From: Sipunculus nudus
Lineage: Eukaryota > Annelida > Sipuncula > Golfingiida > Sipunculidae
DNA: 64,000 bases
Assembly: GCA_026874595.1 (NCBI GenBank)
Contig: CM049307.1
Span: 51,209,370 to 51,273,369, forward strand
Direction of reading: 5' to 3'
Shown: positions 1 to 64,000 of the stretch, in pieces
Position numbering within the stretch: position 1 is the stretch's first letter
Layout of the letters: the number at the start of each line of letters is the position of its first letter
Translations under genes and position numbers: made by a program
The notes under the pieces: generated by a model
The model's database searches: none
The model's input: only the letters and a program-made list of their open reading frames with translations
What the model was told of the DNA's origin: nothing

Positions 1-350
1 TTTACGATTTGTGCCTTGTTAACAGATGTTCACATTTTTAAAGGTCTCAAAAATAGAGAAAAAAATTTGTAAAAAATCGAAAAATACAGGTGGCGCCACC
101 AGTCTGCAGGAAGTGATGGAACATCCAATGATCAATATGTATGCCAAAAATCATGACCATCAGTCAAGTAGTTAATGAGATATTGAAGTTTTTGTATGAA
201 ATTTTTGACTTTTCTGGGGGGTACTTTGGGGCCCCATAGCTCAAAGGATATGGGTAACAGAGACCTAATTTCTGGTTTCCAAGGAGATTTTTCATGGACC
301 TCTCACATATATATATATATATGATGTGAAAAATATGCGAAAGAATCGAA
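1..350. repeat. Fragment of a GGTGGCGCCACC-bearing dispersed repeat
   Basis: The palindrome GGTGGCGCCACC at about 91-102 is followed by a run about subsequent positions and 'agttaatgagatattga'. The same palindrome and similar wording recur several times at 41.4-41.9 kb, so this is probably a diverged fragment of that family. No open frame here looks like a protein. Similarity was judged by eye only. Confidence 0.35.
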
Positions 351-378
351 CCCAACCTTCATTTTACATATTCTTACA

Positions 379-420
<42 letters not shown>

Positions 421-487
421 TTTTACATATATATATACATATATAAATGTATATATTTATATATATATAATTCATGTATATATATAT

Positions 488-532
<45 letters not shown>

Positions 533-548
533 TATATATATAAATAAA
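379..548. repeat. Compound (CA)n/(TA)n microsatellite
   Basis: Alternating (AC)n and (AT)n blocks run about 170 bp, with CA blocks near 383-408 and 489-502 and TA blocks between them. The apparent reading frames of H/T and Y/I residues on both strands are artefacts of the dinucleotide repeat. Confidence 0.95.
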
Positions 549-1635
549 TATATTCTGATTTCAAACACAAACATAAACGGACTACAAACATATATGAATA
601 AATTAATTAGCCTTATAAATACATTTCAGACCGTCTTTTGTATATACTGTAGGAGGCCTTCACAATTGAATGGTCCTGATATTACTAAAACTGACTGACT
701 TGTTGGCCAGGAAACCTCCCCGCTTTATTACCTTTTACCAAAGAAACGACTGATTTTTATGCAACTATGCATAATTAGTTTTGTTAAAATGATGTACCAA
801 TATTTTGTATTCTATAACAATGCAAGTATTAAAGCAGGAAGGAATGAAGAATAAAAATATACTCACAATGCTTGACCACATATTGCCCATTTGAATGTTT
901 TGGCTGCACTGCTGATGTTTCCCCGCCAGAATGTTGGCCTCACAAGGACACAGAAACCAAAGACGATCCCAGTGCAAGGGGGGGGGGGGGGGGGGGGGTG
1001 GTACACTAGTGCGCTTGAGGGGATCATTTGACAAGTGACACACTGACAGTTGATGTGAGAGGGCTACAGTGTTCACAGATCAAGTGAGGTTGCTGTACAG
1101 TCAACCAATTTATTAATGGTTCCTGGATAAATTTCAAATAACACAGTTTTTAATTACCAGATTCTTGATTGATAGCAGATATATGTATACATAAGAAAGG
1201 GATAGATATATCAAGTAATATGACAATTATATAGCTACTTTTAAATAAGGTTTATAGGGTAAGTCCTCAGTTCTTTAGGGATACCCTATTTTGGAAATAA
1301 ACAGTGTAATATCATTTTTATTTTGTTCCCTGAATTTACATAAACTTCTGTCGGGAAAACAAAGCTTCTAAATTTTTAATGTATTTTATTGCTGGGGTAA
1401 CAGAGCCGTCACGTCATAAAAATGTTGATAGTATGTCCTTAATTACAGCATGCAATTTACAGCTATATACCAGTATTTGACCATTTTCAATAATTTCTGA
1501 CTTTATGTATAATGCACATCATTTGAATCAGAACTTTATCCCCCTATATATCATTAAACAAAATGAAATGTGGTTACACTTTATTGTGAGAAGCTTAGGC
1601 TAAATAAACACGATTGCCCTATAAACAGCATGCAG
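549..1635. other. No gene seen; contains a 21-bp poly(G) tract
   Basis: AT-rich sequence without a credible coding frame. A pure run of 21 G lies at 978-998. A short proline-rich frame across it on the minus strand is produced by the G run and is not a gene. Confidence 0.6.
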
Positions 1636-1915
1636 GCACGTACATAAAAATATTGATGTCAGTTTGACATCAATTTGACATCAATTTGTTGTCAAAAATT
1701 TGACATCGATTTGATGTTAAAGGAACATCAATTAGATTGACCAATTTTAATATATATAAATATTATATTTCCTTTTAAAATTGATTTGCTAATTTCCTTA
1801 TTCTACTTCTAAAGTAAATACAATCAAATAAAATCTGAAATGACATTGTTTAACATTTTGATCAATTCTCAACCTATATTTGACGTCAAATTTACGTCAC
1901 AGTGCCCACTGGGAT
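1636..1915. repeat. MITE-like repeat with TTTGACATCAA motifs
   Basis: Between 1656 and 1735 the motif TTTGACATCAA and its complement occur about six times (for example 'tttgacatcaatttgacat'). The block closes near 1860-1910 with 'gacgtcaaatttacgtcac' and 'cagtgcccactggg'. Short self-complementary motifs plus a distinctive edge suggest a non-autonomous DNA element. I could not find a matching inverted left end, so the limits are approximate. Confidence 0.4.
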
Positions 1916-2218
1916 AAAGCAACTCCTGCTATTTTTCTGCTGCCTCAAGATGTACCAGCGAGTCCAGTGTGGATTTCAGAGAGCAGATTTTCAGCATATG
2001 CTCACGCACTGCTGCTTTGAAATAGTTCCAACAGTGATTGACGTTTTCTTAAGCCTGCGTTGCGATAAAATGAAATTCTTTAGCAAGTTGCCATGGACTC
2101 GGACAGCAGATGTAGGAGATCTATAGGCCTACGATAAAGGTATGCTGTATTAACGTTGTCCGGCCCTGTACCCCCTCAAATACAGTGTGATTATTCATGG
2201 TTGTACACTTATATATAT

Positions 2219-2275
2219 TGTTACGGGGTGACATAAAAGCGGACCAGTATTTTCCCCTGTGCAATTTGTCTTCGT

Positions 2276-2279
<4 letters not shown>
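2219..2279 (+). mobile_element. 61-bp deletion derivative of the TRIM LTR
   Basis: It begins TGTTACGGGGTGACATAAAA and ends GCAATTTGTCTTCGTAACA. These are the two ends of the 155-bp LTRs at 45.2-45.65 kb (there on the minus strand), joined with the middle missing. It is flanked by ATAT on both sides, compatible with a 4-bp target duplication inside TA-rich DNA, although the TA repeat makes this weak. The tRNA-like boxes of the full LTR are absent. Confidence 0.65.

Positions 2280-2323
<44 letters not shown>
2280..2323. repeat. (TA)n microsatellite
   Basis: A pure TA run directly after the LTR relic. Confidence 0.95.
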
Positions 2324-2325
<2 letters not shown>

Positions 2326-3364
2326 TCACTTGTTCTTAGAATAATTTAACTGTTATGTTACTCATTTTTTCTAGGTTTCCGTTTAATGCATGGCAGTGGA
2401 ACACCTGGAAGTGTGAAAAATGACATGATGTGTATCTTCACCTCACCAGGGACAATTTTAGCCAATTTTAAGTGTATATCAATAAAGGTCTATTAAACTG
2501 TTACATGTTAAAAGGTATGTGTTTTTTCTTTCCCTTCTGACATTGGTGTTAAAGAGAATGCAGTTGGTGGACACAAATCAAGAAAATACAAAAAAAAAAG
2601 AAAACTGAGAGAGTTGATGTGATGTGAAAGACTATTTCGGGTGGATGTGCTCTAGGACAGCACTGCTCAAGGAGAGCACAAAGGTCTGCCCTAGAGGAGC
2701 ACAAAGCTCTGCTGTAGGAGAGTACACAGCACTGCTCCAAGAGAGCACTGCTGCAAGAGAACATACTGGTCTGCTGCCAGGAGAGCACTGCTCTGGGAGA
2801 GCACACAGCACTGCTCTAGGGGAGCACAAGGGTCTGCTCAAGGATAGCATACTGCTCAGGTTCTCCTGAAGAACTGCTGAAAACCTGCTTCTAATATGCA
2901 AATAGGCCTGCTCCATTGGAGCACTAATTTAAATAATTGGAACCGCTCATTTTGTGCTGCATCACTGCTCCAAATCTGCTGCGCAATACAAGATTATACA
3001 TGGTCAGTTGGGGAGCAGACTTTCAGCATATAATCCATAGGTCGTGGAGCACATATACAGCATATGCTATAATATACTGAATAATTGCTGCAGATCTGCT
3101 GAAAACACTGCTCTGGCTATCTGCTGCAAATCTGCTTCAGATGTGCTGCAATACTGCTGAATTTTGGTAGGGGTGGAGCGCTTGTGTTGCGGACCGACAT
3201 ATACAAAACAATCCATTACAATACAATGTAATACGAGTTTAAGGTCCATGTATACAAACAGTAAAACATTAGCCATAGGCTATTATTACCGACCACTATA
3301 TTATGGATATAATATAAATCTCATCCACGACCAAGTCAGAAACATGAAGACCAAGGATAAAAAG

Positions 3365-3455
3365 TACGTGCTCGATGTGAGGCTCGAACTCACAACCTCC
3401 GCATGCCTTTTAAAACTGTTTATAAGTATGGCGAGCTAACCGATTGTGATATGGC
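3365..3455 (-). mobile_element. tRNA-derived SINE head
   Basis: On the minus strand the segment contains 'gagttcgagcctc', a good Pol III B box. About 50 bp upstream is 'ggttagctcgcc', an imperfect A box, with pairing-like flanks 'cgtgctcga'. It has the layout of a tRNA-like head, but no body was recognised. A (GT)n/poly(G) tract adjoins it. A degenerate tRNA pseudogene is the alternative. Confidence 0.5.
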
Positions 3456-3458
3456 GCC

Positions 3459-3492
3459 GTTGTGTGTGTGTGTGGGGGGGGGGGGGGGGGGG
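3459..3492. repeat. (GT)n followed by poly(G)
   Basis: A short GT run passes into about 18 G. Confidence 0.9.
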
Positions 3493-3519
3493 CGACCGAT
3501 ATAATCAAATCTCATCCAC

Positions 3520-3890
3520 GGCGTTGAAGTAGAAATTGCCTACAGGAGCCCTGCATATAGTAAAGACACAGAACAACAAAAGAATCCACGGACAATTCAG
3601 GCTAATTGCGTCAACAGAGAGCAGAGGGACATAATTCTTGAAAAGGGACCTAAAATGTTTCAACGGGACCAGAATAGGATCAAGGGAAAACAAGTATTAG
3701 TTTCTGATGACGTCCACCCGGAAACCAGGGCAGAACACAAGAGGTTACTAGACACACAGAAAGTATAGAAATAAAGGATGGTTTGCGTACATTCCATGCA
3801 TGGTCAGTACCGGGAGTATTGAATTACAGAGAGGGGCCAAAAGGATCAAAGAAACCGCTAAAGATACTAAGGATTGGTGATATGACTTTG
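3520..3890 (+). pseudogene. LINE ORF1 C-terminal remnant
   Basis: One plus-strand frame around 3650-3770 reads KGKQVLVSDDVHPETRAEHK. This resembles the C-terminal part of L1-type ORF1 RNA-binding proteins, where a 'V...D...P...R' segment precedes an 'AYIP' stretch. After a stop near 3768 and a frame change, 3780-3885 reads WFAYIPCMVSTGSIELQRGA and ends DTKDW-stop, as at the end of such proteins. It lies about 230 bp upstream of an endonuclease remnant on the same strand, which is the expected ORF1-ORF2 order. The upstream part is not recognisable. Confidence 0.5.
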
Positions 3891-4123
3891 TGAAGACTGA
3901 TTGTTGAACTGTTTAATAATCACCTAAGATATGGATTAAGCTAGTCTGTGTGCACATAGGACTATACGGCCATTAGATTTTCTAAATGTTGGACATACGG
4001 GAACCTTTGATTATCATGTGAATATTGTTGACGCACAAAAACTATCGAATTGGTGTATATATATTACTATATATCTTTTGTGTTTAAATATTTAAAATGC
4101 AGTAAAGTGATAAGAGAACGTAA

Positions 4124-4735
4124 ATGGACATAAAAGCTATATCATTAAATGTGAAGGGAATACGGAAATATAAAAAACGCCGAAAAATTTTTAAATTGAT
4201 TGATAAACATGGATGATACAAAAGTGTAATATTTATGCAAGAAGTACATTGTAACTGATGATGTGCTGAATATTTGGCGACCGCAGTGGAGAGGCGAAAG
4301 TTATTACTCATGTGGGACTAGTTGGTTGTGGCCACATTTATAGGGAAGGACGTAGAATGTCAAGTTCAGAAGGTAACAAAGATATCAATGGAAGGTTTAT
4401 TATTACGTATTGTATCATAAAAGGCGTTTTACTGAATTTTATTAATACATACGCACCTAATATAGAAACTGAACAAATGGATTTCTTCTTAAATTTAGAA
4501 GATTTACTAAATGATCAATACATAGATGTTTTATCCAATTCTTATATGTGATATGGGGCGGTGAATTTAACTGTCCACTATCGTTAATGGATACAGATCA
4601 TGATAAAGTGAAACTTAAAGTATAGTTAATTAAAAGACTGGAAAGCTTAATGGAGAACTACAGTTTAGTGGATGTATGGAGAGCACGGAATAGATTTACA
4701 AAGCAATTCACTTGACGTGCGCTGAACCCATTATC
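4124..4735 (+). pseudogene. LINE ORF2 apurinic-type endonuclease remnant
   Basis: From the ATG at 4124 the frame reads MDIKAISLNVKGIRKYKKRR, the N-terminus of an L1/Tx1-type endonuclease with its conserved Asn (S-L-N). Then follow VIFMQEVH (the catalytic Glu in LQE-like context), NTYAPN, and 'GGEFNCPLS', where the usual Asp of GDFN is Glu. Next comes the 'DVWRARNRFT' block near 4670-4705. Several stops and frame changes separate these pieces, so it is dead. Similarity ends abruptly near 4735, where sequence of opposite polarity begins. Confidence 0.75.
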
Positions 4736-5385
4736 TTGAATAATAACCTTGTATTTAATTTTTGGGACGCCGCCGTCCCATATTAAATCGGTCATATTAT
4801 CCTTCACTTTACTGATAACATTCTTTGGTTGAATTAACACATTACACACATACATATATAGCTTTTGTTAATATGAGAGATTTAAAAATGGATGTCTTTC
4901 CGTGTAATGTTAAGTTGCGAATCATACACAATCTTAGGGTCGACCTGATGCAATCAAATATCTTATCAAAATTTCTTATATAACTTAGTTCTTTGTTATA
5001 AGATATATCTATTCCTAAAATCCGTATGTATTCTCCGTTGAGATCCACCCATTTGTAAGCTAGATCTAGCCTCGATTGATTCCTAGATTTTCCTATATCA
5101 ACGCTATCTCAGATTTCTCACGATTTAGTTTAAGCGAAGTATACTTCTCAAATAGATATAATGTCTTATCTAATTGTTTTAAGGAGTTTACGTTTTTAAT
5201 AAATAAATGTTGAGTCATCAGCGAAGAGCACAGATTTTATTTGGTGTCCACAGATATCTAACCCTCTATGTGCGTGTAATCTAAGACCATCTTAGTCAAA
5301 ACTTCCATTGATAATAAAAATATATATGGAGATAATTGGTCCCCTTGTCGACATCCTCGTTCAACAGGGAAGTAACCCGCGGAGA
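4736..5385 (-). pseudogene. LINE reverse transcriptase remnant, opposite strand
   Basis: Read on the minus strand from 5385 downwards, frames give RGCRQGDQLSPYIFLL (RT motif B) and then VLFADDSTF (motif C, catalytic Asp pair at about 5212-5229). A 'RNLTLHGKTSIFKSLIL' block follows, ending near 4760 with 'DLIWDGGVPKIKYKVI', as in L1/Tx1-like RTs. Stops and frameshifts are frequent. It meets the plus-strand endonuclease tail to tail near 4735. Either this is one element with an inverted segment or two abutting insertions. Confidence 0.7.
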
Positions 5386-5740
5386 ATCAATTTTTAACGA
5401 CACAATTCTCCACAGGCGCGTAACCAGACCTGACTGTCCGGAGTGGCAAGACTCAATCGTTTCCCCGATTCTGTACCAGTTGAGCTGAAGTGCACTGTGC
5501 ACAATTTTTAGTGTATTTTATTGTTATAGCATCAGTTTAGATATGTTTTACAATAAAACTCACATTTTTGTCACTGGTCGAAATTAACCAAAACTCTGCC
5601 AGAAAGTCTGTTGAAATGATAGGTCTAAATGCCGGAAAGTATAAGGAATTATAGGGAATTATAGGGAGTCGGTGGATCACCACCTGTAAAATATTTCATT
5701 TTTGTGTCATGTTTGTTACTACTTATCAGCTACTGATGTG
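5386..5740. other. No feature recognised
   Basis: AT-rich, without a convincing coding frame or repeat structure apart from a short 'ggaattata' duplication near 5650. Confidence 0.5.
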
Positions 5741-6005
5741 AAAAACATCTGTGTTCCCCTTTTCAGCGGATTGGTGGAAAATTAAAAATGCCTTTCCGTG
5801 CACGTGTTTGCCTGTCTCAGACAGGCGGAAAGGCGTTATTTCGACCCCTGCGTCTGTGAGTGATACACGGCTGTTGGGCTCAATCTTCCCATTAAGCCCG
5901 CAGAGCGCTCAACCTGGGCCTATCGTAAAAATCTAACCGCTCCTCGGCCGAGATTTAACTCACGACCACCCGGTTCTACCCCTGAGCCACCACAGAACCC
6001 GGTCG
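5741..6005 (-). mobile_element. tRNA-derived SINE
   Basis: On the minus strand an excellent Pol III A box, TGGCTCAGGGGTAGA (5975-5989), is followed at normal tRNA spacing by a degraded B box, GAGTTAAATCTCGG (5948-5961). A non-tRNA body then runs to about 5745. It contains the self-complementary stretch TGCCTGTCTCAGACAGGC and a GGAAAGGC/GCCTTTCC pair around it. The B box has lost its invariant TTCGA core, so the copy is old. The 3' end is not sharply defined. Confidence 0.6.
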
Positions 6006-6199
6006 ATCATATATTAATGTTAAAGAATCAGGGGTGTCCGGCCATATGGTTTTAAAAGAATGAATGGCTATTGTAGTGCCGTTTTTGGCTTGACTGCCGT
6101 TTAGAGTTAAAGAATGTATGTTAGAGTTAAAGGGAGCCTTATCGGTTCAATTTCAATGCCTTATAGGTCGTATGTATACGGCATATCCACCATATGTGA

Positions 6200-7197
6200 A
6201 TCCAACCAATTTATTTGGTCAAAATATGTCCAAACAATTTATTGTTTAAAACAACCAATTTATTTTGGTCGTAATCAAACAACAGGTATTGGTCAAATTA
6301 ACCTATATATTGGTCAGAGCGACCAACACAGCTGATCATTTAAACCAACAAATTGGTCAGTTTGACCAAAATAATTTGGTTATTCTCAACCAATGTAATT
6401 TGGTTGAGGTCAACCAAAACAAATTGGTTAAATCAGATAATAAATTGGTCACATGAACTTATTCAAATTGGTCAGTGGACACAGTGGACACATTTATGTG
6501 TGCACTGCTACTTTCAGTCCCCTTTTCAGTTGTTTTATTCTTCAAATTGATTGGGAGTCTTCTTGTAAGTCATTCTCCGGTCTCGGGTTGCTCTGGTGTG
6601 GGTTTCAAGAGGAATCACAAATTCCGCCCGGTCTTGGACTCGAATGTGTGACCGCTCGTCAGACGTTTTACCCCTCAGCAAGTGAAGCTTGCATCTCTTG
6701 TGTCTGATATGGAGTTCTTTTGTGTCTGATGTTAAAACTGACATCGGTTTGGTCAGTGCTTCACCAATCAATTGGTAAAATAACCAGTATGTTGATAAAA
6801 TCAACCAATGTTTAACTCAACCAAGAAAACTGGTTTAATATATCCAACCAAACGGTCGACCAATCAAAATTGGTCTAAATGACCAATGAGTTTTGTTACA
6901 ATTTGGTTGAAATTACCAATGTGTTGGTTAAATCAACCAATATAATCTCAATCAACCAAGTTGGTCATATATGTGTGCTAAAGTAACCAATATTTTGGTT
7001 ATCAATTGACCAATATATTGGTTAAACCTACATACAGTATTTTTATTCTGTTAACCAATAAAGATTGGTCAAAACAACCAAACGGTTTGGTTAGTACTTC
7101 AACAATGCATTGGTTAAGATAAAAATATCTTGGTTAAAACAACCAAAATTGGCTTAACCAATTAAATTGGTTATATATTTAACCAATCTGTTTTTTG
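6200..7197. repeat. Palindrome-motif array of TTGGT/ACCAA words
   Basis: Across about 1 kb the words TTGGT(C/T) and (A/G)ACCAA recur dozens of times in both orientations, usually as loose pairs 5-15 bp apart such as 'aaccaatttattttggt'. Many short stems are therefore possible on either strand. The right edge 'ttttttgagtgtag' resembles the ends of common marine-invertebrate MITEs; no inverted mate was found on the left, so that end may be truncated. A tRNA-headed SINE sits inside. The reading frames through the array repeat N-Q/L-V-like words and are not genes. Confidence 0.6.
6545..6705 (-). mobile_element. tRNA-headed SINE inside the TTGGT array
   Basis: The minus strand contains TTGCTGAGGGGTAAAACG (A-box-like) and CACATTCGAGTCC (B-box-like) at tRNA spacing. 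A body follows ('gaatttgtgattcctcttga' on that strand) whose composition differs from the array on either side. It appears to have inserted into the array. No poly(A) or target duplication was identified. Confidence 0.45.
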
Positions 7198-7654
7198 AGT
7201 GTAGACTTAGACGATATACCACTATATATTGTCCGTGGGATATGCAAGATTTTCTGGCCACAGGAAACACCGAATGAAGAGCTCCTCAGAATTACTTACT
7301 GCGGAATGTAATCATGGACGTAACACACAGGCAAATCAGTTGGCTATTGTACTGACAAACTCAAGCAGGCACACGTAAAAAGGTACAGGCGTAGGCCAAT
7401 TATGACTGAGCTGGAAGAGAAGCGGCGTATCTGTAGTTAGTCAACCCCGTGCAAAAAGATAGGAATAGGTGGCGGTGTAGGACCGTAGCCTCATCTTTCA
7501 GAAAGAACGAAGAGGAAAAAGTAATAAAGACGGATCGATCAACATTTAGCAGCAGATTTAGATGCATATCCACCAAAAGTCACCCCTTTTTTCTTTCTTT
7601 TCTTGTGAACACAATATATCATAGTTCCCGATTAATTTCATTGAAAGTTTGAGG
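7198..7654. other. No feature recognised
   Basis: Mixed-composition sequence with no credible coding frame. The 67-codon frame at 7449-7652 has no recognisable features. Confidence 0.45.
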
Positions 7655-7900
7655 ATAGGGACCTATGGGCTTCGATCGTTGGAGGTAAAACCCACGACTC
7701 TCTACACAGGCGACATGGATTGGATTCGATATGAGAGTTGGTTGTGGTTGCCCGTCAAAGGCCGGATATCTGTATCCTCTGGTTTTCTCCATCCCTACAC
7801 ACTACCGAACGCCACTGTCTGAGGCTTGGAGAGTGCCTTGGAAGAGTTGTAATAACTATTTGTACAATCCATATTAAATCAATAAAATTGATATTTTATA
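7655..7900 (+). mobile_element. Possible SINE fragment
   Basis: A tRNA-like phrase with a loose B box ('tggattcgatatgag' at about 7720) is followed by 'cctctggttttctccatccc', a pyrimidine-rich body phrase like those of mollusc SINEs, and an AT-rich tail 'aatcaataaaattg'. There is no clean A box. This rests on overall texture and is tentative. Confidence 0.3.
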
Positions 7901-8131
7901 TTATTTTTTTACACCAAGTAAAATGTATATATTTTAAGGTAGAATCGATTACATTGGTGGGTAGCCATGACAACCTGACATTCATTCCTTTTTAAAATCC
8001 ATTTTAACTTAAATTGGCCTGCGAGTAATGATACGTTTTAATAGAAGACCAATTCCGAGGGACGGATCAAAATATTTGCAGTGTGGTATAGAGTGGTAGT
8101 ATTTGACATCAGATGCTTATATGGTCGTGGT

Positions 8132-8380
8132 TTATTTGCTTAACAATGAAGTAAAATGATAGACAAAATTGCTTTGGTTACCTTGGTGGCGAGAGCTAAA
8201 GTTGGAAACAGTTTCGGCCACTGTAGTAACCGCTGTCAAGCCGTCATGACGGACGAAGAGACAGCCTAATTTTTCAAATCTGCCGCATGAACAAACGCAC
8301 AAGTCAACCATGAATGTAATGTGTTCATTCTTCCCAACAGAATATTTCGGAAAATATTCGGAAAAAAGACAGTTCAACAA
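8132..8380 (-). pseudogene. Possible SWIM zinc-finger fragment (transposase-like)
   Basis: An 82-codon minus-strand frame contains VDLCVCSCGRFEKLGC followed by a His six residues after the last Cys. This recalls the CxC...G..CxH pattern of SWIM fingers found at the C-termini of Mutator-like transposases and some host proteins. Here the second pair is C-x5-H rather than C-x-H, so the finger would be broken or the likeness may be chance. No catalytic core is visible nearby. Treat as a weak lead. Confidence 0.25.
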
Positions 8381-8399
8381 GAATTTGACAATTAAAAAG

Positions 8400-9030
8400 T
8401 ATTGTTAGAAATTGTGTACACATCTACTTATACTAGAATTGATCAAAATCCTTAAGCTTGTACTGCAACCGCAAGTCCGCAACGTATTCAGTTCGTTAAA
8501 AATCAACGTTGCGAGCGGGCTGCCGCTAGCTGTGGGACGGATCTTGTACACTGACACACTCGATGCAATGTTTAAGACTAAATTCCTCCCACTAACAGAG
8601 CAATCTACATGTAACTTGCTGTTGTTGTGTCTTAACTCTAAGGTCAGGTACTGCCACCTCGCGGCAAAATACATAACTAAATTACGGCTCCCTGGCCAAC
8701 TATTTCAGTGATACTGGCGCTTCGTGAATTATAGTCAATTCATTTCAATTCAGTTCTTATTATTGTCACAAGAATTCATACATAATAAATGAAATAGTTT
8801 ATTTATATATAACTGGACCGGTGACAAATAAGACTGACTCAAAGTGTATATATGTTCCCCCAATATTAACATTAAATATACAAGGTTATATGGTGCAGAA
8901 ACCGTGCGATTGAAAAAAAATTACATTTTTCTAAATATAGAACAAAATACTAAATAATAAAAACATATGATAGAAAGAACGAATTTAAATACAATTAATA
9001 TGGTGACTTAATGGAGGAGAAATATTTTCA
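8400..9030. other. Unassigned; overlapping open frames on both strands at 8405-8711
   Basis: The segment 8440-8710 is less AT-rich than its surroundings and is open for about 90-100 codons on each strand (plus 8412-8711, minus 8405-8674). Neither product shows a motif I recognise. It could be part of an exon or an old element. The rest is AT-rich without features. Confidence 0.3.
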
Positions 9031-9033
9031 CAC

Positions 9034-9229
9034 CAGAAGCGGATGGGGGGGGGGGGGGGGTCCGGACCCCCCTTTTTCACCAGAAACAACGTTTTTTAAG
9101 GGCTTCAGGCAAAATTTTGCGGCCTGGACCCCCCTTTCCCGGACCTGGGGACCTTTTTTAAGGTTTTCATTAGTCCTTCTGGGTTGGACCCCCCCCCCCT
9201 TTTTTTTCCTAAATCCTGGATCCGCCCCT
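9034..9229 (+). mobile_element. CAGGGGCGGATCC-family MITE, copy 1
   Basis: A 196-bp element begins CAGAAGCGGATGG and ends CCTGGATCCGCCCCTG, giving imperfect terminal inverted repeats. It is flanked by CACAC on both sides, a clean 5-bp target duplication. The interior has poly(G)/poly(C) blocks and the phrase 'gggcttcaggcaaaattttg'. Three relatives lie at 20.1, 20.9 and 24.7 kb. The 77-codon frame across it is non-coding. Confidence 0.75.
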
Positions 9230-9870
9230 GCACACGACGTTTAAATGTTGATATTGCACAACAAGGATCAATAGTAATTTAGTTCCAAATTCCAACATGT
9301 TTGTCAAAGTGTTATGACCACCATATGTGACTCACAATAACGTCTAAGGATAAACAAACCAGTCAAAAAATGACTCAAATTGAACACGTCCTGATACCAG
9401 AGAAGTAGCTCACAGACACTTGAGGATGTGTGGCCACTGAGACTCCAGTTTGTAACCTCGTGTCTACAATAAAACTGTGCGTGAGAAATCAGCATACCAA
9501 ATTTCACAAGTGTTTGTAACTTTCGTGGAAATCTGATTTTTCTTGTATCACCGACCACAAGTTGATTATTTCAAAGTTCAAAAAGAGGCGTGTTAACCTT
9601 ATACTTTTTGTAACAGAGTCGGTACTCCATGGTCAGGTCGGATCACCTTGTCCGTCGGTTAGTACGTGCTGTACGGAGGAAGCATTTCGCACTGGTAGTG
9701 AGACAGTGAGCTCTGTTTCCACTGTTAAGATTCTCCATTTATGATTTGCAGTTGGTCGCAAAGTGTGCTACTGGTTAACGCAACAGAAACACCATGATAT
9801 GACACAGCAGCGGAGCATATACAATTGGTGACCTTCAAGATGATCTAATTTAAAAAAATATGTAATATAT
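9230..9870. other. No feature recognised
   Basis: The small frames on both strands (for example 9304-9558 minus) have no recognisable motifs and no codon-use signal I can defend. Confidence 0.45.
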
Positions 9871-9876
9871 TATCCA

Positions 9877-9929
9877 ATAGACCCAGTTGTGGCTCTGTCT
9901 GTGTTTACAACAGAGCCACAACTGGGTCT
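9877..9929. repeat. Perfect 21-bp inverted repeat with 11-nt loop
   Basis: Left arm 9877-9897 (TAGACCCAGTTGTGGCTCTG, then T) and right arm 9909-9929 are exact reverse complements. A third partial copy of the arm ('atccaacagaccca') follows at about 9934. It could form a stable hairpin. Confidence 0.9.
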
Positions 9930-9988
9930 AATTATCCAACAGACCCAACGTTCTCCCTAAAGGAACATGCAGATAAAACTAACACTGA

Positions 9989-10136
9989 TTCATATATGAC
10001 AAAAGTAATTATGTGTATATATATATTAAAAGAGATAAAATATATTGTAGAAATGCCAGGAAGGGGTTTAATGATAACCACGACACGCATGCCTATTACA
10101 CCGAGGCAAGAAGCAAATTTCCTTTTTTTCTCAATT
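9989..10136. repeat. Long direct repeat flanking the LINE, 3' side copy (target duplication)
   Basis: These 148 bp match 15652-15800 with a single difference, C versus CC at the end of a T run. The copies sit exactly at the two ends of the minus-strand LINE, and this one is followed directly by the T run that is the element's poly(A) tail on the opposite strand. That arrangement is what target-primed insertion leaves, but the length is far above the usual 7-20 bp of L1. Confidence 0.9.
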
Positions 10137-10146
10137 TTTTTTTTTA

Positions 10147-10390
10147 ATGACCTTTATAGCAATATACTCTGCCTTTGACAAAGCCATAACCACTCCGACA
10201 GATAGAGGGGATGGAATGAATACATTCATTTTTATCTGTCAGCACAATAACATTTAAGAATATAATGAAAAATAAATAAACATTCAATATTAACATACAG
10301 ATAAAATACTATCTTTAATTTTTATAAATCTATCAATGAAAATTTGATTCAAGTAAGGGTATTTTAAATATTTCTGAATATATACATGTT
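10147..10390 (-). other. 3' UTR of the LINE
   Basis: AT-rich sequence between the ORF2 stop and the poly(A)/target-duplication junction. It contains no open frame of note. It would carry the 3' signal recognised by the element's own RT, but none can be picked out from a single copy. Confidence 0.6.
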
Positions 10391-12295
10391 TCATAATATC
10401 TTGCGATTTTGTCGTATTTTACTCTCTGATAGGCTAATTTCATTATATTTACAATGCATATTGTACTTAAAAATGGCATACGTAGTTACTGATATTATGA
10501 AATTGTTCATTTTTTCAAAATTACCATCCAGTGCGTATTTATGACCAATTACGAGCGTTTCCCAGTTTATCTGGATATGAAGTATTTTCATAATATTTTC
10601 CCATATCTCCCTCAATAATTTACATTCATACAGCATATGTTCAGCATTTTCATTTACATTACAAAATTTACAAAGATAGGAAATATTTGAGTTCCATTTG
10701 GACATTTTGGTACCTGTTGGAATAATGCCATGTAATAATTTGAAATTAAATTCTGATAGTTTTTTCGTTGGCATGTTTTTAATTTTACACTGATAGACTT
10801 TTGTCCAACTTATTAATTCTTTTTTAAATTTTTCCTGCAAAATAATTTGATGTTTGGGAGAAGACATATTTCTTCTTACTAATTCATTGTAAAAGAATTT
10901 TGATTTCTTCTTATATATATTAAAATTATGTTTACCAAGCGTGTATGTGTGTTCTAGATAAACCGATTTCTTTATGAATTGTTCTTTTGGAAATAGAGAA
11001 AAAGTCTTTTTAACGGCATTTTTAACCTGTATATATTCCGATATCCAATTGTGTTTAATTTTTAATTTCTTTAAAAGGTTGCTGACTGATATAAAAGTGC
11101 CATCATTGTTTAGAACATCTCGAATATAAATTATATTTTCTTCAACCCAGGCTTTAAAATATAAGCATTTATTATTGATCATAAATTCAGTGTTACCCCA
11201 TAATGGTTGTTTTAAAATATCTTCTGGTGAAGTAATCTCTCTTTTAACCTTACATTTATTAAAAGCTAATATCACTTCTCTATAAAATTGGGGTATATGT
11301 TTCAATATGCAAAACTGCTTTATTGATACACAGTTTGTGTTAAATACCCAGTCTGTATGGAGCCCACAGCTGTGTAAATAATATTTAAAGATATGTTTCC
11401 ATTTATTTTCTTCATAAAGTATTCTTGGTACCCATGCAGCTTTAAATGAAAGTAACCAACTATTAATATCGATCATTTTAAGACCGCCTTCCTCTATATC
11501 TCTTATTAAAACTGACCTTTTAATTTTTTCTGTTTTATTCCAAATATAGTTATAAATAACTTTGTTTATTCTTTTTTCGAATCCGTCCGGAATTGGTAGT
11601 ACCGAAGCTTGTAATGCTATTTTGGATAAAAGTATTGTCTTAACAATTAATATTTTTCCAATTAAACTTAGATTCCTCAACTTCCAAATGTTTATGTTAT
11701 TCTCTATTTTATCAATTTTGTCTTCCCAGTTTAGTTTTTCTATACATTTCTCATCATATCCAAACCAAATTCCTAAGCATTTCACTGGCTGTTTTGTCCA
11801 TTTTACTCCTATTGGATCTTTATGCCTCTTATTATTTCCCAGATCTAAAACGGTAGTTTTTTCCATATTTAGTTTTAAACCAGCTAGGTTTCCAAATTCA
11901 TAAATTTCCTTAAAGGCAGTTGAAACTGATTTATCATTTCTCAGAGTCAAAGTAGTATCATCTGCATATTGGCTAAGTTTTATTTCTTTACTGCCAAAAA
12001 TAAAGCCGTTAATATTATCATTTGTTCGTATTTTTTGTGCCAATATTTCAACTGAAATAATAAAAAGTAATGCAGATACTGGACAGCCCTGTCGTATACC
12101 TCTTTTCATTACATTTTTTGAAGATAACCATCCGTTATTTTTTGTAGTAAAAAGTGGGTTATTGTAAATAGTTTTAATCCAGTTGATAAAGTTCTGACCA
12201 AAATTAAATTTTTTAAAAGTTTCAAACATAAAATTCCATTCTAAGCTATCAAAAGCCTTTGTAAAATCGAGAAAAATTAACCCCCCTTCTTTATT
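10391..12295 (-). pseudogene. LINE ORF2, C-terminal half: reverse transcriptase palm to Cys-His finger
   Basis: This frame continues directly from the upstream half after one TAA (12296-12298). The first 22 codons contain RT motif A (FLDFTKAFD, catalytic Asp). From the Met at 12229 follow motif B (RGIRQGCPVSALLF, residues 43-56) and motif C (YADD at 88-91 with both catalytic Asp). Next come the LGIWFG block, the 'W-x-RNLSLIGK' thumb block and a C-terminal C520-x2-C523-x7-H531-x4-C536 finger typical of L1/Tx1 ORF2 proteins. No other break is visible, so only the stop separates it from an intact enzyme. The product would reverse-transcribe the LINE RNA at nicked target DNA. Confidence 0.93.
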
Positions 12296-14107
12296 TTATT
12301 TCTTAGCAAATTCAAATATGTCCGTAATAAGACGTAAATTATTTCCGATGTATCTACCTTTAATATATCCGGTCTGATCTGGGTCAATTATTTTTGGTAA
12401 AATATTTTGCAATCTATTTGCTAATACTTGTGCTAATATTTTATAATCAGTGTTACAGAGGCTTATAGGTCTATAATTATGTAAATTATATTTGTCTCCT
12501 TTCTTAAATAATATTGATATTACAGCTGTACGCATGGTAGAACATAATTTATTGTGACGATACGATTCTATAAAAGCATTATATAGAAACTCTTTTAGGT
12601 CATCCCAAAAAGTCACGTAGAATTCAATAGGGATGCCATCTAATCCTGGGGACTTGTTTTTCTTCATTTGAGTTACAGCAATTTTAATTTCATCCATTGT
12701 CATTTCTGCATCACATATATCTTTATCTTCATCACTTAAAACATTTAAAGATTTTATATTATTTAAATATTTCTGTATCTCTTTCACACATGGATTGTGT
12801 GATGTATATAAGTTTTTGTAATAATTATTTATATGATTTAGTATTCCTTCATCATCTTCTATTATATTATTGTTTTCTCTGATTTTATAAATAGTGTTAT
12901 CTGACTGGTTTTTATTCTCCAGCTTGAAAAAGTATTTCGTACTCTTTTCCCCTTGTTCAATCCAATTAGCTCTACTACGTATTTGAGCACCTTTTGTTAT
13001 ATTATCAAATATTTCATTTTTTTCTATTTCAAGTAAATGCTTTTCTTCTTTTAATCTTTCTATATCCTTAGCTATTGAATTTAAACTAATAAGCTGTGAA
13101 ATTTGTTTAATCCTTTTGTCTATCATAGCTAATCTACTATTTTTTTCTTTTCTTTTCGATTTAGAGTAGTTAATACTTGCTTCTTTTATGTTAATTTTTA
13201 TCATTTCCCAAGCTAGCCTCGCAGAATTGTGTTTATAACGTGTGTAACTAGAGGCAATACAGTCTTTCATCAGCCCAATAAAAATTGGATCATTAAATAG
13301 GCTGACGTTTAGTTTCCAATATCCCGGCCCTCTAATGCTTACTTTAAAATCCAGACATATCTTTATAGCTTTGTGATCTGACAGCCGATGTTCTTTTTGC
13401 TCTGACAGTACGTATTCACAGTCATAATTTAAGCAGTTCCATAGTTCAGAATTAGAGATAAAGAAATAGTCAAGTCTACTGCTTACATTCCTTTCTGACC
13501 ATGTAAATCGGTTATTTAACCTGCCATAACAGCTCCATATATCAGTTAGCTTTAAAGTATTTAACATATTTTTCAATAGTATTCTACTTTGGTCTGCCAT
13601 ATGTGACATCGTGCTCCTATCATCATCTTGCAGACAACAATTAAAATCACCTCCCATAATGATACATCTTAAAGAATCACTTTTTTCCATTAACCATTTC
13701 TCTAAGTCCTCAAAGAAAAGTTTCCGTTCCCCTTCTTTGTTCGGTGCATAAACACATACTAAGCATAATTTTTTACCTTTGTATTCCGTATTCAACAGTA
13801 TTTTTCTACCATTTTTACAGCAATGAATATTTAAAATTTTTATATTTATTTTATCTGATAATAGTATTGCAACACCTCTGCTATGTGGTGACGATGCATG
13901 ACTATGAAATATTTTACCTTTCCATGAACTGTTAATTATATTCGATGATACTATAGTGCAATAGGTTTCTTGTAAAAAAGTAATATGAACATTTCTATAT
14001 GTTAACCATGTATATAATTTCTTCCTTTTATCATAATTATTAAGACCTCTTATATTTAATGAACATATATTTAATTGTCTATTCAAATCTGTCATGTGGT
14101 TTTCCAT
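12296..14107 (-). CDS. LINE ORF2, N-terminal half: endonuclease and RT fingers, ending at a premature stop
   Basis: This 603-residue product opens with an apurinic-type endonuclease (about residues 10-250): N18 in CSLNIRG, E47 in FLQET, D154/N156 in GGDFN, D213 in RLDYFF, and S243-D244-H245 in RLSDHK. All catalytic positions are present. A lysine-rich, probably coiled linker (315-365) leads to the R-x-RANWIEQGEKSTKYFF block (376-394) that precedes the RT in this group. RT fingers follow with SPGLDGIP (486-493), NYRPISL (544-550) and QTGYIKGRYIGNN (578-590). It stops at TAA 12296-12298, immediately before RT motif A. The start Met lies 46 bp after the ORF1 stop; initiation probably depends on reinitiation or bypass. 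Confidence 0.93.
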   Translation of the reverse strand: MENHMTDLNRQLNICSLNIRGLNNYDKRKKLYTWLTYRNVHITFLQETYCTIVSSNIINSSWKGKIFHSHASSPHSRGVAILLSDKINIKILNIHCCKNGRKILLNTEYKGKKLCLVCVYAPNKEGERKLFFEDLEKWLMEKSDSLRCIIMGGDFNCCLQDDDRSTMSHMADQSRILLKNMLNTLKLTDIWSCYGRLNNRFTWSERNVSSRLDYFFISNSELWNCLNYDCEYVLSEQKEHRLSDHKAIKICLDFKVSIRGPGYWKLNVSLFNDPIFIGLMKDCIASSYTRYKHNSARLAWEMIKINIKEASINYSKSKRKEKNSRLAMIDKRIKQISQLISLNSIAKDIERLKEEKHLLEIEKNEIFDNITKGAQIRSRANWIEQGEKSTKYFFKLENKNQSDNTIYKIRENNNIIEDDEGILNHINNYYKNLYTSHNPCVKEIQKYLNNIKSLNVLSDEDKDICDAEMTMDEIKIAVTQMKKNKSPGLDGIPIEFYVTFWDDLKEFLYNAFIESYRHNKLCSTMRTAVISILFKKGDKYNLHNYRPISLCNTDYKILAQVLANRLQNILPKIIDPDQTGYIKGRYIGNNLRLITDIFEFAKK

Positions 14108-14153
14108 CGTCTTTCGTATTTATATCCTTTATTTTTTTTTTTTTTTTACTTTG

Positions 14154-15482
14154 TTAATAATATTCTCCATCACTTTCTTCAAAAACACGATCTTCGACGA
14201 CACCTCTTTGTTCAGATTGTGGGCTAAAGTCATATCTGCGAGATTTCAGTGAAACTCTTAAGCTTGTATGTTTTTGCTGATTTGGTGACTGTTCAGATAG
14301 TTTTCGTTTCGGTGTTCCCATGCCTTGAAAAACCTGGTTGGACTCTTGGTCTTGTACTGAGGCTATATTGCTAGTTGCTTTTTCTCTGTCATGATTTTCC
14401 GCACTATAAAAGGATCTTATTTTCTCAAGTGTGGCACCATATAAGTTCCTACCAGGCCATGCATCCACCTTGGTGACTCTGGAGAGAAATTTGGACAGCC
14501 CTGTTCCCCACTGTTTATCTTGAACTGTGAGGGCGATCGGTGCTGTACCTGATTTCATGAGAGCTTCTTTGAATTCAGGGATCTGTTCTGCTTTCTCTAA
14601 CAGGATATTTTCCAAAATTTCAATTTCATGTCTGTCCACAGATTCATCAGAGTGCAAGATCTGGCCAATTCTCTTGGCAACTCCTGCATGTTTTGCGTTT
14701 TCAATTTCATTGGCCAACGCATCTTGGTCCAATTCATATGCGCATCTATACTGAAACGCATGTTCAGCGCTTTTAAAAGTTTTCCCGTACATTTCAAAAG
14801 AACAAGGGAAGGAGTTGGAGAGAATATCATCATGGCCAGACACAATTTCCATTGATTGATCAGGTATGTAATGCTCACAATATTTGCTACCTGGTTTGTG
14901 ACCTTTTTTGTGACATACTATACAGGTCAGGTCCTTGAACTGATCATTATGAAAAAATCTGCACTGAAATGGTCCAATTTGTCCATTTCGTGGTAGTGGG
15001 TTTGCCAAAGGCGATTTCACAAAAACAAATCTGTTTCCATTTTTGTAATGTGTCAGGAGTCCTTCTTTTGTCCTTTCATATTGATATTTTATTTCAGAAC
15101 GTAGCTCAAGCTTATATTCTGACTGTAAGTGTTCAACAATTGATTGATTGTCAAATGAGAGGGGGACATCTGCAATTGTGACTTTGATGGGTGCTGGGAA
15201 ATTGTCTGAATTTCTTGCACTATAAGGGTTTGTGTCGGAAAGTTGTACAAACTTATTCCGTAGAGACAGCCCCTCTGCCAAAAGTTTTATTCTTGCATCA
15301 ATTGATTTCACATATATTCTCCACAGATTTTTTATTTTTTGTGCACCATCAATATTGTCCGAGCCAACAACCTGAGCTGCAGCAGAACAAACTTCATAAG
15401 GTCTCATAGAGTTTTTAATGTTTGTATTGGAAAGCACAGTGTCATTTTTAAAGAACACGGGCAACACAGAGTCGTGTTCCAT
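14154..15482 (-). CDS. LINE ORF1 protein with zinc knuckle and NADAR (YbiA-like) domain
   Basis: Intact 442-residue frame. Residues about 98-180 (KVTIADVPLSF through FVFVKSP) look like the beta-alpha-beta start of an RRM-type RNA-binding fold. Then comes a knuckle C187-x2-C190-x4-H195-x6-C202, slightly longer than the classic CCHC. Residues about 213-360 match the NADAR/YbiA family: LSNSFPCSF, then KTFKSAEHAFQ (E240, H241, Q244), W325-G in the middle, and the closing WPGRNLYGATLEKIR. The tail 361-442 is basic, Ser/Gln-rich and probably disordered, ending acidic. NADAR enzymes act on ADP-ribose-type substrates, including removal of ADP-ribose from guanine in DNA. Fusion to a LINE RNA-binding protein is unusual. 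The position where the family usually has Lys (YQxxKA) appears to be Cys247, so activity is uncertain. Confidence 0.88.
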   Translation of the reverse strand: MEHDSVLPVFFKNDTVLSNTNIKNSMRPYEVCSAAAQVVGSDNIDGAQKIKNLWRIYVKSIDARIKLLAEGLSLRNKFVQLSDTNPYSARNSDNFPAPIKVTIADVPLSFDNQSIVEHLQSEYKLELRSEIKYQYERTKEGLLTHYKNGNRFVFVKSPLANPLPRNGQIGPFQCRFFHNDQFKDLTCIVCHKKGHKPGSKYCEHYIPDQSMEIVSGHDDILSNSFPCSFEMYGKTFKSAEHAFQYRCAYELDQDALANEIENAKHAGVAKRIGQILHSDESVDRHEIEILENILLEKAEQIPEFKEALMKSGTAPIALTVQDKQWGTGLSKFLSRVTKVDAWPGRNLYGATLEKIRSFYSAENHDREKATSNIASVQDQESNQVFQGMGTPKRKLSEQSPNQQKHTSLRVSLKSRRYDFSPQSEQRGVVEDRVFEESDGEYY

Positions 15483-15651
15483 TCTGACAATGCTATCGTG
15501 TATTCAGCGCTTCGGTGAACAGGGTACCTGAACACGCGCCACACAAATCTGTGCCCTAACCGCAGGGCTTTCACTGAATGGTTCACTGAGCAGACAATTA
15601 CAGGATCCAATAATACAATTCAATAATATTACTGTCAGTTTTACAAAGAAT
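15483..15651 (-). promoter_or_regulatory. 5' leader of the LINE
   Basis: It spans from the 5' insertion edge to the ORF1 ATG. A LINE of this kind would need an internal promoter here, but no TATA or initiator motif stands out. The block 15490-15600 is more GC-rich than the rest of the element. Confidence 0.45.
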
Positions 15652-15800
15652 TTCATATATGACAAAAGTAATTATGTGTATATATATATTAAAAGAGATA
15701 AAATATATTGTAGAAATGCCAGGAAGGGGTTTAATGATAACCACGACACGCATGCCTATTACACCGAGGCAAGAAGCAAATTTCCTTTTTTTCCTCAATT
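15652..15800. repeat. Long direct repeat flanking the LINE, 5' side copy (target duplication)
   Basis: These 149 bp match 9989-10136 apart from one extra C. Flanking sequence diverges completely on either side of both copies, so the repeat stops at the element edges. Confidence 0.9.
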
Positions 15801-18088
15801 ACATGTTTTCCATGACACGCCCGCAATGAATAATAAACAATTAATTTATTCCATGAAGAAAATCCTTCAGACGCCTACGAAATCGTGTTTTGATATAACT
15901 GGTTTGTTAATCACGCTTTTCATTTTCCTATTCATGACCTTATTATCTATCTAGACGTTCTCCGAAAAAAAAACTTGAAGGATATACATCTTGGTTTGCA
16001 ATTTCTGTGCAAACAAGCACGACATCAGGTCAGTTAATCTCATGTTGCCAATTTGCTTTTCTGTAATTGGAATTTGCGAGTTTTTTTTTTTAATTCCGTA
16101 TACATTCTGCAGTTCTGTGGTAGCTAGCACATATCTTTTGTTGTTTTACACGACTCTAACAATGCCTGAGTTGGTTTGGGAATACAGCTCCCCCATGCTT
16201 ATTCCCTATCTATGTATAGACGTCGTTGCTTCTGAACGCACGGGTAACTAATTAAGTCACACATGAAGCTATAACAAGAACAAACCATGCCCCGACTGGA
16301 TGTCATATGATAAACGGGGTAGGGTGCATCTAATAAAGAAAATGATGCCCAACTGAAGCTGATATGCCAGCGCATGAGTCAACATTGACTCGTGGGCCAT
16401 GACACCCAGCGGACAAACATGGCCTGCAGTGAACATATGGCATATTGCACCGTTATTTGTGCCACATTTTAAAAATAGAACAATCGTTTGCTAGTTTGGT
16501 CCATACTTTGCTGAACGGCAGGATTATATGTTAAGAAAGCTTTTATAAGTCTGCTATAGCATCAATTTCTTTCTTTTTTTTCCATTTCCTTTTTTTTATT
16601 TGTTTTTTTTTTCATTTTCTGATTGCACTACATTTTAAATATGGCTGATATTAAAGAGCAGACATTTGAGCGCAGTATTAGTCCTAGATCACAGAGTTTT
16701 ACCCGATATTTATTTGTGCCCTTGACTTTATTTCCAAGGGCTAACAAGCAACAGCCTATTACCTATTATCCCTCATGAGTGGGCGATTGGGGAGGGGTTT
16801 TTTTGATCGCCTACGTCTAGTTCCTGTTCGAAAGTTCATTAATTAGCCGCATTCGGACCCTTACAAATGCAGACAGGTGGCATAAACATGTGTTTCCATT
16901 TCTCCGGATTCAGATTCGTATGTGGATGCGGTCGGCATTGACCAACAATAAAGATAATTGGAGTGTTTCTACTTATACGGACACGAATACAGGCGGCTTA
17001 GAAATCGGCCTGCGCCATAAATAAGTTGTCACATTTTACGTGCTTTCCTTTTTCTCGACGTGACAATTAATTCTATATTATATATATTTTATTCATATCA
17101 ATTTTCAAGCTTGGATTTTAAGATTGGCGGACCAGATGGAAAACAGAAGCGACAAATGAAAAAACATAAACGATATGAACACTCGATGGACGGGATATGT
17201 GGGTGCAGAGAGGGCATGACTATGATGGCCATTTTAGGGTTACCTTGCTTTAAACAATTTATAATGATTATTGTTTAATACTGCGTCATGACTTCCGCGT
17301 GATCAATCAATCTACCTACGAATAAAATCAGCTAATTAATGCTCACTACTGCGCAATGATAATACAGTTTTTCATGTACACCTGGATCCAGGATATAAAA
17401 TCATCATTCATTCTTGTCTGAAAAACTTGTCCTCGAATAAGGATGTCAGGTTTCGAGATATTATACCGAGTCCATCTCAGGCCAACGGGGAAACGCCTGT
17501 AACACAATGTGGAATGTCAAGACGTTGAACACACTGTAGACTCATATATGTGATATATTTACAAAATATTAAATAAAAAAAAAAAGAATGTGTATACAAA
17601 GGTTCATCTCTGCATCAGCAGCTAAACGTATTCAGACATTAAGCTGAATATGTGTTATGTATAACAGAAATGTTTAGGATAATCTCTAATATCCAATTTA
17701 AAGTTTTTGAATGAAATACTGTACTCAGCCTCAGATTCGCATTTAGACTCGAACCTAAAGGACTCGGACTTGGACTCGAGTGGCCTGTATCGGAATTTAC
17801 ATTTGGACTCGGATGGTGAGGTCTCCACTACCACACTAAATCTGACAATGCATTTCCATTTTACTTTTACGTATAACACTTCTACCAGGTGGCTAGGTAA
17901 TATGTTTTTTAATCGTTTTCGGTTTGTCGGTAAGTTATGCATGGATGTAGATGGTATTTTGCGAACTGTTAAAATGAAACCCGAGAAACAATGAATGTAA
18001 ATATGGAAGTAACCTAGTCTTTTAAAGGGATTATATTGCTTTTTGAGAGTTGAGTTCAATTTCATTCAGTGGTGTCAAATTTTCTTCG
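15801..18088. other. No gene seen; includes a segment repeated at 18.96-19.2 kb
   Basis: Around 15850-16050 phrases such as 'cttcagacgcctacgaaatc' and 'gacatcaggtcagttaatct' recur, diverged, at 19000-19150 ('cttcagacgcctacgacatc', 'gacaccaggtcagatacatt'), so both derive from one old repeat. The rest is T-rich or mixed sequence. At 17735-17820 degenerate 'actcgga(c/t)tc' words give a minus-strand ESKSESF-like frame that is repeat-derived. No promoter or exon could be supported. Confidence 0.45.
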
Positions 18089-18119
18089 CTGAGGGGGGGG
18101 GGGGGGACTCGCAGACACA

Positions 18120-18183
<64 letters not shown>
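18089..18183. repeat. Poly(G), (CA)n and (TA)n compound tract
   Basis: A run of about 13 G is followed after a few bases by a (CA) block and then a (TA) block. Confidence 0.95.
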
Positions 18184-18187
<4 letters not shown>

Positions 18188-18320
18188 AGCGTCTGTATGA
18201 CACATCTAAAATATAAATCCTTTATTACATTTCAAATATATTACAATAATGCATAAGGTTTAGAAAATGAGGTAATTTGTTTCTAGGGTAAGTTAATTCT
18301 AAAGCAATTTCAAATGTAAT

Positions 18321-18525
18321 ATTTCATAGAAAACTCATAAATCGAACCAAAGTCTATTACTCTGTTTAATTATAAAATTCATTGCAATAAATAAATATAA
18401 TTCTCTGAAAGGGGGGGTAGGTATTTCATAGAAAACTCATAAATCGAACCAAAGTCTATAACTCTGTTTAATTATAAAATTCATTGCAATAAAGAAATAT
18501 AATTCTCTGAAAAGGGGGGGGGTGA
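18321..18525 (+). repeat. Two-copy tandem duplication, 102-bp period
   Basis: The phrase ATTTCATAGAAAACTCATAA starts at 18321 and again at 18423. The two units match almost throughout and each ends in a G run, which differs in length between them. A slippage-rich G/C stretch follows to about 18575. Confidence 0.9.
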
Positions 18526-19645
18526 TGATAACATTGACCACCCCCCCCCCCCTTGCCAAAAATGGGGGGGGGAGGGATATATACTTCCATCCCGCCTATA
18601 TGACGCCCCCCTGATTTCATTATTCCTGCAGGGGGCGAATGTCGTTCACTTGAATTTAGGACCGTCTTTAATCTGACGCGCCGGTCTGACCTTTGGTGAA
18701 CCATTACACATATTCCATTTCCTTGTGTCTTATGTAGTACTTAGCGGAGTCTATTTTCTAGTTAGGGACGAATTCCCTAGATTCAGTTTGTATGCTTGCA
18801 GTCAAATTCTAAATCTAGTTCAAAACGTACATCTGTATGATGACAAATAAAGATGAAATATGAAATATTGCAAATTTAATTACAATCATACAAACACATA
18901 ATGCTGAGTCACGAACATATTTCTAGTTTTTAATCAATGGAATCACCCTCATGTCTCGTCCGTAATGAAAAATATGTACCTGCTCCTCCGTGAAGAAAAT
19001 TGCTTCAGACGCCTACGACATCGTTTTTTTTATTTGTCTGGCTTGTGAATCACGTTTACAATTAACTCTTCATGACTTCTCTGAAGTGTTTCTACCTCCT
19101 GCCTTGATTAAGAAAGACACCAGGTCAGATACATTCATATTACTGATTTATCTTTTTATTAATTAGAATCGGTGTACTTTCTTTTTTTTATTGGAAAGCA
19201 CAGGGCTTATAACGTTTATACTCTATATCAGACATTATCAACAGGGCTGAGTTAAGAGAAAGGCGCAGAGCCCCTTCTCCCCCCCCCCTTCTAATTAACA
19301 TATTCAGTGTAAAATAAATTATATGCGCTTTATAAAAAGAAAAGCAGCACCGGAATTAGGTTCTGGTGTGGTTTTCTTCCTTTTTTTACTGCATGCGAGA
19401 GTTTGTAATAAGACTATAGACTAGAGCAATGTTCACCCTCCGACTCCCCGTTTGGGTGTCCTAACTGGGACATTCGACAACCTTACGTTTTCGGTATACT
19501 GGCACTCCCTGCATACTTGTATACCTGTGTCAGAATTTTGTGCCCCCTTTTTTTTGTAAGAAAGCTGTATTCACCGATGATCATTGTGCTAGCTATTACC
19601 TAGTTATCTGGAAAACAGAATTCTCCGGGTGCTGGCTTAAGACAG
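18526..19645. other. No gene seen; G/C homopolymers and an old dispersed repeat
   Basis: Runs of C (18541-18552) and G (18566-18575) occur. The segment 18960-19200 is a diverged copy of 15850-16080. Nothing else was recognised. Confidence 0.45.
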
Positions 19646-19648
19646 TCA

Positions 19649-19898
19649 ATGAACACAAAAAGAAGAGAGACATCAACGCCAACATTTTAAACAATCATAT
19701 TATTTGGATAACATGTACAGATTGTTGCTAAATTTTCAGCTACCCCTGTAGCCTTCGTCAGAGCGAGTGACGCTGTGACGAAGGCTACAGGGGTAGCTGA
19801 AAATTAAGCAACAATTTAGCAACAATCTGTACATGTTATCCAAATAATATGATTGTTTGAAATGTTGGCGTTGATGTCTCTCTTCTTTTTGTGTTCAT
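19649..19898. repeat. Long near-perfect inverted repeat, arms of about 112 and 123 bp
   Basis: Left arm 19649-19760 and right arm 19776-19898 are reverse complements except for one mismatch and a 12-bp insertion in the right arm ('aagcaacaattt', a local duplication). The loop is only about 15 bp. A (TA)n tract begins immediately after the right arm. No coding frame spans it. Confidence 0.93.
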
Positions 19899-19900
19899 AT

Positions 19901-19970
<70 letters not shown>
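19899..19970. repeat. (TA)n microsatellite
   Basis: TA repeats with one TTT interruption, directly beside the hairpin. Confidence 0.95.
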
Positions 19971-19973
<3 letters not shown>

Positions 19974-20144
19974 ATGGTAACTTTGAAGGCCTGGTCAGTG
20001 AGGATGCTTACATTTACCGGAATGGGACGCGGGGCATTCAGATCTTCATAGGTTTTTGACTGGTTACATATATTATTAAATTGTTAAAGAATAGATTGAT
20101 GTAAGGAAGATATAAAAGATTAATTAAATTTATAATTTTAGTAG

Positions 20145-20326
20145 CAGAAGCGGATCCATGGGCGCGGGTCCGGACCCCCACCCCACCTCTTGCCCTTTAC
20201 AACCTCCGTAACCTTTTTTAAAGGGTTTCAGATCAAGTTTTGCTGCCTGGACCCCCCCCCCCCCTTTTCTGGACCTTGGGACCTGTGTTGGCCCCCTTCT
20301 TTTCCTAAATCCTGGAACTGCTCCTG
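20145..20326 (+). mobile_element. CAGGGGCGGATCC-family MITE, copy 2
   Basis: Begins CAGAAGCGGATCC and ends CCTGGAACTGCTCCTG. The interior shares 'gggtttcagatcaagttttg' and a poly(C) block with copy 1. The flanks AGTAG and AGAAG match at 4 of 5 bases, a plausible old 5-bp target duplication. Confidence 0.7.
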
Positions 20327-20924
20327 AGAAGGTCTACCTGGATGAAATAGGGATTAACCATTTTTGTATGGTGACATAATGAGTGGCATGCGATCGAGGG
20401 TCACATGTTTGTCACACATACTGACCAGGCAAGTGGGTCAGTGACTTGGTCAAATATCAAGCCAAAGTTACTGACACCAGGGGTTATTCATTTGCACAAT
20501 AGATCTTAATCCTGCGCTGGTTGGTTGTGTCTCACGTCTGTGCTGTGAATAACCAGATAGCCAAGCGACGATGCCCAGCCATTTCGGTCTTTGCCGAAGG
20601 CATTTCTGCAGTTTTCGGTGACAACATCCGCGCAATTTAATACCCACGCAAATACTCTTAATGATGTGTACATTTAAATCATCCATTCTCATATCGGCGA
20701 GGCTACTGTGGGAGCAATAGGTTTTAAAATGAGGTATAGCGCAGTGTCATACACAACGTGGTTTCAGAGAACATTAAGTACTTCCTTTCATAAGTATTAG
20801 ATCAGATATATAGAGGCACATTAAAAAATGCCAGTGATAGGTCACACTGTATCACCCAAAGAAGCAAGATTCAACGTTTTCTTTTAAATTCTGATATGAG
20901 CTTAGTATCATTTAGAAAAAAATG
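20327..20924. other. No feature recognised
   Basis: Mixed-composition sequence between two MITEs. The 74-codon minus frame at 20468-20692 shows no recognisable motif. Confidence 0.45.
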
Positions 20925-21132
20925 CAGGAGCGGATCCAGGGGATCTTGATCCTCTTATTGAAACGCCACATTTTTTTTATTAAGGGTTTCAGGCCGATGG
21001 TTTAGGGCTGCATGCCCCCCCCCCTTGTAAACGAGACCTAGGGACTTTGTCATTAGTCCTCCTTTTAAGGCTTTGTCATTTGTCCTCTTGGGTTAGATCT
21101 GCCCTTTTCCAAAATACTTGATTCGCCCCCTG
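20925..21132 (+). mobile_element. CAGGGGCGGATCC-family MITE, copy 3
   Basis: Begins CAGGAGCGGATCCAGGGG and ends TTGATTCGCCCCCTG, with internal 'gggtttcaggccgatgg' and 'ttagtcctcc' like the other copies. The flanks AAATG and AAATT match at 4 of 5 bases. Confidence 0.7.
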
Positions 21133-21380
21133 AAATTAAAAGCAGGAACCAGAGCACGTCATTACATGTTGATTTTTATCTCCGAATCAGTCCACTATTA
21201 ATTTACAAGGTCTTTCTTTTAAATATTCATTTAGGATTGAAATCTGAATTCATACGTGACCTTCTGTATACATGCGTATTATGCTCATTCCGTTTAGTTA
21301 TTACTCTGTGATAAGTACGGCGGCGTGACTAATGGCAATAACTATCGTATCAATCATGAAGACTTTATTGATTTTTCACA

Positions 21381-21407
21381 CCCTCACACACACACACACA
21401 CACACAT
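21381..21407. repeat. (CA)n microsatellite
   Basis: A short CA run following 'cacaccctcacac'. Confidence 0.9.
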
Positions 21408-21667
21408 ATTGATAATGTGTACACTCATCAGAGTTAATAAATCTCTCTAAGGTATTGTTTACCTCTTTAAGAACCAACGATTATATATAGTCCGCTAATC
21501 TCTAGTTTTTTTTTTATTTAACCCCCCCCCCCCACATTGCATTCACCTGACAGGGGCGTAGCCAAGGGGGGGTGGGGTAAGGGTGTAGGGGGCCATGCCC
21601 CCCCCCGGTCGCATCCAGTACTCGCGGTCCTTTCGGAATTTCACTTAATCTAATACTAATATATATA

Positions 21668-22634
21668 CAGTAAAACCCCGGTAACACGACCACCTATGGG
21701 ACCAGGCAAATGGTCGTGTTAGCGGGGTGGTCGTGTTAGTGGGATGCTTGTATTATTTGTCTTGTAGTATATGTCTGCCAATACTAACACAGGCGATAAT
21801 ATGGGTATTTCATGTAAATGTAAAGTTCTTGTTTCTGTTTAATTTAAAATTTAAAGAAAAATTAATAACAAACAAATATGAAACAAATAGTTTGCCTTGA
21901 AGTCATTCTTACAGCATTGGTCTTAACACGTAGATGGTCTGAAGTCGAACACGTAGTGAGAACAGAGCGAACACATCAAACTCTAAGTGTTATTTTCATG
22001 GTTTCTGCTTGATCAGTGAAATGTGTTTTTTGAAACTGATCATTAAAACAGTATTATTTTTCTCACCTGAATGTATGCGAGTGGTGTCAGTTACGTTTGC
22101 CAAACTCCATTTTGATCAGTATGTTAAATGCTAATCTTACAGTCGTACACAACAAACAATGTAACGGACCATGAAGCCCAATATCTATTGATGCCTATAG
22201 TCTGGCTAAAAGATTTGTCGGCATTATAAAAAAGCCTAACTATAGCTGGGAAGATGAAAGCGGGCTTTCCCACGCCCGGCTAATTAATCGCAAGCTGGGC
22301 GATGAGCGAGTCACCTGCTCAACGGGCCGCGGTCGCCACGGGCAAGTGGTCATGATATGGCTAATTAATTACGGGCTGTTTTTTAAGTCAAGGCTGGGCG
22401 ATGAACGTGTTATCTGCTCAAAGGGCCGCGGTCGCCACGGGCCAGTGGTCGTGAAACGGGGGCTCATCTTAAGGTCGGGACAAAAACAGGTGGTCGTTGA
22501 TCGTGATAGCGAGGTGGTCGTGTTACCGAAGCTTTTTATATAATATTATTCAAGACAATTCTGGGACTGAAAAAAGTGGTCGTGTTAGCGGGGTGGTCGT
22601 GTTAAAGGGGTGTTCGTCATGCGGGAGTTCACTG
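21668..22634. mobile_element. Pogo/Tigger-like MITE, TA target site
   Basis: The left end CAGTAAAACCCCGGTAACAC and right end GGGAGTTCACTG (inverse CAGTGAACTCCC) form imperfect inverted repeats, each flanked by TA as in Tc1/mariner-pogo elements. The word GGTCGTGTTA and its complement recur near both ends. The centre (22275-22460) holds two diverged tandem units of roughly 110 bp sharing GGCCGCGGTCGCCACGGGC. No transposase frame is present, so it is non-autonomous. Confidence 0.75.
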
Positions 22635-22665
22635 TATATATATATGCATTAAATTGCCTTTGCTA

Positions 22666-22720
22666 CCAGTGGCGGATCCACAGGGGGCGCCTTCGGTGCG
22701 CGGCCCCCTGTTGAGCTGCA
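22666..22720 (+). mobile_element. CAGTGGCGGATCC-type element end
   Basis: CAGTGGCGGATCCACAGGGG is a typical animal MITE terminus followed by a GC-rich hairpin-like stretch. No matching right end was found. Confidence 0.4.
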
Positions 22721-22927
22721 GTATCTCTCATTTTATCGATTTTCCCAATTTTTGTGATAAATTTTCCTTTTTCATATTTTCATTATTAATCAATAAGATT
22801 TTATTAAAGTTATCTGCAGTTAATTACTTTCAAATTTATTAGTTGGGTATAAGGAAATTTATGAACAGCTGCAGAACATCTGCGGAACAGCAGGTCATGG
22901 ATGGGATAGACCATGAACAATCTCACG

Positions 22928-23005
22928 GCTCTGGTGATACCGGTACTCGAACTCGCGGTCTGTGCTCTAAGGATTCCTATGTGCTGTCAAGACTACGAAA
23001 CCCGG
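22928..23005 (-). mobile_element. tRNA-like SINE head fragment
   Basis: The minus strand contains GCGAGTTCGAGTACCGG, a B-box-like phrase in a tRNA-like setting ('gaatccttagagcacagacc' upstream). The A box is not clear. Probably an old SINE head or tRNA pseudogene. Confidence 0.35.
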
Positions 23006-23472
23006 TAAAATGCAAAGTTTAATATAAGACTTCAACGCATCAGTTTTTTCACTCAGAGCATTACATTTAAAGATAATATTTTACAAGTTACAAACGTTAA
23101 TGCGCCTTTGCGCCATTGACTTGTTGGAAAACGATTGAAATTTTATATCCTAATTTTGAAGAAATATATATATATATATTAAATATTGAACGTCTCTACA
23201 GTTTGACTACATAAAGCAAAGACATAAGGGAACAGTTTTTCAGGAACAGGAAATCCTCATTTTTTTTGTTAAAATAGCCTTAAAATGTCCTCCTTACATT
23301 ACATATTCAAAAAAATTCCCAATATTGGAGGGGGATACCCCCTCCCATAGCCTCCCCATGTACCTGTAACTAACCTTAATCAAACCATGGTTCATAATTG
23401 GAAGTTTAAAAAAAAATTATATTTTCACTGATCATGGCCCCCTCCCCTCCCTCAATCCTGGCTACGCCCCTG

Positions 23473-24691
23473 ACCTGCAAACTCAAAATGGAAAACTATA
23501 GTATTAAGGACAACTTGTATAAAGGACTCACCTGCGAATTGCGTAAATATTGTTATTGTTACAATGAAATCAGAGCTATCTCTCTACTTGTATTTGATCC
23601 TTCCTTGTCACCGCACATACTTACACCGACGGAAGAAAAACATTGGGTGATCCGACTGTGCTAGAAAAAGTATTAGATCACTACGCCTCTGTTCCAAGTA
23701 AGCAGAGCATGGTCGGTAGTAGATAAAAATCAAGTCTTCAAATATACGACATACACATGTGAAAGGCGGTATGCTTATTGATAACACATACTGAATTTGC
23801 AAAGGAGAATACTACGTTACACATTTAAGGTAACATCCCCGGCAAAATCCCCTAATTAAATCAATGAAAAGCCTGCTTCGATTGCATATTAAACCCCATA
23901 AAGTATATATCATTTTAAACCTTGTATAGCGCTCTTTTTAATGGTATATGAATTTAAGAAATTTACGTTCATTTTTCTATGGAATTTCAACATTTTTGAA
24001 AATTTTAAATTTTCAAATTGTACACAATTTTAAGCAGTCAGTAACAGCTAACCACTTTGTAATGACGTAACATCAAACTACTTGACCCAATCTAAAAACC
24101 GTTTGTGATCTTGTTCCAATTATTCCTCCTTATTTAAAACTGATTTTTTTTTCAATTTGATTCGGTAGAAATTTAAAATTTATTTTTAGACATGAAAGGA
24201 ACACAGAAAAAGCAAAACAAAAAAGGTTTGTAGACTCTGTCATGTATTTGTCACTGGTTGCATAAAATTGTGTAAACTTTAAAAGTTTTTATATTTTCGA
24301 ATATGTTCAAATATCATGAGAAATGTATGTGAATTTAGAAATACAAATGCCACTGGATAGAGCTGTGTACCATTTTGAAATTGATATATACTTTATTGGG
24401 TCTAAAATTCATTTGAAACAGCTTAATGTTGGATTTAAAATTTAAGGGTTTTTGTCAGGGATGTTACCTTTAAGTCTCCATAAAAAAGCACCGTCAGGAG
24501 TCTTTGAGAATTTCTCTGATGCCAGGGAGAGTTCGCCTTGAATGGTATGCTTACAAACCATAATGAGTAAAATATTTTGGTCGTAACAATTTGGCAAACT
24601 AGCTCGGAAATTAAAACAGGATAAGAAAGAAATTTCCAAATGACGAATGATAAGGTTTTGGTATTATTCAGAGTAGGACTAAATGTGAAAT
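23473..24691. other. No feature recognised
   Basis: AT-rich. The frames at 23434-23664 (+), 23608-23802 (-) and 24435-24731 (-) lack recognisable motifs. Confidence 0.45.
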
Positions 24692-24845
24692 CAGGGGCGG
24701 ATCCAGTATGAAGATAAGAGGAGGGCTCCAACCCAAGAGGACTTGTTTCAAAACCTTAAAAAAGACTCAAATGTCTTAAAAAAGGCGGGGGTCAAGGTCC
24801 AAAAATGGGTTTGCTGTAAAATTGCAGAAAAAAAAAACAGCTCGA
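24692..24845 (-). mobile_element. CAGGGGCGGATCC-family MITE, copy 4 (inverted, truncated)
   Basis: It begins on the plus strand with CAGGGGCGGATCCAG and continues 'ccaacccaagaggact' and 'aaaaccttaaaaaag'. These are the reverse complement of the right half of copy 1. The other terminus is missing. Confidence 0.65.
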
Positions 24846-25276
24846 GTAAGACCATGGGCAATTAAGGAACCAGGCCGTATAAAATAAATAGTAGGAAAAT
24901 TGGTTTGATGCTTATGTAACCTGACATCGTAATGTAGCCTGAATCGGTGTTCCTTTGGGCAAGTCTATGTATTTCGTCTGCACATATAATGAGGAAAAAC
25001 GTAATTGGTTTGAATATGAGTTCTGCAAGACTCTGACCATGATTCCACTTTGTATATCAGACGGCAGGAAGATTACTGGGGACCAAGAAACAGAGCAGTT
25101 TTTTTTTTCCAATCAGATAAATGAATATAATTATTTACTTACATCTAAGATGCTCAGTTGAGGTAATTTCGGCCAGAGCGAGGTGTGTGTGTGTGTTTGA
25201 GTTCCCCCTTGTCTTTCTACTGGTATAAATGTTTATATAGCGCACATTGCACCCGGATTGTGGAATAAAGGTTATG

Positions 25277-25307
<31 letters not shown>

Positions 25308-25334
25308 AAATATTTTTCCACGGTAAAGCGGTTA
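24846..25334. other. No gene; short (GT)n and (TA)n tracts
   Basis: (GT)n occurs near 25180-25196 and (TA)n at 25279-25303. The two opposed 66-68-codon frames at 24912-25161 have no motif I recognise. Confidence 0.5.
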
Positions 25335-26414
25335 CTCCATGGGCTAGGAGGGGTCCCCGTGTACCCCCTCTGGGATTTTATGACATAGGTAATTTTAGAT
25401 CCCTAAGTATGTCCAATTAATGATTTAAGATGTTAACATGGAATAATTTGCGATACACTATCCTTTTAGGCCATTTAAAGACAACCGCGTCGTTACGCAC
25501 GGCACCCGCGGACAGGTAGCCTTGATAAGGGGGTACGGTTATGTAAATGCTTATAGCTCTCTTAATATTTGACATATTCATTTCAAATAAAGTGCTTTAT
25601 GTTTGCAAATTGTGGGGAAAAGTCACTGACAACAATTATCAGATGAATGTATTATGTATTTTTGTTGATTAAGCAATTAATCACTATACTTTTTTAATAT
25701 CCAAAATGAACATTGAATTTAACAGCTTTTTCTTTCATTTTTCACAATAGTTGTTTATTTTCGAAATGATGTTGCATTTTTAAATTTCTAGTGCATTGAT
25801 ATATTAGTTCCTGACATTCTTTCAAATTCTGTTGATAAAATTTTGAATATTTGACCATATACACCTGCATTGAATGGCCCATTGTTAATTCTATTTTATG
25901 GCATCCCTTGTTTATCAGAAGGATGTGGTGTCCCACTTTCCTCTCCAGATGCATTGGTTTTCACTGTGATGCTTCCTTGATAGAATAAATTGTAATTTGT
26001 CTGAACCTGAAGGTGTTTATTGGTTTTAGAAATAATAGAAACCCTTTCTTAAGTCATTTTTAATATATAATAATTATACAAAAATGATCATATTTAATCC
26101 ATTATATATGAAGGGTCACGGTGCCCCCCCCCCCCCCCCAGGATTTTATGACATAGGTAGTTTTAGATCCCCATATATGTCCAGTTAATGAATTAACAAT
26201 ATAAGACTGATACACTATAACCCTAACCCTTTTAAGCCATTCAAAGACAACCGCGTCATCACGCACCCATTCGCAGACAGGTAGCCTTGTTAAGGGGGTA
26301 CTGGTATGTAAATGCTCATAGCTCCCTTAATATTTGACATATTCACTTCAAATAAACTGCATTGAATCTGCAAATACTTGAGAAATTCACTGATGAAAAT
26401 AATTTGATCAGTGT

Positions 26415-26480
<66 letters not shown>

Positions 26481-26496
26481 CATATATATATGTAAT

Positions 26497-26529
<33 letters not shown>

Positions 26530-26900
26530 TATATATATGTTGATTAAGCAATTCATCACGATATTAATAAAATATCGTGAAAGGATATTGAATTAACAGC
26601 TTTTTTTATTTTTTCTCAACAGTGGTTTTGTTGGTTTGAAATTTCTAATAATTCTAGTGCATAAATACATTAGTTCTTGACACTTTAACCGATACATTAG
26701 CTGAAATTAAGAATAATTGGCCATTTACACATGTACTGAATGACCCTTTGTATATAAGATAAATGGGGTGTTCCATTTTTCTATCGAGATGTACACCCTA
26801 ATACTACAAATATTTATTTTCCTGAACCTGAATGTGTTTATTGGCTTTAATGATAATAAGAATCCCCTCTGAACAATATTTGAAAACAGTATTAATGACA
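25335..26900 (+). repeat. Two-unit direct array, about 768-bp period (left arm of a large inverted repeat)
   Basis: The phrase GGATTTTATGACATAGGTA starts at 25373 and 26141. Each unit continues through 'aagacaaccgcgtc', 'aatatttgacatattca', 'ttgattaagcaatt' and ends 'cctgaa(c)ctgaa...tgtttattgg'. Unit 2 carries a poly(C) run in its header and a (TA)n expansion (26416-26538) at the place where unit 1 has 'tattatgtattttt'. The same sequence occurs inverted at 32.88-33.57 kb and in part within the 1,132-bp units. No protein is encoded. Confidence 0.85.
26416..26538. repeat. (TA)n microsatellite inside unit 2
   Basis: About 120 bp of TA with short breaks. Tyr/Ile frames on both strands are artefacts. 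Confidence 0.95.
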
Positions 26901-29478
26901 AATAATAATTATGTGAAATTTCTAATAGATAGAAAATCAATCTGTTATGCTGTTCAATCTGAAACAATGTGATGAAGTTGTTCACAGAATGGAAGACCAA
27001 GCATTAACCATTTACATACTGTGAAGCTTAGTTCATTAAACCTGTATACAGTATAAGTAGCGTCTTGTACCACAATATCAACACAAACTTTCAAGTCATT
27101 TCAAAAGGAAGGCATGTGCTACAGGAAGGCATGTGCTACAGTTTCAATTAGTATACAAAATTAATAATTACGGCATATACAGCTTAATAATATCTTTTTG
27201 GTGTTGCTTGATTTTTTATGTATTTACTGATTTGATTTTTTTTTAAATTTTTGTTACGATTATATGATGACGGAGTCATTAGTTACCTTGTTATATTTAA
27301 ATGCCTTACCATGTCGCTTTCAGATTTTCTTGCAAGGAAATTTACTTAGATTCTAATCTAAATGTATATTGATGGATCAGAGTGAACACTTTTTATGGTA
27401 TCTTTTCAATGCGATCGTATGTAATAGAAGGACATGGTATAGGAGTACATGTAATAACAGCAGTGAGAAAACAGTGGAGCGGAAGTTTCACATCGACTGT
27501 ACCATACAGGGAGGGGATCAAATCTGTGGAAGGAATCTAATTTTAAAACGTACGTATGATTTCTGTTTGTAAAAATAAAGAAAATTAAACATAGAGAAGC
27601 TATGGGTTCTAATCAGAAATGGACAAAGCCATTGACCTTATACTGGACACAGTCTAAGGCCACTAATACAATTGAGATAACTACTAAATATACGATCTCT
27701 GACGTCTGCATGCAAGTGTAGTATATATTTTTGTCCTATTTATTTTATTTTATTTCGGTTCAACTCAGCTTATGTAAAATGGTGTTGTAGACATATAAAA
27801 TTGGCATTTGATTTCACCTGTTCATAGCTCCTTTTCAAAAGAAATGGGTTGTAAATATATATCATCCATGAAAATTCGAGAGGACTCATCCAGTGGCTCC
27901 TATGCATTTAAGTCTTCAAGTATTCGTTATTTATGATGAGGCATTCTGCAATTTCAGTGCCTACTTCTGAAAATTATAAAACGGAAGACCATGGATATTA
28001 TATTGCTTTTAGAAGATAGAGTAAACAAATCAGTCATTCGCGTTTATACTCTGTATAAAGACAGACTCTAAGGCCTAGGCTATAACCTCAGAACGATTCA
28101 ACATGAATGGCGGAGTTGTCATTTGAATCATGTCTTCAGCGAGATTAAACTGCCTGCTAACAATTTGGTAAAATATCCCAACCCTTAAAAGTACAAATAA
28201 GCGTGAGCATGACACAAATTCATTTCGTTCAATTAATTATGTACACTCGCCTTCCTATGCCAGTTCTCAAAATACGTGTTTTTATGAAGGATCATTTTTT
28301 CGTCAAGTTAATGAAAAATGGACCCCTTATCTCCCAATCTAAATACAATGCTGAATCATTCAAGGCTATGCATACAAGCAGGGATTAAGTTAAAGCCTAA
28401 CATTTTTAAAGCATACGATTCGACTGTCAGGAGACATTGTCGAGAACCCGCTTCCTAGTTTATGGTATGGTTTAATATTATTGAACAGATAGGTGATATA
28501 AACAATGCCAGTGTTTCTTTACAGTCCCTGCACAAACATCGGCTAATATACACACAATGGCTTCTGGGGAGCACTCAATCTTACATATTTTGATCCTATC
28601 TAAAGTATCATAACATTTTTTTATGCAAAATAATATTCAGTGCTGATAAAATTACTAAATCAATTAATATATAAGGTCACTGCCGGCATTTCATCTTTGT
28701 CTATTCAGTAAAATGTTAAAAACAGGTCAGGACATTCTTGTCAATGCCAACACGCTTAAACATTCAGTTAAGGTTGATTTTTTAATGGAAACTGAAATTT
28801 TCCTAAATATCAAGATAGGCTTTCTACTTTATAATACTGGCAGTTTAATTGCTGCATTAGGTCTCAGGTCGATCCGTGTACAGGAATCGAGGGGTCACAG
28901 TGGTCTATGTCTTCCATGATATTAAATGTATTTTTCAAAAGTGAATCACCATTTTTTACTTGAACGACGTTTGTTTACAAGTGGTTATTCACCCTCTTTG
29001 ACGTGACAAGCCCAGTATATGTCTTTATTTGATTTCCGCCAGGAATATTAACCGGTAACCGTGATCAACATAATAAGATCTTGTATGATTGAATATTCGG
29101 TATTAAGAGATAATATTTTTGTCCTAGGAGGGAAAGAGACCATCGTCAGTCAAAGGTACTAAGAGAAAAGTGCAAATTTCTGAATATGATGAAAGTTTAT
29201 CCCACTCGCATGCACATATGTTTAGCCGCTAATGTTCTGGTAATCTGAGCTCAAATATGATGCAAGCATCCAGTTGGCGAAGGTGGATCATTACTCTCAG
29301 CTAAAAGTAATAAAGTTCCTTGGTTCACGGACCACACATCAAATGTTTATCAGGATCCATCACTGCTGATCCTTTTAATTGGCAGAGATATGCGTTATTT
29401 TCAATGCTTTTTATATACACTTTATACGAATTGATACTTTAAAATAGTAAACGAATAGACGATATGAGGCATTACACA
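26901..29478. other. Spacer of the large inverted repeat; no gene recognised
   Basis: About 2.6 kb between the two opposed arrays. A 17-bp direct duplication 'aggaaggcatgtgctac' sits near 27107-27140. Small frames (27369-27572, 28203-28388, 28713-28919, all +) have no motifs. If the arrays are arms of one mobile element its genes should lie here, but nothing resembles a transposase or polymerase. Confidence 0.4.
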
Positions 29479-32400
29479 ATGTACATTTCCCCGCTTTGAA
29501 ATTGGCCAAAGGATGACACAATATGACAGACAGGATTTACAAGGTATAAAACTATATAATAAAGGTATTAAATAAAACAATAAAGCAGTATAAGCTAGAT
29601 TAATAATTATCCATGATAATTTAAACTTGCCTAAAATGGTGGTGGATACTTTCCTTATTACTTATTTTACAGGCCTGGGGCACTGGGCCTAGACTTTTAA
29701 GGAATCCAAAAGTAATTGAATTATCTGGTTATAAAGGACAAATCAGGTCATGAGGACAAAAACGTCACAAAATTTCAGGGGGGGGGGGGGTAACAAAACA
29801 CGGGTTAGTGCTTATACTTTGAGAAAGTTTATATCCTTATACACTTTCATAATCAAACTGATCTGGATTGAAAGTTAACTGGTGTTTGTATCCTTAGTTT
29901 CATAACAATAGCTATTTATGGTATAAGGGAAGCTTCACGGTGCGGTACATCGAGATAGGAACACACAACACCTTGTATATACATGTTAAAGAAAGGGTGA
30001 TTAAAACAGAATAACACTTTATCATTAATTGATGTCTGCATTATTTTATTTTTTAAATATGTTTTCAGGATTGACAAGGGCTGATATATTAATCAACTAG
30101 AACTTCAGAAATGTTAAAATGTCTTGTTAAATCAGCAACAGCGAAAAGTTTGGATATAAATCTGTGAAATTTCTTCAGGATGTTTTATTAATATCATAAT
30201 TAATTTCTTCATCACCAAAAATCATGTAAAAATAAATATGATTATATCTATTAATGACTCTTTTCCCGACTGTTTGCAAATACAATTGAGTTGATTTGAA
30301 TTAAATTATGTCAAATATTAAGCGAGCTATAAGCATTTACATACCCCTACCCCTTATCAAGAATACCTGTTCGCGGGTGCTGTGGGTAATGGCGCGGTTG
30401 TCTTTAAATGGCTTAAAAGGGTAGTGTATCCCACAATAATCAGTGTAAACATAATCATTCATTAACTTGACATATTTGAGGGTCTAAAAATACCTATGTC
30501 ATAAAACCCCAGAGGGGGTGTACGGTGACTCTTCTTATATTATGGATTAAATATGATCACTTTTGTATAATTATTATATATTAAAAATGGCTCAAGAAAG
30601 GGTTTCCATTATGTACATTACCCCGCTTTGAAATTGGCTAAAGGATGACACAATATGACAGCCCGGATTTACAAGGTATTAAACTATATAATAAAGGTAT
30701 AAAATAAAACAATAAAGCAGTATAAGCTAGATTAATAATTATCCATGATAATTTAAACTTGCCTAAAATGGTGGTGGATACTTTCCTTATTACTTATTTA
30801 ACAGGCCTGGGGCACTGGGCCTTGACTTTTCAGGAATCCGAAAGCAATTGAATTATCTGGTTATAAAGGACAAATCAGGTCATGAGGACAAAAACTTCAC
30901 AAAATTTCAGGGGGGGGGGGGGGTAACAAAACACAGGTTAGTGCTTATACTTTGAGAAAGTTTATATCCTTATACACTTTCATAATCAAACTGATCTGGA
31001 TTGAAAGTTAACTGGTGTTTGTATCCTTAGTTTCATAACAATAACTATTTATGGTATAAGGGATTCATCACGGTGCGGTACATCGAGATAGAACACACAA
31101 CACCTCGTATATACATGTTAAAGAAAGGGTGATAAAAACAGAATAACACTTTATCATTAATTGATGTCTGCATTATTTTATTTTTTTTAAATGTTTTCAG
31201 GATTGACAAGGGCTGATATATTAATCAACTAGAACTTCAGAAATGTCAAAATGTTTTGTTAAATCAGCAACAGCGAAAGTTTGGATATAAATCTGTGACA
31301 TTTCTTCAGGATGTTTTATTAATATCATAATTAATTTCTTCATCACCAAAAATCATGTAAAAATAAATATGATTATATCTATTAATGACTCTTTTCCCGA
31401 CTGTTTGCAAATACAATTGAGTTTATTTGAATTAAATTATGTCAAATATTAAGCGAGCTTTAAGCATTTACATATACCCCTACCCCTTATCAAGGGTACC
31501 TGTTCGCGGGTGCTGTGGGTAATAACGCGGTTGTCTTTAAATGGCTTAAAAGGGTAGTGTATCCCACAATAATCAGTGTAAACATAATCATTCATTAACT
31601 TGACATATTTGGGGGTCTAAAAATACCTATGTCATAAAACCCCAAAGGGGGTGTACGGTGACTCTTCTTATATTATGGATTAAATATGATCACTTTTGTA
31701 TAATTATTATATATTAAAAATGGCTCAAGAAAGGGTTTCCATTATGTACATTACCCCGCTTTGAAATTGGCCAAAGGATGACACAATATGACAGCCCGGA
31801 TTTACAAGGTATTAAACTATATAATAAAGGTATAAAATAAAACAATAAAGCAGTATAAGCTAGATTAATAATTATCCATGATAATTTAAACTTGCCTAAA
31901 ATGGTGGTGGATACTTTTCCTTATTACTTATTTAACAGGCCTGGGGCACTGGGCCTTGACTTTTCAGGAATCCGAAAGCAATTGAATTATCTGGTTATAA
32001 AGGACAAATCAGGTCATGAGGACAAAAACTTCACAAAATTTCAGGGGGGGGGGGGGGTAACAAAACACAGGTTAGTGCTTATACTTTGAGAAAGTTTATA
32101 TCCTTATACACTTTCATAATCAAACTGATCTGGATTGAAAGTTAACTGGTGTTTGTATCCTTAGTTTCATAACAATAACTATTTATGGTATAAGGGATTC
32201 ATCACGGTGCGGTACATCGAGATAGAACACACAACACCTCGTATATACATGTTAAAGAAAGGGTGATAAAAACAGAATAACACTTTATCATTAATTGATG
32301 TCTGCATTATTTTTTTTTTTTTTAAATGTTTTCAGGATTGACAAGGGCTGATATATTAATCAACTAGAACTTCAGAAATGTCAAAATGTTTTGTTAAATC

Positions 32401-32880
32401 AGCAACAGCGAAAAGTTTGGATATAAATCTGTGACATTTCTTCAGGATGTTTTATTAATATCATAATTAATTTCTTCATCACCAAAAATCATGTAAAAAT
32501 AAATATGATTTTATCTATTAATGACTTTTGTCCCGACTGTTTGCAAATACAATTGAGTTTATTTGAATTAAATTATGTCAAATATTAAGCGAGCTTTAAG
32601 CATTTACATATACCCCTACCCCTTATCAAGGGTACCTGTTCGCGGGTGCTGTGGGTAATGACGCGGTTGTCTTTAAATGGCGTAAAAGGGTAGTGTATCC
32701 CACAATAATCAGTGTAAACATAATCATTCATTAACTTGACATATTTGGGGGTCTAAAAATACCTATGTCATAAAACCCCAGAGGGGGTGTACGGTGACTC
32801 TTCTTATATTATGGATTAAATATGATCATTTTTGTATAATTATTATATATTAAAAATAGCTCAAGAAAGGGTTTCCATTA
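29479..32880. repeat. Three tandem units of 1,132-1,133 bp (right arm, inner part)
   Basis: 'Atgtacatt(a/t)ccccgctttg' starts at 29479, 30611 and 31744. The units are near-identical, and units 2 and 3 differ at only a few bases. Each has a private block of about 650 bp with a poly(G) run at the same place (29779, 30910, 32044), then a block of about 480 bp matching, in inverted orientation, the first part of the 768-bp units at 25.3-26.9 kb. No unit has a credible coding frame. Confidence 0.95.
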
Positions 32881-33575
32881 TTTTCAAAACCAATAAACAA
32901 CTTCAGGTTCAGACAAAAAACAATTCATAGTATTTAAGAAGCATCACAGGGAAAATCAATGCATCTGGAGACCAAAATGGAACACCACATCCTTCTGATA
33001 AACAAGGGATGCCATAAAATAGAATTAATAATTGGTCATTCATTGCAGGTGTGTATGGCCAAATATTCATAATTTTATCAACAGAATTTGTAAGAATGTC
33101 ACGAACTAATGTAATAATGCACTAGAAATTTAAAAATACATCATCTCGAAAATAAACAACTATTGTGAAAAATGAAAGAAAAAGCTCTTAAATTAAATTT
33201 TCTTTTTGGATATTTAAAAAATATAGTGATTAAATGCTTAATCAACAAAAATACATAATACATTCATCTGATAATTGTTGTCAGTGACTTTTACCCACTA
33301 TTTGCAAACATATTGCACTTTATTTGTAGTGAATATGTCAAATATTAAGCGAGCTATAAGCATTTCCATACCCCTACCCCTTATCAAGGCTACTTGTCCG
33401 CGGGTGCCGTCCATAATGACGCGGTTGTCTTTAAATGGCCTAAAAGGATAGTGTATCCCAAAATATTCCATGTTAACATCATAATTCATTAATTGGACAT
33501 ACTTGGGGATCTAAAAATACCTAGGTCATAATATCCCAGAGGGGGAGCACGGCGACCCCTCCAAGCCCATGGACC
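32881..33575 (-). repeat. Full inverted copy of the 768-bp unit (right arm, outer part)
   Basis: This is the reverse complement of 25335-26050: it ends with ACCCCTCCAAGCCCATGG, mirroring CCATGGGCTAGGAGGGGT at 25338-25355. The matching phrases appear in reverse order throughout, so the outer edges of the inverted repeat are near 25335 and 33575. Confidence 0.88.
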
Positions 33576-33732
33576 CGGTATACTGGATCCGTTCATTTCG
33601 GAGGGGTAGCATGTTCAAGTTAAAGTATGGCCAGATTGGGCCCAGCAAAATCCTAAAGCTATTACTTGGTCACAGCCACGGTCTGCTCCTCATGTATATA
33701 TGGCGGTCCAATAATGGCTAAAACAAATATAC
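33576..33732. other. No feature recognised
   Basis: Short link between the inverted repeat and the solo LTR; its last four bases (ATAC) are the LTR target duplication. Confidence 0.5.
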
Positions 33733-34011
33733 TGTTACATGCATCTGTGCAAGTGTTGTATGTATCCGATTTGTTATGCGCAGGGTTTGGTGTGACATTC
33801 TGATTCGTGAAGCGCAGGCATAGGGCGTTGCTATGTAGAGACACAGCGCTCGGTGTAATCTGTACTGGTTGAACCCTGGCGTATAAACACAGCGATCGCT
33901 GTCGTGCTAATCTGGAATTTTCTGAGCTGTTCGCACTCTATGGGCGCGTGTCTTGTTGTGTTCTTTGGGATGTTCGTTAAATATAAGTTTCTAGGCTTTG
34001 GGTGAAAAAGT

Positions 34012-34019
34012 TATAAATA
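34012..34019 (+). promoter_or_regulatory. TATA box of the LTR
   Basis: TATAAATA about 280 bp into the LTR, followed by a GC-rich stretch where transcription would start. Confidence 0.55.
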
Positions 34020-34389
34020 GGGGCTGTGTTTAGAGCCGGGGGAGAGAGAGAAAATAATTCCAGCGGACACGGAAGAGTGTGAATCAGTTTTGGGACCTTT
34101 CCGATAATTGCAGAACTTTAGATATTCTCAGTTTGCCTTTGGGATTATTACCAGAACTTCACTTTTTGTTTAACAAAAGACTGATTTCGGGATTGAATTG
34201 GACTTTTATCGAGAAGATTTGCATGAACCGTTTATCTAGAATATATTTATTTTAAAGGTCTTGTTGACCTGTTACAGTGGTGGTATCCAGAAAAGCCTAA
34301 GATCCAGACACTCTGGTACTGTACACTTTATTCGTTATACTGTGTAATTGTATTGATTTAGTGTATTGTAATGTTAGGATTGTTTTCAG

Positions 34390-34395
34390 AATAAA
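34390..34395 (+). promoter_or_regulatory. Polyadenylation signal of the LTR
   Basis: AATAAA followed about 20 bp on by an A run and T-rich sequence. Confidence 0.55.
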
Positions 34396-34550
34396 TATAA
34401 TTACTGTTAACAAAAAAAAACACTGACTTCTTTATTCATTCCCCAGACATTTCACGCTGCCTACTGTAACAGAATTGTATTTTTCTCCGTAACAAAATTT
34501 ATGCTCGTCACGACTACGTGATTTGTTGTTATTAGGTTCCGTAACAATAC

Positions 34551-34886
34551 AAAAAAAGATACAAGATGTGTAATGAGTTGTTAATGAAGGAAGGCGCATG
34601 GTTTGTTAGCAGGATTCGACGAACATGCCACCAAGTATAACTAATTCAATGTTTTAAGCGTTCTTCCTTGGGGAGGGTGTAGTGTGTAATATCGGATCTT
34701 CCATTTAAATTAAACTAGAATGGGACAACGGTGTTCATGCATGTAATTAATATTCATAAGGTTCACTCTAGCTAAGTGTGTTTTTATGTGATTTACTGGT
34801 ACTGAGACTGGGAGTTATAACTACTTCATAAAATACATTGTATCCATCGTTAATGTGTTTTGTGTAATACAGTGAAGAACAACGTT
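34551..34886. other. No feature recognised
   Basis: Mixed sequence without coding or repeat structure that I can identify. Confidence 0.5.
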
Positions 34887-35790
34887 ATAATCCCCTCGCA
34901 ACGAAGTAGCGAATGGAATATAGTAACGCCTCCGTTCATGCGTCCGTCCGTCTGTCCTTCTGTCTGTCTTTCTGTCCTGAATTGGCTGGTGGATTGATTC
35001 CAAGCTAAACGATTTGACAAAAACCTTTCATCTTGCACATATGGTTCACCGACTCATTGATGGAGACCCCTGTCAACGTTGAGGTAACGGGGTCAAAGGT
35101 CACGGCCACAGGGTCTTCTTCGTGAAAAATCTTTTGGCCCACTTAAAGCCGAACCGTTTGACCAAAAGGATTCATCTTGCACATTTGGCCTACCCATCCA
35201 TGGATGAAGATCCCTATCGATTTTGATTTCACGGGGTCAAAGGGAACTGCCACAGGACTTACTTCTTGAACAAGTTTGTGGACCCATTTAAAGCCAAACT
35301 ATTTGACCAAAGCCTTTCATCTTGCACATATGGCTCACTCTCTTATGGATAAAGACCCCTATCGATTTTGTGATCATGAGGTCAAGGGTCAACACCACAG
35401 GGCCAACTTCTTGAAAAGCTTGTGGACCCTTTTAAAGCCAAACCGTTTTAACAAATCTTTTCATCTTGCACAAATGGCATACCCATCCATGGATAATGAC
35501 CTCTATCGATTTTGAGGTCACGGGGTCAAAAGTCACCGCGAACAGGACCCATTTCTTGAAAAGGCTTGTGGAACCATTTAAAGCCAAACCGTTTCACCCA
35601 CACCTGTCAGTGAAATCTTGCTCATATGGCTCACTCACTCATGGATAAAGAACCCTATTTAGTTTGAGGTCCCAGGAGTAAAGGTCAAGGCCAGAGAGCT
35701 GCCCTCCTCATTTTCACACTGAATAATACAGCCATTCTAATTATTCCCCGTACGAGGAGATGCTCCTCTTTGCGGTGCCCTTGTTCCGTG
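34887..35790 (+). mobile_element. Satellite-cored non-autonomous element, five units of about 144 bp
   Basis: The left edge is 'ataatcccctcgcaacgaag' followed by (CCGT/CTGT)n. The core repeats 'catcttgcacatatggctc ... cggggtcaaaggtca ... aagccaaacc' at 35029, 35173, 35318 and 35462 and in diverged form near 35614. The right edge has a hairpin GAGGAG-atg-CTCCTC (35757-35771) shortly before the apparent end. Tandem core plus 3' stem-loop recalls Helitron-like interspersed elements of molluscs; no Rep/helicase gene is present. Short frames within are repeat-derived. Confidence 0.6.
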
Positions 35791-36675
35791 TGGCCCTGGC
35801 ATGGAGCGTTTGAAATATAGTGAATCATGGTCGCATTTCATTAATGCTTGTCTTCATTAGAACTCCATCAAACGCACGGTGAATTCCCAGGACTGCGGTG
35901 TTGTGGTGACTGGTCGCTAGGACTGGTTTCACCCAATGACACTCAGACGATGGCACAAAAGAATTGGCAAGCTGTGCTGATTTATATTTATTTATATATA
36001 GATATATTGAACGTATTGGAGATTATTATGCAAAATGAGAGGTGTATTTATTTTGGCGGTCCAATAGGAATGTGGTTACGCAGGATTCCAGCTGTAAACT
36101 GTTTGCAATTATCAGGTCTGTAAATATATCTGGTATGCATGCATACTTGCGCTTCAGTTCAAATTCGATTACGAAATATATGCTGTGCGTTTGACAATTA
36201 AGAGCGGTAAGTTTTTTATTCTTATAAATCCAGGCAAACCGTGCTGCCACAGGATGCAGTATAAGATGAAACACCTTGTAATAGTTTCTCTGAGAAGTTT
36301 TAAATAATCAGAATATACATGTATATCAAACTCAGAATATAAACATATTTCCATTTTTTCAAATGACATTTTCCGATGCCATGCCTACAATAAATGCTCG
36401 ACAATTACTTTTGCTCACGAAGAACAAACGTGCCCTGGCAGGGTCGTGTCTTGATTTGACTGGCTTGTGTAACAGGCTTTCAATCAATTTTTTTCATAAC
36501 TTTATTATTTTAAAGACTTTTCTCATGAAAGAATTTGACGTGAATACTTGGTTATGGTCAATTTTACAAAATGGCAAAATATCATATTAGAGACGGTAAG
36601 GTTAAATTCCTGACATGATTTTATCTGTTAGCAATTGTATCCGCCATCACAGAGTTTTGCGGTTACTATGTTTTC
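35791..36675. other. No gene recognised
   Basis: The frames at 35848-36123 (+), 36026-36274 (-) and 36363-36590 (+) lack motifs. The stretch 36370-36500 loosely echoes the old repeat of 15.85 and 18.96 kb ('ttgatttgactggcttgtg'). Confidence 0.4.
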
Positions 36676-37330
36676 AGCCTGATGCTGTCGCCCGGAAGGT
36701 TTCCGATCGGTGAACTTCTCCGTGACCACTGGGAGGAGTTTTACGAAACTCGGAACAATAATCAGGTCACATGTGAACTGCTTCGCCCTTATTTTCGGTT
36801 GACCTCTGACCTTTCCTCTATGCACAGCGTCCATCTGTGCGTCTGTTTAGCATATAAACCCACATATTTTGGGACTCGTTTGACCAATCGGTCTGAAAAA
36901 CTGCACGAGTGTCGCTCTTGGATAGCTTCATATCATACACAAAACTGGTGACGCCAACTACAAATATTTTTGCACAACGTCCATCTTTTCATTTGCCTTG
37001 GGATAAAATTCATCACATCTCTACAGTGGTTTGGCTTATCGTCCTGAAATTTGCATGTGTAAAAATCTCGGATAGAGTTCGTTTACATGACAGGTGGCGC
37101 CTATAACCATGTTAACGCTGCAGACAACCATGCTATTATCTCAAAACTGGTTTGACGTATTGGCCTGAAATTTTACATGTGGCTAGATCGTACATAGCTC
37201 TTTATTATATTGCATACTGGTGGCGCAACATGCAAACATTTTTGCACAGCGTCTATCTGTTCACCTGCCTTGGGCTAAAATCAGCCGCGTCGCCCTGGTC
37301 GGTTAGCGAGCAATATACAAGGTTTTTGTT
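36676..37330 (-). repeat. GGTGGCGCC-bearing repeat, inverted copy
   Basis: 'Ttgacctctgacctttcctc' at 36800 is the reverse complement of 'gaggaaaggtcaaaggtcaa' at 41972. The surrounding phrases (cagttcacatgtgacctga, gcacagcgtccatctg, ggtggcgcc) also match the 41-42 kb repeat in reverse order. The apparent frames are non-coding. Confidence 0.7.
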
Positions 37331-37395
37331 TGGCAAGTACACATGCTGTTAGGGGTTGTTGGGACGAACCATCTACTATGCGTGTCATTATAAGC

Positions 37396-38459
37396 CACGG
37401 TCACACTAAATCGTACGACTGTTTCAGGAAGCTGCACGATCAGTCTCCACAAATTTGTCCCGAATCTGAAATGGTCGTGAGTACTTGAAACTGTTGGTAG
37501 GTAATGGTACGACTGATGGCACGCTCAACCAGAACTAGTGACGGTCAGTCGCAAGATCAATCGTTCGACAAGTCGTTGCGATTAATATTGATCGTACGAC
37601 AAATCTTAGTGACCAGCGACCAATCGTACGACTTGTCGTAATGACCTGCGACTAGTCGTTCAACTGGTCGTGCCACCGATCGTATGGATATACATACCTG
37701 GGCCCAATATCAACCCTATTCATTCGTTCGCTAGATCCCGTACAGAACAGTGATATGATATATACGTTTTCTTCTTTGTCTTCGGTGCAGATGTGCAGCT
37801 GCGACAATAGCGCCAAGCTGTTGTTGTTGCTATAGATGAAGCCGAACCAGCATAAACCCTTGTCTACAGGGTGGCATCAACTGATCCATACACCCAGTTG
37901 GAAGTAAATACGACTGACTGAGCTTAGCCATAGATCCCAACAATTATATATGCCGAGCTGATAGCACGAAAAGTCGTATGGTAGTGCCACATGTCGTGAG
38001 AGATCTTGGCAAGTCGCAATTCTGATTACAAGGTCGTACGAACAGTGGTGCCACCAATCTCGAGGTGGCACGAGCAGTGGCACGACCAATCGTGAAACAA
38101 GTTGTTGCACGACGATGCACGACTGGTCGTGCGATGACCAAAGACTGGTGGTATAACCTTCTTGCGAGCTCCTACGACCTCAAAATTTACAAATCAGTCG
38201 CAAGTGGATTATGAACATGTTCAAAAACTACCTACGACCGATTTTTCACCCAGTGATCGGCCACGATCTCCTCAATCGGTCGCACGTTCTTGTTACGATT
38301 GTCCGGCGATTTCTCAAATTTTCAGTCGTGGACAGGTCTTTACCTGGTCGTATCTCTAGTTTGACCGTCACTTCCCTCTCTCTTACGCCAATGATAAATT
38401 AAAGAAAGCTCATGAGAATCTTAGATTACGCTAAAAAATTGTCTACGAGTGTGACCGTG
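37396..38459. mobile_element. Foldback element of GTCGTACGAC palindromes with 12-bp terminal inverted repeats
   Basis: Ends are CACGGTCACACT (37396-37407) and its exact inverse AGTGTGACCGTG (38448-38459). Inside, the words GTCGTACGAC, TCGTACGA, GTCGTGC and GCACGAC recur in both orientations every 10-30 bp, most densely at 37400-37700 and 37960-38150. No transposase. No clear target duplication. Overlapping frames (R/S/T-rich) are produced by the motif array. Confidence 0.78.
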
Positions 38460-38479
38460 ACGATAACGGCAATCTAACC

Positions 38480-38990
38480 CGATGAAAAACGGGTAGAAGA
38501 TTTGTTTACATTACACCCTTGCCAAAGAAATTATTAATGGGTCTCTTCGAGGCGTCCGTCTTTGAGCGCGAAGAAAAAGACGATAAATCTGAATGCAGTG
38601 TGTGGAAACTGCCTTGACAAAGGCCATATCAGACATGAATGTATCAAACCAATTAAATGCAAGGCTTAAATGAAATGCTGCCATAAAACCAGTGACGCTG
38701 AATGTGATCTGGAGGTGGTATCGGATAGTCAGACCATGATTGCATCTCCTTGTCAACAGACATCGCAGATAAAGAAAGAAAACCTCATACAAGGCCTGAT
38801 TTACCTTACAATAGCGCGCCAATCAGCCGTCGCCATCCAATTAAGGAAAACACGAAAATCAAAGCAAGACGACCGCGCTCGTGTTCCACCACGCGCTCTT
38901 GTAAGAGAACAACAGAAGACATCACAAGTTTTGAAATAAACGAACTTTTCTGCCGGATTCTTACTCAACTTAGCAAGTCTGAATTGTCAC
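38480..38990 (+). pseudogene. LINE ORF1 remnant with zinc knuckle
   Basis: At about 38600-38665 the plus strand encodes VCGNCLDKGHIRHECIKPIK, a CX2CX4HX4C knuckle, followed by a second, poorer Cys-rich stretch (MKCCHKTSDAEC). A stop separates them. This is the usual C-terminal half of an L1/Tx1-type ORF1, and it lies just upstream of an endonuclease remnant. Confidence 0.65.
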
Positions 38991-39720
38991 GGACTGCAGT
39001 CCAAATTAAGAAGACATGCAATCATTAATAGATTAAATTCGTGTAAGGTCGATATTGCATGTTTGCAAGAGATATATGCCATGACAAATTGAACTAACTG
39101 AAACGAACGAATTGAAATGAAAAATGTTGCATAAACAGGACAGTAAACATAATAATGGTCTAGTATTTTCGGTTAGCAAAGAGGTGGTAGCAATGATTGA
39201 CGATTAACACGAGTAGAAAAATCTAATGGAAGAATACTGAGTATTTCATTTAAGGCAACTGAAAAACTTAACAACATTTTCAACGTGTATGTCCCGAGCG
39301 TTAGCGCCGACAAACTACAGTTATGGGTACGCTTGTTTCACAGCAATCAAGTACAGACTACCTAGCATTACTTTTTGTTTTTACTCTACGTCAGATAATT
39401 CTTAAGACAGTGTAACCGGTAACGACCATGGTAAAACAGAAGAACGAATTATTTAACGAATTAATTAATGATCTCGTATTGAATGACACTTAGCGTCTTT
39501 TAAACGGACGAGAAAAAGCATACACCTTGTCAAGAACAAATCCCTTTATCGCAAGAAGAAACGATTACAATTGTGTTAAAGGCAAACTACTGAACATGGT
39601 TAAAAGTAGCGATATAGAACAATATCCATGTACAGACCACAAAGCGGTTTAAATTAAATTTTCACTGAATGAAAGGACACGAGGACCCTCCTACTGGAAG
39701 TTTAAAAACTCTCTACATAG
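38965..39720 (+). pseudogene. LINE ORF2 endonuclease remnant
   Basis: One frame from 38969 reads LASLNCHGLQSKLRRH ... IACLQEIY, with the conserved Asn and Glu. Later fragments give FNVYVPS, CTDHKAV (the SDH-like catalytic His) and RGPSYWKFKNSL near 39690. Multiple stops and frameshifts interrupt it. Confidence 0.75.
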
Positions 39721-41085
39721 AGATGAAAAATATGTAAACAACTAAAACGACTTTATAATAGATTTAACAAAAAAAAATAATTTGTTTTAAAATTACGCAC
39801 AGCTCCGATGGGAATTTTATATAATAAAAATGAAAGAGTTTATTATTGGATATTGTAAAAATAAAACTACGAAAGGAAAAAAATAAACAAAAGAGGCTTC
39901 TGATTACCTATTTAACCTTGAAAACAGCTGTTAAATGATCTCCAAAATAAAATACTACAAACAGAGATTACTCAAGCGAGACAGGAGTTGGCCATTTACT
40001 ACATGCAAGAAGCAAGAAGTGCTCAAAAGCTATAAAAGCTATAATATTATGGAAAGAAGACGGCGAAAATAATAACTCATTGTTAAGAAAAAGTACCTGC
40101 CTCAAGTAACTTTATTAAGTGATTAATAGAAAAAAATGGGAATTTAATTACCAATCAGTCTGACATATTACACGCTCAATTCAATTTTATAGTCACTTTT
40201 ATAAGGCTTCAAACTCTCCAGATTCCCCATATACCTTGGAGGCTTTCACCACGGACATCAGTATACACAGTTAAGGCTAACAAACGTAAAATAAATAAAT
40301 TATACAGCACTACGTTAAATTAAAAACGACTCAGGTCCTGGCCTCGACAGCCTCACCACAGAATTTTATGCCTTTGGTAATGCAGTCTTCGAAAGCGGGA
40401 AATTATCGTTATCGCAGAGAAAAGGGATCATTAATCTTTTACTTAAGGAAAAGGGCCTGCCGACAGTCGATCTAAGTAACTAGCGAACAGTCAATATCAC
40501 AAATATAGACTATAAGCCAAAGCTCTGGCACCCTGACTGCAGAAGTTTTTCTATCACATGGTGGCGCCTGATCAGGAAGGCTTTATCAAGGGCCGTGATA
40601 TCTCATTAATAATAAGACAATTTGACGATATTTTTAATTTCACTAAGGATAATAAAATAATCGCCTGATTTTGCAAAGGCTTTCGACACGATTAAACATT
40701 AGAATGGCATTTGCATGTTTCGGATTTGGTCCTGGCTTCAAGCATTGGGTAAATGTTTTGTTCACAGAAAGTGAAAATTGTACACAATATAACGGATAGA
40801 TTACACAGACGTTTCCCAACCAGAGAGCAGTGTGACAAGGGTGCCCCCCCCCCCCTCCTGGCCTTCGTCAAAGGTGTTGAGTTACTCGCCTGAAAGCTTA
40901 AACAAAATCAAGAAATAAGGATTAAAGCTATCAGATCAAAATTTTCAATAAGCAAACTCAAAATTGCTTTATACGCTGATGATATTACATTATTCATGAA
41001 AGATGAAAAAGATATTCATAAAAGCCTTGATATATTAAAGATATTTTCAAAAGTTCAGGGTTTAACCATAATATGAATTAAACAA
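39721..41085 (+). pseudogene. LINE reverse transcriptase remnant, interrupted by an insertion
   Basis: Recognisable RT blocks in order: SGPGLDSLTTEFYAFG (about 40335), a LLLKEKG...RTVNITNIDYK block (about 40440-40520), PDQEGFIKGRDIS (about 40570), QGCPPPPLLAF (about 40835, with a C run where the reading frame slips) and LYADDITLF with the catalytic Asp pair at 40972-40983. Similarity stops near 41085 at 'ggttt-aaccataatatgaa' and resumes at about 42963. Many stops; not functional. Confidence 0.8.
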
Positions 41086-42962
41086 GGCCTACAGGCCTAA
41101 TGCTAACCTGTGCAAAGTTTGGGAGTATGAATGGAGGTTTATTTTTAAAATTTAATATTGATCCTTTTAAGTCCTGCATATCTACTTTAGTCATTACGAT
41201 TTCAGAAAATGGACATTTCGGACCTGCAAGTTTCAGACTGGAACATTTTAAAACTAGAACATGGGTAGTTGACATGCGACTATGTGTATCCACAGAAATC
41301 AGAGTGGGACGGGTGAAGTGAGGCATGGATTAAGTGGCAAGGGGAATAAAGTGAGGTGTGTTGCATATTAGCATGGATGTCTGCAGCGTAAACCTGAATG
41401 TAGGTGGTGCCACCTGTCATAAAATCGAGAAAATTGTCCAGGATGTATAAACCTGCAAAATTTCAGGTGGATAAGTCAAACCACTGCTGAGACATGAGTG
41501 ATTTTATCCCAAGGCAGATGAACAGATGAATGCTGTGCATTAATGGGTGTAGATGGCGCCACCAGTTTTGCCTATGATGAAGAGCTATGTGAGATCTATA
41601 CACATGCATATTTTTGGCCCAATCGGTCAAGCAGTTCCCGAGATATGAGCTTGGATGTCTGCAGGGTAAACGTGAATGTAGGTGGCGCCATCTGTCATAA
41701 ATCGAGAAAATTGTCCAGGATGTATAAACCTGCAAAATTTCAGGTGGATAAGTCAAACCACTGCTGAGATATGAGTGATATTATGCCAAGGCAGATGAAC
41801 AGATGGATGCTGTGCATTAATGGTTGCAGGTGGCGCCACCATTTTTGGTGTATGTTATAAAGCTATCAAAGGACTACATTTGTGCAAATTTTTTAGCCTG
41901 ATCGGTCAAACGGTTCCCGAGATATTCGGGTTTATGTGTGGAAACAGACGCACAATTGGACGCTGGGCAGCGAGGAAAGGTCAAAGGTCAATCAAAAATG
42001 AGGGCGCAGCAGTTCACGTGTGACCTGATGATAAACCCGATTCGCTTAAAATGCAAACTAAGTTTTTTCAAACAGAAGAAAGATATAGTTCCAATAATCT
42101 GGGAATTCTGCATCTAAACATTGTGTCTAGACGTCTAGACGCTGTGTCTAGACGTCTAGACACATTGTCTAGACCCCCCCCCCCCCCGAGCCAGGTCAAT
42201 TGCCAGTGATGTCTGGACCTCACCTGTTTGTACTGAGTGACCTCTGAACTTGGCTGCTGAAGCTCAGCAAGTTGTCAAATCTGTTTTCAAATACAGAAAG
42301 TCTTTTTCAATTGGCTACAATGCTTTTTTTTTAAAACTGTATTTCCCCAATCTGTTCTTATAAAACTGGCAGAGCCCTACCATAGAATAATTCTTGTAAA
42401 GTTTAAACCAATCAGCCTAACAGTTTCATCATAAATCAGTGTATAAGCTAGAAGAATTTAAAATTACATTTTCGCTTGTAAAAAACACATCAATGTAGGT
42501 GGCGCCAGCAATACATTAAAATCAGATATGTCGTATGTGAAATTTGATGATTATAGCTCTAGCCGTTTCTGAGATTTTAATTTTAGTGTGCTTTTTTGGA
42601 CAGATGACTAAGTTCAACCTCCTGTTACTCAGCCAAAATCTCCGAACTGCAACCATTCGAATAAACTTGAGAGAGACTGTTCCAGGGATCATTTCTGTGA
42701 GATATTGGACAATTTGTCTGGACAGATTTTTAAAGGTTTTTAAGCTTTTTCTCTATAAAATCTAAATTAATGCAGATACCCAATAATAAGCTCCAGGGCA
42801 CCAAGTTTCACATGTGACTAATTCTTACGTGTTATTTGGAGCTGCTAGCTTCGACGGTTTCTGACTTACAGCCATGGACGGCGGAAAGCCAGCCCTGGAC
42901 GGCGGACGGCTGGCGACGGACGGAAGACGCTGCGCCATCGCATAAGCTCACAGGTTCGCTAA
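41086..42962 (+). mobile_element. GGTGGCGCCACC repeat inserted in the LINE
   Basis: About 1.9 kb separates the two LINE parts. The edges GCTAACCTGTGC (about 41102) and, inverted, GCGAACCTGTGA (about 42946-42959) match at 10 of 12 bases, suggesting terminal inverted repeats. Inside are two tandem units of 278 bp (TGGATGTCTGCAG at 41374 and 41652), each with a GGTGG(C/T)GCCA(C/T)C palindrome, then the GTCTAGAC palindromes, a C run and a terminal GGACGGCGGA-rich block. No transposase was seen. Confidence 0.65.
42122..42190. repeat. GTCTAGAC palindrome cluster and C run
   Basis: GTCTAGAC occurs five times in about 50 bp, twice as the head-to-tail pair GTCTAGACGTCTAGAC. It is followed by a run of about 14 C. 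Confidence 0.9.
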
Positions 42963-43640
42963 AAAAACGGAAGGTTTGTGGATCGGAACGAGAAAAAGAA
43001 AGATCATAAAAATAATTGTACCATAAAGTGGAATTTATATCCTAATTCAAAAATGAAAATTCTAGGTGTCACCTTTGATAGTTTTAAGTCGGCCTCTGAA
43101 TGTGAGGAGAGTTGGAAGCCGAAGTTGAAAATTTTCAAGGTCAAATAAAGAAAATGGAACAGAGAAATTTATCAATATCTGGCAAAGTTATCATAGCTTA
43201 AACCTTTCGTATCTCCCAGCTTGTTCAATTAATGCACGCCATAGCCTTTTCAAGAAAATGTATAAGAGGAACTGAATAGACTGCTTTTATAAATTTCTAT
43301 GGAAGAAAAAAATTCCAGTAATAAAAAAGCTTTTGAAAAAAAAATCAAACGTAAAGTTATGATGTCCGACAATAAATATGGAGGAATTAAGATGATATAT
43401 ATTATAGATATGCAACGTGCCCTGCTATTAAAATGGACCAAACTGCTAAGTAATGGAAGAGAGCAAACGCGGAAAAATATACCTCTTTTTATTTCAATTA
43501 ATTAGCTGAGAAACTGGTTTCAACAGTTCATCCTTGTTTAATGATACTAAGGGAACCGATTTAATAAAATATTCAATACCCTATTCACCTGCTATATTAA
43601 CTGAACTAGGTTGAAAGTAGGTAAATTAAGGAATCTCTGT
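42963..43640 (+). pseudogene. LINE ORF2 C-terminal remnant, continuing after the insertion
   Basis: 'Acggaaggtttgtggatcgg' (TEGLWIG) fits directly onto the interrupted 'N-x-NK' of the upstream RT remnant. Then come WNLYPNSKMKILGVTFDS (43030-43085) and, in another frame, MEQRNLSISGKVIIA, the thumb block of L1/Tx1-like RTs. NFYGRKKIPVIKK (about 43290) is the 'F.W....K..' block. A plus-strand 68-codon frame at 43299-43505 is a shadow of it. The similarity fades by about 43640. Confidence 0.72.
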
Positions 43641-43770
43641 GATATCACGCGATGTCTGCGCTCAAATGAGTTTGTGGGCGATTGTGTGCGTTTTCATGCG
43701 ATTTGGTAGACTTATAAGACACAAACAAACTGCCAAACACAAACGCTTAACTCTTAAGCTGCTTTACATC

Positions 43771-43996
43771 AGCATCTGTGGTCTAATGGTTGAACATAAG
43801 GCTCAAAGGCTAGAGGTCGTGAGTTCGCATCTCAGCCGATGATCAGCTAGCTCTTCATGGAGACACTGTGACGTGGAAATGAAGGGGAGTCGCCTCGGTG
43901 TTATACACCAAGGATCCGCAGATGCTGTGCACAGAGCTTGGCTTACGCCAGGACAATCTGCCCTGTAAAGTGTTTCCACCCTGTCATTAAAAAAAC
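43771..43996 (+). mobile_element. tRNA-derived SINE
   Basis: The A box TGTGGTCTAATGGTTGAAC (43777) and B box GAGTTCGCATCTC (43821-43833) lie at tRNA-like spacing. A body of about 150 bp follows ('tggaaatgaaggggagtcgc', 'cagatgctgtgcacagag') with an A-rich end 'cattaaaaaaacgg'. The head resembles a tRNA closely enough to suggest a fairly young copy. No target duplication was confirmed. Confidence 0.7.
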
Positions 43997-44140
43997 GGAA
44001 TAGAATTCTGTAGATGCAGAGTGTACTTAACCAGCCTTAAAGCGGAGGCGTTTTTTCCACCAAAAAAAGGGTTAGTACTTTAACAAAAATGATTTGACAT
44101 TCAACGTTTAGATAATTTTCAGAATGTTATATATATAAAT

Positions 44141-44379
44141 ATATATGTGTGTGTGTGTGTTCCTATGACGGGTGACGTAAGACCCATTTCTATATTTAAG
44201 TGTGTTTTCTCAGTGGGTCGTGCACATAGGTATAACATATGCTTTACCCACGACCTTATAATGTTAAACTCGTTGAACAAGTGAAATGACAGACTTTCTA
44301 CGCTTACTGTACTATATACTATGATTGTTCCTAACTGTAATTATCTTGCATATACATGTATAATTTACGCTAAAGAAAC

Positions 44380-44446
<67 letters not shown>
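44141..44446. repeat. (TG)n and (CT)n(TA)n microsatellites
   Basis: (TG)n at 44146-44161; (CT)n at 44381-44409 running into (TA)n to 44446. Confidence 0.93.
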
Positions 44447-44452
<6 letters not shown>

Positions 44453-45217
44453 GTAACTTTTCTATATCATTATCGCAATTTCTATATTTTTCAAGTTTTT
44501 TTTTTCTGCAGGATTGTTTTATAGGAAAAAAAACCCTTAACTCAAAAGTTTACCCTGCTAACATTTCTTCCTGTGAAGAGTAAAGTTCATATCCCACATA
44601 ATTGTCTGGATTTCTCTATTCATTAGGTTTTCCAGCTGACTTTTTACGACTCTGTGAATGATTCAGATAATTTGCCAGACGTCTCATTTATAATTTGTAT
44701 GTTTCATGTAAATCAACATCGAACATGTTAATCTTCCATAAAACGGCATAATAGATACATAAGAACATTGAACCAACATATAAGCGTGACTAATATTTAC
44801 AGTCTGTCTTCGATTAGCCCAATGCTTATATGATATTAAAAAACCTTTGTTGATTAGACTACAGGAGATGGGATGGCTAAAACGTTATTCATTAAAGAAA
44901 CGTGAGATAATGGCTTTATAAGAATGAACCACAATTACAGTTAATATTCCGTGCATTAATTATTAAATGTGACACTGAAAATAATGAAAGGAGGCGAGAT
45001 ACATACACAGCCAATGTGTTATTATCAAGTTATCACGAGTTTTCGTGCCAATTTATTGTTTATATTATTGTACAGTGTGTTCATTTCTTTGCTTATGGTT
45101 AGCATCATATTAAATACCACTAATCATGACATCCCCGAATCGGTCTGCTTTCATATGATATTTTTTGTTAGGGACTATTTCCTTTTCATTTTCCCGGTAA
45201 TTATGTGTCTCTTCTAT
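44447..45217. other. No gene recognised
   Basis: AT-rich. A plus-strand frame at 44969-45262 encodes a hydrophobic 97-residue product with two membrane-like stretches but runs into the TRIM. This is expected by chance in T-rich DNA. Confidence 0.45.
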
Positions 45218-45221
45218 GAAT

Positions 45222-45376
45222 TGTTACGAAAACAAATTGCTCAGGGTAAAATTCTGGGCTGATCCGGGATTCGAACCCATAACGGTGGCGTATAAGTTCG
45301 GCGAACCAACCGCTTCGCTAGCAAAGCAAGCTTCACTGTTGAGATATTACGTATGCCTTAATGTCACCCCGTTTCA
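45222..45376 (-). repeat. TRIM 3' LTR with Pol III-like A and B boxes
   Basis: On the minus strand TAGCGAAGCGG (A-box-like) precedes GGGTTCGAATCCCGG (a textbook B box) by about 40 bp, inside a tRNA-like segment. The other LTR keeps the same layout with a weaker B box (GGGTTCGACTGCCGG). Either the LTR captured a tRNA-like sequence or the match reflects an internal promoter. Confidence 0.7.
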
Positions 45377-45475
45377 CACCCCCTCCTAAAAGCGTTCTGC
45401 TATCAGATTATCCCAGGATTATCCCAGGAGTCACACTTTGGTGAGCTTCTTCCCTGGGCCACAAAGTTCACCGTC

Positions 45476-45493
45476 ACGTTGGACGAGCCCCCA
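45476..45493 (-). other. Primer-binding site, tRNA-Pro type
   Basis: TGGGGGCTCGTCC on the minus strand matches the complement of the 3' end of tRNA-Pro, including CCA, for 13 bases; the next five differ from the retroviral consensus. Confidence 0.75.
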
Positions 45494-45496
45494 TTT

Positions 45497-45651
45497 TGTT
45501 ACGAAGACAAATTGCTCGGTGGGAAAGATTGGGCCGATCCGGCAGTCGAACCCATGTCGGTGGCGCACAAGTCCGGCGTACCAACCGCTTCGTTGGCAAA
45601 GCAAACTTCACTATCGAGACAGCTGGTCAGCTTTTATGTCATCCTGTAACA
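45497..45651 (-). repeat. TRIM 5' LTR
   Basis: Has intact TGTTAC and GTAACA edges. It is the reference copy for the relic at 2219-2279, which keeps about 20 bp of one end and 40 bp of the other. Confidence 0.8.
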
Positions 45652-45655
45652 GAAT

Positions 45656-46240
45656 GTATTAGTTGTAGACAATTTTTACATTCACTCGGATGGTATGCGT
45701 CTATCCCCGTTCGTTATTTATGTCTTTGTTTGCGTGTGTTTGTTTACAACATAACTGACGCAATCAAAAACAATATAACATGACATTTTCAAACGTTTCG
45801 GGAATGGGCTGATAAAAAATCGATTGTATTGTAGTGTAGATTCGGCACATGGCACGGAAACGGAACCTCATCAGGGAATACTTGTATTAAAAATGTACAG
45901 TCACTAATGCTCGAATGAACCTGTGAATCCAGGCCGAAAAAGTGAAAGCAAATATACCGTTTTGGAAGCATCTCACAATTTGAACCAACATGGTGAAGGT
46001 TTTGGATTCCTTAGAATGCATATTTCTTGTCTTATAGTGGAATTTAACCTATAGATATGAAGAAGTCTATGTCCATCAAGGCCTCTAGCGGTTCTAGCAC
46101 GAAAATTTTGTTTCTGCACAGCTTTGTGTCCATCTGTGTCCATCTTTGACTGCATGTGTATTTATACCCAAGAAGACATCTTTCCAGTATAACGCCAAAC
46201 ATAGCATTTTCAATTTATTGCAGTGATGATACAATTAAAA

Positions 46241-46281
<41 letters not shown>

Positions 46282-47230
46282 GTCCTTCATATGAGTCAGT
46301 ACAGATAATTAAGTCAATAACATCGTCAGGTGTCCATGTAAATGTTATTTTTGGTCCAGTGACTATACAAATCATTCAATTAGACTGGAAGGTCGCCTTA
46401 ATTACCCGTATCCCGTCGCAGCTCGATGGTTGGAATCGGGGCCCTTGTTACGCCACAGACGGTGTCCAAGAACGACGGTGATACAACAGACAGATGGCTT
46501 CCGTGTAGGTATGTTCTCACCTAAAAGCATCCCAAACGTCGTTTCAACACTGGTGGGAGAACTACAGATGGATTAACTTTCCCCAGGCATCGATCCAGGA
46601 ACAATACGTTTCTTTACATATTTTTCTGAGATTTGAGAGATGTGTTCAGAATATATAAAAGGTTTACCACAATACACTGAAAATACAAATTTTTATTCAA
46701 ATGTACGTTTTTTGAATTCATAATCTTCAATAATAAATAAACAAGTTGAATATTTGCAGTATTTTTTACATTATTTTAGTTTATATTATTGTTTTTTTTT
46801 CACCGAAAGATAAACATGCTTTTTATATCGTGTATTTGACAGTGTAGCTAGAATCTCTGCATGTAGGTTTCTAATAGGTGGGTGGTCATTCAAAAAGTTT
46901 TATTTTATTTACAGATTAGGACAAAATTAACAGATTGAACAGCATAATCTAATACGGTAGATACACATGTTACAAGAGACTTAATAATTCGATATTATAG
47001 CAGTACAGGCAAAGTAATGAAAGAAACATACGATGTTCCATTTATTATTCCGGCTATGCATATAATAAACCTCTCGAATCATAGTAAGCACATTCGGACT
47101 AGCATGGTCATTTATTATTACTGAAAAGAATTTGAAAAAAAATAGACACATATAGAAATGTAAAATAAAAAAAAAATGTTAAAGTCTGCTATTTACCTAC
47201 CTTTTCTGTAGAAGTCATGTGATTTACTCT
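45656..47230. other. No gene recognised; (TA)n near 46246-46280
   Basis: AT-rich with A and T homopolymers. The minus frames at 45789-46155 lack motifs. Confidence 0.5.
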
Positions 47231-47234
47231 GATT

Positions 47235-47580
47235 ATTAACGAACTCCAGGTTATTATTTTTAGGAAAAGTTCTTAAAATGCCTCTGTGACGGGTGTAAGG
47301 GCTTGTTTTACTAGAAGCTGTTAGTAAACACAGAAATGTTGACGAACGGAAAACCATGTTTTTTACGGTGGTTAATTGGTTGCATATAAGGTCACTCTGC
47401 ATACATATTAACGAACTCTAGGTAATTCCTTTCAGGAAAAGTTCTTAAAATGCCTCTGTGACGGGTGTATGGGCTTGTTTTACTAGCTAGAAGCTGATAG
47501 TGAACACAGAAATGTAGACCAAGGGAAAACAATGTGTCTTAAGGTGGTTTATAAGTCGCATATATGGTCACTAGCTGTTA
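47235..47580. repeat. Two-copy tandem duplication, 172-bp period
   Basis: ATTAACGAACTC starts at 47235 and 47407. Both units contain 'ggaaaagttcttaaaatgcc', 'tgtgacgggtgta' and 'gaacac/aaacacagaaatg'. Units differ by small substitutions and a 4-bp insertion. Confidence 0.88.
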
Positions 47581-47898
47581 AATGCCTCCTGAAACACTCT
47601 GCTTCTTCTGAATTGCCGCTAGATGTCCTTGATGATTGTGTTATGATTATTTTGTCGACCCCCCTCATGTTATAAACACTTGATTATATCTTAAATGAAC
47701 ACCCTTTTATAAAAGGTCCAAAATATTACCTTCAGTTTATAAAGTCAGATATCGGAATAGTCTCCTTTAAATAAAAGTCTGTCAGCCTCAGACAAAAATA
47801 TGTTGTATAAAAGTAATATACATTAAATAAATAAACATAAGATGATTATCAGATATCCAGGAAAAATTTCTGTACATCTTTTGCTTTGATGAAACTGG

Positions 47899-47945
<47 letters not shown>

Positions 47946-48918
47946 TACATGCAGATGCAAATGTTAATTAACATGCATGGGGTATGGTTTTAACATGAGG
48001 TCTGTATACAAATATGTCATCGACGTGGAGTGTCCCCGAGTTCGAAAGTGAAAAGAAATCCACACGGACCAGTTAGTGCAATCGTAAATACAATGTAAAT
48101 TATTGGTCCTTGGAATGGCATCCATTCTGATATTACCCAAGGTTTTTCTCACACGACGTCATGTCAACCCAGCTGCACGTCCAATCAACATAATCATGCC
48201 ATTGTCACGTTTCCTCTGCCACTATTATATCAAATATTGAATAACTATTGATTCCATCATCAGTCCTATGCATGGGTCTTGTTTGCCGATAAATTGCGAG
48301 TCCCGCGTCCCTGAAAGAGGAACCCCACATAAACGTTTGTAAGACCCCCAAACGCTCCCCCCTCCTCCCTTGATTGAGGTTAAAAGCCTCCCACCTAGAA
48401 TTCCAATTTTCTTTACGTTGACAATATCATATAGAAAATATATTTTAAATGTATGAGAGTAATTCTTGCTCCATTAACAAACCTTTTTCTCATCATTAAA
48501 ATTTGATTTAAATTAAAATCGTTCGCAAACCATGAACTATATTCTACAGGCAAACATATTTCAATAAATCAACTGACGCATACAACAGCAACACTTTCTT
48601 GACTATGAGATGGGTTTATTGAAAGATTTTAGAAATATATGAAGAAAATATTAACTGGTTGGCACAATCATCTAGAAAAAGCTGTATTACAAATTTTAAC
48701 ATTTTATTCCACTAAAAGGTGAAGAGGACAAGAGGTATTTTGTCCCAACTCCTGTTAAGTGATAGGGACATACCTGAAATCGTTCATCAACTGAAACAAG
48801 ACCCACGCTCGGCACCATCTTCTCTTAACATATCCGTAATGGTTATTCCTGGGCTGCAGACATTACATGAGAACGCAATGGCACTAATGAATTCCCAAAC
48901 AGGTAATCACTGTGGTAA
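47581..48918. other. No gene recognised; (TA)n at 47900-47938
   Basis: Frames at 47964-48152 (-) and 48719-49009 (+) show no motif; the latter runs into the hairpin that follows. Confidence 0.45.
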
Positions 48919-48920
48919 GC

Positions 48921-49001
48921 CCACAGAGGCCATGCCGTGCCATACATTAAAATCTTTAAACAATAAAGATTTTATTGTATGGCATGGCATGGCCTCTGTG
49001 G
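48921..49001. repeat. Inverted repeat with arms of about 36 bp and a 6-10-nt loop
   Basis: CCACAGAGGCCATGCC at 48921 is mirrored by GGCATGGCCTCTGTGG at 48986-49001, and the arms continue inward as 'catacattaaaatcttta' and 'taaagattttattgtatg' with few mismatches. Confidence 0.9.
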
Positions 49002-50324
49002 ACCCCTAGACCAATCCCTTGGTTCCGCTTCGGACAAGTGACAGAAAGAGAGATATTTATGTGTTCCTCCAGCGCCGGTTCTGCGGTCGTGGTATACTAG
49101 ATTTGTATGGCAAAAAGAACCCTTCCCTCCCCCCAAGTGCCTGCTCATTTTCCATATTATGCAGATTGGTCTGGTTTTGACACCTGTTATGACATCATTT
49201 GGGTGTTTGTAAATTGTTTGCTCGAATTTCATGTCATGTGTCTTGTTATACGATATTTGGAACTTTTGGATTTATCAGGTTTCCTCTCAGTGTGAAATTC
49301 GTTTCCATATTTCACGCTATGTTAATGCTTTCATTGAATACCTTCAGGAAATTTGATCGAGCATATTTAACACGTTTGCTTGAATATCAGACCATAATAT
49401 ACTGTTGAGAGTGATAATGTGTTGTATTATTCGTTTATCATTATTATATTAGTGAAAAAAACCTTTAAAAAGACGTGTCAGCAGGTAATACTATTGAGAA
49501 CTAATGCGACCAAGGAGGCTTTTCCTACACCTCAACAGGGTCCGTAATGAAATACTTACTCTCAAACAGGGAAGGAATTGACGTGTCGATGAAACTCTTG
49601 CAATAAATGTACACATAGGGTTTCTTTGAATGTCAAAGCATTAGAACACTGATAGAGATTCTCTGGAGAAAGGAATGGCCAGGGGGATCTTGGCAAAAAT
49701 AGTAAAGCGAAGAGTGAGAATGATACCGCGTTTTACATGTTCCGTGATAAAGCGGGTATCCGGTAATTTATTATGTATTGCATATATTAGGCTTTTATTA
49801 TTCAATACAGTAAAATATAACCTTATCTTATTACACGTTGGGGGTATTTTTACTCAAATAAAGAAATATAACTTACCGTACATGACATTTACAGAGGTCA
49901 GGAGTAAATACCTAAATTATATAGAAATAATATATTGACTTTTTATTGAGTTCAGAAATTTCTATTAACACAATTAATCTGTTTTTAATTGGTGAAATTA
50001 AAAAATACCATTTCCCGATTTAGGGAGAAATGTCAGACGGATCAGTGGCTAGGAAGGAAAAGAATAAATGAAAATAGATGAAAATGTAGCTGTCCTATTT
50101 TTTTCTGAAAAAAAACCATCAGAAGGAAAATGGTTCAAGAAAAAAAGAGGAATATGAAATTAAGGTCATCACCATATTCCTTAATACCTTAATACAGAAT
50201 ATCGCTGTGAAACATAAGTGTGGCGTATTTGATCCAGAATGTAACCTTAACTTTTTTTATTCTGAGAATATATAATAATATAAGAATATAAGAAATAAGA
50301 TTTAATATTCAAATAAATCTTATT
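49002..50324. other. No gene recognised
   Basis: AT-rich; the frames at 49107-49408 and 49675-49938 (+) lack motifs. Confidence 0.45.
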
Positions 50325-50445
50325 GCCTCCGCCAGGAGGATATGCGATCGTGTGTATGTGTGTGTTTGGGTGTTTTTCTACAATATAAATCACTTAATCA
50401 TGTGATCATGAAATTAACAGGGCCTTCTTTTGACTCACAAACAAA
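50325..50445 (+). repeat. Fragment of a CCTCCGCCAGGAGGATATG-type dispersed repeat
   Basis: The hairpin-like start 'cctccgccaggagg' followed by 'tgtgtgtttgggtg' is the opening of a repeat seen in many invertebrate genomes. Only this end is recognisable. Confidence 0.35.
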
Positions 50446-50779
50446 TGCGCCTTATGGGCGTTCCTCTATGGTGTGACCCAGCAGTGGGGAAGATTACACA
50501 CCCATAGCCCGCAGGTATAGAGGTCACTGGGCCGGGTTAAAACCAGGATATAAATTTGGAGGAAGCGTGTGCTACTCTCATTGAGTCCGAAACTAGAATC
50601 TATTCTGCAGATGTGCGAAATAAGTATTGCTACCATAATAATGGAGCAGCCGGTTCCAAAAAAATAAAAAAATCCTCTCTCCAGGATCTCTTTACACAGC
50701 GCATTACCTATGGGCAACTACCTATATCGTAAGCGCTGTTTGTTATGACCTTGTATCCTGAATCCCCTACACCAGAGGG

Positions 50780-50975
50780 GAGCACTGTATTTTGGTCCAA
50801 TCAGATGAGACCCTCAGCTGGAAGCAAAACGGTTTACCAGCCAAGCGAGGAATACACGAAGCCAATGTTGTTTCATTTCATTTTGAGTGACAGCTCATCG
50901 CCCCGGCGACCGTTTGAACAGGCAAAGGCTCAGAGAGAATTGCCCCGCACGTGGTTTCTGGGCGGAGCCTGATGC
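50780..50975 (+). promoter_or_regulatory. Candidate CCAAT-box / GC-box region
   Basis: A less AT-rich island contains GGTCCAATCAGATGAG (50796, a strong CCAAT box) and GGGCGGAGCC (50961, GC-box-like), with 'ccccggcgaccg' between them. No TATA, downstream exon or start codon context was found. The 75-codon frame across it has no motif. A chance cluster cannot be excluded. Confidence 0.2.
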
Positions 50976-52050
50976 CTGTCGGGTGTTTGTTGACTTGCAT
51001 TTTGTTGGCTGATAGTCACATCAGCAGTTTCTTAAACCGACAGACCCATGTGCACAACCTGATGTTTAAATGCATCATAAACGGTCAAAGCAGGCAGCGT
51101 GAAAATCAGCAGCTTTTTTAGAAGCGCAAGATTTATGCTTGCTCGGGAGCGTAAGCCCGTTATGATATGACAAACAAATGTTCTGGAGAGTCAGTGCAAC
51201 AGGATAATCTTTCCCCTTCTCATCTCTAAATCCGAACGTTAAATGTCTCAGACTTGTGACTGGCATGTGTGTAAACAATGTTTCATCTTTCCTTAAAGGT
51301 TTCTATATTCCGACATCTAAAGTACATTAACTTAAAACAATCGCTTGAACCTTTTATAAAATAGGCCCGAAAAAGTTGATCCCACCGCACGCAGTCTGTT
51401 CGTTTTTTTATACGCACGTGTTTGTCATTTGTGGCGGGGGGGGGGGGGGGACAAAATAATCCAAACACATCCAACAAAGAAATCTGCCCGGAAGTCAGAC
51501 GAACAATTTTTTTTTTTTTTTTTTGCAAATGGAGTTTGACAGATAGTGACCATTCAACATCTCGCATGTACGCAACGGACCACCTTAGGTTAAATTTTTG
51601 TTTTGTTGTGGTACGTGTGCAATGTTTACTAACATCTTGTAAATCAACAAGCTCATACATCCATTACATAAGCGTTATACAAATTTTTAACAGGGATTAT
51701 TTATCAATATGAATAGAGTATGCCAAAAATCACATAAATTATATACAGAGAAATGTAGGAGAATAGCTTGCTTTAATCAATTCCAGCCGCTCTTAGACCA
51801 CATGATGTACATTATGTTATGAAAACTCCTTTACAATGTATACATGAATACTTTGGGATAACCTTAAAATGGTTTTATTGTTTTTACATAATGTAACTTT
51901 TTTAATAACCCAATTTAAAAAAAAAATAAATTGTACAATACTTAAAACCTTAGCACTTGAAGATGATATATGTTCACGAAATGCTGGTCATTAAATGTTC
52001 ATAATATAAATGGGAAGTCACGATACAGATTTAATCAAAATATGAAAACA
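50976..52050. other. No gene recognised; poly(G) and poly(T) tracts
   Basis: About 16 G at 51436-51450 and about 17 T at 51509-51524. Frames on both strands at 51283-51712 cross these tracts and are not genes. Confidence 0.5.
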
Positions 52051-52051
52051 G

Positions 52052-52400
52052 CAAAATACCTATATACTCTTAATTAGGCAATATGTGGGAGGTTCAAAAA
52101 CACTTTAAAATGTTATTACTATTGCTTTGTATTTAAACAATATGAAACAACTGTTATTAATCAGCAGTTTATCTTATGCTGACATTTATAGTTAAAAATT
52201 ATTTACAATGAATGTTACAGCCAAAAAAGGCAAAATACCTATATATCCTAAATTAGGCCATATGAAGGAGGTTAAACACATCTGAAAATGTTATTAATAA
52301 TGCTTTTTATTAAAACAGTTAATGTAACAATGGTTATTACTCAGAAATTAATCTTTTACTGACATTCAGGTTAAGATTGATTTAAAATAAGATGAGGCAC
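52052..52400. repeat. Two-copy tandem duplication, 179-bp period
   Basis: CAAAATACCTATATA starts at 52052 and 52231. Both units run through 'aattaggc(a/c)atatg', 'aatgttatta', 'ctgacatt' with scattered differences. Confidence 0.85.
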
Positions 52401-52559
52401 CATGCATAATTAACATCACTTGTAAGATCTTTTCTGAACGTCTAATAATATTTTGACGGAGCTTGAGGTATAATGAAGTTGGACCCACAGTACTCTGTGC
52501 GAGATTCATCAGAGCGGAAAATAATTATATTGTGATATGTTTCTTTGTTCGTGTGGATA

Positions 52560-52860
52560 ACTTTCTCTATCTCTATCATTTTGCCCTCCCTTTTTTCTGT
52601 CTCCAATTCTTTTTTGTTTTTCTTTCCAATTCTTTGCGTTTCCTAAACAATTTTATCTCTTTGTCTCTCTACCTGTTTTTTGCCCCCTCTCTTTTTTTCT
52701 GTCTCTGTATTTCTCTCCAGTTCTTGGTCTCCCGTTAACGTTTTTATTTCTGTGTTTATCACTCATTTTTGTCCTGTCTCCCCCTAACCTTATCTCTACT
52801 TCTGCCTCCTCTATGTCCGTCTGTCTATCTGTCCGTCTCACAATATCTGTCTTCCTCTGG
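52560..52860. repeat. Polypyrimidine-rich tract
   Basis: About 300 bp of the plus strand is overwhelmingly C and T (TCTCT, CCCTCTC, TCTGTC words) with few purines. Overlapping frames on both strands (S/L/F-rich plus, R/D/K-rich minus) follow from this bias. Confidence 0.8.
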
Positions 52861-53645
52861 ATGCGAATACGGTATTTATTCATTAAAGAATAACCCCCGA
52901 TGTGGATTCAACGATATACGGATAGAAACGCGAATGAATACAGACGTAGTGAGATTAGGACGTTGCGTTGGAGCAATAAAGAGGCATTGGATATCTTGAA
53001 TAATGTAAAAAAGGCTTAAGACAACTCACAAGTCATTTTTTTTTTCTTTCTGTTCGAGACCAGGTGTGCTCTCTGTTCGGTAACAAGTTGAGCTATTCAA
53101 GCATACCACATACGAGCTGGCCTTCATAAAACTCTCTGTATTAACACTCATTGAACCTAAGCGCACCTGCCTCAAATTGAAAAACATACATATATAAACA
53201 TACAAAGTAATGTTGTTGTTTGATAAAGTTTTCAGATGCCACGCTGGTTTGCATCTTCATTGAATTGATCGCTTTGTTTTTTTTTTCTTGCAATATTTAT
53301 CATTAACATCTTATAAACTAGAAATGATCAAAGTACTTTAAAAGCATATAAAAGCTCATAATTTAACAAAAAGGTGATTTTCATTTGCGCGAGTTTACCT
53401 ATCTGAGCCTGTTTGCCTCAACGTTGTGAAGCAAAGTACTATTAATAAGGTTACTGCTACTGAACTGTATAGTTCAGTAACTTAATTCTTAATTTCCAAA
53501 AAGGGCCTGTCAGAAAGTTAATGTTTACGCCCCTCACCCAATTGGTTAACAACTGCAGTCATCACAGACATTCTTTCGTGTATAACCGCTACTTGCTATG
53601 GCAAAACCGTTTAGGCATAGGACTAAGAACCGGTATAGGCCAAGA
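52861..53645. other. No gene recognised
   Basis: AT-rich with T runs at 53038-53046 and 53276-53288. Confidence 0.5.
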
Positions 53646-53651
53646 ACCAGG

Positions 53652-53870
53652 CCAATGAGAGCTTGTGCCCTTATGTAATCCAACCAATGAGAGCTTGTGC
53701 CCATGTGAAATCTAACCAATGAGAGCTTGTGCCCAGGTGTAATCCAACCAATGAGAGCTTGTGCCCAGGTATAATCCAACCAATGAGAGCTTGTGCCCAG
53801 GTGTAATCCAACCATTGAGAGCTTGTGCCCAGGTGTAATCCAACCAAGGAGAGCGTGTGTCACGTGTTTA
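53652..53870. repeat. 32-bp minisatellite, about seven units, each with a CCAAT box
   Basis: Unit starts (CCAATGAGAGCTTGTGCCC) fall at 53652, 53684, 53716, 53748, 53780, 53812 and 53844. The last two units have CCATT or CCAAG in place of CCAAT. Since 32 is not a multiple of 3, the minus-strand frame at 53546-53893 reads the repeat in rotating frames and is unlikely to be a gene. Confidence 0.95.
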
Positions 53871-54545
53871 AAATTTTGGCTGCTTTGGTGCACGATACAA
53901 CATTAGTGATCAGGTAAAATTTCTGTACTCTGTGCGAACTCTTGTGTTCCTGCTCAGAGGTCTTTTTCCTGTAGACCGCGAAAGGGACGCAATTCCTAAT
54001 TTTCTGAATTTTGTCTGCTTGAACCGGTATGCTCATGTACAATTCTCCCATACTCTTATCTTGGTCATTCTGTACTTGTTTCATAGACTTGCTTAAAATG
54101 ACGTGTGTACTATAAACGGAATTTAATGAAATAATCGGGAAACATTTCGGTGATGCCCCAATAGAGAATCGATTAGATTTTGCACATGTTACTGATTCAG
54201 GATAGCATCGAGGAATATTCACTGAAAGTGCAATCAATATTGTACCTGGGAATATGGGTCGAATTAATAAATGCAAACACGGTTTTAGGAGAACCTCTAA
54301 ATAGGCCCCCATTACACACACACACACACATTTCGGAGGCTTGTATTGCTTAGAATGCAGATTTCAAATATCAGGTCCACGTGAATGATATACGACTTAT
54401 ATTTTGCTCAGATGTCATCATATGGCAAAGGGGAATGACAGAAAGATGGAAAATAAATTAAACGAAAAGTATAAAGAATGAAATCGATGGTTTTGCAATA
54501 AGAGGGGCATGCATATGTCAACCAACGAAAAAATCTTTCAAAATA
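53871..54545. other. No gene recognised
   Basis: A 155-codon minus frame (53860-54327) stays open but has no motif I recognise, no clear signal peptide, and starts in the minisatellite edge. It is the longest unexplained frame in the window outside LINEs, so it is noted, not called. Confidence 0.35.
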
Positions 54546-54547
54546 TT

Positions 54548-55475
54548 ATGAAATAAAATTATCAACCCCTGTATTCCTTCTGTTATTTGATTGTGTTGAA
54601 GTAGGGGGGGGGGGGCTTGATGATAATTAACATATCCGAATATTTATGAGATCTACTAGTTTTACGTAAATTTAGTATTGTATTCCTTCATTTAGAACTG
54701 GCCAAACAGTTATGTTCTGCCAAGGGAGCAGAGATATATAGATTAATTAAATGGATGATAATAGTTAGCTTACGATGAACGAGGCAAAAATATTTAATCC
54801 ACTTAAACAGTGACACATGCGAAAGACGGTGCTTTCATGAAGAAAATAAAATCATAAGCACCGTAAAAAATACCACCAAAAAAAAAAGACCCATGACTAC
54901 AAATAAAACATGCCTGTTGGATTACATTTTAAAGAAAAATATCCCAGAAGCCGACGAAATACTTAAATAGAGTAATCTTACTTGGTGCCAATGTTAAATG
55001 GAAGAAATATTTAATCCAACTAGATAAATGATCAGATTATCAAGTTAGTTCATATATGCTATATATATATATATATAAGGGCGGGGGGAGTATATAACCC
55101 CCCTATTTGGCAAGGAGGAATGGACAATGAAATAAAACCCACCCCAACTATTCAGAGAATAATATTTATATATTGCAAATGAAATGTATAAATGAAAAAT
55201 AAAATTATCCACCCCTGTGTTCCTTCTGTTAGCTGTGTGTGTTGGGGGTGGGGGGGGGGGGGGTATTGCATTCCTTCTTTTAGAACAGGCCAAACAGTTT
55301 CGTTCGGCCAGGGGAGCAAAGATATCTAGATTAATTAAAAAATGATAATAGAAGCTTACGATGAAAATTTAATCCACACATGTGAAAGATAGTGCTTTTA
55401 TGAAGAAAAAAAAACGTAAACACCATAAAAATACCACCCAGAATGACCCATGACTACAATTAAACCATGCCTATT
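54548..55475. repeat. Spaced direct duplication (about 54548-54925 and 55193-55475)
   Basis: Both copies share 'aaaattatc(a/c)acccctgt', a G run, 'gtattgcattccttc/gtattccttcatttagaac', 'ggccaaacagtt', 'tgcttt(c/t)atgaagaaaa' and 'cccatgactacaa'. They lie about 645 bp apart and differ by many small changes. A (TA)n tract sits between them at 55058-55078. Confidence 0.8.
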
Positions 55476-55850
55476 GGAAGGTTTCCTTTCCTAATGCCTA
55501 TAGGTGGCCTGATAATGGGTCTAGTACCATTTCTTCTTGCACTGCCGAATTTGTCGGATGGGATCGGCCGGTATTAAAGAACGATTAAGGAAATCAGTCA
55601 GGCATATGAACACGATCGTTAATGGTCCTATTACGTCCAATGTCTGGTCCAGTCAATTACTAGTACAAGTCATAGTACCTATACTGTTCTGTACCGACAA
55701 AGCTTTCCATAGACTTGTGGTAGATCACTAACATACTCTTAGCTGCCTTTCAATGAGCGCGACGCGTTCACCGCGCGGAATACCGCGCGGGTAATCGCCA
55801 GAACGTTTCCATGTTTTATTTCCGATAGATGGCGCTACACGAGTAGGCAG
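55476..55850. other. No feature recognised
   Basis: The 55730-55850 stretch is more GC-rich ('gcgcggaataccgcgcggg' near 55776 is self-complementary) but codes for nothing recognisable. Confidence 0.4.
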
Positions 55851-55859
55851 CAGGTAAGG

Positions 55860-56262
55860 TCGGCTCCTCTCCCATGCAAACCTAGATGCCGGTGATGATA
55901 TCCTTAGTATTAGCGACACTGACAAATTTACAAAGTATTTAGCGGACGCATTAAAATCAGAACCTGTTCAGAATGCGCTAATGTCTATAATAGACGAAGC
56001 AGTGAATGAAAAAAACAGAGAGCTTGAAGAAAAAGTGAACAGACTTGAGAACCATATCCTCCGCTCAGTTTTGTTGTGGGCAATCTTGAAGAACAACTTG
56101 GGTCTCATCAAAGATTGTTGGACCATAGATGGTAATGTGATCATCAGGGATTTTCATGCAAATGTAAAAAACCTTTGCGACTCTACACTCCCTCAGTCAA
56201 TGGGAAAACGCGCTGAGAGAAGATCCTCCACCGAGTTACGTGCAAAGCGCCACTCAACCTAA
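55860..56262 (+). pseudogene. LINE ORF1 fragment with coiled coil
   Basis: An open frame from about 55857 reads ISDTDKFTKYLADALKSEP and then, from the Met at 55981, a heptad-rich stretch NRELEEKVNRLENHI, the coiled-coil edge of L1-type ORF1 trimers. NVIIRDFHANVK (about 56130) is like the start of the following RNA-binding domain. It ends early and lacks a zinc knuckle. It lies about 620 bp upstream of the ORF2 start on the same strand. Confidence 0.6.
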
Positions 56263-56885
56263 CGGCTCATCAACTCCGATTGGACAGAGTTAATAGTAAA
56301 TGAAAAATCTTGACACAAAGTGATTGTATTCATGGTCAAATTAAATAAAAACTTTGCATGTACAAATGTTTAAATTGTTTGTTAAACGATGATAGAGGAG
56401 TCGACCTTACCTCAATATATTGATCTAGCCCTAAAAGCTATCCCTGTCATTTCGCATATTTTTTTTTTAAATATTATTTTTCAACATAAATATATATATT
56501 TGTTTTTAATATCTAAATATCTAAACTAAGAGCATGCTTAAAACGGTTGAGCCAAACATTTTCATATTTGGCTTGATTATTTCTTTAATGTTAGCAGACT
56601 GCCTCTCGCAAAGCGCCGTTCGGTTATTGCTTACACAGTTTATGTGCATGCATACTAGTATTTTGCAAATCGAAAACATCAATTAAATGCAAGAAAACAA
56701 AGAAAATCTCTGTGCTTAACAGTCCAGAAAGTAGTAAGACGTTTGCTAACCACACAGTTTTAGCTAGAGTGACCAGTTTATTACAAATTAGAGTCCGGGG
56801 TGAAGTGTTGTATTATTTGAACTTTAATCTCGCTTTAATCTCTCACTTTAACCGTCTTTCATTTTACAATTACATAGTAAATTAC

Positions 56886-57317
56886 ATGTCTTTCAATTTT
56901 CAACTCCACAGCTTTAATGTGAGAGGTCTGCAAGATAAATTAAAAAGAAATAAGGTTTTTGATTGGTTACAACAACTAAAACAAAGTATTATATTTTTAC
57001 AAGAAACACAAAGCAAACTACAGCATGAACAGATTTGGATGCGGGAATGGGGATCAGATATTATGTTTTTTCATGGCACAGGAAATAGTAAGGGAGTTGC
57101 AGTATTGTTCTCAAAGGATATAAATATAACAGTAATGAAATCTACTATCGACAAAGATGGTCGATTTTTATTATCAGAAGTCAAAATTGATGAAACAAAC
57201 TTTACACTAATAAATGCATATTTTCCAACGAAAGATCATCAGTCACAAAAGTTAACCTTTATTGAACAATTAAATGACCTCCTTTTCCCTCACAGAGGAG
57301 ACAACCTTGTAGTTTGA
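56886..57317 (+). pseudogene. LINE ORF2 endonuclease, N-terminal part
   Basis: The likely true start is the ATG at 56886 (MSFNFQLHSFNVRGL), 58 codons inside a longer open frame. Conserved Asn (FNVRG) and Glu (IIFLQETQ) are present, then GVAVLF and INAYFPT. The frame stops at TGA 57315-57317 exactly where the catalytic 'GDFN' block begins (it reads V-V-stop-G-N-F-N). Confidence 0.85.
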
Positions 57318-58314
57318 GGTAATTTCAATATAACTCTCCAGCCAGATATTGACAAAATTGGAGGGCAAAAAGAAAAAAAATAGGTCCTCCGAGTAGGCAA
57401 CTTGTCAAATTAATTAAACAATATCTATTAAACACGTATGGCGAACACGCAATCCACACACATGGGCTTACATAAGAACGCAAGAAACACCTCGAATTAT
57501 GTCAAGAATTATTTATGGTTAATGTCAGAAACACTTGTACCAAACGTAACGTCAGCTGATATTAAACCAAAAATTTTCTCTAACCATTGTATAATTTCAG
57601 CTTCTCTGACAGGTGACCTCTTTGTCCGCAGACGACGAGGACACCGGAAATTTAATAATGACCTTTTAGCAGATGATTCGTATACAGATACAACAAAACA
57701 GCTTATACATGAGTTGATCGATAAATATAAAGTTTATGAAAATAAGCATATTGTATGGGACACCATTAAGTGTGAATTAAGAGGACAAACAATACAATAC
57801 TCCAAAAGGAGGGCCAGAAAAAAGAGAGAAGTAGAAAAAAAGCTGACCACTGAATTAACTTTCTCAAACATAATAATTAATGAAAACCCGTTTGACGAGG
57901 AAACAAAACGAAAAATGGACCAAGTGACAACAAAATTAAATGAATTGTATAATTTTTCTACAAGGGGTTCTATAATTAGAAGTAAACAAAGATGGTATGA
58001 ATTTGGTGAAAAGAATACAAATACTTTATGTCTCTAGAAGAAATTACAAAAATAAATGTATAACATGTATTAAAAAGGGGCAAGAAGATATAACGAACCC
58101 AAAAGTAATATTAGAGGAATGTAAACTGTTTTATGAAAACTTGTATACAGCAAACAAAAAAATAGCAGATTTAACAAATGGGGAGTTTTTAAATAGTGAA
58201 ATCTTTGGACTGAATGAACAAGAAAAAGTAGCCATGGAAAAACCAATTACACTATACGAAGCTGTCGCAGCTTTAAAAGAATTTAAAAAAGGTAAATGTC
58301 CAGGGATGGATTGA
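57318..58314 (+). pseudogene. LINE ORF2 endonuclease end and pre-RT linker, frameshifted
   Basis: Two overlapping frames (57438-58037 and 57997-58314) carry the end of the endonuclease (KIFSNHCIISAS, with the usual SDH changed to SNH). The linker block RGSIIRSKQRWYEFGEKNT follows, equivalent to the R.R..W.E.GEK motif of the 10-15 kb LINE. The second frame ends with FKKGKCPGMD, the first RT block, at a TGA. Confidence 0.85.
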
Positions 58315-59120
58315 TTTACAGTCGAATTTTATATATACTTCTGGGATGAAATTGGCGAAATTTTCCATGAGCAACTGTTGTATTCTTTAGATAAAGGATT
58401 TCTCTCAATAGAACAAAGAAGAGGAATAATATCTCATACCAAAAATAGGAAAAGATCGAAAACTTATAGGAAACTGGAGACCGATATTGCTTCTACCTAT
58501 TGATTATAAAATATTAGCAAAAATAATTGCAAATCGTTTAAAAAAGATGCTGCCAAATCTTATTCATACTGATCAGACTGGTTTTATACCAGGGCGTTAC
58601 ATTGGAGAAAATAATTCAAAATATTATTAACCATACTATCAATAAAAATATATGTAATATTATGCTCCTGCTCGATTATGAGAAAGCTTTTGACAGATTA
58701 GAATGGCCATTCATTTGGAAAACGCTTGAGAAATTTAACTTTGGAAAGAAAATGATATCACGGGTCAAAACTTTATATTTAATGCCTCCAGTACAATACA
58801 AAATAATGGTTACTTTTCTTCTTTCTTCACGATAGAACGAGGCGTCCGTCAGGGCTGTCCTCTATCACCTTATTTATTTATCCTAAGTAGCTAGCCATAT
58901 TCGTCAAAACAATAGAATAAAAGGAATAAATATAATAGGGAAAGACATAAAGATATCACAGCTCGCCGATGACATAACGTGCTCTGTTGCTGATACCGAA
59001 TCTGATAAACATGTTCTCGCCACCATTAACAGTTTTCATGAAGTTTCAGGTTTAAAGATTAATATGAATAAAACTGAAGCCCGATGGTAAGTAAGGAACA
59101 AGGGCTGGAAAGGAAGATGG
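58315..59120 (+). pseudogene. LINE reverse transcriptase core, several frameshifts
   Basis: Fragments in order: LPIDYKILAKIIANRLKKML (about 58495), HTDQTGFIPGRYIGE (58570-58610), LLDYEKAFDRLEW (motif A, about 58665), RGVRQGCPLSPYLF (motif B, about 58840) and QLADDITCS (motif C, catalytic Asp pair at 58968-58973, with Leu instead of the usual Tyr). Frames change at least three times. Confidence 0.85.
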
Positions 59121-60540
59121 AGATTTGGCAGTCAGATGGACATCCGGGAACTTTAAAACTTTAGGTATAACATTGTATCAAACTGAAGAAGCTACAGCAG
59201 CTAATTATATAAAAATAAATATAGAAAAAATTCGGAATCGATTTCAGTCATGGAAAAGGAGAAACTTGACACTAAAAGGAAGAGTACTTATCACAAAAAC
59301 ACTTGGTATAACAAAATTACTTTACTGTATGTCAACGTTTCATATGCCCAAACCGTATCTTACGCAAATACAACATCTATTAAACGACTTAATATGGATG
59401 GGTAAAAAAAGTAAAAATTAAACATACAGTTATGATTGAACAAACGTGCGAAGGTGGATTAAAAGTGACTGATATAGATATTCTGAATAAATCGATAAAA
59501 ATGGCCTGGCTTTCCCGTCTCATTAAAGACCAGGACTCAGTATTGTCATATTTAGTAAGAACTTACTTTAACAAAACTGTATTATCATTACATGACATTT
59601 AAACATGCCGCTCTTTCAAACCAACATCATGCAATCTGTCGCCAATGTATAGAGATATATTGGCATTTCTTTAAGATTTTTATAGCAAAAGCAAACCCCT
59701 AACTGTTCAAGATGTTATTAACGAGAACATATGGTACAAAGATTTAATACATCTTAGTTATAAAAGGCAGACTTTCTTTTATAAAAATTGGTATAAAGCC
59801 GATATCCGTAAAATCGCCCACTTAATAGACAAAAAAGGTAATTTCTTAACAATGATTCAATCAATGACAAAGTACAGAATAAAAACAAATTTTATCGAAT
59901 ATCACAGACTCATGAAACACATTACATGAAGTTGGAAATCTACTTTATCAAAAATAGTGAAGAAACTGACTACAGTAACTGTGATAGAGAATTAAGATTT
60001 AGAATATCATCTTTATATTATTATAATATTTTGAGCTGTAAAAGTAAAGTTTTCTACAATACCCTAATAAAAAGTAAAGCTGGAAAATCAACAGCACAGG
60101 TCTATTGGTCACACAACTATGGCATTACGGAGATTGATTTTAATTCTAGTATTAGCTTGTCACTCACCTTCAGTAACGAATCAATCATTTTTCAATCAGA
60201 AATTTTGTTGACCATACAGGACATTATATTCGGATTAAAAGGAAATAGAAGCCCCCAAACATTATTAAATGTTAATTACCTCATTATACAAGCCAAATAT
60301 TATATCCATGTACAGAAATGTGCCGAAAAAAGAATAGATTTCACATCATTCTTGGAATATGTAAGAAATGAGCTGGAAATGAAAAATTTAACTCTAGGAA
60401 ACAAAGGAAAAGAATCAGTATTTACAGAAGTTGGAGTCACTTACATCAACATATTAAACTCTCTATACAGGATTAACTATTTGCAACTTAATCATACATT
60501 TGATACTGTAAAAAAAATTATTGTATTTCATTCATGTTGA
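59121..60540 (+). pseudogene. LINE ORF2 C-terminal part, frameshifted
   Basis: FKTLGITLY and WKRRNLTLKGRVLITKTLGI (59125-59421) form the thumb block. A frameshift leads to CEGGLKVTDIDILNKSIKMA (about 59445). A last frame 59926-60540 (204 codons) is lysine-, asparagine- and isoleucine-rich and ends near the expected end of ORF2. No C-terminal Cys-His finger is visible. No clear poly(A) or target duplication follows. Confidence 0.75.
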
Positions 60541-60560
60541 ATTATAGTGCAGTTTTTGTG

Positions 60561-63489
60561 GATAATGTGCATTTATAAAAATCTATTTGTTTTTGTACCA
60601 ATGCACACACCAATATTACTCATATGCTTTAATCAGACGTTTCGTTTTATTCCTATTCCTTCTTGTTTACATGTTAATTCAATTAAATGGGCCAGGATAT
60701 TAAGTACAGACGTTTCTATATGCAAAATTATGTGAATATGAATTTAAATCTATAATAATTGTTACATCCTTAACCTAAATTTTATGCGGCCTCCTTTCAG
60801 GACCCAACGCGGATCGGATATTTTCATCTTTCTTTCTTTACCAGTCGTATTTCCTTAAAGCCTGATTAACAGTCAACTTCCGACTTTCCTTTAACACTGA
60901 ATAACTATCCTGCGTAGCATCCTGTAATTAAACTCCGTCATCACGCCTGGTGTATTGATAACGGGACGTGTTCGAAAACGATCAGACACCCGAAAAAAGG
61001 CCTATTTAGTATTTCCATGATATCCTGTGCAGCAAGAATACTTGTGATGTTAACACCTGGAAACGTGTTCAACTATGCATCAAACTAACTCCAAGGTAAA
61101 ACTTATCCTTTTCACACCTTTATATAAAGACGTATGAATATCATGTACAGGTGTATGGTACCGATATGAATGTATGAAGGGAGATGTCAGATAGTTTCTA
61201 ATCTAAATACAACTACAATTGTCCTGCAAGTATGTATACGTTTGTTTTTCCCTAACAATCGGTCTTCTACCTTTCCTCTTGTCTAACATAACGGTACCTC
61301 TTATTCACGAAGCCTTTTCACGATAAATCCCCGCCCGTGAATATCACGAACTTGAAACCCTCCAGAACAATACGGCTACCACAGTATGCAAATTATTTCA
61401 CGTAAAAGGGTCTCCACATTATTCTATTCATTTGCACTTCTATTAACACAGCGTTTTGTATTCTTCCTGCACTTAATTTAACATATTCTGTCTAGACCGG
61501 TAAATTAAAAGATAAAGCTCTCTTTAATACGTATTTTTTATGGTCCAAGAGACTGCAGAACAATTTGTCTGTATGGTCTTTAACTAAATAATAGGATTGG
61601 TCGTTAACTGAAGGGGATCAGGGTTAAAAATAGGAAAATAAAGGAAGAATCAAAGTCAACAGACCTTTCATCATCAGCCGTTTTATATTTTCTTGAAGGG
61701 GATTTATGAATAGGGCAAAAGAACAAAAGACTCAGCTAGTGTCATACACTTATAATATTTTTATAATTTTTATAATATTTTTTTTTCTCAGAAATATTCA
61801 TACGTGCAGTGATTAAAATGAAACAAATAAGAAGAACAGAAGATTTACCGTCATTTAAAGCTGACTCAAAGAAAAGGGATAAAAAAAGATGCTATGCATA
61901 TTTAATTAATATCGGATAATTGTAAGTGCATATAGAGATTTGAGCCTGACCTGTCACAAAGTGATTTCATATACCGCGAAGATAAGTGAAAGCACATGTT
62001 TCTGTAGGTGAAACAGGATCGGGATTGGCGGATAAAGCATGCAAGACAAAAAGATGGACTGGCTTTTAACATTGCACTAGTAAACAAGTGTCTACGGAAA
62101 GCCAATATTATATATAAAAAAACTCACTTATAAGAAAATGGGAATGAAAAGGCATAAAAACCCAAAACCTTGTACACGAATCGAGCGTATATTTTCTATT
62201 ACCCTTACTTTTTTTATAAAATGAAGAGACATCACCCACTCTCAAACTCCCCGATCAAAGCAGTGGTCAATCAGCTCTACAGGGGAATTTTAATTGACCC
62301 TGGATTTTTTCCAAGTAAGATATTGGAAGTCTAATTGTAGGTACTCGGGGCTATACTATAACAGCTCCAGCACCTCCGTTTGTGAACCGGTGAACAACGT
62401 TACCTTACCAATGATAAGAACAAGAAAAGTCGCAACCACAAGGACATAATTCCTAACGTAATATATAAATTAAAATGTTTCATGAGACCAAAAATAAATG
62501 TTGTCGCATCACTTTCGATATCTTTCATTTTCAGGGCAAGATTACAATTTTTTTTTGCTCTAGCCGCTCGGACGTTTCTCCACAGAAAACAAAATAATTT
62601 AATTGAGATAATTCCCTTTGATATTTTGAGTTATCTTCCTTGTTATCTCAGTTCCATTTTCGTCATTTATTCCTTTATCAAGTGAACATTTCATCAAGAT
62701 CCTACAGTATAAGGTTATAAAGGGTGAAAAATCTCGCATTGATTTCTTAATATAAAAGCCTGAGAAATATGCTTCTATTTTTTACCATCTTCTGGTCGCA
62801 CCGTTTGTAATCAATGTCCATATGTCAGCCCTGGAAAGAGAATCCTAAACATTATTCTATTGAGCCCTACAATGAAAATGCAATTTTCAGAGAGATTATC
62901 CCAATGACGCTGAGCTTTGTGTTAGGATGATTAGAAACGTGCACCTCGAAAAGGTTTAATGCATATTATAGGCTTATAATCGGCATTTCTGTTTATGGTA
63001 AAGTGATTACAAAGACAGTTTACCAGCAGATCAAGCCGTTCCCTTTAGCGCATCTTACCTTGTCTAACAGACAAGAAAATACAATTCTGTGTAAAGATCA
63101 AGGTTACAAGGTTTTTCTTCAAAATAATATAAATTACAATAGATATTGTATGGCTTTTAGAGAAATTTTCCAAAATTTTGTGAATTAAGTGAACCAGTGA
63201 ACAAGTGAAGCAGCAGCGTTGTATCACTTAAAATCTTACATTGTATGGCAAATTTATTGTTCTCTTTGTTAGTTATCACAATTTTTATTACTATTTCTCA
63301 CTGAATTGACCTTATCCCCGTTACAAAGAGGAAACACAGACAATTATCAATCAGCAGCGTTATTACGTCTCATTTCTGGTCGAGTCTATTTTTTTTTTCA
63401 AGCCGTGCTGTCTGGATCCGGATTATTATTATCGTTACAATGATGTGAAGTACCAGGATGCTGTCAAGAACCAAGCTTTTCTCCTAAAT

Positions 63490-63490
<1 letters not shown>
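60561..63490. other. No gene recognised
   Basis: AT-rich; the small frames (60547-60735, 62482-62685, 63003-63188 and others) lack motifs. The segment 60783-60900 ('cggcctcctttcaggac', 'tcaacttccg') is loosely repeated at 63650-63745, suggesting an old dispersed repeat. Confidence 0.45.
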
Positions 63491-63492
<2 letters not shown>

Positions 63493-63532
<40 letters not shown>

Positions 63533-63541
63533 GGGGGGGGG
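63493..63541. repeat. (GA)n followed by poly(G)
   Basis: About 17 GA repeats, then a run of about 10 G. Confidence 0.95.
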
Positions 63542-64000
63542 AGAACATTATTACCAACGAATTAAGCATGGAGTTACCTGGCAATTGTGAGTGTATTTCT
63601 GCTTAATAATTCAACGAGCAGCCTTATATGTACACAACAATTAGCTTACACGGCCTCCTTACAGGACATGACGCAAGCCGGGTAACTCAATCCTATTTTC
63701 CTAAAATGAGATTAGCAGGTACACTGTCTAGTCAACTTCCGCTCGTCGATACGTCTTCCGTTAAAGTTTAATTCCTGTCACTGTTGCTGTAATATCTTGA
63801 ATCAACTGGCTCGGTTTAATGATAAAGGGATGTCCAAAGAATAGACAAAACATCTGATGTGTGATTTAATTTTATAAACTTATTTACCGCACGAAGTCTG
63901 TACCAGGAAAATGTATTTTGATTGTAACATGTATATGTATAATGGAATTCCTTGATTCCTTAAAAGAGAATAAAATCTCATATATAGCTACATGGTTATA
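63542..64000. other. No gene recognised
   Basis: Contains the second copy of the loose repeat shared with 60.78 kb; otherwise featureless. Confidence 0.45.

Follow-up and report, generated by a model that had tools for sequence, protein, structure and literature searches.

A NADAR domain with partly replaced active-site residues in the ORF1 protein of an L1-superfamily LINE from Sipunculus nudus

A LINE insertion in Sipunculus nudus has an intact ORF1 with a NADAR domain behind a zinc knuckle, and several active-site residues of the domain are replaced. The insertion lies in a 64,000-nucleotide stretch of contig CM049307.1, here called the window. The best overall explanation, which we hold with moderate confidence, is that the NADAR domain was gained by an ORF1 of the L1 superfamily, that catalytic residues were then replaced, and that it now acts as a non-catalytic binding or packing module. 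Hosts and parasites are increasingly seen to contend over the ADP-ribosylation of nucleic acids.

The element and its ORF1 protein

The insertion has the following features, with positions counted in the window.

10137..15651, minus strand: LINE insertion, with the A-run (3') at the low end and a 5' end shorter than in two sister copies
9989..10136, no strand: left copy of the target-site duplication, 148/149 identical to the right copy, with one gap
15652..15800, no strand: right copy of the target-site duplication, 148/149 against the left copy
14154..15482, minus strand: intact ORF1 of 442 aa, with RRM-like fold, RRM-like fold, zinc knuckle, NADAR domain and disordered tail in this order
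15213..15467, minus strand: RRM-like fold 1, residues 6-90
14943..15194, minus strand: RRM-like fold 2, residues 97-180
14877..14924, minus strand: variant zinc knuckle CX2CX4HX6C, residues 187-202, read from the sequence
14394..14861, minus strand: NADAR domain, residues 208-363, with some active-site positions replaced
14157..14363, minus strand: C-terminal tail, residues 374-442, of low confidence (pLDDT <50) and poorly conserved (mean pairwise identity 14%)
12296..14107, minus strand: ORF2 part 1, endonuclease and start of the reverse transcriptase (Pfam PF03372, PF00078)
12230..12295, minus strand: single frame break of ORF2 within the reverse transcriptase, flanked by two open frames
10391..12229, minus strand: ORF2 part 2, remaining reverse transcriptase and zf-RVT (Pfam)

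The initial annotation had described an intact 442-residue ORF1 with a NADAR domain behind a zinc knuckle, and both a profile search and a structure check bore this out. ORF1 matched PF08719 (NADAR) with an E-value of 2.1e-17 and 64.3 bits (cut-off 35.1), and the domain had a YbiA-like fold. A PDB search with the single ORF1 sequence found no NADAR up to E 1, whereas a search with an ORF1 profile instead recovered a NADAR structure. The RRM-like folds stand directly upstream of the variant knuckle, in an order resembling that of the type I LINE ORF1 described in PMC4120745 (RRM plus CCHC), of which this ORF1 is a possible member. Compared with that type, the extra NADAR module and the CX2CX4HX6C knuckle spacing are different. 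Enzyme-type domains have also been added to ORF1 in CR1/L2 (an esterase) and in Jockey (a virus-like helicase), as described in PMC4120745 and PMC5563155; here the enzyme family is another one, and the active site is partly replaced.

The ORF2 frames are directly downstream of ORF1 on the same strand. Among solved structures, human L1 ORF2p was nearest to ORF2 part 1 (E 1.5e-51), and R2 matched with E 8e-5. With an AP-type endonuclease and a reverse transcriptase closest to L1 ORF2p among those structures, the element is by its sequence an L1-superfamily LINE.

The window copy has both a target-site duplication and a 3' A-run, as used here to recognize a LINE insertion, and the A-run is also present at the 3' junctions of its sister copies L009 and L010. 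These sisters were 98.9% identical to the window body over about 5.5 kb. They share 164-168 extra bases at the 5' end, indicating that the window copy lacks a little of its 5' end. Where the sister copies truly begin, L009 has a duplication of 12 exact bases and L010 one of about 15 bases beside an A-run, both of ordinary short length; the 149-bp duplication therefore belongs to the window insertion alone and not to the family. The two 98.9% identical copies over 5.5 kb and the 148/149 match of the duplication indicate recent activity of the family.

Some further features of the window were recorded. An A-run of about 20 nt (sense strand) occupies 14128-14147 in the short ORF1-ORF2 spacer. A second, broken LINE ORF2 lies at 56880-59896 on the plus strand, with 23-57% identity in pieces to the ORF2 of this element. 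The ORF1 of the present element had no relative elsewhere in the 64-kb window, and scanning the window for Rfam families and tRNAs yielded no matches. A near-perfect inverted repeat about a short centre was spotted by eye at about 19650-19895.

Spread of the fusion and probable gain of the domain

The fusion is not confined to a single copy; relatives were present in a large protein collection and at multiple loci of the S. nudus genome. At least 108 matches to ORF1 were found in the 1.43-Gb genome, a lower bound with 95 of 326 candidates scored. One of the copies was intact and 98% identical, others with 47-48% identity were open, and many ORF1 copies were broken. Two loci at 47-48% identity to the window copy, L012 and L013, still had an open NADAR. 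A script was applied to 28 loci. In 19 of them (16 distinct places, counting the window) a NADAR frame was accompanied by an ORF2-like frame, L018-L020 had NADAR without ORF2, and six had no NADAR frame of at least 150 aa. These results agree with the proposal that the fusion is family-wide next to ORF2.

In the protein collection, a full-length ORF1 search gave nine relatives, seven of them with PF08719, and a profile of NADAR only gave 83 proteins. The knuckle and the NADAR match occurred together in 18 rows besides the window ORF1, among which P0011 is a short piece only; a first tree left out six short rows. Two rows had a named species, P0017 from Ostrea edulis and P0020 from Pinctada imbricata; the family therefore reaches bivalves. 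P0017 has the knuckle and NADAR of the LINE ORF1 type and is labelled 'riboflavin biosynthesis protein VVA0006-like'; such host gene names may conceal retrotransposon proteins. A scan of viral contigs with the ORF1 profile gave 25 pattern matches, none of which was confirmed.

NADAR in a LINE ORF1 has been reported before. Several Tx1 families of Crassostrea gigas have a YbiA-family NADAR in ORF1, for which RNA processing was suggested (PMC12477816). Judged by titles and listings among the matches listed, this was the only open-access source found on LINE NADARs. The fusion as such is thus prior art, and the present element is a variant of it. The name Tx1 comes from the oyster relatives, which were set beside the window element by their description in PMC12477816 only. 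To that description we add active-site, phylogenetic and domestication analyses of LINE NADARs. NADAR capture is also known from a NADAR-bearing LTR retrotransposon; there the domain is in Pol of an LTR element, whereas here it is in ORF1.

Sister ORF1s with the same body and no NADAR were found in the protein collection (P0009 and P0010) and at all four own-genome loci fetched for this purpose (L032-L035). Of the ORF1s examined, 22 of 24 with NADAR and all six without it showed the HxxG pattern of the knuckle. An unrooted tree of the shared N-terminal part separated 17 NADAR-plus rows (two with NADAR in a separate broken frame) from six NADAR-minus rows on one branch (100/100). This tree permits the simplest reading, in which the ancestor of these ORF1s acquired NADAR a single time. 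For the direction, gain is simpler than loss, since NADAR occurs widely as a domain of its own.

Active-site residues and candidate roles of the domain

Residues are numbered as in 8bau, with key residues as named in PMC11543638. According to that source, the E. coli C7 NADAR lost guanine de-ADP-ribosylation when the residues corresponding to E125 and K50 were changed, except that Arg could stand in for the Lys at the K50 equivalent in vitro. Phage NADARs with His at the E125 position are reported to be active (PMC11125620). The E125 alignment requires an adjacent one-residue gap.

In the window copy, K50 was replaced by Cys, R79 by Gln, W89 by Val and E125 by Leu, whereas E43, D130 and W133 were retained. 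When Lys at position 50 and Glu, Asp or His at position 125 were taken as the contact residues, the window copy had Cys and Leu there. We compared 28 LINE rows (17 from the database and 11 from the S. nudus genome). E43 was kept in 27, K50 in 14, W89 in 16, E125 in 11 and W133 in 21. All rows keeping E125 were from the database (11/17; 0/11 in the own genome). The 11 own-genome rows kept K50 in 1/11, W89 in 3/11, W133 in 5/11, E43 in 10/11 and D130 in 11/11, and six of them had Arg at K50. For comparison, the 19 non-LINE rows (8bau included) kept E125 in 18/19 and K50, W89 and W133 in 19/19 each.

Columns conserved outside LINEs were also checked in the own-genome LINE rows. Columns 92 (K, 11/11), 121 (G, 11/11), 139 (G, 9/9) and 141 (N, 10/10) were retained, and the non-active columns 143 (L, 0/10), 148 (M, 3/10) and 106 (T, 5/11) were often lost. 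These 11 rows represent only four or five families, and the losses are therefore few events. Twelve further own-genome loci were fetched for their Pfam score; the four LINE-type loci with a knuckle among them (L043, L044, L045 and L049) had Asn or Tyr at E125, and none had Glu.

The initial annotation had suggested that the domain might counter a host ADP-ribosylation defence or repair the element's intermediates. Enzymatic removal of ADP-ribose to such ends is not supported for this copy, which has Leu at E125, Cys at K50 and Val at W89. An active ancestral enzyme is plausible, since 11 of the 17 LINE rows from the database retain E125. In some database relatives NADAR still looks like a working ADP-ribosyl hydrolase. 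Given the replacements, catalysis seems lost or changed in the own-genome LINE lineages, as judged from four or five families. Several observations blur this loss: E43 and D130 are kept, columns 143, 148 and 106 are lost though they are not active-site columns, Arg at K50 works in vitro in the C7 NADAR, and the His that several relatives have at E125 is also that of the phage NADARs reported to be active.

We weighed the view of the initial annotation that NADAR might still work as an ADP-ribosyl hydrolase, freeing the RNA, cDNA or proteins of the element from ADP-ribose and so opposing a host defence based on ADP-ribosylation. The fold and the strong match to NADAR agree with this, as do the database relatives P0008, P0014, P0020 and P0022, which retain E43, K50, W89, E125 and W133. 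NADAR domains of metazoan RNA viruses have also been read as counters to host ARTs (PMC9503650). The four replacements in the window copy and the absence of E125 from all 11 own-genome LINE rows make this account unlikely.

A changed chemistry or substrate was also considered, in which another catalytic residue would process RNA ends or small ADP-ribose derivatives of element RNA. His replaced Glu at E125 in P0001, P0002, P0005, P0007, P0013 and L004 (97% identical to the window copy). The window copy still has E43, D130 and W133, and an RNA-processing role has been proposed for retrotransposon NADARs (PMC12477816). However, the His has itself given way to Leu in four recent copies that are 98-99% identical, namely the window copy, L009, L010 and L011, and other families have Leu, Tyr or Asn at E125. 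We consider this account improbable.

The constraint on the domain bears on whether it has a present function. Among eight proteins (28 pairs), mean pairwise identity was 37% for NADAR, 43% and 39% for the RRM-like parts, and 14% for the tail; the conservation of NADAR thus comes close to that of the RRM-like parts and greatly exceeds that of the tail. Selection within LINE families was barely measurable. By the Nei-Gojobori method on the NADAR part, with few changes within families and saturated synonymous sites between them, the window copy differed from L009 by four nonsynonymous and no synonymous changes (dN/dS undefined) and from L004 with dN/dS 1.05 (four nonsynonymous, one synonymous). 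The values were 0.35 for L012/L013 (6 and 5 changes) and 0.18 for L021/L023 (2 and 3 changes). It is very unlikely that NADAR is a decaying passenger without present function: active-site losses, numerous broken copies and a dN/dS near 1 or unmeasurable between the closest copies fit this, but the frame is intact, most fold columns are kept, conservation matches that of the RRM-like parts and is well above that of the tail, and L012 and L013 are still open through NADAR.

The preferred explanation, a binding or packing module, would run as follows. In an L1-superfamily LINE whose RNA-binding protein consisted of two RRM-like folds and a knuckle, NADAR would have been joined to the C-terminal side of that protein, and in some database relatives it may have stayed like a working hydrolase. 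In the own-genome lineages, catalytic and several phosphate-contacting residues are replaced, with most fold-defining residues and the frame kept. The domain may then serve in the ORF1 ribonucleoprotein, where it perhaps recognizes or shields ADP-ribosylated nucleic acid or protein without removing the mark. The host would have taken the same knuckle-NADAR piece into TRIM-like genes.

TRIM-like genes and other NADAR carriers

The most surprising side of the finding is the link to TRIM. Five frames of 528-670 aa in the S. nudus genome had a knuckle and NADAR near the C-terminus: L018, L019, L020 and L030 (C5:28.2-28.9 Mb) and L031 (C3:12.31 Mb). All but L030 were scanned with Pfam. RING and B-box, which together with a coiled coil mark TRIM proteins, were above the cut-off in L018 and L019, and L020 had B-boxes only. 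In L031 only NADAR was above the cut-off, and this frame matches L019 over residues 8-324 with 27% identity. E125 was Gln in all five frames. Judged by titles and listings among the matches listed, no report of a TRIM-NADAR fusion was found in the open-access literature.

The HxxG knuckle pattern of LINE ORF1 was present in four of the five frames. Because NADAR-less ORF1s also have this knuckle, the knuckle-NADAR piece was read as LINE-derived, and it appears that the host took it up from a LINE ORF1. In the tree, the five TRIM-like NADARs formed one clade (98/82), and the LINE rows, fragments, TRIM-like rows, P0060 and P0075 were separated from all other NADARs on one branch (96/90). The tree does not prove that the TRIM-like NADARs arose inside the LINE clade: a constraint that kept LINE rows and fragments together without TRIM cost 9.0 log units and was not rejected (AU p 0.159).

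In the C5 genes, dN/dS of NADAR was computed for four of six pairs. Two pairs with dS of about 0.6 gave 0.18 and 0.19. The other two, whose dS was 1.4-1.9, gave 0.09-0.10, values that are rough owing to saturation. Synonymous sites between the L031 and L019 NADARs were saturated. Synonymous divergence between L018 and L030 was 0.58 in NADAR and 0.11 in the upstream part, as if the upstream parts had been homogenized.

In TRIMCyp, a TRIM5-cyclophilin fusion, the C-terminal binding domain of a TRIM protein has been exchanged for another. The frames described here would likewise encode TRIM-like proteins with an exchanged C-terminal domain. Unlike in TRIMCyp, the C-terminal piece looks derived from a LINE ORF1, and the proteins are known from sequence alone. 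One might guess that they bind the same target as the LINE NADAR, or the LINE particle itself. It is possible, though we regard it as doubtful, that in the host the knuckle-NADAR piece came to guide TRIM-type E3 ligases to their target, so that these recognize LINE particles, or the ADP-ribose mark on them, and restrict the particles, with the LINE NADAR shifting from enzyme to binding decoy. If true, this would be a putative restriction factor built from the parasite's own part, in parallel to TRIMCyp. LINE NADARs with intact and with replaced sites, together with the TRIM-like NADARs, form a natural series for roles as enzyme, decoy and possible restriction factor.

NADAR was not limited to these frames. 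At least 141 matches to PF08719 were found in the genome, 124 of them above the cut-off, with 150 of 204 candidates scored. That catalysis was lost in all NADARs of the genome was rejected, as L036, L039-L042 and L048 keep E43, K50, W89, E125 and W133. These are frames without the knuckle, and L036 and L048 have Arg at K75. L037 has Asp at E125.

In L038:484-1533 and L051:1584-2636, NADAR follows a part weakly like human L1 ORF1p (2ykp, E 0.0026), with ORF2-like remnants downstream that were read by eye. Both have Asn at E43, Arg at K50 and Asp at E125. They are of a different LINE ORF1 type and suggest a second, probably independent capture of NADAR by LINEs.

Repeated frames in L039, L040, L041, L042 and L050:3462-4568 appear to join NADAR to a GDSL/SGNH-like hydrolase part. 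This part matched PF13472 in L042 with E 1.4e-4, below the Pfam cut-off, and was read by eye in L039-L041 and L050. L050 has only one other frame of at least 120 aa in its 8 kb. The canonical active-site residues are kept in L039-L042.
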